Shown here: positions 1 to 33,841 of the stretch, piece by piece
How positions within the stretch are numbered: the first letter of the stretch is position 1
How the letters are laid out: each line of letters opens with the position of its first letter
Assembly (NCBI GenBank): GCA_944332205.1
Contig: CALVJN010000016.1
Location: forward strand, 1-33,841
Reading direction: 5' to 3'
Length of the DNA stretch: 33,841 nucleotides
From: an uncultured Bacilli bacterium
GTDB taxonomy: Bacteria; Bacillota_I; Bacilli_A; RF39; UBA660
Position numbers and translations under genes: made by a program
Notes under the pieces: generated by a model
What the model was told of the DNA's origin: nothing
The model's database searches: none
What the model saw: the letters and a program-made list of their open reading frames with translations, nothing else

Positions 1-1
1 T

Positions 2-57
2 GTTAGTTAAAAACTAACTATAAAGATGTTAAATTGTAAGTCAAAAACAACTTACAA
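2..57. repeat. Two small hairpins upstream of the GGDEF gene
   Basis: GTTAGTT (2-8) pairs with AACTAAC (12-18), and TTGTAAGT (34-41) pairs with ACTTACAA (50-57). Neither is followed by a T-tract on the plus strand, so they are not clear intrinsic terminators in that direction. They may be the end of an upstream gene outside the window, an operator, or structure in the leader of the gene at 84. Only the inverted repeats are seen; any role is a guess. Confidence 0.4.
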
Positions 58-83
58 AATATATTATACGAGGAGAGGTAAAT

Positions 84-950
84 ATGGAAAATGTGACTCC
101 ATTTTTCAATAAACTTTTGAAAGATTTAGGTAGAAGAGGGGTATACATTATTTCTAAAAATGGTTTAGGGCAAGAGTTATATGTTTCTAGTGGACTCCCT
201 GAATCTTTAAGAAATGAGGATGCTTTACAAATGCCAATTATTTATGATGAAAAATCCGGACGATATTTTTATAGAATTACAATGAAAAGTGATGATGATT
301 TATCTAATACTATTGTTTTTGACGTTACAAGAGATTTTTTAGATTATATATCATTAAAGGAAAAAGTTCATGATTTGGAGAAAACTATTGAAGATTTAAA
401 AATAGATAGTACTACTGGCTTAATGATTAGAAGTCATACTCTTAAAGAAATTGGCGATTATGTAAAATATGCTAATTTAAATAATGAGCCTTATGCGATT
501 GTTATAGCAGATTTAGATTATTTTAAAAGAATTAATGATAGTTACGGACATGTTATAGGAGATAAGACTTTGCGGATGGTTGCTGACACCTTAAAAAAAT
601 CTATGAGACAAACACCAGGAGAAGCAACTAGAAAAAAAGACATAATTGGTAGATATGGTGGCGAAGAATTTATTATATTATTAAAAAATATAAAAGAAGA
701 GGATATCTTTAATGTTGTAGATAGAATGCGAAAAAATATTGCAGAAAAAAGATTTTCTATAAAAAATAAAGATGAATATTATGATATATCAATAACTATT
801 AGTTGTGGTGTTTGTCATAGCCATAATGGTCAGTTATTATTAGATGATGCAATACTTCAAGCTGATTCAGCTTTATATGAGAGTAAAGAAAACGGACGTA
901 ATTGTACAACTGTTCGTAGTGATTGTCATCAAAAAAAAATAAAAAAATAA
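84..950 (+). CDS. Diguanylate cyclase with GGDEF domain
   Basis: Predicted soluble 288-residue enzyme that would condense two GTP into cyclic di-GMP. The N-terminal ~90 residues are an unrecognised, presumably sensory or dimerising, domain with no membrane segment. Residues ~90-107 (LKEKVHDLEKTIEDLK) look like a short coiled-coil linker. The catalytic domain runs from DSTTGL (108-113) through DLDYFKRIND (143-152) to the active-site loop GGEEF (192-196), which is intact. RKKD at 183-186 lies five residues before GGEEF, exactly where the RxxD inhibitory I-site sits in enzymes such as PleD, so product inhibition is likely. ATG at 84 follows AGGAGAGG. yvcK comes 51 nt later but has its own promoter. 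No EAL or PilZ gene is in the window. Cyclase activity is well supported; the input signal is unknown. Confidence 0.93.
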   Translation: MENVTPFFNKLLKDLGRRGVYIISKNGLGQELYVSSGLPESLRNEDALQMPIIYDEKSGRYFYRITMKSDDDLSNTIVFDVTRDFLDYISLKEKVHDLEKTIEDLKIDSTTGLMIRSHTLKEIGDYVKYANLNNEPYAIVIADLDYFKRINDSYGHVIGDKTLRMVADTLKKSMRQTPGEATRKKDIIGRYGGEEFIILLKNIKEEDIFNVVDRMRKNIAEKRFSIKNKDEYYDISITISCGVCHSHNGQLLLDDAILQADSALYESKENGRNCTTVRSDCHQKKIKK

Positions 951-955
951 TATTT

Positions 956-998
956 TTGAGTACTTGTTATATTAACAATATAATTTATTAGAGGTGAT
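956..998 (+). promoter_or_regulatory. Promoter and Shine-Dalgarno of yvcK
   Basis: TTGAGT (956-961), a 17-nt spacer and TATAAT (979-984) form a good vegetative promoter in the short gap after the GGDEF gene. GAGGTGAT (991-998) starts only 6 nt past the -10 box, so the transcript should begin almost at the ribosome-binding site. Confidence 0.7.
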
Positions 999-1001
999 TT
1001 T

Positions 1002-1949
1002 ATGAGGAAAAAAGTAGTTGTTTTAGGTGGTGGAACGGGCATGAGTTCTTTGCTTCGTGGATTAAAAGAATTCCCAGTTGATATAACCGCAGTTGTTTCA
1101 GTTTGTGATGATGGTAAAAGTACCGGCCGTCTAAGACGCGAATTTAATATTCCTGCTGTTGGTGATATTAGAAAAGTTTTAGTTTCATTATCAGAAACAG
1201 AACCATTAGTTGAACAGTTATTAAATTATCGTTTTAATACTACTAGTGATTTAAATGGACATACTGTTGGTAATTTGCTACTTACGGCCATGGGAAATAT
1301 GACTGGTAATATGTCTGATGGGATTGAGGCTATAAGTAAGATATTAAATTTGCATGGTAAAATTTTACCTTTAACTGAAGATAATGTTACATTAGTAGCA
1401 AAAATGACAGATGGGGAAATAGTTGAAGGTGAACATAATATTACGGAATGTGGTAAAAAAATTAAAAAGGTATATTATTTGGAAAAGCCAAAAATAAATT
1501 ATGCTGTGTTAGATGAAATTAGAAAATCGGATTTAGTTATTCTTAGTATGGGAAGTATTTATACAAGTATTATACCTAATCTTTTATGCAAAGAAATTGT
1601 AGATTTATTGGAAGAAATAGATACTCCAATTATGTATACTTGTAATATTATGACTCAACCAGGAGAAACGGATGGCTTGATGGTAAGTGATCATGTTAAT
1701 ATAATTAATCAGTATTTAGGGAAAAGAAAAATAGATGTAGTTGTAGCAAACGATGGGAAAATAAGCGAAGAAATGCGAAAAAAATATGAGACTTTAGAAC
1801 AAAAAGATCCTGTTATTTTAGATAAGAAACACATACATGATGTTTGTATTATTTCTAATAATTATGTTGCAATTGAAAATAATTATTTACGACATGATAC
1901 AATATTATTGTCACTAGATATATTTAAATATTTAATATCTAAAAAATAG
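1002..1949 (+). CDS. yvcK: Gluconeogenesis factor YvcK (CofD-like fold)
   Basis: A 315-residue member of the YvcK/CofD-like family, which binds UDP-sugars and in Bacillus is needed for growth on gluconeogenic carbon sources and for correct cell-wall synthesis. The nucleotide-binding N-terminus is clear: VVLGGGTGMSSLLRGL at 6-21, followed by the typical VSVCDDGKSTGRLR and GDIRKVLVSLS segments and GHTVGNLLL. Length fits the family. ATG at 1002 is preceded by GAGGTGAT. In most Firmicutes yvcK lies between rapZ and whiA; neither neighbour is present here. A GtrA-type gene follows 28 nt downstream and is probably cotranscribed. Because the organism has wall genes (L,D-transpeptidase), a role in wall precursor balance is plausible, by inference. 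Confidence 0.95.
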   Translation: MRKKVVVLGGGTGMSSLLRGLKEFPVDITAVVSVCDDGKSTGRLRREFNIPAVGDIRKVLVSLSETEPLVEQLLNYRFNTTSDLNGHTVGNLLLTAMGNMTGNMSDGIEAISKILNLHGKILPLTEDNVTLVAKMTDGEIVEGEHNITECGKKIKKVYYLEKPKINYAVLDEIRKSDLVILSMGSIYTSIIPNLLCKEIVDLLEEIDTPIMYTCNIMTQPGETDGLMVSDHVNIINQYLGKRKIDVVVANDGKISEEMRKKYETLEQKDPVILDKKHIHDVCIISNNYVAIENNYLRHDTILLSLDIFKYLISKK

Positions 1950-1977
1950 TTGGGTTAACATCTGTAAGGAGTTTAAT

Positions 1978-2412
1978 ATGCTTAGTATAATAATTTTCAG
2001 TATATTTATTTTAGAAAAGTATACTAATTTAAACAAAAAATATAAAGAAATTGTGAATTATGTTATTGTTGGCGGTTTTACTACAATTGTTAGTATTTTG
2101 AGTTATTATTTTTTTCGAATTTTTTTACAGAATTATGTGCTATGCACAATTTTGTCGTGGATAGCTGCAGTTTCTTTTGCCTACATTACTAATCGTAAGT
2201 ATGTATTTCATAGTAAAGAAAAAAATATATGTAGAGAATTTTTTGAATTTACTGGTTCTAGAGTTCTTTCATTGCTTTCAGAAATCGCTATTATGTTTAT
2301 TTTGGTTGACTTTTTAAATATTAAAGATAAATTAGCTAAGATAATTGTTCAGATAATAATAATGATTTTAAATTACGTTTTTAGTAAGTTATTTGTTTTT
2401 AGAGAAAAGTAA
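1978..2412 (+). CDS. GtrA family membrane protein
   Basis: A 144-residue polytopic protein with about four hydrophobic segments: ~1-11, ~27-50, ~55-70 and ~95-140, the last probably two helices. The motif pattern NYVIVGGFTTIVSILSYY and the AYITNRKYVF(H/R)S loop after the second or third helix are typical of the GtrA family, small proteins linked to moving lipid-linked sugars across the membrane or to surface glycan modification. AAGGAGT precedes ATG 1978. No glycosyltransferase partner (GtrB type) is adjacent, so the substrate is unknown. It lies 28 nt after yvcK with no terminator between, suggesting one transcript. Family assignment is good, function only inferred. Confidence 0.82.
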   Translation: MLSIIIFSIFILEKYTNLNKKYKEIVNYVIVGGFTTIVSILSYYFFRIFLQNYVLCTILSWIAAVSFAYITNRKYVFHSKEKNICREFFEFTGSRVLSLLSEIAIMFILVDFLNIKDKLAKIIVQIIIMILNYVFSKLFVFREK

Positions 2413-2484
2413 TATAGTTAAAAAATTTTATTATTGTGTTCATCTATTTATAATAATGCATATTATTTATTAGGTAGGTGTAAT

Positions 2485-2811
2485 ATGTCTAAAGAAGATT
2501 TTATTAGATTTGTTAAAGCTAATCCTAGTTTAGTTGATTATGTAAGAAAAAATAATGATAGATGGCAAAATTTATATGAAGTATATTCTTTATATGGAGA
2601 AGATGAAAGGGTATGGAGAAAGTATTTAGATAATAGGGATTCTTCAATTGATGAGTTGGTGTCATTAATTAAGAATGTTAATTTAGAATCTGTTAGAAAA
2701 GTTGTAGATGGACTTCAAAAAACTATTTCATTAGTTCAACAGATTGGAAGTAAAGAAGACTATAAACAGCCATATGAGAAAAGTCCTGTTTTTGGAGATT
2801 TAGATGATTAA
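2485..2811 (+). CDS. ylbD: YlbD-like protein (spore coat family)
   Basis: A 108-residue soluble, charged protein. The start is taken as ATG 2485, which follows AGGTAGGTG closely; the upstream in-frame extension would have no ribosome-binding site. The pattern near the N-terminus (FIRFVKANPSLVDYVRKN, then W-Q-x-LYE, LYGEDERVW and YL) matches my memory of Bacillus YlbD, listed as a putative outer spore-coat protein. The next gene is YlbE-like and overlaps by 8 nt, and rsmD (ylbH) follows two genes later, reproducing the Bacillus ylbD-ylbE-(ylbF-ylbG)-ylbH order. The synteny strengthens the call considerably. A coat role in this organism is inference. Confidence 0.75.
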   Translation: MSKEDFIRFVKANPSLVDYVRKNNDRWQNLYEVYSLYGEDERVWRKYLDNRDSSIDELVSLIKNVNLESVRKVVDGLQKTISLVQQIGSKEDYKQPYEKSPVFGDLDD

Positions 2812-3025
2812 TGAAACTATTTTAAAAATAAGAGAAAATCCGTTATTATACCAATACCTTAAGTATCATTCCTATTGGTATAAAATTTTATTGCGTGATA
2901 ATAATAGAGTAAATGAGATGATTTCGAAAATGAAAGAGGAATATAAAATTACTACAAAAGATAAAATAGATATGGTTGGACAAAAAATAAACATGATTAG
3001 AAGTTTATTAGAAGTATTTAGATAA
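2804..3025 (+). CDS. ylbE: YlbE-like protein
   Basis: A 73-residue protein whose start overlaps the end of ylbD by 8 nt, implying translational coupling. The segment IRENPLLYQYLKYHSYWYKILLRD resembles the YlbE family core (short N-terminal helix, 'YLR-x-PYWYR-L-R' motif). The function of YlbE is not known in any organism I can name. The gene ends directly at a terminator, closing the yvcK-side block. In Bacillus, ylbF (part of the Y-complex that aids RNase Y) comes next; here it is absent and a U32 peptidase gene occupies the place before rsmD. Confidence 0.72.
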   Translation: MINETILKIRENPLLYQYLKYHSYWYKILLRDNNRVNEMISKMKEEYKITTKDKIDMVGQKINMIRSLLEVFR

Positions 3026-3057
3026 AATATAGGTTTTAATCTATATTTTATTTTTTT
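3024..3057 (+). terminator. Intrinsic terminator after ylbE
   Basis: AAAATATAG (3024-3032) pairs with CTATATTTT (3041-3049) around an 8-nt loop, followed by a run of seven T (3051-3057). It begins inside the ylbE stop codon. Confidence 0.8.
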
Positions 3058-3058
3058 A

Positions 3059-3079
3059 TGTTATAATTTTATTGGTGAT
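3059..3079 (+). promoter_or_regulatory. Extended -10 promoter with 5'-terminal GGTGAT
   Basis: TGTTATAAT (3059-3067) follows the terminator T-run by one base, and GGTGAT (3074-3079) follows 6 nt after the -10 box. No TTGACA-like -35 lies at the proper distance, so recognition would rest on the TG extension. Confidence 0.6.
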
Positions 3080-3082
3080 TTT

Positions 3083-5329
3083 ATGAGGAAAGTTGAGTTA
3101 TTAAGTCCTGTAGGTAATATGAAAACATTATATCAGGCAGTTCATAATGGAGCTGATGCTGTATATTTTGGGGGTAAAAAATTTGGAGCTAGAAAATATG
3201 CTGATAACTTTGATTATAATGAAATAATTCAAGCTATCAAATATTGTCATTTATATGGTGTTAAAGTTTATATAACTGTTAATACAATAATTTTTGAAGA
3301 AGAAGTTAATGAGGTTATAAAATATGTTGAGTTTTTACATGAAAATAATGTTGATGCTTTAATTGTACAAGATTTAGGATTAATTAAATTATTGAAAAAA
3401 GTATTCCCTAATTTGGAACTTCATGCTTCTACTCAGTGTCATAACCATAATAGTGAATCAATTAAATTCTTGAAAGATTTAGGAATATCACGTGTTGTAT
3501 TAGCAAGGGAAATGTCATTGGATGAGATTAAAAAAATAAATGTCAATATTGAAAAAGAAGTTTTTGTACATGGTGCTTTGTGTGTTTGTTATTCTGGATG
3601 TTGTCTTTTTAGTAGCATGAATGGTGGAAGAAGCGGTAATCGTGGAGAATGCGTTGGTTCTTGCCGCCTACCATATAAATTATGTAAAGATGGCAAGGAA
3701 TTAAAAGTTGAAGGTAAATATTTGTTGAGCACCAGATCATTATGTACCATTGATGAAATTGATAAATTAATAGAAAGTGGGATCGAATCATTTAAAATTG
3801 AGGGAAGGATGAAAAGCCCAGAGTATGTTGGATATGTTACTAGACTATATCGCCAAAAAATAGATGAATATTATAACAATAATAATGTTAATGTATCTTT
3901 AAATGAAAAAAACAATTTGAAAAAGCTTTATAACAGAGAATTTACATTAGGTTATCTTTTTGAAAGAAAAGGAAGAGAATTAATGAATATTAAAACTTCT
4001 AATCATATAGGAACATTTCTTGGAAAGGTAATTTATGTTGATAGAAAAATAATAAAAATTTTATTGGATGATGATTTATATCAGGAAGATGGAATAAGAT
4101 TTGATAATGATATGGGAATGATTGTTAACAAGCTTTATGATGCTAATAAAAAGTTAGTTTCTGTTGTTCATTCAAAAAATATTGCAATAATAGATAATAA
4201 AATTAATTTATTAAAAGGAAAAGTGGTAAGGAAGACTATTGATAGTAATTTAATTAAGGAGATAAGAAAAGTTAAAGAGAAGAAAATTAATGTTGCTATA
4301 AAATTAGTTGCTAAGCTTAATTTGCCTTTAGAATTGGAAATTTCTGATGATAATAATAGAGTTGTTGTGTATGGTGATATTGTTCAAGTTGCAATAAGTA
4401 GTCCAATTTCTGATGAGAGAATAAAAGAACAAATAACTAAATTAGGAAATACACCATTTGAATGTAATAGTATTAAATTAGATAAAGATAATAATATTTT
4501 TATTTCAATAAAATCTTTGAACGAATTAAGACGTTCTGCTATTAATAAATTAATAGAAAAAAGAGAATATTATGCTCCTACTATTTTTAAAAAAGAAAGT
4601 TATATTTCAAAAGGAGAAAGGTTTATAATAAATGATAATACTTTAAAAATAAATGCTTTAGTTAGAAACGAGGAACAGTTAAAAGTTGTGTTAAGAGAAA
4701 AAGTAAATAATATATATACTGATAATTTAGATTTATATAAAAAGTACAAAGAGAGAAAAAATATTTTTTATCGAACAGAAAGAGTTGAAAACAAATATAT
4801 AGATTTTATTAATGATAATATTTTAGCAACTGAAACTGGTGCTATAGAGAAATATGCTCATAATAATAATGTTGTAAGTGATTATTACTTAAATGTTGTC
4901 AATAATGAAAGTTTAAATTGTATGTTAGAAAAAGGTGTAAAATTAGTAACTTTATCAGTAGAAAATACAATTGATAATCTTTCACATTTTAATGAAAATC
5001 TTGATAAAACAGAAATAATTATTTATGGAAGAATAGAATTAATGATTTCTAAATATTGTCCAATTAATATGTTAGAAAATAGTGATATTGAAGTTTCTTC
5101 AAAATGTATGATCGAAGGTAATTATTGTTTAAAAGATCAATATGGTAATATGTATCCGCTTGTAAGTAAGAATAATATGACTAGTATATTGCATTATAAA
5201 AACATTAATTCAATTTCTGACATTAATCAATACAAAACGTTAGGGATTAATAATTATCGAATTGAGTTGTTTGATGAAAAAGAAAAAGATATTTTAAATA
5301 TTATAAGACAAATTAGAAAGAATTATTAA
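3083..5329 (+). CDS. U32 family peptidase / tRNA hydroxylation-type protein
   Basis: A 748-residue protein of the full-length U32 family. Residues ~1-100 form the conserved TIM-barrel-like start (LLSPVGNMKTLYQAVHNGAD). The U32 signature is at ~158-178 (E-x-F-x-HGALC-x-CYSGCC), followed by C190 and C194 in a GECVGSC segment; these cysteines fit the Fe-S-type cluster proposed for the family. IEGRMKSPEYV and RQK(I/Y) regions follow, then ~400 residues corresponding to the larger C-terminal region of the long family members. Homologues such as TrhP/YrrO are needed for prephenate-dependent hydroxylation of wobble U34 in tRNA; true protease activity is doubtful for this branch. ATG 3083 follows GGTGAT. 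rsmD follows closely and is probably cotranscribed, so the pair is RNA-modification themed. Confidence 0.88.
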   Translation: MRKVELLSPVGNMKTLYQAVHNGADAVYFGGKKFGARKYADNFDYNEIIQAIKYCHLYGVKVYITVNTIIFEEEVNEVIKYVEFLHENNVDALIVQDLGLIKLLKKVFPNLELHASTQCHNHNSESIKFLKDLGISRVVLAREMSLDEIKKINVNIEKEVFVHGALCVCYSGCCLFSSMNGGRSGNRGECVGSCRLPYKLCKDGKELKVEGKYLLSTRSLCTIDEIDKLIESGIESFKIEGRMKSPEYVGYVTRLYRQKIDEYYNNNNVNVSLNEKNNLKKLYNREFTLGYLFERKGRELMNIKTSNHIGTFLGKVIYVDRKIIKILLDDDLYQEDGIRFDNDMGMIVNKLYDANKKLVSVVHSKNIAIIDNKINLLKGKVVRKTIDSNLIKEIRKVKEKKINVAIKLVAKLNLPLELEISDDNNRVVVYGDIVQVAISSPISDERIKEQITKLGNTPFECNSIKLDKDNNIFISIKSLNELRRSAINKLIEKREYYAPTIFKKESYISKGERFIINDNTLKINALVRNEEQLKVVLREKVNNIYTDNLDLYKKYKERKNIFYRTERVENKYIDFINDNILATETGAIEKYAHNNNVVSDYYLNVVNNESLNCMLEKGVKLVTLSVENTIDNLSHFNENLDKTEIIIYGRIELMISKYCPINMLENSDIEVSSKCMIEGNYCLKDQYGNMYPLVSKNNMTSILHYKNINSISDINQYKTLGINNYRIELFDEKEKDILNIIRQIRKNY

Positions 5330-5359
5330 TAATAATGAAATATTTTGTTAAGGAGATTT

Positions 5360-5905
5360 ATGAAAATAATTAGTGGATTTTTAAAAGGCAGGAAAATAAG
5401 TGGTTATGAAATAGTTGGAACTAGACCAACTATGGATAGAGTAAAAGAATCATTATTTGGAATGATTCAAAATGATATTAAAAATAAAATAGTATTAGAT
5501 TTATTTGCCGGCACTGGAAATTTAGGATTTGAGGCTATAAGTAATGGCGCTCAGTTATGCTATTTCAATGATATTAATAAGAAATGTATTCTAAATATTA
5601 AAAAGATGATAGATGAATTTAATATTAATGAAAAAGCAATAGTAATGAACGAAAATTATATTAGTGCTTTAGAAATTTTTAAAAAAAATAATATTTCTTT
5701 TGATGTTGTTTTTTTGGATCCACCATATAACGATAAGATTGAAAATAATATAATTGTGTATATTAAAGAAAATAATTTATTAAAAATAAATGGTATTATT
5801 GTTTGTGAAGTGGATAGTTTATATTTAAATATTGATTGCTATAAGAAGATTAAAGAAAAGAAATATGGTGATAAATATATAGTTATATATAAATATGAAA
5901 AATAA
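5360..5905 (+). CDS. rsmD: 16S rRNA (guanine-N2)-methyltransferase RsmD
   Basis: A 181-residue SAM-dependent methyltransferase that modifies G966 (E. coli numbering) of 16S rRNA during 30S assembly. It opens with the family start MKIISGFLKGRKI. The SAM-binding motif is LDLFAGTGNLGFEA (46-59) and the catalytic motif is DPPY (120-123). ATG 5360 with AAGGAG 8-9 nt upstream is chosen over the longer in-frame start at 5345, which would add five residues and bury the ribosome site. It lies 30 nt after the U32 gene with no terminator. In Bacillus coaD normally follows; here it does not. Confidence 0.95.
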   Translation: MKIISGFLKGRKISGYEIVGTRPTMDRVKESLFGMIQNDIKNKIVLDLFAGTGNLGFEAISNGAQLCYFNDINKKCILNIKKMIDEFNINEKAIVMNENYISALEIFKKNNISFDVVFLDPPYNDKIENNIIVYIKENNLLKINGIIVCEVDSLYLNIDCYKKIKEKKYGDKYIVIYKYEK

Positions 5906-5928
5906 TCTTTAATTAATTTTTGTTTCAG

Positions 5929-5949
5929 TGTATAATTATGATAGGTGAT
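5929..5949 (+). promoter_or_regulatory. Promoter and GGTGAT site of the pilin-like gene
   Basis: TATAAT at 5931-5936 is preceded directly by TG, and GGTGAT lies at 5944-5949, three bases before ATG 5953. No clear -35 is seen. The arrangement repeats that at 3059-3085. Confidence 0.5.
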
Positions 5950-5952
5950 GTT

Positions 5953-6933
5953 ATGAGACTAAATAACAAAGGCTTTGCTTTTTCTACTATGTTATATGGT
6001 GCTTTATCTTTAATAATAGTTATTTTATTATTAGTTTTTAATTTATTAAAGAGTAATAATGATGAAACATATTATTATTCTTCAATAATAGAAGAGAATT
6101 TAAATAAGTGCGTTGAAGAAGAAATAGCGTTGGAGAATTGTTATTCTTCTGGAAATAATAATTGTGATACTACGGCATATTATGCTTGTATTGGGGTTAA
6201 AAATAATACTATTGTGGAAGGAGTTAGGTTAATTGAATTTTTAAAAGATAAGGTTGTTACTACAGGTAATGGTTTATATGAAGATTCAAATGGTAATTTG
6301 ATTTTTAGAGGAACATCTGTTAATAATTATGTTCAATATTCTGGTGATGTATGGCGTATAGTTGAAGTAGAAGCTAGTGGTATAGTAAAAATAGCTTATA
6401 CAAAGTATGGAAAGTCATTAAAATGGGATGCAGAAGGGAATAGTGAATGGAAAAATAGTAGTTTAAATAATGAATTAAATAATGTTTTTTATAATAGTTT
6501 ACAAAATAATTCGATAATTGATCAAAAACCATGGAAGATAGGAAGAATTTATGATGTTGTTACAACTCTTGATGAGTTGATAGATCAAGAGTCACAAGTT
6601 CTATATTCTAGTACAGATGGTGCTGGACCGGTGGGATTACTTAATGCTAGTGATTATATAAGAGCTTCTTTAAATTTAGCTTGTAGTAGTGATGTATTAA
6701 ATAGCACTTCGTGTTCAAGTTGGCTTTCAAGTTATGGGGGGTGGGTTTTGAATGCTAGTAATTTATCAGAAGGTGAACAGGCGGAAGCTTATTATTTTAA
6801 AATTGGTGATAAATTAACTAAAAAAGAAATTACAGAAACTGATAATGTTATACCAGTTGTATATTTAAAATCATCAATAAAAATTATTAGTGGTGACGGA
6901 ACGTCAAGTAATCCTTACATTTTAGAAAGATGA
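5953..6933 (+). CDS. Pilin-like single-pass surface protein, function unknown
   Basis: A 326-residue protein with a short basic N-terminus, then a ~24-residue hydrophobic helix (MLYGALSLIIVILLLVFNLL, ~13-32), then an extracellular Ser/Asn/Gly-rich domain. NNKGFAFS at 4-11 resembles a type III/IV prepilin peptidase site (cleavage after Gly7 before Phe8), but the usual Glu at mature position 5 is Thr. The ectodomain has a cysteine-containing stretch (~48-80), a segment NNYVQYSGDVWRIVEVE reminiscent of repeated extracellular domains in gut Firmicutes, and a C-terminal GDGTSSNPYIL motif I have seen in surface proteins of related bacteria. ATG 5953 with GGTGAT is preferred over the in-frame start at 5920. 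It stops with TGA. No pilus assembly genes (pilB, pilC, pilD) are nearby. Pilus function is unproven. Confidence 0.6.
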   Translation: MRLNNKGFAFSTMLYGALSLIIVILLLVFNLLKSNNDETYYYSSIIEENLNKCVEEEIALENCYSSGNNNCDTTAYYACIGVKNNTIVEGVRLIEFLKDKVVTTGNGLYEDSNGNLIFRGTSVNNYVQYSGDVWRIVEVEASGIVKIAYTKYGKSLKWDAEGNSEWKNSSLNNELNNVFYNSLQNNSIIDQKPWKIGRIYDVVTTLDELIDQESQVLYSSTDGAGPVGLLNASDYIRASLNLACSSDVLNSTSCSSWLSSYGGWVLNASNLSEGEQAEAYYFKIGDKLTKKEITETDNVIPVVYLKSSIKIISGDGTSSNPYILER

Positions 6934-6965
6934 TTAATAATAAAAAAATAAAAAATTAGAAAATA

Positions 6966-7002
6966 TGTTATAATTTTAATATATATTATATTTAATAGGA
7001 GG
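6966..7002 (+). promoter_or_regulatory. Extended -10 promoter of the SPFH gene
   Basis: TGTTATAAT at 6966-6974; AGGAGG Shine-Dalgarno at 6997-7002. The leader of roughly 25 nt is longer than in the GGTGAT-type genes, and the ribosome site is the standard kind. Confidence 0.6.
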
Positions 7003-7006
7003 ATTT

Positions 7007-8209
7007 ATGGGTTTAATTAAAGCAGCTATCGGAGCTATAGGGGGAACATTTGGTGATCAGTGGAAAGATTTAATAAGTTGCGAAGATATGGGAAATGATG
7101 TATTGATGGTCAAAAAAACTACATCTAATGGCCAAATTTCAAAGGATAGTAGAATTATTGTTGCACCTGGACAAATTGCGGTAATTTATGATTCTGGTAG
7201 TATTTTGGATGCTACAGCCGAAGAAGGCGTTTATAATTTTGATCAATCTTCATCTCCTACGTTTTTTGCAGGACAATTTGGCGCAGTTTTTAAAGAAATG
7301 TGGCAAAGATTTACTTATGGTGGAATACCAGCTAAAGAGCAGGCAGTATTTTATTTTAATATTAAAGAAATAAAAGATAATAAATTTGGAACGTCTAGTC
7401 CTATACCATTTCAAGACTGGTCGCATCCAATTCCAAATCAAATGACTAATTCTATTACGCCGATGCGAGTACAGGTAAGATGTTATGGTAAATATACTTT
7501 TAAAATTTCTAATCCAGCGATATTTATGAGAAACCATGCAGGTATTGCAGATGTTGTAACTAAAGACGAATTAGTAGAACAGATGAGAGCAGAAGTTATC
7601 TCTTCATTTCAAAATGTTCTTAATGAATTAGGTACTAGTGCTCATAAAGTACCAGTGCTTGAACTTCCAAGTAATACTGATGAGATTAAGAAAATAATGG
7701 ATCAGAATATTTTTGATAAACCAATAAGAGATAGAGGTGTTCAATTAATTAGTTTCGCTGTTGAATCTGTAACTTTAGATGATGAATCATCTAAAAAAAT
7801 TGATAATTATGAACTTTCTTCTAATTCTTATATGCAACAAGGAACCCTTGTTGGAGCTTATTCAAATGCAGTTCAAGATGCAGCAAAAAATGAGTCTGGT
7901 GCTATGAATGGCTTTATGGGGGTTGGCATGATGAATATGGCAAGTGGAGGAATGATAGGTGGTGCAATTGGTACTCCATTTGTTAATAATAAAGCTTCAA
8001 CTATTAATGTAGATCCATATCAACAAAATCAAAATGGAGTTTCTGTTAATAATGGTGTAAAGTGTGCTAATTGTGGTAATATAATAACTGGTAAATTTTG
8101 TGATGAATGTGGAACTAAAGCACCTGAAATTGCCCAGAAAAAATGTCCTAAATGTGGAACTATAGCAAGAGGTAAATTTTGTACTGAATGTGGTAGTAAA
8201 ATAGAATAA
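7007..8209 (+). CDS. SPFH-domain protein with two C-terminal zinc ribbons (YdjI type)
   Basis: A 400-residue protein of the SPFH/'virion core protein' group. Residues ~20-260 are the SPFH-like region; an Ala/Gly/Met-rich low-complexity linker at ~290-325 follows. Two short zinc ribbons close the protein: C353-x2-C356 with C365-x2-C368, and C380-x2-C383 with C392-x2-C395. In Bacillus, YdjI works with YdjG/YdjH at the membrane and is linked to PspA-type envelope stress; those partners are absent here. There is no predicted transmembrane helix, so membrane contact would be peripheral or via partners. ATG 7007 follows AGGAGG. It is a single-gene unit bounded by its own promoter and a strong terminator. 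Family call is firm; role is inferred. Confidence 0.85.
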   Translation: MGLIKAAIGAIGGTFGDQWKDLISCEDMGNDVLMVKKTTSNGQISKDSRIIVAPGQIAVIYDSGSILDATAEEGVYNFDQSSSPTFFAGQFGAVFKEMWQRFTYGGIPAKEQAVFYFNIKEIKDNKFGTSSPIPFQDWSHPIPNQMTNSITPMRVQVRCYGKYTFKISNPAIFMRNHAGIADVVTKDELVEQMRAEVISSFQNVLNELGTSAHKVPVLELPSNTDEIKKIMDQNIFDKPIRDRGVQLISFAVESVTLDDESSKKIDNYELSSNSYMQQGTLVGAYSNAVQDAAKNESGAMNGFMGVGMMNMASGGMIGGAIGTPFVNNKASTINVDPYQQNQNGVSVNNGVKCANCGNIITGKFCDECGTKAPEIAQKKCPKCGTIARGKFCTECGSKIE

Positions 8210-8210
8210 T

Positions 8211-8242
8211 AAAAAAAATGTGTTAACTTACACATTTTTTTT
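8211..8242. terminator. Bidirectional terminator between convergent genes
   Basis: Eight A plus TGTGT (8211-8223) pair with ACACA plus eight T (8230-8242) around loop TAACTT. The A-run and T-run on opposite arms let it end both the SPFH gene and the convergent rnhC gene. Confidence 0.88.
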
Positions 8243-8250
8243 ATGAAATT

Positions 8251-9162
8251 TTAATAAGTAAAAATATCTAATATTCTTTCTGTATTTTTAAAATTAAGCT
8301 TAGCAATATCCTTAAGTTTTTCTTTTCCAAACTTTTGAATAATTTCTTTTCCAATAATATCAACTTCTTTTCCGGCACCTTTAGGTAGTGGTATATGTAA
8401 TGTATCAGAAATTTTGTCAAATTCTTTTAAAAATATATATCTACTAATTACTGAAGCACAAGCTACTGCTAAATTTTTATCTTCTGCTTTAGTCATGAAT
8501 GTTATGTTTTTTTGTATATTAGGGTTTCCTTTTAAATATTCATAATATCTATTTTCTCTAGCAAATTCATCAACGATTATATAATCATATTTTACTTTTT
8601 CTTCGTTAACCATTTGCCAAAGAACTCTATTATGCATTATTGCTTTAATTTTGTTTATATTATAATCATTTCTGTATTTTTCATTATATTCAATGTTACT
8701 CATAATAAGACTTTTGTATTTGATTCTCGTAATAAGTTTTGGTGCAATATTTAATATTTTACTATCGTCTATTTTTTTTGAATCTTTTATCCCTAAACTT
8801 TCAACAAAAGTTATATCATCTTTTGAAACATAGGTGCTTGTGACTACTATTGGTCCAAAATAGTCCCCAGTTCCTACTTCATCTGATCCAATTGAAGATG
8901 AATAGTAATATTTTTCATAATTCTTTTCGTTTTCTTTATTGGATTTTGATTTTCCATCTATTTCGCGCCACATATTTGCATCAATATCAGCATTAGCACC
9001 TTGGAACATTACTTTTCCTGATTCATACATAGTTATAACAGTGTCTAGGTCTTGTGCTTGAAATACAGTGTAGGGAATTTTTTTTTCTCTTTTTTTATCT
9101 TCATAATATTTAATCATTTTTTTACGAGTTGTTTCACTTACTTTTAATACTACGTTAGCCAT
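8251..9162 (-). CDS. rnhC: Ribonuclease HIII
   Basis: A 303-residue RNase HIII that cleaves the RNA strand of RNA-DNA hybrids in replication and R-loop removal. The N-terminal ~70 residues are the TBP-like substrate-binding domain typical of HIII. The catalytic domain begins GSDEVGTGDYFGP, giving D94 and E95; D198 in IIVDEFA and D228 in TKAEDKNLAVACASVISR complete the four metal ligands by comparison with the Bacillus stearothermophilus enzyme. It is the only credible minus-strand gene in the window. On the minus strand ATG (9162-9160) is preceded by GAGGTGA and an extended -10. It ends at the terminator shared with the SPFH gene. Confidence 0.95.
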   Translation of the reverse strand: MANVVLKVSETTRKKMIKYYEDKKREKKIPYTVFQAQDLDTVITMYESGKVMFQGANADIDANMWREIDGKSKSNKENEKNYEKYYYSSSIGSDEVGTGDYFGPIVVTSTYVSKDDITFVESLGIKDSKKIDDSKILNIAPKLITRIKYKSLIMSNIEYNEKYRNDYNINKIKAIMHNRVLWQMVNEEKVKYDYIIVDEFARENRYYEYLKGNPNIQKNITFMTKAEDKNLAVACASVISRYIFLKEFDKISDTLHIPLPKGAGKEVDIIGKEIIQKFGKEKLKDIAKLNFKNTERILDIFTY

Positions 9163-9165
9163 AAT

Positions 9166-9190
9166 TTCACCTCATAATTTTATTATAACA
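9166..9190 (-). promoter_or_regulatory. Extended -10 promoter of rnhC
   Basis: Reading the minus strand, TGTTATAAT occupies 9190-9182 and the GAGGTGA ribosome site starts at 9173, 8 nt further on. The predicted leader is therefore only about a dozen nucleotides. Confidence 0.6.
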
Positions 9191-9254
9191 TTTTTAATTT
9201 TATTTTGTATAATTTTATTTGTACAATATTTATAATAAAATTTAAATATTATAC

Positions 9255-9283
9255 TTGCATCATAGAAAAAAATGTGTTAATAT
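9255..9283 (+). promoter_or_regulatory. Promoter of the tRNA pair
   Basis: TTGCAT (9255-9260), 17-nt spacer, then TAATAT (9278-9283) with TG extension at 9275-9276. The first tRNA begins 17 nt after the -10 box. Confidence 0.72.
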
Positions 9284-9299
9284 TAACTAGTCAGTTGTT

Positions 9300-9376
9300 G
9301 GACCCTTAGCTCAGTTGGTTAGAGCATCCGGCTCATAACCGGGCGGTCATAGGTTCGAGTCCTATAGGGTCCACCA
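9300..9376 (+). tRNA. tRNA with CAT anticodon (Ile2 or elongator Met)
   Basis: A 77-nt cloverleaf. The acceptor arm GGACCCT pairs with AGGGTCC, followed by A and an encoded CCA (9374-9376). D-arm, T-arm (GGTTCGAGTCC) and anticodon loop CTCATAA are all present. The anticodon stem lacks the three consecutive G:C pairs of the initiator, so it is not tRNA-fMet. The overall body resembles the Bacillus tRNA that TilS modifies with lysidine to read AUA, so I lean to tRNA-Ile2; elongator tRNA-Met cannot be excluded by eye. Confidence 0.93.
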
Positions 9377-9382
9377 TTATGT

Positions 9383-9467
9383 GCGGGTGTGGCGGAATTG
9401 GCAGACGCACTAGACTTAGGATCTAGCGCCGTGAGGTTTGCAGGTTCAACTCCTGTCACCCGCACCA
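9383..9467 (+). tRNA. tRNA-Leu (TAG)
   Basis: An 85-nt class II tRNA with long variable arm. GCGGGTG pairs with CACCCGC, followed by A and an encoded CCA (9465-9467). The anticodon stem CTAGA/TCTAG encloses loop CTTAGGA, giving anticodon TAG for CUN codons. It lies 6 nt after the first tRNA and must be on the same transcript. Confidence 0.96.
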
Positions 9468-9504
9468 TAAGTAATTTAGTCAGTTAATTGGCTTTAAATA
9501 TATG

Positions 9505-9533
9505 AAAGGTTAATTTTAGTTAATCTTTTTTTT
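9505..9533 (+). terminator. Terminator after the tRNA pair
   Basis: AAAGGTTAA (9505-9513) pairs with TTAATCTTT (9520-9528, one G-T pair) and runs into a T-tract to 9533. It is 37 nt after the tRNA-Leu CCA. Confidence 0.65.
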
Positions 9534-9682
9534 ATTTTAAAAAAGTTTGGTGGTTATTTTTTTTATATCGTAAGAAGTTTTATATTGGTTAAATTTTAAG
9601 TATAGTTCGAGAAAATAAATGATAAAGTATCGTAAGGTATTATATTATTTAATATAATATTAAATTATTGTAATTGTAAAGT
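9534..9682. other. Non-coding stretch with repeats upstream of the unknown gene pair
   Basis: No gene of credible length is seen here. TATCGTAAG occurs twice in the same orientation (9566-9574 and 9628-9636). An inverted repeat follows: TATTATATT (9638-9646) with AATATAATA (9651-9659) around loop ATTT. A 12-codon ATG frame at 9619 has no convincing ribosome site and is ignored. The stretch lies between two terminators, so it could hold a short RNA, operators for the downstream pair, or remnant DNA. Confidence 0.45.
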
Positions 9683-9717
9683 AAAAGCAAGGTTTGTCTT
9701 CATTTCTTGCTTTTTTT
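9683..9717 (+). terminator. Orphan intrinsic terminator
   Basis: AAAAGCAAG (9683-9691) pairs perfectly with CTTGCTTTT (9706-9714) and is followed by more T to 9717. There is no gene between it and the preceding terminator, yet it is the stronger of the two. Confidence 0.8.
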
Positions 9718-9726
9718 GTGGCTTTG

Positions 9727-9752
9727 TGTTAGAATAAGCAATCACGGGTGAT
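9727..9752 (+). promoter_or_regulatory. Extended -10 and GGTGAT site of the unknown gene pair
   Basis: TGTTAGAAT at 9727-9735 and GGTGAT at 9747-9752, with ATG at 9761. The promoter begins 10 nt after the T-run of the orphan terminator. The ribosome site should lie at the extreme 5' end of the message. Confidence 0.5.
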
Positions 9753-9760
9753 TGTTATAC

Positions 9761-10468
9761 ATGAAAAAAATAAATGGTAATGAATTAGCCAAAATATTAT
9801 ATACTTTATTGTCAGATAATGAAATAAATAAAATTTCTGTAAGTAAGTTTAGACTTTTGACTATAAATTTAATTAATATTTTAGGGGAAAGCTATGTTGA
9901 AAATATTTTGGAAAAACCAGCTATTAATTTATTTGATGTTTGTACTCAAGATTTTATAACAGATATTTCAGAGAGCTTTGAAATAAGTTTTTCTTTAACT
10001 GATGATTTAAAAGCTGCAATAAAAGAAAAATATGGTGAAATATTCTTAAAATTTGAAGAAGCTGTTTTATTTTATAATTATTGTGAAAAAAGCATTAATG
10101 ATGATAAGATTTTAGTAGACTTTAAGAATGAAACACCGGATGGTGTATATAGAGTTTATTATCAAAATACTGGACGTGTAAGTCTAGGGACACAAATTTT
10201 TACGGATGGCAATGTTATCCCTACTTATTATGATAGTCAATATTCTAATGTTGTATCTGATGAAGAAACGGTTGAAGTTGAAGACGCGACATATGTTATT
10301 GTTTCTACACACTGTGATGGTCATGTGAAGAAAATAGAAATTAAAGCAACTTCATTTGATGTTAGTCATTTAATAGAAGAAATTACAAAAATTAAAAATG
10401 GATTAAACTATGGATATACGCAAATAGGTAATTCTAAGCTAAAAAAATATATGTTGATAAGGCAATAA
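9761..10468 (+). CDS. Unknown protein, first gene of a tRNA-adjacent pair
   Basis: A 235-residue protein I do not recognise. ATG 9761 is used because GGTGAT lies 8 nt upstream; TTG 9752 would overlap that site. Residues ~1-110 look mainly helical (KINGNELAKILYTLLSDNE at the start). Residues ~115-190 look beta-rich and acidic (DGVYRVYYQNTGRVSLGT, then DEETVEVEDATYVIVSTH). A helical tail ends with a basic stretch. No signal peptide or membrane helix is seen. It ends 3 nt before the next gene, so the two are almost certainly translated from one message. Gene order (unknown protein, then a putative ADP-ribosyltransferase-like protein), the tRNA neighbour and the repeats upstream would suit an accessory or toxin-antitoxin-like pair, but nothing in this sequence alone proves that. 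Confidence 0.75.
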   Translation: MKKINGNELAKILYTLLSDNEINKISVSKFRLLTINLINILGESYVENILEKPAINLFDVCTQDFITDISESFEISFSLTDDLKAAIKEKYGEIFLKFEEAVLFYNYCEKSINDDKILVDFKNETPDGVYRVYYQNTGRVSLGTQIFTDGNVIPTYYDSQYSNVVSDEETVEVEDATYVIVSTHCDGHVKKIEIKATSFDVSHLIEEITKIKNGLNYGYTQIGNSKLKKYMLIRQ

Positions 10469-10471
10469 TTT

Positions 10472-11065
10472 ATGGAATCATATTTTTATCATAGATTTAG
10501 AAATTTTAATTTAGATACATTGCTTAGAGTTTTTGATAGCGGCTTTATTTTACCAAGAAAGATGATAGTTAACGGAGTAGATGATGCTAACAATATTTTT
10601 AATGGTAATTCTTATATTTCATTAGTACAAAAAACTTTAATGACAGATGATATGTGTAGATATTTTCGTTCAGCTTATAATGAATTAATACAGGGAAATT
10701 TATGTGTAGTTATTTCTAGTGAAATTGATGGTATAGTTTATCCTAATTATATTGATTTTGGGTTTGATGATTCAAGTGTTTTTAATAATAAAAATGATGA
10801 TAGTTCATATAGGTATTCGTATTACATGGATGAAGTGCAAACGGCAATTCCAATACCAATTTCTAAGTTTATAGCAATAGGCTATCCCATTGCTCATTTT
10901 ACAAGAGAAAAAACTAAGGACGAAATTGTTAATGATATAATTACTATTAAAAAGAAATTAAATGATAAGAAAATTAATATTCCAATAATTGATTCAACAA
11001 ATAGTGAGTTTGCTGATGATGAAAAACAAATAGAATTATCTAAAATTAAATTGTTACATCGATAA
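10472..11065 (+). CDS. Putative ADP-ribosyltransferase-fold protein, second gene of pair
   Basis: A 197-residue soluble protein not assigned to a named family. The order of motifs resembles small ADP-ribosyltransferase-fold proteins: YFYHRF with H7 near the N-terminus, a helix and LLRVFDSGFILPRK (cf. 'L-x-x-I-x-x-x-G-h'), NSYISL with Y48/S50 (cf. the central Tyr or Ser), and YYMDEVQTAIPIPISKFIAIGYP with E121 (cf. the catalytic Glu strand followed by a loop and 'I-P-x-x-x-I'). This would give an H-Y-E-like triad, by inference only. The C-terminal ~55 residues are a helical, basic tail. ATG 10472 has only a weak AAGG site, so coupling to the upstream gene is likely. An RNA 2'-phosphotransferase-type or unrelated fold remains possible. 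Confidence 0.5.
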   Translation: MESYFYHRFRNFNLDTLLRVFDSGFILPRKMIVNGVDDANNIFNGNSYISLVQKTLMTDDMCRYFRSAYNELIQGNLCVVISSEIDGIVYPNYIDFGFDDSSVFNNKNDDSSYRYSYYMDEVQTAIPIPISKFIAIGYPIAHFTREKTKDEIVNDIITIKKKLNDKKINIPIIDSTNSEFADDEKQIELSKIKLLHR

Positions 11066-11163
11066 AATAGTATAGCTTTTTATTCTTTTGTATAAAATAT
11101 TAATAAGTTTATTTAGTAGTAATTACTTTTTGTTTACTAACTAACAATTTTGTTGTATTATAT

Positions 11164-11186
11164 TGCTATAGTAAATTGTAGGTGAT
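11164..11186 (+). promoter_or_regulatory. Promoter and GGTGAT site of the HAD-transketolase pair
   Basis: TGCTATAGT at 11164-11172 is a plausible extended -10; GGTGAT at 11181-11186 precedes a GTG start at 11190. The overlapping ATG at 11188 runs straight into TGA and cannot be used. Confidence 0.5.
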
Positions 11187-11189
11187 AAT

Positions 11190-11999
11190 GTGAAAAATAC
11201 AAAGATAGTTTTTGTTGATTTAGATGGTACATTGAAAGACAGTTATCAAAAAATTAGTGTCAGAAATAAAATAATTATAGAAAAATTATCAGATATAGGT
11301 GTTCAAGTTGTATTTACAACAGGAAGGCCATTGAATTATACAATATCACTTAGCAAACAATTTTCTGCAAGTAATTATGTTATTGCATCAAATGGTGCTG
11401 AAATATATAATTATTTTAATAAAAAAGTTATATATAATAGTATAATTTCTAATGAAATTCTTATCAAACTTAGTGAATTAATAAAAAAATACAATCTCTT
11501 TTTTATAGCTAATTGTCTACTTAAATCTTATACAAATAAAGATTTTGGAGATCCAGGTAAGAAAATTATAAATTCTCTTGATGATATTTTAAATGAAAAA
11601 ATTTCTCAATTAATTGTCGAATCCTTTGATATTGAGTCTATGAAAAAATTTAAAAAAGAAATATCTACTATTTCTGGAGTAAAAATTTCTAATAAGTCTA
11701 GAAATCCTAAGGATAATAACAAAATTTTGTTTTATGATATAACTAACGTTGATGTATCAAAAGGTAATGCAGTTAAATTTTTGTGTGACTATTTAAAAAT
11801 AGATATTAATAAAACTATGGCAATAGGAGATTCTGACAATGATATTGAAATGTTACAAGTTTCTAACATTAAGGTTGCTATGAATAATGCCACAGATAAT
11901 TTAAAGAAAATAGCAAAATTTGTGACTTTATCAAATGATCAAGAAGGTGTCGCTATAGTGTTAGAACGTTTATATGATGAATTAGTTAGACAGGAGTGA
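11190..11999 (+). CDS. Cof-type HAD phosphatase
   Basis: A 269-residue HAD-superfamily hydrolase of the Cof/IIB type that dephosphorylates small sugar phosphates or nucleotides. Motif I is DLDGTL with D10 and D12; motif II TTGRP (~43-47); motif III K191 in VSKGNAV; motif IV GDSDND with D214 and D218. The cap domain (~80-185) is of the usual size for C2B caps. The GTG start is set by GGTGAT. It ends 5 nt before the transketolase ATG and the transketolase ribosome site lies inside its last codons, so the two are coupled. A link to pentose-phosphate intermediates is suggested by context only. Confidence 0.9.
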   Translation: MKNTKIVFVDLDGTLKDSYQKISVRNKIIIEKLSDIGVQVVFTTGRPLNYTISLSKQFSASNYVIASNGAEIYNYFNKKVIYNSIISNEILIKLSELIKKYNLFFIANCLLKSYTNKDFGDPGKKIINSLDDILNEKISQLIVESFDIESMKKFKKEISTISGVKISNKSRNPKDNNKILFYDITNVDVSKGNAVKFLCDYLKIDINKTMAIGDSDNDIEMLQVSNIKVAMNNATDNLKKIAKFVTLSNDQEGVAIVLERLYDELVRQE

Positions 12000-12004
12000 A
12001 AAAG

Positions 12005-13987
12005 ATGATTGCTATAAAAAAAGAAGATAATAATGAATTGAAAAGAATAATTGATAATATTAGAGCTCTTGGGATTGATATGATTGACAATGCTAAAAGT
12101 GGTCATCCTGGAATAGTATTAGGAGCTGCTCCAATTATTGCAACTTTGTATGCAAATCATATTAATATTGATATAGAAAATGATAAATGGATTAACAGAG
12201 ACAGATTTATTATGTCGGCTGGACATGGATCAGCTCTTTTATATGCAACTTTATTTATGGCAGGTTTTGATATTTCGTTTGATGACTTAAAAAAATTTAG
12301 ACAATTAGACTCGAATTTACCTGGTCATCCAGAATTAAACGTAACTAAAGGAGTTGATGTTTCAACTGGTCCATTAGGTGAGGGAATTGCTAATAGCGTT
12401 GGATTTGCTATTGGTGAATGTTATCTTCGTCAATATTTTAGCAAAGAAATTATTGATTATTATACTTACGTTTTGTGTGGTGATGGTGATTTAATGGAAG
12501 GAATTAGTTATGAGGCTTGTTCTTTGGCGGGACTATTGGGGCTAAATAAACTAATTGTGTTGTATGATTCAAATGATGTTACTTTGGATGGGTCATTGAG
12601 GTCTTCTTTTAACGAAAATATTAAACAAAGATTTGAAGCAATGAACTGGAATTATTTATTAGTTAGTGATGGTGAAAATACACAATTAATAGATGAAGCT
12701 ATAAACAAAGCTAAAAATGGTTCTCTTCCTAATAAGCCAACAATTATTGAAATTAAGACAATAATAGGAAAATATAGTAAAAATGAAGGTACCTCATTAG
12801 TTCACGGTTCTCCATTAGATGAAAGTGATATTGTTAATATAAAGAATAAACTTGGTGTAAGAGAAATACCATTTACTATATCTTTGGAAGCAAAAAATGA
12901 TTTTAATAATATGATAGTATCTAGAACACAAGAAAAAATAAATTTGTGGAAAGAAAAAATAAGTACTTTAAGTGATGAATTATCTACTAATTTAAATTTA
13001 TTATTAAATAATAAGATGCCTATTAAACTAAAAGATATATATTATAGTTTCCCAGAAGATGGTAAAGATGCGACAAGAAATGTATCAGGTAAAATAATAA
13101 ATTCTATAGCTGATAGTTATCCATTTCTTATTGGAGGAAGTGCTGATGTTTCTAAATCAACTACTGCAAGAATAAATAATACTCTTGATTTTAGTTCTAT
13201 TACTCCTAGCGGAAGAAATATTAACTTTGGAATAAGGGAGAACGCGATGGCCGCTATAGCTAATGGTTTGGCTTTATCTAATCTTACACCATTTGTTTCT
13301 ACTTTTTTTACTTTTTCTGATTATTTAAAACCTGGACTTAGAATGACCGCTCTTATGGACTTACCAGTTATCTATGTTTTCACACATGATTCTATTTCAG
13401 TTGGGGAAGATGGACCAACTCATCAACCGGTTGAACAACTTGCTTCTCTTAGAGCAATTCCTAATTTTGATACTTATAGACCAGCAGATGCAAATGAAGT
13501 TATTGGTACTTATAAAGCAATATTAGAATTACGAAAGCCAGCAGCTATAATTCTTGGGCGTAATAAAGTTCGTATTGAAGATTCCACTAGTAGTACTGAA
13601 GTTATTAATGGTGCATATATAGTTAAAAAAGAAATTAAAAACCTAGAAGCTATAATTATTGCTACTGGAGAAGAAGTAGAATTAGCTATTAATGTATATA
13701 ATAATTTGTTAGAAAAAGGGTATGGTATTAGAGTTGTTAGTATGCCATCTATGTCGCGTTTTGAAAAACAAGATGAAAAATATAAAAGAGAAATTTTACC
13801 GGATAATGTCCCAATTTTTGTTGTTGAAGCAGCATCCTCACAATCTTGGTATAAGTATGTAAAAAATAGTGAATACTTGTTTACAATAGATAATTTTGGT
13901 TCAAGTGGTAAAAGAGAAGATGTTTTAAGAAAGTATGGATTAACTATTGATAAAATACAAATTAAGATAGAAAATATGATAAAATAG
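12005..13987 (+). CDS. tkt: Transketolase
   Basis: A full-length 660-residue thiamine-diphosphate enzyme that moves two-carbon ketol units in the non-oxidative pentose phosphate pathway. The N-terminus has the family start SGHPG; the ThDP/Mg motif GDGDLMEGISYEA lies near 158; the pyrimidine-domain segment FGIRENAMAAIANGLAL carries the catalytic Glu near 410; HDSISVGEDGPTHQPVEQL and RPADANE follow as expected. ATG 12005 is chosen because AGGAG (11992-11996) lies 8 nt upstream; GTG 11996 would overlap that site. sirA and yneF follow, matching the Bacillus order tkt-yneE(sirA)-yneF. A terminator ends the unit. Confidence 0.97.
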   Translation: MIAIKKEDNNELKRIIDNIRALGIDMIDNAKSGHPGIVLGAAPIIATLYANHINIDIENDKWINRDRFIMSAGHGSALLYATLFMAGFDISFDDLKKFRQLDSNLPGHPELNVTKGVDVSTGPLGEGIANSVGFAIGECYLRQYFSKEIIDYYTYVLCGDGDLMEGISYEACSLAGLLGLNKLIVLYDSNDVTLDGSLRSSFNENIKQRFEAMNWNYLLVSDGENTQLIDEAINKAKNGSLPNKPTIIEIKTIIGKYSKNEGTSLVHGSPLDESDIVNIKNKLGVREIPFTISLEAKNDFNNMIVSRTQEKINLWKEKISTLSDELSTNLNLLLNNKMPIKLKDIYYSFPEDGKDATRNVSGKIINSIADSYPFLIGGSADVSKSTTARINNTLDFSSITPSGRNINFGIRENAMAAIANGLALSNLTPFVSTFFTFSDYLKPGLRMTALMDLPVIYVFTHDSISVGEDGPTHQPVEQLASLRAIPNFDTYRPADANEVIGTYKAILELRKPAAIILGRNKVRIEDSTSSTEVINGAYIVKKEIKNLEAIIIATGEEVELAINVYNNLLEKGYGIRVVSMPSMSRFEKQDEKYKREILPDNVPIFVVEAASSQSWYKYVKNSEYLFTIDNFGSSGKREDVLRKYGLTIDKIQIKIENMIK

Positions 13988-14013
13988 AGCAAAAAAAATT
14001 TTTGCTTTTTTTT
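13988..14013 (+). terminator. Terminator after tkt, fused to the next promoter
   Basis: AGCAAAAA (13988-13995) pairs with TTTTTGCT (13999-14006) around AAA and continues into T to 14013. The last T residues are also the first bases of TTGACA at 14012-14017. Confidence 0.8.
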
Positions 14014-14056
14014 GACAATTTTTTTATGTATTATTTTATATTATAATATTGGTGAT
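14011..14056 (+). promoter_or_regulatory. sirA promoter region with a possible Spo0A box
   Basis: TTGACA at 14012-14017 could be a -35 box with a poor -10 (TTTATA at 14035-14040, 17-nt spacer) or TATATT at 14037-14042. GGTGAT (14051-14056) precedes ATG 14060. On the minus strand 14019-14011 reads ATTGTCAAA, matching eight of nine positions of the 0A-box consensus TTTGTCRAA. Because TTGACA itself contains most of that match, the box is weak evidence. Confidence 0.35.
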
Positions 14057-14059
14057 TAT

Positions 14060-14485
14060 ATGAGAATATTTTATGCATTTAAAATAAAGGAAGAATTTTA
14101 TGAACTATATAAAGAAACTCCAAGTGTTCTTTACAGTTTTTTAAATCAGCTTTATCATTTTAAAAAAGAAGATTTAGATTATGGTAACAATTTATTTAAA
14201 CAAATAGTAAATCATTTTGATAAAGATGAACTGGATAAGAAACTTTTTATTAGACTGCATAATAAAATGAAGTATTGTAAAAAAGGTGATGAACATATCA
14301 TAAATAATTTGTATCGTGATGAGGTTAGCATTATGAAAATTAAAAAAAGTTATATTGTAATAAATTCTAATAAAAATTGTACGGAATTTTTTGAGTTTTT
14401 AAATGATATGGATAAATATATTTTTGTTTGTGATTTTAATAATCATGATTATTTTTATATTAACCAATTAAAAGTACTTGTATAA
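14060..14485 (+). CDS. sirA: SirA-like inhibitor of DNA replication initiation
   Basis: A 141-residue protein. The start YAFKIKEEF and the end [14 protein letters not shown] correspond to 'YTYLIKEEF' and 'FLAMDFNSKRYGWLN' in Bacillus SirA as I remember it, and length is similar (~148). SirA binds domain I of DnaA and blocks new rounds of replication when cells enter sporulation under Spo0A control. Its place between tkt and yneF is exactly the place of yneE/sirA in Bacillus, which makes the call strong despite low identity. ATG 14060 with GGTGAT is preferred over the in-frame TTG at 14012, which lies inside the promoter. Whether it still contacts DnaA depends on residues I cannot check here. 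Confidence 0.82.
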
Positions 14486-14525
14486 TTTTAGTATTTTTAG
14501 TATATTATGTACAGGAGATGATAAG

Positions 14526-14741
14526 ATGGAATTATTTTTGGACATATTAAAAGTTATAGGTATACTTATTGTTGGTGCAATAATTGGTTTTTTTATAGCT
14601 AAAAAATATATGATGAAATATTTAAAGAAAAATCCTCCAATAAATGAGGAAATGATTAAAGCTTTAATGATGCAAATGGGAAGAACTCCTTCGCAAAAGC
14701 AAGTTAATCAAATGATGAAGCAAATGGAAAAATATATGTAA
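14526..14741 (+). CDS. yneF: YneF family small membrane protein (UPF0154)
   Basis: A 71-residue protein with one N-terminal membrane helix (~5-24, [15 protein letters not shown]) followed by the highly conserved family stretch [19 protein letters not shown] and [17 protein letters not shown]. Function is unknown, although the family is widespread in Bacilli and Mollicutes. ATG 14526 follows AGGAGATG; the upstream in-frame extension has no ribosome site. It follows sirA by 40 nt, conserving the tkt-sirA-yneF order of Bacillus. Confidence 0.93.
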
Positions 14742-14780
14742 TATATTTTTTTATTTTGTAGTATTTGTAATTAAAAACAT

Positions 14781-14809
14781 TTGACTATAAGGATATTTTA
14801 TGATATTAT
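14781..14809 (+). promoter_or_regulatory. Promoter of the L21-Prp-L27 operon
   Basis: TTGACT (14781-14786), 17-nt spacer, TATTAT (14804-14809) with TG extension at 14801-14802. Transcription should begin near 14816. Confidence 0.78.
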
Positions 14810-14815
14810 CTATAT

Positions 14816-14900
14816 GTTTGTAGCCTCTATAGCTCAAACCGCATTGAAAAGGTTTAAACTTTATGTACCTTAAGAGCGAGTCAGAATTATTAAAAGGAGG
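14816..14900 (+). ncRNA. Probable L21 leader (ribosomal protein autoregulatory RNA)
   Basis: About 85 nt of relatively GC-rich leader between promoter and rplU, in contrast to the near-leaderless genes around it. AAACC (~14838-14842) can pair with GGTTT (~14855-14859), and a conserved-looking AAGAGCGAGTCAGA block precedes the AAAAGGAGG ribosome site. L21 leaders are known ahead of rplU in Bacilli. I infer the identity from position and structure; a covariance-model search was not possible. Confidence 0.55.
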
Positions 14901-14905
14901 AACGT

Positions 14906-15208
14906 ATGAAAGCAGTTATCAAAGTTGGTGGAAAGCAAGTTTTAGCATCTTTAGGTGATACTATTTATGTTGAAAAAATTAATGGAAATGTTGGCGATAC
15001 AGTTAGATTTAACGAAGTATTAATGCTTGATACTAAGGTAGGAAATCCTTATGTTAATGGTGCTGTTGTTGAAGGTAAAATTGAAAAGCATGGTAAACAA
15101 AAGAAAATTTTAGTTTTCAAATATAAACAAAAAGATCGTGCTAATCGTCGTACACATGGACATAGACAACCTTATACAAAAGTAACTATTACTAAAATTG
15201 AAGGATAA
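14906..15208 (+). CDS. rplU: 50S ribosomal protein L21
   Basis: A 100-residue ribosomal protein that binds 23S rRNA in the large subunit. The start KAVIKVGGKQ, the central VLMLDT and VEGKIEKHGK, and the C-terminal block KYKQKDRANRRTHGHRQPYTKVTI are typical L21. ATG 14906 has AAAAGGAGG upstream. It is the first gene of the operon L21-Prp-L27, two bases before prp, and is probably feedback-controlled through the leader RNA. Confidence 0.98.
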   Translation: MKAVIKVGGKQVLASLGDTIYVEKINGNVGDTVRFNEVLMLDTKVGNPYVNGAVVEGKIEKHGKQKKILVFKYKQKDRANRRTHGHRQPYTKVTITKIEG

Positions 15209-15210
15209 TA

Positions 15211-15525
15211 ATGATTAAAGTTAAAATATCATATAAAGATACTTTAATAAAACAAATAATTATTACAGGGCATGCATGTTATTCTGAATATGGAAAGGAT
15301 ATTGTGTGTAGTGCTGTTTCAAGCATTGTTACAACAACAGTTAATGCTATTTTAATGTTTGATGATAATTATATTTGCTATTTAAGTATGAAAGATAAAT
15401 TTGTTATTGATATAAAAGTTAATAATGAAATTGTCGATAAAATTATTATAAATATGATAAATATGTTAAATGAAATAGAAAAAGATTATCCTAAAAATAT
15501 TAAAATTAGAAAGGAGAACTTATGA
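15211..15525 (+). CDS. prp: Ribosomal-processing cysteine protease Prp
   Basis: A 104-residue protease that removes the N-terminal extension of L27 in Firmicutes. The catalytic signature [19 protein letters not shown] (residues 20-38) supplies the conserved His21 and Cys33. The gene sits between L21 and L27, its usual place (ysxB in Bacillus), and its TGA stop overlaps the L27 ATG by 4 nt. The matching L27 extension is present, so enzyme and substrate occur together. Start ATG 15211 is only 2 nt after the rplU stop and relies on coupling. Confidence 0.95.
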
Positions 15526-15812
15526 ATATGTTAAAGTTAGATTTACAATTATTTGCGCATCATAAAGGGCAAGGATCAACTTCTAATGGTCGTGATTCTG
15601 CTGGACGTAGATTAGGTGCTAAAGCTAGTGATGGAGAATTTGTTACAGCTGGTTCTATTTTATATCGTCAAAGAGGAACTAAAATTCATCCTGGAGTAAA
15701 TGTTAAAAAAGGTAGCGATGATACTTTATATACAACTATCGATGGTGTAGTTAAATATGAACGTTTAGGTAGAGATGGTAAAAAAGTAAGCTGCTATCCA
15801 GTTGAAATGTAA
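15522..15812 (+). CDS. rpmA: 50S ribosomal protein L27 with Prp-cleaved extension
   Basis: A 96-residue precursor of L27, whose processed N-terminus reaches the peptidyl-transferase centre. The first residues [12 protein letters not shown] are followed by [20 protein letters not shown]; Prp is expected to cut after the FA at ~12, exposing His13. The rest of the protein ([15 protein letters not shown]-like segment) is normal. AAGGAGA precedes ATG 15522. A terminator follows directly. Confidence 0.98.
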
Positions 15813-15818
15813 TAATAG

Positions 15819-15846
15819 AAAATAGCTTTAAGCTATTTTTTATTTT
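15819..15846 (+). terminator. Terminator after rpmA
   Basis: AAAATAGCT (15819-15827) pairs with AGCTATTTT (15831-15839) around TTA, followed by a T-rich tract to 15846. Confidence 0.85.
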
Positions 15847-15857
15847 TAATTATTTTA

Positions 15858-15880
15858 TGCTATAATAATCTAATAGGTGA
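15858..15880 (+). promoter_or_regulatory. Extended -10 promoter of the second HAD gene and obg
   Basis: TGCTATAAT at 15858-15866 and GGTGA from 15876, ahead of ATG 15885. It lies 11 nt after the rpmA terminator. Confidence 0.6.
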
Positions 15881-15884
15881 TTTT

Positions 15885-16616
15885 ATGAGTATTTTAGTTA
15901 GTGATTATGATGGTACTTTTGATAGAAAAAAGTCTGATATTAAGATAAACTGTCAGTCTATTGCTTCTTTTATAAAGGAAGGGAATATATTTGTATTATC
16001 AAGTGGAAGAAGTTATAATTCTTTGTTAAGTGAGGTTTATAATCATAATATTCCTTATAATTTTTTAGCAACATGCGATGGTAGTTATTTGTATGATTCT
16101 AATGGAACTTTATTATTTTCTCATAGTATGAATCATGATGTTATTTCTAAGGCAATAGCACTTTGTGAAAAAAGTAAATGTAAAAGAATAGATTTTGCTT
16201 ATACAAAAGATTATTCTTCATATTATATTTCAGATGAAAATATTAGTTGTTTAGCATTAGTTATTGATGAAAAAGATATTACTTCGGATTTTTTTCATCA
16301 ATTTTATCAATTAAAAGAGAATAATCCTTTTTATGATTACAGTTATTATGGTTATAATGGTTTATTTTATTTTATGGTTAAGTGTAAAGGTTTATCAAAG
16401 AGTAGTCCTATTAATTTTTTGAGAAATAAGTTATCAATTTCTACAAATGAGATTTATACTATTGGTGATAATTTAAATGATTTAGAAATGATTAATGATT
16501 TTAATGGTTTTGTTATTAGTGATAATGAAATGTTACAAAAGGTATCTTTAGGAAGATATGATTCGGTACATGATTTAACAAAGGATATTTTAAATAGAAA
16601 GGTTAAAAGGAGGTAA
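15885..16616 (+). CDS. HAD-superfamily phosphatase in the spo0B position
   Basis: A 243-residue HAD hydrolase. Motif I is DYDGTF with D7 and D9; motif II SSGRS (~39-43); motif III probably K172; motif IV GDNLND with D195 and D199. The cap (~75-160) is smaller and more aromatic than in the Cof protein at 11190, so the two are different subfamilies. It is 4 nt upstream of obg, and the obg ribosome site lies in its last codons. In Bacillus the gene between rpmA and obg is spo0B; here a phosphatase fills that place. There is no sequence resemblance to Spo0B, so this is gene replacement or insertion, not a diverged Spo0B. Confidence 0.85.
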   Translation: MSILVSDYDGTFDRKKSDIKINCQSIASFIKEGNIFVLSSGRSYNSLLSEVYNHNIPYNFLATCDGSYLYDSNGTLLFSHSMNHDVISKAIALCEKSKCKRIDFAYTKDYSSYYISDENISCLALVIDEKDITSDFFHQFYQLKENNPFYDYSYYGYNGLFYFMVKCKGLSKSSPINFLRNKLSISTNEIYTIGDNLNDLEMINDFNGFVISDNEMLQKVSLGRYDSVHDLTKDILNRKVKRR

Positions 16617-16620
16617 TAAA

Positions 16621-17892
16621 ATGTTTGTAGATGAAGTTTTATTACATGTTGAAGCAGGAAGAGGCGGGGATGGTTGTCTTGCATTTAGACGTGAAAAGTA
16701 TATTCCTATGGGAGGACCATTTGGTGGAAATGGTGGTAAAGGTTCTGATATAAAATTTATTGTGGATGAAGGATTACATACTTTAATTGATTTACGTTAT
16801 ATGAAAGTAGTTAAAGGTAAAAAAGGTGAAAATGGATCGGGAAAAAATCAAAATGGCTCAAATGCTGAAGATGTGATTGTAAGGGTACCTCAAGGTACAG
16901 TTATTACTGATAATGATACTGGATTAGTTTTAGCAGATTTAAAAAATAAAAATGATGAAGTTATCGTAGCATATGGTGGTAGAGGAGGTAGAGGTAATAC
17001 TGCTTTTAAGACTCAAAGTAATCCTGCTCCTAATTTTGCTGAAAACGGAGAACCTGGCGAAGAAAGAAATTTAAAAGTTGAATTAAAGCTTTTAGCTGAT
17101 GTTGGACTTGTAGGATTACCTAGTGTTGGAAAAAGTACGATTATTTCTATGGTTTCAAGAGCTAAACCTAAAATAGCGGCCTATCATTTTACAACACTTA
17201 CTCCTAATTTAGGAGTAGTTAAAGCAAAAAACAATAAAAGCTTTGTTATAGCAGATCTTCCAGGATTAATTGAAGGAGCTTCAAAAGGAGAAGGATTAGG
17301 AGATAAATTTTTAAAGCACATTGAAAGGACTAGAATTATAGCGCATGTTATAGATATGAGCGGTTCAGAAGGAAGAAATCCTTATGAAGATTATTTAGTT
17401 ATAAAAAATGAATTAAAACAATTTAATGAAAATTTATTAAAACGACCAGAAATAATAATTGCTAATAAGATGGATATTGAAAAAGCTAAAGATAACCTAA
17501 AAGAATTTAAGAAAAAAGTAAAAAATGTTAAAATCTTTGAAGTAAGTGCTATTGTTAATGATGGTTTAGATTTAGTTATGGAAAATATTGCAGATTTATT
17601 AGATAAACTTCCAAAAGAAGATTTATATGAAGAAGAAAAATTTGAATCATATATATTATATAAGTTCAAAAAAGAAGAACCATATACAATAACTAAAGAA
17701 AATGATATTTGGGTTATTAAAGGGAAAGAAATTGAAAAATTATTAAAAATGACTAAATTCAATACGGATGAAGCAGTTGTCCGTTTTGCAAATAAATTGC
17801 GAAAAATGGGAATTGATAAAAAGCTTATTGAATTAGGTGCCCAAGTTGGAGATAAAATTAGAATTTTAGATTATGAATTTGAATTTAAATAA
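16621..17892 (+). CDS. obg: GTPase Obg
   Basis: A 423-residue essential GTPase acting in 50S ribosome maturation and stress control. The glycine-rich Obg fold occupies ~1-157 (GRGGDGCLAFRREKY). The G domain has G1 GLPSVGKST (165-173), G3 DLPG (212-215), G4 NKMD (282-285) and G5 SA (309-310). The C-terminal ~80 residues form the OCT domain found in Gram-positive Obg (VVRFANKLRKMGID). AAAGGAGGT precedes ATG 16621. It is translationally linked to the upstream HAD gene. In Bacillus, Obg also supports sporulation phosphorelay and the SigB stress response. Confidence 0.98.
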   Translation: MFVDEVLLHVEAGRGGDGCLAFRREKYIPMGGPFGGNGGKGSDIKFIVDEGLHTLIDLRYMKVVKGKKGENGSGKNQNGSNAEDVIVRVPQGTVITDNDTGLVLADLKNKNDEVIVAYGGRGGRGNTAFKTQSNPAPNFAENGEPGEERNLKVELKLLADVGLVGLPSVGKSTIISMVSRAKPKIAAYHFTTLTPNLGVVKAKNNKSFVIADLPGLIEGASKGEGLGDKFLKHIERTRIIAHVIDMSGSEGRNPYEDYLVIKNELKQFNENLLKRPEIIIANKMDIEKAKDNLKEFKKKVKNVKIFEVSAIVNDGLDLVMENIADLLDKLPKEDLYEEEKFESYILYKFKKEEPYTITKENDIWVIKGKEIEKLLKMTKFNTDEAVVRFANKLRKMGIDKKLIELGAQVGDKIRILDYEFEFK

Positions 17893-17931
17893 TTGCAAAA
17901 TTGAATAATTTTATTTCTTATGTATTAACTA

Positions 17932-17981
17932 TTGCATTTATAACATTTTTAATTTATTATATAACTTTTGCAAAGGGGGGG
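17932..17981 (+). promoter_or_regulatory. Promoter and poly-G ribosome site of the sigma factor
   Basis: TTGCAT (17932-17937), 17-nt spacer, TATTAT (17955-17960). The ribosome site contains seven consecutive G (AAAGGGGGGG, 17972-17981), unusual in so AT-rich a genome and prone to slippage during replication. Confidence 0.6.
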
Positions 17982-17989
17982 AATATTAA

Positions 17990-18823
17990 ATGAGTTTTAA
18001 CAATAAAATTTTTTTTAATGAAGATATAAAAATGTTACAAAACTTATCTTTCGATGAACAAATAAAATTAATTAAAGAATATCAACAAGGATCAAAAGAA
18101 GCTAGGGATGCTTTAATAGAATTTAATATAAGATATGTTATATTTGCAGTTAAAAATAAATTTCAAATTAATGATTGTGATATTGAAGACTTAATAAATA
18201 TTGGCATAATTGGTTTAATAAAAGGTATAAATACATATAAATTAGAAAAAGGTGTAAAACCAATTACATATTTTTCAAGATGTGTAGATAACGAAATATT
18301 AATGTTCTTAAGAAAAAATAATCCAAACAAACATATAGGTAAAAGTTTAGATGAGCAAATTTTGGATGTGGACTACAATTACAATATTACTTTAAAAGAT
18401 TTATTGGCTGATGATACTGATTTTGAAGAAGATTTTTTGAATTCACAAGTTCAAAATCAAGCATTTGAGTTATTGAAAAATATGCTAGAGCAAATTCCAG
18501 AAAAACATCAAGAAGCCGTTAAATTATATTTTGGATTTTATGGAAAAAGATATAGGCAAGAAGAAATTGCTAGTAAATTAGGCGTATCTCAGTCTTACAT
18601 ATCACGTTTAGTAAAAAAATCTACAAAACTTATAAAGCAAAAATTTGAAGGCATTGGAGTCTTCTCATATAGTGATTTAGAAAATTTAGATTATTCTTTA
18701 TTAGATCAATCAATAGGACCATTTGTTTCAAACGATAAAACTAGTAGCGAACAAATAGAACATAATGATGATATAGTAAGCAATTCTAAAAGCCTATCAA
18801 AAAAATTAGTACCTAAAAAATAA
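17990..18823 (+). CDS. Sporulation-type sigma factor (SigE/SigK-like)
   Basis: A 277-residue sigma-70 family factor. Region 2 (~40-108) contains DIEDLINIGIIGLIKGINTY and then VKPITYFSRCVDNEILMFLR, close to the SigE/SigK pattern 'IKLATYASRCIENEILM(Y/F)LR'. Region 4 (~165-220) contains the helix-turn-helix EEIASKLGVSQSYISRLVKK, again with the SQSYISRL of SigE/SigK. In Bacillus these direct mother-cell transcription. Differences: the membrane-anchoring pro-sequence of ~20-29 residues is missing or reduced (only ~14 residues precede the homology), and a ~50-residue polar C-terminal tail (~225-277) is extra. The factor cannot be assigned to E or K by eye. It stands alone, without spoIIGA, between obg and nusB. 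Confidence 0.82.
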   Translation: MSFNNKIFFNEDIKMLQNLSFDEQIKLIKEYQQGSKEARDALIEFNIRYVIFAVKNKFQINDCDIEDLINIGIIGLIKGINTYKLEKGVKPITYFSRCVDNEILMFLRKNNPNKHIGKSLDEQILDVDYNYNITLKDLLADDTDFEEDFLNSQVQNQAFELLKNMLEQIPEKHQEAVKLYFGFYGKRYRQEEIASKLGVSQSYISRLVKKSTKLIKQKFEGIGVFSYSDLENLDYSLLDQSIGPFVSNDKTSSEQIEHNDDIVSNSKSLSKKLVPKK

Positions 18824-18846
18824 AGTTTATAATGACTTTATTTTTT
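18815..18846 (+). terminator. Terminator overlapping the sigma-factor stop codon
   Basis: AAAAAATAAAGT (18815-18826) pairs with ACTTTATTTTTT (18835-18846) around an 8-nt loop. The stop codon lies within the 5' arm and the next -10 begins 6 nt after the hairpin. Confidence 0.8.
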
Positions 18847-18851
18847 ATTTA

Positions 18852-18873
18852 TGCTAAAATTTCTATAGGTGAT
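18852..18873 (+). promoter_or_regulatory. Extended -10 promoter of nusB-xseAB-spoIVB
   Basis: TGCTAAAAT at 18852-18860 and GGTGAT at 18868-18873, with ATG at 18879. Confidence 0.58.
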
Positions 18874-18878
18874 TGCAA

Positions 18879-19286
18879 ATGAAAAATAGAAGTGAATTAA
18901 GAGAAATAGCAATGAAAGTGTTATATCAAATATATATTTATCAAAATAGTAATTCTACTTATGATATTAATAACCTTATAAAAGAACAATTAGAAGTTGA
19001 AAATGATTTTGTTAATAGTCTTGTAAATAATATTATAAAAAATCAGAATAAAATTTCTAATATGGCAAATAAATATCTTAATGATTGGAATATTGATAGG
19101 TTAAGTAAAGTAGATAAAGCAATTCTTAGCATTGGAATATATGAGCTTTTATATACAGATACTCCTAGTGTTGTTGCAATAAATGAAGCAGTTGAGTTAT
19201 CAAAAAAATATAGCGACGAAAAAGTAGTTAAAATGATTAATGCTACATTAGATAAAATTTATCATAATGAGGAAATAAATGAATAA
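18879..19286 (+). CDS. nusB: Transcription antitermination protein NusB
   Basis: A 135-residue all-helical protein that, with NusE (S10), binds boxA RNA and supports antitermination at rRNA operons. The start NRSELREIAMKVLYQIYI and the C-terminal DKAILSIGIYELLYTDTPSVVAINEAVELSKKYS are diagnostic. ATG 18879 is chosen over TTG 18873, which overlaps the GGTGAT site. It overlaps xseA by 8 nt. The order nusB-xseA-xseB matches Bacillus with folD missing. Confidence 0.96.
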   Translation: MKNRSELREIAMKVLYQIYIYQNSNSTYDINNLIKEQLEVENDFVNSLVNNIIKNQNKISNMANKYLNDWNIDRLSKVDKAILSIGIYELLYTDTPSVVAINEAVELSKKYSDEKVVKMINATLDKIYHNEEINE

Positions 19287-20529
19287 TAATTATATTACTG
19301 TAACTCAGCTTACTAAATATATAAAATATCGTTTAGACAATGATCAAAATTTGATGAAAGTTTATCTTAAAGGTGAAATATCAAATTTTAAGGCCCATAG
19401 TAGAGGACATTTATATTTTACTATTAAAGATGAAAATACTAGGATTAATGCTATTATGTTTAGTACATATGCTTCTAAATTAAATATAGTTCCTTTGGAT
19501 GGAATGAAGGTATTAGTAACTGGTAAAATAAGTGTTTATGAACCAAGTGGTAATTATCAAATATATGTTGAGTCATTAGAAGAAGATGGTGTTGGTAATC
19601 TTTATATTGCTTTTGAAGAATTAAAGAAAAAATTAGAAAAAGAAGGACTTTTTGATAAGTCTAAGAAGAAAAAAATTCCTTTAATACCACAAAAAATCGG
19701 AATAATAACTGCTCCTACAGGTGCCGCTATAAAGGACATTTTATCAACTATAAAAAGAAGATGGCCCCTTGCAGAAACCATTCTTTTTCCGTCACTTGTT
19801 CAAGGAAAAGAAGCTGCTAATGATATTGTAAGAAATATAGAGCTTTCTAAAAATTATGATTTAGATGTTTTAATTATTGGACGTGGTGGTGGATCAATCG
19901 AAGATTTATGGTGTTTTAATGAAGAAATAGTTGCACGAGCAATATTTAATTTAGATACACCGGTTATTTCTGCTGTTGGACATGAAATAGATTTTACTAT
20001 TTGTGATTTTGTTGCTGATTTACGAGCACCAACTCCTACAGGTGCTGCAGAACTTGCTGTTCCTAATATAAATGATATTATTAATTTTTTAACACAGTTA
20101 AAAATTAGATCTATTAATTCGATAAATAACATTTTAGATTTAAAAAAGAAAAATTTATTAAATTTAAAAAATAATTATATTTTAAAAAATCCTTTAACAA
20201 TTTATCAGGTTAAAGAAGAAAAATATGATAATTTATTAAATAGACTCACAAATGTTCAAAAAAATATTTTAAATATTAATAGTAATAGGTTAATTCTTTT
20301 AAAGAATAATTTAGATAAGGCAATTTTAAATACTTTAAAAGAAAAAAAACATAAATATGTAAATATTATAAGTAAATTGGAAGTATTAAATCCTCTTTTA
20401 ACAATAAAAAGAGGTTATTCAATTGTAAAAAAAGAAAATAAAATAGTTAGTAGTAAAAAAAATCTAAAGAAAAAAGATCACTTAGATATAGAGCTTTCTG
20501 ATGGAAAGATTGAAGTTGAAGTGATTTAA
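19279..20529 (+). CDS. xseA: Exonuclease VII large subunit
   Basis: A 416-residue catalytic subunit of exonuclease VII, which degrades single-stranded DNA from both ends. The N-terminal OB fold (~1-100; YLKGEISNFKAHSRGHLYFTIKD) and the catalytic core (GIITAPTGAAIKDI, LIIGRGGGSIEDLWCFNEE, VGHEIDFTICDFVADLRAPTPTGAAEL) are complete. A long coiled-coil region (~250-370) follows. GAGGAAAT precedes ATG 19279, which lies inside nusB. xseB follows by 12 nt. Confidence 0.97.
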   Translation: MNNNYITVTQLTKYIKYRLDNDQNLMKVYLKGEISNFKAHSRGHLYFTIKDENTRINAIMFSTYASKLNIVPLDGMKVLVTGKISVYEPSGNYQIYVESLEEDGVGNLYIAFEELKKKLEKEGLFDKSKKKKIPLIPQKIGIITAPTGAAIKDILSTIKRRWPLAETILFPSLVQGKEAANDIVRNIELSKNYDLDVLIIGRGGGSIEDLWCFNEEIVARAIFNLDTPVISAVGHEIDFTICDFVADLRAPTPTGAAELAVPNINDIINFLTQLKIRSINSINNILDLKKKNLLNLKNNYILKNPLTIYQVKEEKYDNLLNRLTNVQKNILNINSNRLILLKNNLDKAILNTLKEKKHKYVNIISKLEVLNPLLTIKRGYSIVKKENKIVSSKKNLKKKDHLDIELSDGKIEVEVI

Positions 20530-20541
20530 TGGAGGTAAAAA

Positions 20542-20766
20542 ATGGCAGTAAATACTAATTTTGAAGAATCTATTAAAAATCTTGAATTAATTGTCAAAGA
20601 TTTAGAAAATGGAAATGTTCCATTGGATGATGCAATAAATAAATTTAATGAGGCTATGAATTTAGTCAAAATATGTGACGAAAAATTAAAAAATGCTGAA
20701 GAAAATGTTAATAAGATTTTAAGTGAGAATGGGAAATTAGAAGACTTTTCAATAGAAAATGACTAA
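20542..20766 (+). CDS. xseB: Exonuclease VII small subunit
   Basis: A 74-residue helical hairpin that packs on the XseA coiled coil and activates the enzyme. FEESIKNLELIVKDLENGNVPLDDAINKF is the conserved core. GGAGGT precedes ATG 20542. It is followed by spoIVB after 81 nt with no terminator, although that gap contains repeats. Confidence 0.95.
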   Translation: MAVNTNFEESIKNLELIVKDLENGNVPLDDAINKFNEAMNLVKICDEKLKNAEENVNKILSENGKLEDFSIEND

Positions 20767-20791
20767 TTTTTTCTAATAATTTCCAAGTTTA

Positions 20792-20835
20792 TTTTATTAA
20801 AAAATAATAATAATAATAATGTAGTTTTATTAAAA
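20792..20835 (+). repeat. (AAT)6 repeat bracketed by an 11-bp direct repeat
   Basis: Six AAT units (20803-20820) lie between two copies of TTTTATTAAAA (20792-20802 and 20825-20835). The second copy runs into the AAAAGGAGATG ribosome site of spoIVB. Length change here would alter the leader of spoIVB. Confidence 0.7.
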
Positions 20836-20847
20836 GGAGATGAATTC

Positions 20848-21828
20848 ATGAATTTTAAGAAAAAACTACTATTATTGTTCTCTTTTTTAATTATATTTAT
20901 TCCTACTAATATATTAGCATATTCTGATAAGGTTATTTTAGGTGGAAATAATATTGGAATAACTGTTAATACAAAAGAAATAGAAGTTGTAGGTTTTTAC
21001 AAAGTAGATGGAAAGTATACTGCAAAAGACATGGGAATAAAAATTGGTGATAAAATAACACATATTGAAAATGTTCAAATAAGTAGTATCAATGAAATGG
21101 TTGAACTTATAAATGAAAAAATGAAAAATGATTCTGTAAATATAACTGTTCTTCGTAATAGTGAATATTTAAATTTCAAATTAAATTTAGTTAAAGAAAA
21201 TAATACATATAAAACAGGTCTTTATATAAAAGATCAGATTACTGGTATCGGAACTTTAACTTATATTGATCCTGACAGTAAAATATATGGTGCCTTAGGA
21301 CATGAAATAACTAGTTCAACTAATAATATAGTAGAAATTACTGATGGAAAAATATTTAAAGCTGAAATAACCGGAAATACTAAAAGTACAATAACTACTA
21401 CTGGTGAAAAGAATGCTATATTCGATTCAAGTAAAGTTTATGGTACTATTAGTGAAAATACTACAAAGGGAATTTATGGTACTTATACTGAAACTATAAA
21501 TACAGATGATTTAATTAATATAGCAGAACCCAATGAAGTAAAACTTGGTAAAGCTTATATCTATACAGTATTACAAGGAAATAAAATAGAAAAATTTGAG
21601 ATAAATATTTTAAAGATAAATAAAGATACTGTTACTAAAAATATTTTATTTGAAATTACAGATCAAAAGTTAATTGATAAAACTAATGGTGTTATTAAAG
21701 GAATGAGTGGTAGTCCAATTGTTCAAAATGATAAGTTAGTTGGAGCAGTTACTCATGCTATTGTGAATGACAATAATAAAGGTTATGGAATATTTATAAC
21801 TACAATGTTAAAAGAAGGAGAAAATTAA
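20848..21828 (+). CDS. spoIVB: SpoIVB peptidase (S55 family)
   Basis: A 326-residue secreted or membrane-anchored serine peptidase. A hydrophobic segment at ~6-24 would act as signal anchor; a PDZ domain follows at ~45-112; the S55 domain fills the rest. The catalytic triad can be placed by comparison with Bacillus SpoIVB (H236, D363, S378): H152 in GALGHE, D272, and S287 in GMSGSP, with the same D-to-S spacing of 15. In Bacillus SpoIVB is made in the forespore and cleaves SpoIVFA to trigger pro-SigK processing. The protein is ~100 residues shorter than the Bacillus enzyme. Location after xseB recalls the Bacillus xseB-...-recN-spoIVB-spo0A block with the middle lost; spo0A is not adjacent. 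Confidence 0.93.
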   Translation: MNFKKKLLLLFSFLIIFIPTNILAYSDKVILGGNNIGITVNTKEIEVVGFYKVDGKYTAKDMGIKIGDKITHIENVQISSINEMVELINEKMKNDSVNITVLRNSEYLNFKLNLVKENNTYKTGLYIKDQITGIGTLTYIDPDSKIYGALGHEITSSTNNIVEITDGKIFKAEITGNTKSTITTTGEKNAIFDSSKVYGTISENTTKGIYGTYTETINTDDLINIAEPNEVKLGKAYIYTVLQGNKIEKFEINILKINKDTVTKNILFEITDQKLIDKTNGVIKGMSGSPIVQNDKLVGAVTHAIVNDNNKGYGIFITTMLKEGEN

Positions 21829-21848
21829 GAGACCTTAAGTCTCTTTTA
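21827..21848 (+). terminator. Terminator after spoIVB
   Basis: AAGAGAC (21827-21833) pairs with GTCTCTT (21839-21845) with a short T-tract. It overlaps the stop codon. Confidence 0.65.
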
Positions 21849-21860
21849 TATTGCATAAAA

Positions 21861-21889
21861 TTGACAATTAGTACTATATATGTTAATAT
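21861..21889 (+). promoter_or_regulatory. Consensus promoter of the Bax-inhibitor-like gene
   Basis: TTGACA (21861-21866), 17-nt spacer, TAATAT (21884-21889) with TG at 21881-21882. Confidence 0.8.
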
Positions 21890-21912
21890 TTTAATATACT
21901 TTAGGAAGGAGT

Positions 21913-22563
21913 ATGATTGGTTTGAGGAAAAAAATTTTACCTCAGGTATTTGGTTGGATGTTTTTAGGATTATTAATTACATTTGTTTCAGCATATGTTG
22001 TATCAATTAATACTAATATGTTAATTAATATATATTCCGGAGGTTTTTATTGGATTTTTGTAATTGTAGAATTAATTCTTGCTGGTGTTTTATCGATTAG
22101 AATTGGGAAAATGAAAGGTATTACAGCAACATGTTTATATTTGTTTTATACATTTTTAACTGGATTAACACTTTCATTAATTTTTGTGGCGTATGAAATG
22201 GCATCGATAATAGTGGTTTTTTTAGTTACTGCATTATTATTTGGTATATTTGCATTAATAGGAAAATTTACAAAGATAGATTTATCTAAGTTTGGTATTT
22301 ATCTTTTTATGGGGCTAGTAGGTATTTTAATTTTATATTTAATTAATATTTTTATAGCAAATGATACTATAGACATGATTGGATGTATTCTTGGCATAAT
22401 AATATTTTTAGGATATGTTGCATATGACATTCAGCGTATTTTAAGAAGTGAAGGTACATTAGAAAATAGGAATTTAGCAATTATTGGAGCTTTTTCTTTA
22501 TATTTAGATTTTATAAATATTTTTATTGATTTGTTAAATCTTTTTGGTAATTCTAAGGATTAA
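21913..22563 (+). CDS. Bax inhibitor-1 / YccA family membrane protein
   Basis: A 216-residue protein with about seven transmembrane helices spanning nearly its whole length. The region AYDIQRILRSEG and the last helix FSLYLDFINIFIDLLNLFG are characteristic of the BI-1/YccA/YetJ family, some members of which are pH-dependent calcium leak channels. AGGAAGGA precedes ATG 21913. It forms a single-gene unit with its own promoter and terminator. The physiological role here is unknown. Confidence 0.9.
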   Translation: MIGLRKKILPQVFGWMFLGLLITFVSAYVVSINTNMLINIYSGGFYWIFVIVELILAGVLSIRIGKMKGITATCLYLFYTFLTGLTLSLIFVAYEMASIIVVFLVTALLFGIFALIGKFTKIDLSKFGIYLFMGLVGILILYLINIFIANDTIDMIGCILGIIIFLGYVAYDIQRILRSEGTLENRNLAIIGAFSLYLDFINIFIDLLNLFGNSKD

Positions 22564-22581
22564 AGCGTTAATTATATTATT

Positions 22582-22607
22582 AAAACTGTATGATAATACA
22601 GTTTTTT
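22582..22607 (+). terminator. Terminator after the Bax-inhibitor-like gene
   Basis: AAAACTGTAT (22582-22591) pairs with ATACAGTTTT (22596-22605) around a GATA loop, followed by T. Confidence 0.88.
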
Positions 22608-22624
22608 AATTTTTTTAAAAAAAA

Positions 22625-22652
22625 TTAGCAGTCATATATTGACAAGTGCTAA
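22625..22652 (+). promoter_or_regulatory. Upstream CIRCE-like operator
   Basis: TTAGCAGTC (22625-22633) and AAGTGCTAA (22644-22652) each differ by one base from the CIRCE half-sites TTAGCACTC and GAGTGCTAA. The spacer is 10 nt instead of 9. The element overlaps the -35 box, so HrcA bound here could block RNA polymerase. Confidence 0.6.
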
Positions 22653-22667
22653 GCATAATATTATAAT
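22639..22667 (+). promoter_or_regulatory. Promoter of the heat-shock operon
   Basis: Consensus TTGACA (22639-22644), 17-nt spacer, consensus TATAAT (22662-22667). It is flanked by the two CIRCE-like elements. Confidence 0.88.
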
Positions 22668-22671
22668 GTAT

Positions 22672-22698
22672 CTAGCACTGTAAAAAAAGAAGTGCTAG
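22672..22698 (+). promoter_or_regulatory. CIRCE operator next to the hrcA start
   Basis: CTAGCACTG (22672-22680), 9-nt spacer, AAGTGCTAG (22690-22698): eight of nine arm positions pair and spacing is canonical. The right arm runs into AGGAGGTG, the hrcA ribosome site, so the RNA hairpin may also affect translation. Confidence 0.9.
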
Positions 22699-22708
22699 GA
22701 GGTGTTTT

Positions 22709-23698
22709 GTGTTAACAGATAGACAAAATGAAATCTTGAAACTTATCGTCTTAGAATATATTAATCTTGCTAAACCTGTTAGTTCTAATTTGATTTGCGA
22801 TAGATTAAAATGTTCTAGTGCTACAGTTAGAAGCGAAATGGCTGAGTTAGAAGAGTTAGGATTACTAGAGAAAACGCATACATCAAGCGGAAGAGTTCCT
22901 AGCGAAAAAGGTTATAGATATTATGTAGATAATTTGATGAAACTTAAAGAAATAAGTGCTGAAGATATGTTGAAATTGAAATTGATATTTAACAATACGC
23001 AGTTAGAGTTATCAGATTGCCTTAAAAAAAGTTTAGAGATTGTATCTGATATTACAAGTTATACTTCAGTAGTTCTTGGAACTAAATCCCATGATAATAC
23101 TTTAAAAGAAGTTAATATTGTTCCTTTAACGGATAATTCTATGACTGTAATTGTAATTACTGATAAAGGTTTTGTTGAACATAAAACTATTAATGTTCAA
23201 GGAATAAGTTTAGATGAAATAAAGAAAACTGTTAATTTGATAAACAATTTAATTGTTGGAACACCTATAGATGAAGTATCATCAAAATTAGAATTTGAAG
23301 TTAAACCGATTATTGGCAATTATGTAAAAGAACATGAACGACTTTATAATGTTTTTTATAATGTATTTACTAATTTTACGACAACTAATGTTGATGTTGT
23401 AGGAAAGAAAAACATTTTAAAACTTCCAGAGTTCAGCAATGTGGAAAAAGTGAGAAACATAATGGATAAGTTAGATGATAGTAATATTGAAAGCATTGTG
23501 GAAAATGGTGATGACAATAATATAAAAATTTATATTGGTAAAGAGAGTAATATTGATGATGATATGACAATGATTAAGACGAAATATAAAACTGATAAAG
23601 AAGAAGGTACGATTGCTATTATCGGTCCAAAACGTATGGAATATGATAGAGTTGTTAATTTATTAGAGTTTATTAAAAATAATATTGAAAATAAATAA
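22709..23698 (+). CDS. hrcA: Heat-inducible transcription repressor HrcA
   Basis: A 329-residue repressor that binds CIRCE operators and is kept active by GroEL. The N-terminal winged helix is clear (LTDRQNEILKLIVLEYI; SATVRSEMAELEELGLLEKTHTSSGRVPSEKGYRYYVD). The central GAF-like and C-terminal regions are diverged but of normal length. It starts with GTG 22709, 5 nt after AGGAGG. It represses its own operon (hrcA-grpE-dnaK-pepF-dnaJ) through the operators just upstream. No groES/groEL is in the window. Confidence 0.97.
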   Translation: MLTDRQNEILKLIVLEYINLAKPVSSNLICDRLKCSSATVRSEMAELEELGLLEKTHTSSGRVPSEKGYRYYVDNLMKLKEISAEDMLKLKLIFNNTQLELSDCLKKSLEIVSDITSYTSVVLGTKSHDNTLKEVNIVPLTDNSMTVIVITDKGFVEHKTINVQGISLDEIKKTVNLINNLIVGTPIDEVSSKLEFEVKPIIGNYVKEHERLYNVFYNVFTNFTTTNVDVVGKKNILKLPEFSNVEKVRNIMDKLDDSNIESIVENGDDNNIKIYIGKESNIDDDMTMIKTKYKTDKEEGTIAIIGPKRMEYDRVVNLLEFIKNNIENK

Positions 23699-23707
23699 GG
23701 AGATAAT

Positions 23708-26133
<2,426 letters not shown>

Positions 26134-26142
26134 TTGTGAAGG

Positions 26143-26164
26143 AGTTCTAGTTTTATCTAGAACT
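26143..26164 (+). other. Intercistronic hairpin between dnaK and pepF
   Basis: AGTTCTAG (26143-26150) pairs with CTAGAACT (26157-26164) around TTTTAT. The sequence after it is TTTACTTC, too poor in T for an efficient terminator. It may stabilise the 3' end of dnaK mRNA or be a processing or partial termination site. Confidence 0.6.
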
Positions 26165-26186
26165 TTACTTCTATAAAGGAGAAAAT

Positions 26187-28013
26187 ATGAATAAAATAAA
26201 AGCTAGAAGTGAAGTAGATAATAAGTATAAATGGGATTTATCTTTAATATATAGTGGGTTAGAAGAATTTGATAGTGATTATAAGAAAGTTGAAAGTAAG
26301 TTAAACAAATTAGCTGATTATGAAAATACAATGTTAAATAATGCTAAAGATTTATATACTACTACGACAGAAATATTAAAAAATTCTAGAATTATCGAAA
26401 AAATGTATGTCTATGCCCATCTTACATACAATGAAGATATTACTAAATCTTCTTCAATTGAACTTTTAAATAAAATAGAAAATCTAAACATTAAGTTTAG
26501 TCAAACCGTTTCGTATTATGATTCTAAGTTATTAAGCTTAGATTATGATGTAATAGAGAAAATGTATGAGGAGTATCCAAAATTAAAAGAATATGAAACT
26601 TATTTTAATAAGAGTTTTCGTTATAAAAAATATATGTTAAGTGAAGTAGAAGAAAAATTATTAGCAAAAATGCAAAAAGCTATTGCAGATAATGAGACAA
26701 TTTTTTCTAATTTGACTGATTCAGATATTGATTTTGGTTATATTACAGATGAAGATGGTAATAAAGTAGAACTTACTAATACTAATTTTTCTTTATTTAT
26801 TAAATCTAAGGATAGACGCGTAAGACAAGAAGCCTTTACAACTCTTTATGGCGTTTATAAACAATATAAAACAACTCTTTCTAATTGTTTAGAAAAAGAG
26901 ATTAAAACAGTAGCAACATTAGAAAAGATAAGAGGATATAAAAGCAGTTTAGATGCTGCTATGTATTCTAATGAACTACCAATTAAAGTATTTGACTCTT
27001 TGATAGAAAGTGTTAGTAATGGTTTAGAACCACTATATAAATATTTTAGAATAAAAAAAGAAATTTTAAATATTAAAGATTTTCATATTTATGATACATA
27101 TGCAAATTTAATTGAAAAGTATGATAAAAAATATAGTTATGAAGATGCACAAAAAATTATTAAAGACGTCTTAAAAGTTTTTGGTAGCGAGTATTCTTCA
27201 TATGTGGATAAGGCTTTTTCAGAACATTGGATTGATGTTATGCCAAATAAAGGCAAAACAGGTGGAGCTTTTTCTGGTGGTGGATATGATACTAAACCAT
27301 ATATTTTAACTAACTTTCAAGAAGAGTTTAATGATGTATCTACGTTAATTCATGAAATTGGACATTCAATACATAGTTATTATTCAAGGAATAACAATCC
27401 TTATGTATATAATCAATATTCAATTGTAGTAGCAGAAGTTGCGTCGACTGTTAATGAACTATTATTAGCTAGATATATAATTGATAATTCTAAAGATATT
27501 GAAGAAAAGCTTTATGTTATGGATAGACTTATGAGTTTGTTTAAAGCTACTATATATAGACAAACTATGTATGAGGAATTTGAAAGATTTTTATATGAAA
27601 AAGTAGAAAAAGAAGAAAGTCTTACTTCTGATATTATGTGTGATGAATTTTATAAATTAAATCAAAAATATTTTGGTAATGACGTAATTATAGATGATGA
27701 AATTAAATATGAATGGGAAAGAATGCCTCATTTATACTATAATTTTTACATGTATAAATATGCAACTGGTTTATCAGCGGCTTGTTATATTGTTAATTCT
27801 ATTTTATCTGGTAAAAAAGATGCTGTTAAAAATTATATTGAATTTTTAAAGCAAGGAGGAAGAATTGCTCCAAATGAACAATTGAAAATTACTGGTGTGG
27901 ATTTAACGAAAAAAGAAATATGCGATAATGCTATAAAAATGTTTTCTGATATAGTAGATAAGTTTGAAAAAACTTATAATGAGTATAAAAGAAGTGGTGG
28001 AGGAAATGAGTAA
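26187..28013 (+). CDS. pepF: Oligoendopeptidase F (M3 metallopeptidase)
   Basis: A 608-residue cytosolic zinc peptidase that digests short peptides. The active site [12 protein letters not shown] lies at 389-400 with HExxH at 389-393, followed by [12 protein letters not shown], which supplies the third zinc ligand. The N-terminal helical half and the C-terminal [15 protein letters not shown] region match PepF. AAAGGAG precedes ATG 26187. It overlaps dnaJ by 8 nt and so lies inside the heat-shock operon, between dnaK and dnaJ, which are normally adjacent. Joint induction with chaperones would suit clearance of peptides from damaged proteins; that is inference. Confidence 0.95.
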
Positions 28014-29124
28014 AAAAGATTATTACGAAGTCTTAGGTGTGTCTAAAGATGCAACTGAGGCTGAAATTAAAAGTGCATTTAGAAAATTAGCTAAAAAATA
28101 TCATCCTGATGTTTCGAAGGAAGCTAATGCTGAAGAAAAATTTAAAGAAATTCAGGAAGCTTATGCCGTTTTGTCTGATGATGCAAAACGTAAACAATAT
28201 GATCAATTTGGTCATGCTGCCTTTGAAAATGCATCTGGTGGTTATGGTGGTGGCTTTGATGCCTCTGGGTTTGATTTTAGTGATATTTTTGATAGTATTT
28301 TTGGTTCTGGTTTTGGTTTCGGTGGTTCAACTAGAAGTAGTTCTACAACTAGAGCAAGAGATGGTAGCGACCGTTTAATGCGTATAAATTTATCTTTTGA
28401 GGAAGCAGTATTTGGCTGCGAAAAAGATTTAAAATTGAATGTTAGCGAGGTTTGCGATGAGTGCCATGGAAAAGGGGGATTTGAAGAGACAACGTGTTCA
28501 ATGTGCCATGGTAGTGGAACAATAACAACAGAACAAAGAACTTTGTTTGGAACTTTTATGTCAAAAACAACTTGTAGTAAATGTCACGGAAAAGGTAAAA
28601 GTTACAAAGAAACATGTTCTAGTTGTCATGGAAGTGGAGTAGTTACTAAGAACAAAACAATAACTGTTAGTATTCCTAAAGGAGTAGATACTGGCAATAG
28701 ATTAAGATTATCTGGAAAAGGTGAAGCTGGTATTAATGGCGGAGCTAATGGAGATTTGTATTTAGAGTTTGTTGTTTCTGAACATGATTTTTATCAACGT
28801 GATGGAGATGATCTTTATTTAAAGGTACCAATTACAATTACAGAAGCTGTTTTAGGATGTAAAAAAGAAATTCCTACGATATATGGTAATATTAAGTTAT
28901 CTATTCCAGCTGGAAGTAATAGTGGTGACAAACAAAGAATAAAGGGTAAAGGCGTTGATAATGAATCAGCTAGAACTAAAGGTGATATGTATATTATATT
29001 AGATGTTAGAATTCCTAAAAAATTATCTAGGGATCAAAAACGTTTGTTTGAGTCACTTAATGATACAGATTTAACTGATAGTAAAGTTGATTCTTTTGAT
29101 AAATTTACAAGATATAATGATTAG
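28006..29124 (+). CDS. dnaJ: Chaperone DnaJ (type I Hsp40)
   Basis: A 372-residue co-chaperone that delivers substrates to DnaK and stimulates its ATPase. The J domain (1-70) has HPD at 33-35; a Gly/Phe-rich linker follows (~75-110); four CxxCxGxG zinc motifs lie at ~150-211 ([32 protein letters not shown]); the C-terminal substrate domains are complete. ATG 28006 follows GGTGGAGG and is preferred to the upstream in-frame start because the J domain begins directly ([11 protein letters not shown]). It overlaps pepF by 8 nt and ends at a terminator. Confidence 0.98.
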
Positions 29125-29149
29125 AGATGAAATTTTTCATCTTTTTTTA
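29125..29149 (+). terminator. Terminator of the heat-shock operon
   Basis: AGATGAA (29125-29131) pairs with TTCATCT (29136-29142), followed by a T-run to 29149. Confidence 0.82.
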
Positions 29150-29157
29150 TTATTAAA

Positions 29158-29186
29158 TTGAATTTATTTGATTTTTGTGGTATAAT
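29158..29186 (+). promoter_or_regulatory. Promoter of the L,D-transpeptidase gene
   Basis: TTGAAT (29158-29163), 17-nt spacer, TATAAT (29181-29186) with TG at 29178-29179. Start codon is 26 nt after the -10 box. Confidence 0.8.
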
Positions 29187-29212
29187 CTACACTATTCAAA
29201 AGGGGAATTTCT

Positions 29213-30562
29213 ATGGAAAAAGCAAAAATTAAAAACTTAAATGTGAAAAAAAAGTTATTGTTACTGTTGTTAACTTCAACTTTAGTTTTTCATGCAGAAA
29301 TAGGTAATAAAAAATTAAAAGTAAGTGCAGATGACACTGAACAATTTATAATGAGAAATGACTATGTTACTACAATTGATAGTGTAAATTTGAGAAATGA
29401 TGATAGTTTATTTGGTGAAATTATATGTACAATTAACGATAATGTTCAATTAAAACGAATATTATCAGCAAATGATAACTGGAATTTAGTTATTTATAAT
29501 GATAAATTAGGATTTGTTCAAGGAGATTTTATAAAATTTTCTAATGACTCTAATGATGAATTATTAATAGAAAATAAAGATGGATTTGTTATAGCTAATA
29601 CTGGTATTAATTTAAGATTAGGACCTAGTACCAATGATAAAATAATCGGTGGTATAGCTAATGGTTGTATTGCCGAAGTAATTGGAAAAACTAACGATAA
29701 TTGGTATTTAGTTTCTTATAATGGACAAATTGGTTATGTTTCTTCTGAGTTTGTTGATTATAAAGAAAATATTAATTTTAATAACAATTCTGATGGAAAA
29801 CTTTATGGTTATGTTACTACCAATGTTAATTTTAGAATTGATCCAACAGTTAATTCTGATAAAATAGAAACAATTAATAAAGATGAAAAATTTGAAATAT
29901 TATCACAGGAAGATAATGGTTGGTTTAAAATTATATATAATGATCAGACTGGATATATAAGTGATAAATATGTAACTTTTAATCCAGAAGATGGTTATCG
30001 TGATGATTTTTTTAAAGTTGTATATGCAACAGATCAAATCGAATTAAAAAATGAGCAAAATAATAATTCATTTCCACTTTATGAAATTAGTAAATATGAA
30101 ACATGTGAAGTATTAGCAGATTTTGGTGATCAGTATTTAGTTAGAGCAAATAATTGTATTGGTTATATTCCTAAAAATAAAACTAAAGACTTAGATAATA
30201 TTTTTGTTGTTGTAGATATTAGTTCTCAAAAATTAACACTCTATAATAATAATCAAATAATTTTGGAAACTGATATTGTAACTGGAACAAAATGGCAATA
30301 TGATACTCCTACAGGTATTTATAGTATTAGGAAAAAAGAAACAGATACTTATTTGAGTGGTGAAGATTATTATGTTCATATTGACTATTGGATGCCTTTT
30401 AATAATGGTATTGGATTACATGATGCTGATTGGAGAAATAAGTTTGGTGGAACAATCTATCAAAATAACGGTAGTCATGGTTGTGTAAATATACCAGAAC
30501 AATATGCTGATGATATATATTATAGTGTTGAAAAAGGAACAAAAGTATTAGTACAAAAATAA
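29213..30562 (+). CDS. Secreted SH3b-repeat L,D-transpeptidase (YkuD)
   Basis: A 449-residue exported wall enzyme. A long basic N-terminus and hydrophobic core (~14-27) form a signal peptide. Three bacterial SH3 repeats follow at ~47-105, ~120-180 and ~197-257, each with the 'hNhR-x-x-P/D-S...G.h' pattern, and a fourth, diverged one at ~265-325. The YkuD catalytic domain (~332-449) starts IFVVVDISSQKLTLY and has HDADWRNKFGG followed by SHGCVNIP, with Cys424 as nucleophile. Such enzymes make 3-3 peptidoglycan cross-links or attach proteins to the wall. Its presence shows a peptidoglycan wall. GGGGAA precedes ATG 29213. It stands alone with its own promoter. Confidence 0.93.
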   Translation: MEKAKIKNLNVKKKLLLLLLTSTLVFHAEIGNKKLKVSADDTEQFIMRNDYVTTIDSVNLRNDDSLFGEIICTINDNVQLKRILSANDNWNLVIYNDKLGFVQGDFIKFSNDSNDELLIENKDGFVIANTGINLRLGPSTNDKIIGGIANGCIAEVIGKTNDNWYLVSYNGQIGYVSSEFVDYKENINFNNNSDGKLYGYVTTNVNFRIDPTVNSDKIETINKDEKFEILSQEDNGWFKIIYNDQTGYISDKYVTFNPEDGYRDDFFKVVYATDQIELKNEQNNNSFPLYEISKYETCEVLADFGDQYLVRANNCIGYIPKNKTKDLDNIFVVVDISSQKLTLYNNNQIILETDIVTGTKWQYDTPTGIYSIRKKETDTYLSGEDYYVHIDYWMPFNNGIGLHDADWRNKFGGTIYQNNGSHGCVNIPEQYADDIYYSVEKGTKVLVQK

Positions 30563-30578
30563 TTGTTTTTTATATAAA

Positions 30579-30607
30579 TATATAATAGTTGTATATTAAT
30601 TTTTTAT
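30579..30607 (+). terminator. Possible weak terminator after the L,D-transpeptidase gene
   Basis: An AT-only hairpin (AATATA around 30578-30583 with TATATT around 30593-30598) is followed by a run of T before 30607. Stability would be low. Confidence 0.35.
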
Positions 30608-30613
30608 TATATA

Positions 30614-30682
30614 TGTTATAATTTGATTGAAAATTTACAAAAGGTAATTTTATATTTTAAACATTAAGATAAAATTTGTAAA
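30614..30682 (+). promoter_or_regulatory. Promoter and structured leader of the acyltransferase gene
   Basis: TGTTATAAT at 30614-30622. The leader, about 69 nt, can fold: AATTTTAT (30646-30653) with ATAAAATT (30669-30676), then, after a bulge, TTTACA (30634-30639) with TGTAAA (30677-30682). The related words AAATTTACAAAAGG and AAATTTGTAAAAGG at the two feet also look like a near-direct repeat. The second AAAGG is near the ribosome site, so the fold could affect translation. Confidence 0.5.
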
Positions 30683-30697
30683 AGGCTGGTGGATCTT

Positions 30698-31759
30698 ATG
30701 GGAAATTATGTTAATAATGATTGTAATAATGATAAAAAAATTAGTGATAATGATAATAGTATTGAATCTTTAAAAGTTGAAACGCAAGAATTTCAACATC
30801 TTAATTTAATTGAACTTCGTAAATTAGCAATTGAAGAATTAGTGAAATACTATTCTGAATTTCGAAAATATGAATATAAAAATGGAAAGAGACTAGAAGG
30901 TATAAATTTAAGAAAAAAAATTCATTTTCTTATATCAGCTATTTTGAAGATTGATCAATTAATGTCTAAAGAAAAAATTCACATTATAAATGATTTACAT
31001 AATTCTAATAATGATAGGCCAAAAATTTATGCGTGCACACATATAGGTGGAAATGATATTCAAAGAAGTTTTCAAGTTATAAAAGATCCTGCTTATTTAA
31101 TGTTAGGGGATCCAGGAATACTTTATAGAAAATTTATTTATCTAGGATTAAAAATGAATGGTGTTATTCCATTAGAAACAACTGATAAAGAAGATAGAAA
31201 AATAGCTTATAATCGTGCGATAGAACTTTTAAATAACGGAGGTAATTTATTAATTTATCCTGAAGGTGCTTGGAATGTTTCACCAAATCTAGTAGTTATG
31301 AAAATTTTCAATGGCACAGTTCGCATGGCCAAAGAAACTGGAGCAGAAATAATTCCAATTGCTATTGAACAATATGGTAATGATTTTTATTTTAATATCG
31401 GTGAGAACTATACAATTCCTAATGATACTACTAAGAGCATTACAGAATTAAATAATGAATTAAGAGATAAGCTAGCTACTTTAAAATGGGATATTATATG
31501 TTGTCAACCAGAATTAAGTCGTGATAGTATTAGTGACGATTATTTACAAGAATTTCAAGATGAGATTGTAAATAGGTGCAATTATGGCTATGGATTTTCA
31601 TTAGAAGATGCTATTAGTGAAAGTTTTCATGACAAAAACATAGCAACCGAGGAAGATGTTTTTTCTTTTCTTTGTAATTTAGATATTGGTAAACATAATG
31701 CTTTTTTGGCAAAGGATAAAATGAAATTTAAACAAAAAATAAAATCTAAAACTAAATAG
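30698..31759 (+). CDS. Divergent PlsC-type acyltransferase
   Basis: A 353-residue protein with a lysophospholipid acyltransferase-like domain. Motif I is THIGGND (H-x4-D) at ~118-124; motif III is IYPEGAWN (~194-201; FPEGT-like); AEIIPIAIE gives the fourth block. These are the catalytic and glycerol-phosphate-binding motifs of the PlsC family, which adds the second acyl chain in phosphatidic acid synthesis. Unusual: ~90 polar residues precede the domain, there is a ~100-residue C-terminal extension, and no clear membrane helix is seen. ATG 30698 lies 3 nt after GGTGGAT; GTG 30689 overlaps that site. The hybrid kinase gene follows 29 nt downstream. The substrate might be a lipid other than lysophosphatidate. 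Confidence 0.78.
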   Translation: MGNYVNNDCNNDKKISDNDNSIESLKVETQEFQHLNLIELRKLAIEELVKYYSEFRKYEYKNGKRLEGINLRKKIHFLISAILKIDQLMSKEKIHIINDLHNSNNDRPKIYACTHIGGNDIQRSFQVIKDPAYLMLGDPGILYRKFIYLGLKMNGVIPLETTDKEDRKIAYNRAIELLNNGGNLLIYPEGAWNVSPNLVVMKIFNGTVRMAKETGAEIIPIAIEQYGNDFYFNIGENYTIPNDTTKSITELNNELRDKLATLKWDIICCQPELSRDSISDDYLQEFQDEIVNRCNYGYGFSLEDAISESFHDKNIATEEDVFSFLCNLDIGKHNAFLAKDKMKFKQKIKSKTK

Positions 31760-31788
31760 ATGATTTAAAATAGAAGGAGAATTTGTTT

Positions 31789-33639
31789 ATGGGTGCTTTA
31801 TTACTTCCAATTGTCGGTTTATTGATTATTGTTACTCTTTCTTTTATATTTTTTTCGAAAAAACATATTATTAATAAAGAAGTTAATATATATTCAAAAT
31901 TATTAGTTCTTAATATTATATTTATTATAGTTGGTTTAATTGCTTTTGCTGTTGCAAAATTAACAAATAGTTTAGTTATAGTAAAATACCTTCAAAAATT
32001 GTATATGTGTATTTTAATAATTATGGACTATTTTTCTATTAAATATTGTTTTGCTACTTTTAATATAGATATTAAAAAATTAAAAATAATTCGTTTTTTC
32101 TTTCAGTTGTTAACTTCAATTTCTATTATTTTAATTATTATTTTACCTTTAAATGTTATATATTATGATAATGTTTTAGATGGTGAAGGTTTATCATATA
32201 ATATTACTATTATTTATTCAATAATTACTTTTTTAACATTTATTATTTTAAGCTTGTATTTAATGATAAAGCATGATAGTATTACTAAATTATATCCATT
32301 TTTGATTCTAATAGTACTATATTTTTTGAGCTTTTACTTACGAAGATTCTATCCTGAATTGATTTTTGAAGGTTTTTTTTATTCTTATATTTTATGGCTA
32401 ATGTATCATACAATTGAAAATCCTGATATTAAAATGATTGCAGAATTAAATATAGCAAAAAACAATGCTGAAAAAGCTAATATGGCTAAATCATATTTTT
32501 TATCTAGTATGTCACATGAGATAAGAACGCCTTTAAATGCTATTGTTGGATTGTCCGAGGATATAGCATTAAATGAAAACTGTCCAGATGATATAAAAGA
32601 AGATTTAAGTGACATTGTAGCTGCTTCTCATACTTTACTTGAAATTGTTGGTAATATAATAGATATTAATAAAATAGAGTCCGACAAAATGGAAATAATA
32701 GAAGTTCCATATAATTTAAAAAAAGAAGTTGAAGCACTAACAAGACTAAATTCAGTTAGAATTGGTGATAAACCTTTAGAATTAAAAACCAATTTTGCTG
32801 AAGATATTCCATATGAATTAATTGGCGATAAATCTCATATTAAAGAAATTATTAATAACTTACTTAGTAACGCAATTAAATACACAGATAATGGAATAGT
32901 TGAATTAACTGTTAAATGTATAAATCAAAATAATATATGTAATTTAATTATTAGCTGTAAAGATACTGGTCGAGGAATTAAATCAGAAAATATAAATAAA
33001 TTATTTAATAAATTTGAAAGGCTAGATACTGAAATAAATACTAATATTGAAGGTACAGGACTTGGTCTTGCTATTACAAAAAAATTGGTAGAACTTATGG
33101 GTGGAAAAATCAATGTTGAGTCACAATTTGGAAAAGGTTCAATATTTGTAGTTCAATTACCACAAAGAATAGGATGCATTTCAAGATCAATTACTGATAC
33201 TCAAATAATAAGAACTTCAAAAATTTATGAGAAGTTTAATAGTAAAAATGTAGATTATACAAATATGTCAATACTAATAGTTGATGATAATAAATTAAAT
33301 GTCAAAGTTGCTAGAAGAAATATTGAACCATTAAAATTTAAAATTGTAGATGAATGTTATAATGGTCAAGAATGTTTAAGCCTTATTAAAAATGGTAAAA
33401 AATATGATATCATTTTAATGGATATAATGATGCCTATTATGGGAGGTGAAACAGCATTGAAAGAACTTTTAAAGCTTGATGATTTTAATACACCAGTTAT
33501 GGCTTTAACAGCTGATGCGATAGTAGGTGCTGAAGAAAAATATAAATCTGAGGGATTTATAGATTATATTTCTAAACCTTTTACTAAAGAGCAAATAAAA
33601 GTAAAATTAGATGATATATTTAATAATATAAAAAAATAG
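31789..33639 (+). CDS. Membrane hybrid histidine kinase with receiver domain
   Basis: A 616-residue protein. About six or seven hydrophobic helices fill residues ~1-205 with little extracellular sequence, so it probably senses a membrane or small hydrophobic signal. The HisKA domain has SHEIRTPLN with phospho-accepting His243; the ATPase domain has NLLSNAIKYT (N box), DTGRGIK (G1) and GTGLGLAI (G2). A C-terminal receiver (~493-614) keeps D499/D500, phospho-accepting D545 (LMDIMMP) and K596. There is no HPt domain, so a separate phosphotransfer protein or response regulator must be encoded elsewhere. AAGGAGA precedes ATG 31789; TTG 31783 is less likely. It is probably cotranscribed with the acyltransferase gene. 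Confidence 0.94.
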   Translation: MGALLLPIVGLLIIVTLSFIFFSKKHIINKEVNIYSKLLVLNIIFIIVGLIAFAVAKLTNSLVIVKYLQKLYMCILIIMDYFSIKYCFATFNIDIKKLKIIRFFFQLLTSISIILIIILPLNVIYYDNVLDGEGLSYNITIIYSIITFLTFIILSLYLMIKHDSITKLYPFLILIVLYFLSFYLRRFYPELIFEGFFYSYILWLMYHTIENPDIKMIAELNIAKNNAEKANMAKSYFLSSMSHEIRTPLNAIVGLSEDIALNENCPDDIKEDLSDIVAASHTLLEIVGNIIDINKIESDKMEIIEVPYNLKKEVEALTRLNSVRIGDKPLELKTNFAEDIPYELIGDKSHIKEIINNLLSNAIKYTDNGIVELTVKCINQNNICNLIISCKDTGRGIKSENINKLFNKFERLDTEINTNIEGTGLGLAITKKLVELMGGKINVESQFGKGSIFVVQLPQRIGCISRSITDTQIIRTSKIYEKFNSKNVDYTNMSILIVDDNKLNVKVARRNIEPLKFKIVDECYNGQECLSLIKNGKKYDIILMDIMMPIMGGETALKELLKLDDFNTPVMALTADAIVGAEEKYKSEGFIDYISKPFTKEQIKVKLDDIFNNIKK

Positions 33640-33661
33640 TAATTAAATGTGCTATCTAAAA

Positions 33662-33724
33662 ATGAAAAATATATATTTATGTTATGCTTATTATATATTT
33701 ATTCATTAACAAATAATTTTTCAT
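33662..33724. repeat. Long AT-rich inverted repeat after the kinase gene
   Basis: ATGAAAAAT (33662-33670) pairs with ATTTTTCAT (33716-33724), and AAATATATA just inside it pairs with TATATATTT. The two pairs form an interrupted hairpin about 63 nt long in the 3' region of the kinase transcript. The base composition makes chance pairing likely in part. Confidence 0.45.
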
Positions 33725-33743
33725 GATTAAAAAATATTAGTTT

Positions 33744-33776
33744 AAAAAATAAATTAGTTTGATTTATTTTTTTTTA
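33744..33776. terminator. Bidirectional terminator at the window end
   Basis: AAAAAATAAAT (33744-33754) pairs with ATTTATTTTTT (33762-33772) around TAGTTTG, with T-runs in both readings. It ends the kinase operon and could also end a minus-strand transcript started at ~33800. Confidence 0.75.
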
Positions 33777-33806
33777 ATTGTAATTTCAACCGCACCATTT
33801 AATATA

Positions 33807-33834
33807 ATTTTAACAAACATTAAATATTTGTCAA
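33807..33834 (-). promoter_or_regulatory. Possible minus-strand promoter facing the terminator
   Basis: On the minus strand TTGACA (33834-33829), 16-nt spacer, TAAAAT (33812-33807) with TG extension. Transcription would begin near 33800 and meet the bidirectional terminator about 50-60 nt later. A 14-codon frame (33798-33754, minus) begins at the predicted start site without a ribosome-binding site. Confidence 0.45.
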
Positions 33835-33841
33835 TTTTTTC

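What the first reader, a model, noticed from the sequence alone, without database searches (positions are those of the whole stretch)
9534..11065. tRNA-adjacent two-gene unit with a putative ADP-ribosyltransferase-fold product
Directly seen: two genes 3 nt apart, behind two tRNA genes, an orphan terminator, a 9-bp direct repeat and an inverted repeat. The second product has H7, Y48-x-S50 and D120-E121 set in contexts that recall ART-fold proteins (H-Y-E type). Known: small ART toxins (for example DarT) and their partners are often paired and sit in tRNA-linked accessory DNA. Inferred: a toxin-antitoxin, defence or nucleic-acid/protein-modifying pair with an unrecognised first component.
Basis: partly seen in the sequence, partly recalled or inferred. 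Interest (0 to 1): 0.62.

Follow-up and report, generated by a model that had tools for sequence, protein, structure and literature searches.

The report
New ADP-ribosyltransferase-fold gene with fast-evolving neighbour
A gut bacterium of the class Bacilli carries a small enzyme-like protein with the fold and key catalytic residues of ADP-ribosyltransferases, in an operon with a fast-evolving unknown protein; the enzyme family is not in the standard catalogues, but that the two genes form a toxin-antitoxin pair is not shown.

Summary
The two genes are real: gene 1 (9761-10468) and gene 2 (10472-11065), 3 nt apart. The ART reading of gene 2 holds. AlphaFold plus Foldseek/VIA-align returns almost only ART-superfamily structures (Tpt1 Z 9.6, DarT Z 8.5-8.8). 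In 27 homologues, most at about 20-30% identity to the window protein, only H7 and E121 are invariant; S50 is kept in 24 and Y48 in 18. No Pfam, NCBIfam, PADLOC or PHROG model recognises the window protein.

The 'mobile, tRNA-linked toxin-antitoxin' reading is weak. The pair sits at one fixed place (tRNA-Met/tRNA-Leu ... gene1-gene2-HAD-tkt) across its genus, and gene 2 diverges in step with tkt. Outside the genus, ART relatives (about 10% of sampled genomes of the bacterial family, none convincing outside it) stand without a shared partner, often inside housekeeping gene runs. Gene 1 has ten genus members (two without an adjacent gene 2) and one stand-alone distant relative. It evolves very fast (dN/dS 0.55, against 0.06-0.09 for tkt and HAD).

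Best reading: gene 2 is a catalytically intact ART of a lineage-specific family, coupled in this genus to gene 1 as a likely cognate inhibitor or regulator in a conditional, conflict-type module. Fold: near certain. Pair function: inference.

The parts
9300..9376 (+). tRNA-Met (CAT), intact; fixed upstream landmark in the genus
   Evidence: for the same tRNA pair in five relatives
9383..9467 (+). tRNA-Leu (TAG), intact; fixed upstream landmark in the genus
9683..9720 (+). hairpin (AAAAGCAAG/CTTGCTTTT) followed by a T-tract, terminator-like; probably ends tRNA-side transcription, not shown to belong to the pair
   Evidence: arms (I19); not apparent at this place in the nearest relative; not listed by the pattern scan, whose loop limit is 8 nt
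9715..9740 (+). probable promoter -10 region (TTTGTGTTAGAATAAGC block), shortly before the ATG of gene 1
   Evidence: read from the sequence; the block TTTTGTGTTAAAATATGC is kept in the nearest relative; inference, not in the list
9761..10468 (+). gene 1: 235-aa protein, N-terminal helical part plus C-terminal antiparallel beta domain (about 118-196) and a helix; partner candidate, no recognised family
   Evidence: (pLDDT 88.8)
10472..11065 (+). gene 2: 197-aa single-domain ART-fold protein; H7 (10490-10492), Y48-I-S50 (10613-10621), R114 (10811-10813), E121-V-Q123 (10832-10840)

Best explanation
Gene 2 encodes a small cytosolic NAD+-dependent mono-ADP-ribosyltransferase of a new, lineage-restricted family inside the DarT/Tpt1-like part of the ART superfamily. 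H7 on the first core strand and the Y/W-I-S strand hold NAD+; E121, at the start of the strand followed by the 'IPL..I.gI.iP' segment, is the catalytic glutamate. In this genus gene 2 is co-transcribed with gene 1, which most likely acts as its cognate, fast-evolving binding partner (inhibitor, folding partner or sensor). The likely outcome is that the ART is held in check and released on stress or phage attack, to modify a nucleic acid or a translation component. Shown: gene layout, fold (predicted), invariance of H and E, fixed locus, fast evolution of both genes. Inferred: catalysis, co-transcription, coupling of gene 1 to gene 2, target, trigger.
For: Fold: the model (pLDDT 74.3, pTM 0.76) matches yeast Tpt1 (Foldseek E 9.1e-4, prob 1.00; VIA Z 9.6, rmsd 2.5 over 104) and DarT structures (Z 8.5-8.8 over 130-136 residues); nearly all of the 50 rows are ART-fold proteins. 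The viral library gives several proteins of Bacillus phage G, which PMC9503650 reports to encode at least 10 ARTs. Residues: H7 and E121 invariant in 25-27 divergent homologues. Independent sequence hints in register: two homologues touch Pfam DarT below its cut-off (E 0.0089 and 0.025); hhalign puts E121 on the AEVLV glutamate of DarT relatives (P 3.7e-4) and H7 on the YHGT histidine of Tpt1 (P 0.002). Pairing: gene 1 and gene 2 adjacent and co-directional, within about -40 to +30 nt, in all eight genus genomes where both are seen on the contig. Gene 1 persists without gene 2 beside it in two genomes, the direction expected if gene 1 protects. Rate: dN/dS 0.55 (gene 1) and 0.23 (gene 2) against 0.09 (HAD) and 0.06 (tkt) versus the nearest relative.
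Against: Relatives of gene 2 outside the genus have no shared partner, so the ART does not need gene 1 in general. Gene 1 exists alone in G317, a genome with no detectable ART. The ART model is only moderately confident (alternative models 53-69 pLDDT) and rests on five sequences. No catalytic activity, toxicity or complex could be tested. Adjacency without rearrangement may simply reflect vertical descent.
Confidence: 0.45

Rival explanations
1. Gene 2 is a stand-alone ART (regulatory or defensive modifier of the cell's own or invading nucleic acids or proteins); gene 1 is an unrelated neighbour that merely shares the operon.
For: Outside the genus, ART relatives are solo and sit in housekeeping runs, read from the sequences as tyrS-like, typA-like, cinA-like, nadD-like, murF/tgt-like genes, without a common partner. 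One genome has a tandem array of ART domains and no gene 1 beside them. Gene 1 also lives alone in G317.
Against: Within the genus the two genes stay adjacent in every genome where both are seen, although the DNA upstream of gene 1 is reshuffled. Gene 1 is the fastest-evolving gene tested and gene 2 also evolves fast.
Confidence: 0.35
2. Gene 2 is a Tpt1/KptA-like RNA-end enzyme (2'-phosphate transfer to NAD+ or RNA-end ADP-ribosylation, RNA repair).
For: The best structural match is yeast Tpt1; the H7 segment aligns with the Tpt1 YHGT segment.
Against: Only the C-terminal lobe is matched (Aeropyrum residues from 89, yeast from 109); the N-terminal lobe is absent. PF01885 does not hit the window protein or own genome.
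Confidence: 0.1
3. Gene 2 is a degenerate or non-catalytic ART-fold protein (binding domain or decoy).
For: The family diverges quickly, and one member (G183) is split into two ORFs.
Against: H and E are the only invariant residues across the family while most of the rest drifts; gene 2 is still under purifying selection (dN/dS 0.23).
Confidence: 0.06
4. The unit is mobile accessory DNA inserted at the tRNA genes.
For: It lies downstream of a tRNA pair, and the stretch between the tRNAs and gene 1 varies in size and gene content in the genus.
Against: The pair stays on the tkt side in the same order wherever that side is visible, apart from G001, where the downstream side differs. Gene 2 divergence tracks tkt. 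No relative was found in the phage or plasmid collections or in viral contigs. The direct repeats do not flank the pair.
Confidence: 0.04

Closest known systems
DarT (PF14487; DarT1/DarT2 of DarTG toxin-antitoxin systems)
   Same: ART core of similar size; VIA Z 8.5-8.8; model residue 1 pairs with Thermus DarT residue 7, so H7 falls at H13 if ungapped there; E121 aligns with the AEVLV glutamate; paired with a second gene in this genus
   Different: Below the Pfam cut-off in all members scanned and no hit for the window protein; no DarG/macrodomain-type partner; no invariant arginine like R51 in the N-terminal half (R29 13/27)
Tpt1/KptA tRNA 2'-phosphotransferase (PF01885)
   Same: Best structural match for the ART lobe, Z 9.6; YH segment
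   Different: No N-terminal lobe; no PF01885 hit
Pfam DUF5846 (PF19164)
   Same: N-terminal 'YHgI...IL..GyIL' segment touches it weakly in some genus members (E 4.6e-4 at best)
   Different: Never reaches the curated cut-off; only about 36 positions matched in the gene 2 family members
CmdTAC (ART toxin CmdT with CmdA and SecB-like chaperone CmdC, PMC11618068)
   Same: A small ART in an operon with dedicated protein partner(s); there the antitoxin is also needed to fold the toxin
   Different: No CmdA or SecB-like gene recognised here; no direct similarity tested

Membership tests
ADP-ribosyltransferase (ART) superfamily | ART core fold | tested here: met
   nearly all ranked structures are ART-fold; model confidence moderate (pLDDT 74)
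ADP-ribosyltransferase (ART) superfamily | catalytic glutamate on the late core strand | tested here: met
   E121 27/27; aligned with the DarT AEVLV glutamate
ADP-ribosyltransferase (ART) superfamily, H-Y-E class | H on first strand and Y on second strand | tested here: inconclusive
   H7 27/27; Y48 18/27 with W/F in 6 more; no coordinates available to check geometry
ADP-ribosyltransferase (ART) superfamily | NAD+-dependent transfer activity | not testable with these tools
   needs biochemistry
DarT (PF14487) | score above the curated Pfam cut-off | tested here: not met
   window protein no hit; best homologue 16.2 bits against 22.5
DarT (PF14487) | conserved active-site arginine (R51 in Thermus DarT, PMC9967889) | tested here: inconclusive
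   no invariant R in the N-terminal half (R29 13/27), but no residue-level structural alignment was available
DarTG toxin-antitoxin | DarG macrodomain (or NADAR) antitoxin next to it | tested here: not met
   gene 1 has no significant Pfam match and a helical plus antiparallel-beta predicted make-up; the gene downstream of gene 2 is a HAD-type protein
Tpt1/KptA (PF01885) | two-lobe protein with N-terminal lobe | tested here: not met
   only the C-terminal lobe is matched; no PF01885 hit
type II toxin-antitoxin module | two small adjacent co-directional genes | tested here: met
   conserved in eight genus genomes where both are seen
type II toxin-antitoxin module | toxin family regularly accompanied by its antitoxin | tested here: not met
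   no shared partner next to about 20 sampled ART relatives outside the genus
type II toxin-antitoxin module | toxicity neutralised by partner | not testable with these tools
   needs expression in a laboratory strain
tRNA-linked mobile island | variable occupancy of the site, flanking att repeats, integrase | tested here: not met
   fixed place in the genus, divergence parallel to tkt, repeats do not flank the pair; an integrase was not searched for by profile

The most novel reading that the evidence does not exclude
A previously uncatalogued, lineage-confined ART family, spread as mostly solo and sometimes tandem genes through the chromosomes of one gut Bacilli family, forms an endogenous nucleic-acid- or protein-modifying (conflict or regulatory) system. 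In this genus it has recruited a new, fast-evolving two-domain inhibitor with no known fold match, giving a new ART-based toxin-antitoxin or defence type.
Probability: 0.3. Interest if true: 0.7.

Novelty: new variant of a known kind. Interest (0 to 1): 0.45.

Why it matters
ARTs are central to bacterial conflict, phage defence and nucleic-acid modification. This family is missed by the four profile libraries scanned here, keeps its catalytic pair, and is expanded in small-genome uncultured gut bacteria in which few defence genes are named. If active, it adds an ART branch with possibly new targets, and gene 1 may be a new kind of ART inhibitor.

Tried and rejected
Profile searches with Pfam, NCBIfam, PHROGs and PADLOC: nothing above cut-off where the library has one, and no convincing hit otherwise. 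PDB sequence search with profiles A1, A2, A5, A8: nothing significant. Gene 1 fold search: no PDB match at E <= 0.001 and best VIA Z 3.7 over the beta domain only, so its fold is unplaced, not proven new. Viral, phage and plasmid searches: no relatives. Rfam on 9150-11250: only the two tRNAs above threshold. Weak genome hits in an ABC-transporter-like ORF (G103) and an HtpG-like ORF (G438) were discarded as chance matches to the E motif. A suspected resemblance of the gene 1 N-terminal domain to Panacea-type antitoxins was considered from memory; Pfam gave no such hit and it was dropped.

Full report
What is there. Gene 1 (ATG 9761 to 10468, 235 aa) and gene 2 (10472-11065, 197 aa) are real, co-directional ORFs 3 nt apart, downstream of tRNA-Met and tRNA-Leu and upstream of a HAD-type gene and transketolase. 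The in-frame TTG at 9752 is less likely as start, because homologues start at the position of the ATG. A hairpin with T-tract at 9683-9720 is present but is not seen at that place in the nearest relative, whose own sequence shows a different hairpin closer to the tRNA. The TATCGTAAG repeat (9566, 9628) lies wholly between the tRNA and gene 1. A likely -10 box just before gene 1 sits in a block kept in the nearest relative, so the pair probably has its own promoter (inference).

Gene 2 is an ART-fold protein. No library recognised the window protein. Relatives were found in 9 of 12 genus genomes with the single sequence and, with a profile, in 31 of 291 sampled genomes of the same bacterial family (24 of 150 genera), but convincingly in none outside that family in the class and phylum samples (the single class hit outside it, G438, is an HtpG-like ORF). 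A few of the weakest hits counted inside the family (for example G103) also look like chance. An alignment of 25 members at 23% mean column identity leaves exactly two invariant columns, H7 and E121. With 27 members: H7 27, E121 27, S50 24, Q123 21, R114 20, D120 20, Y48 18. AlphaFold2 on five sequences gave pLDDT 74.3 and pTM 0.76. Foldseek's top PDB rows are Tpt1 (E 9.1e-4) and DarT, then cholera toxin A subunit, CteC and Arr among others. VIA-align gives Tpt1 Z 9.6 and DarT Z 8.5-8.8, and nearly all 50 rows are ART-fold. In the viral library the best rows include several Bacillus phage G proteins, a phage independently reported to carry at least ten ARTs (PMC9503650). Sequence-level hints agree in register: sub-threshold Pfam DarT matches at the E segment in one homologue and at the start segment in another, and profile-profile alignment placing E121 on the DarT AEVLV glutamate and H7 on the Tpt1 YHGT histidine. 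Each piece is modest; together they make the ART fold very likely and an intact active site likely. Activity itself is not shown.

Gene 1. It is a fast-evolving protein with ten genus members and one full-length distant relative outside the genus, in G317. The predicted model is confident (pLDDT 88.8): N-terminal helices, then an antiparallel beta domain and a helix. There is no PDB fold match better than VIA Z 3.7 and no family match. It is not a macrodomain by these measures.

Do they belong together? Within the genus, yes by position: both genes are adjacent and co-directional in all eight genomes where both are on the contig (window, G009, G007, G005, G003, G002, G001, G011), although the stretch between the tRNAs and gene 1 ranges from about 0.3 kb to about 6 kb with different genes. 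In G008 the contig begins just upstream of gene 2. G006 and G010 keep gene 1 directly before the HAD gene without gene 2; G006 has an ART relative elsewhere and G010 none detected. Gene 2 divergence tracks tkt (Spearman 0.77), so inheritance looks vertical. Pairwise dN/dS against the nearest relative is 0.55 for gene 1 and 0.23 for gene 2, against 0.09 (HAD) and 0.06 (tkt), with the same order against G007. Fast change in both, most of all in gene 1, fits a conflict or co-evolving partner role but also fits weak constraint.

Outside the genus the ART relatives are not paired with gene 1 or any other common gene: immediate neighbours differ and often look like housekeeping genes (function names there are my reading of the sequences). 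G254 carries a tandem array of several ART domains, some two to an ORF, beside a tgt-like gene. This argues against a classical toxin-antitoxin module as the ancestral state and for a solo ART family that acquired, or simply sits beside, gene 1 in this genus.

How it most likely works. Gene 2 binds NAD+ through H7 and the Y/W-I-S strand and uses E121 to transfer ADP-ribose. The closest structural relatives act on nucleic acids, so a nucleic-acid or translation target is my first guess (inference). In this genus gene 1 probably controls it. CmdTAC shows that an ART's partner may be needed for folding as well as for neutralisation (PMC11618068), so 'antitoxin' need not be simple here.

Membership. 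It is an ART-superfamily member by fold and residues. It is not DarT by Pfam threshold or partner, not Tpt1 by domain layout, and not shown to be a toxin-antitoxin module.

Noticed in passing
L074 and L075 (G254 contigs C93 and C119): Tandem array of ART paralogues, including ORFs with two ART domains, between murF-like and tgt-like genes.
   Followed up: partly
window 9467-9760 and equivalents in L013, L016, L017, L018, L030: The stretch between tRNA-Leu and gene 1 varies from about 0.3 kb to about 6 kb in the genus, with UmuC-like, YolD-like and other genes in some genomes: a variable spot beside a fixed pair.
   Followed up: partly
L122:3660-4457: A stand-alone distant relative of gene 1 in G317, flanked by XRE-type and AbrB-like regulators; no ART was detected in that genome.
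   Followed up: partly
L086:3684-4342 (G183): An ART relative split into two ORFs, a likely decaying gene.
   Followed up: no
G319:C31:70-543 (L052): A weak ART-family match inside a very long open frame (1068 aa), cut by the contig end; may be a fusion.
   Followed up: no
window 9300-9374, minus strand: Sub-threshold Rfam match to Plastid-ycf2 5'UTR RNA antisense to tRNA-Met, apparently tRNA cross-reactivity.
   Followed up: no
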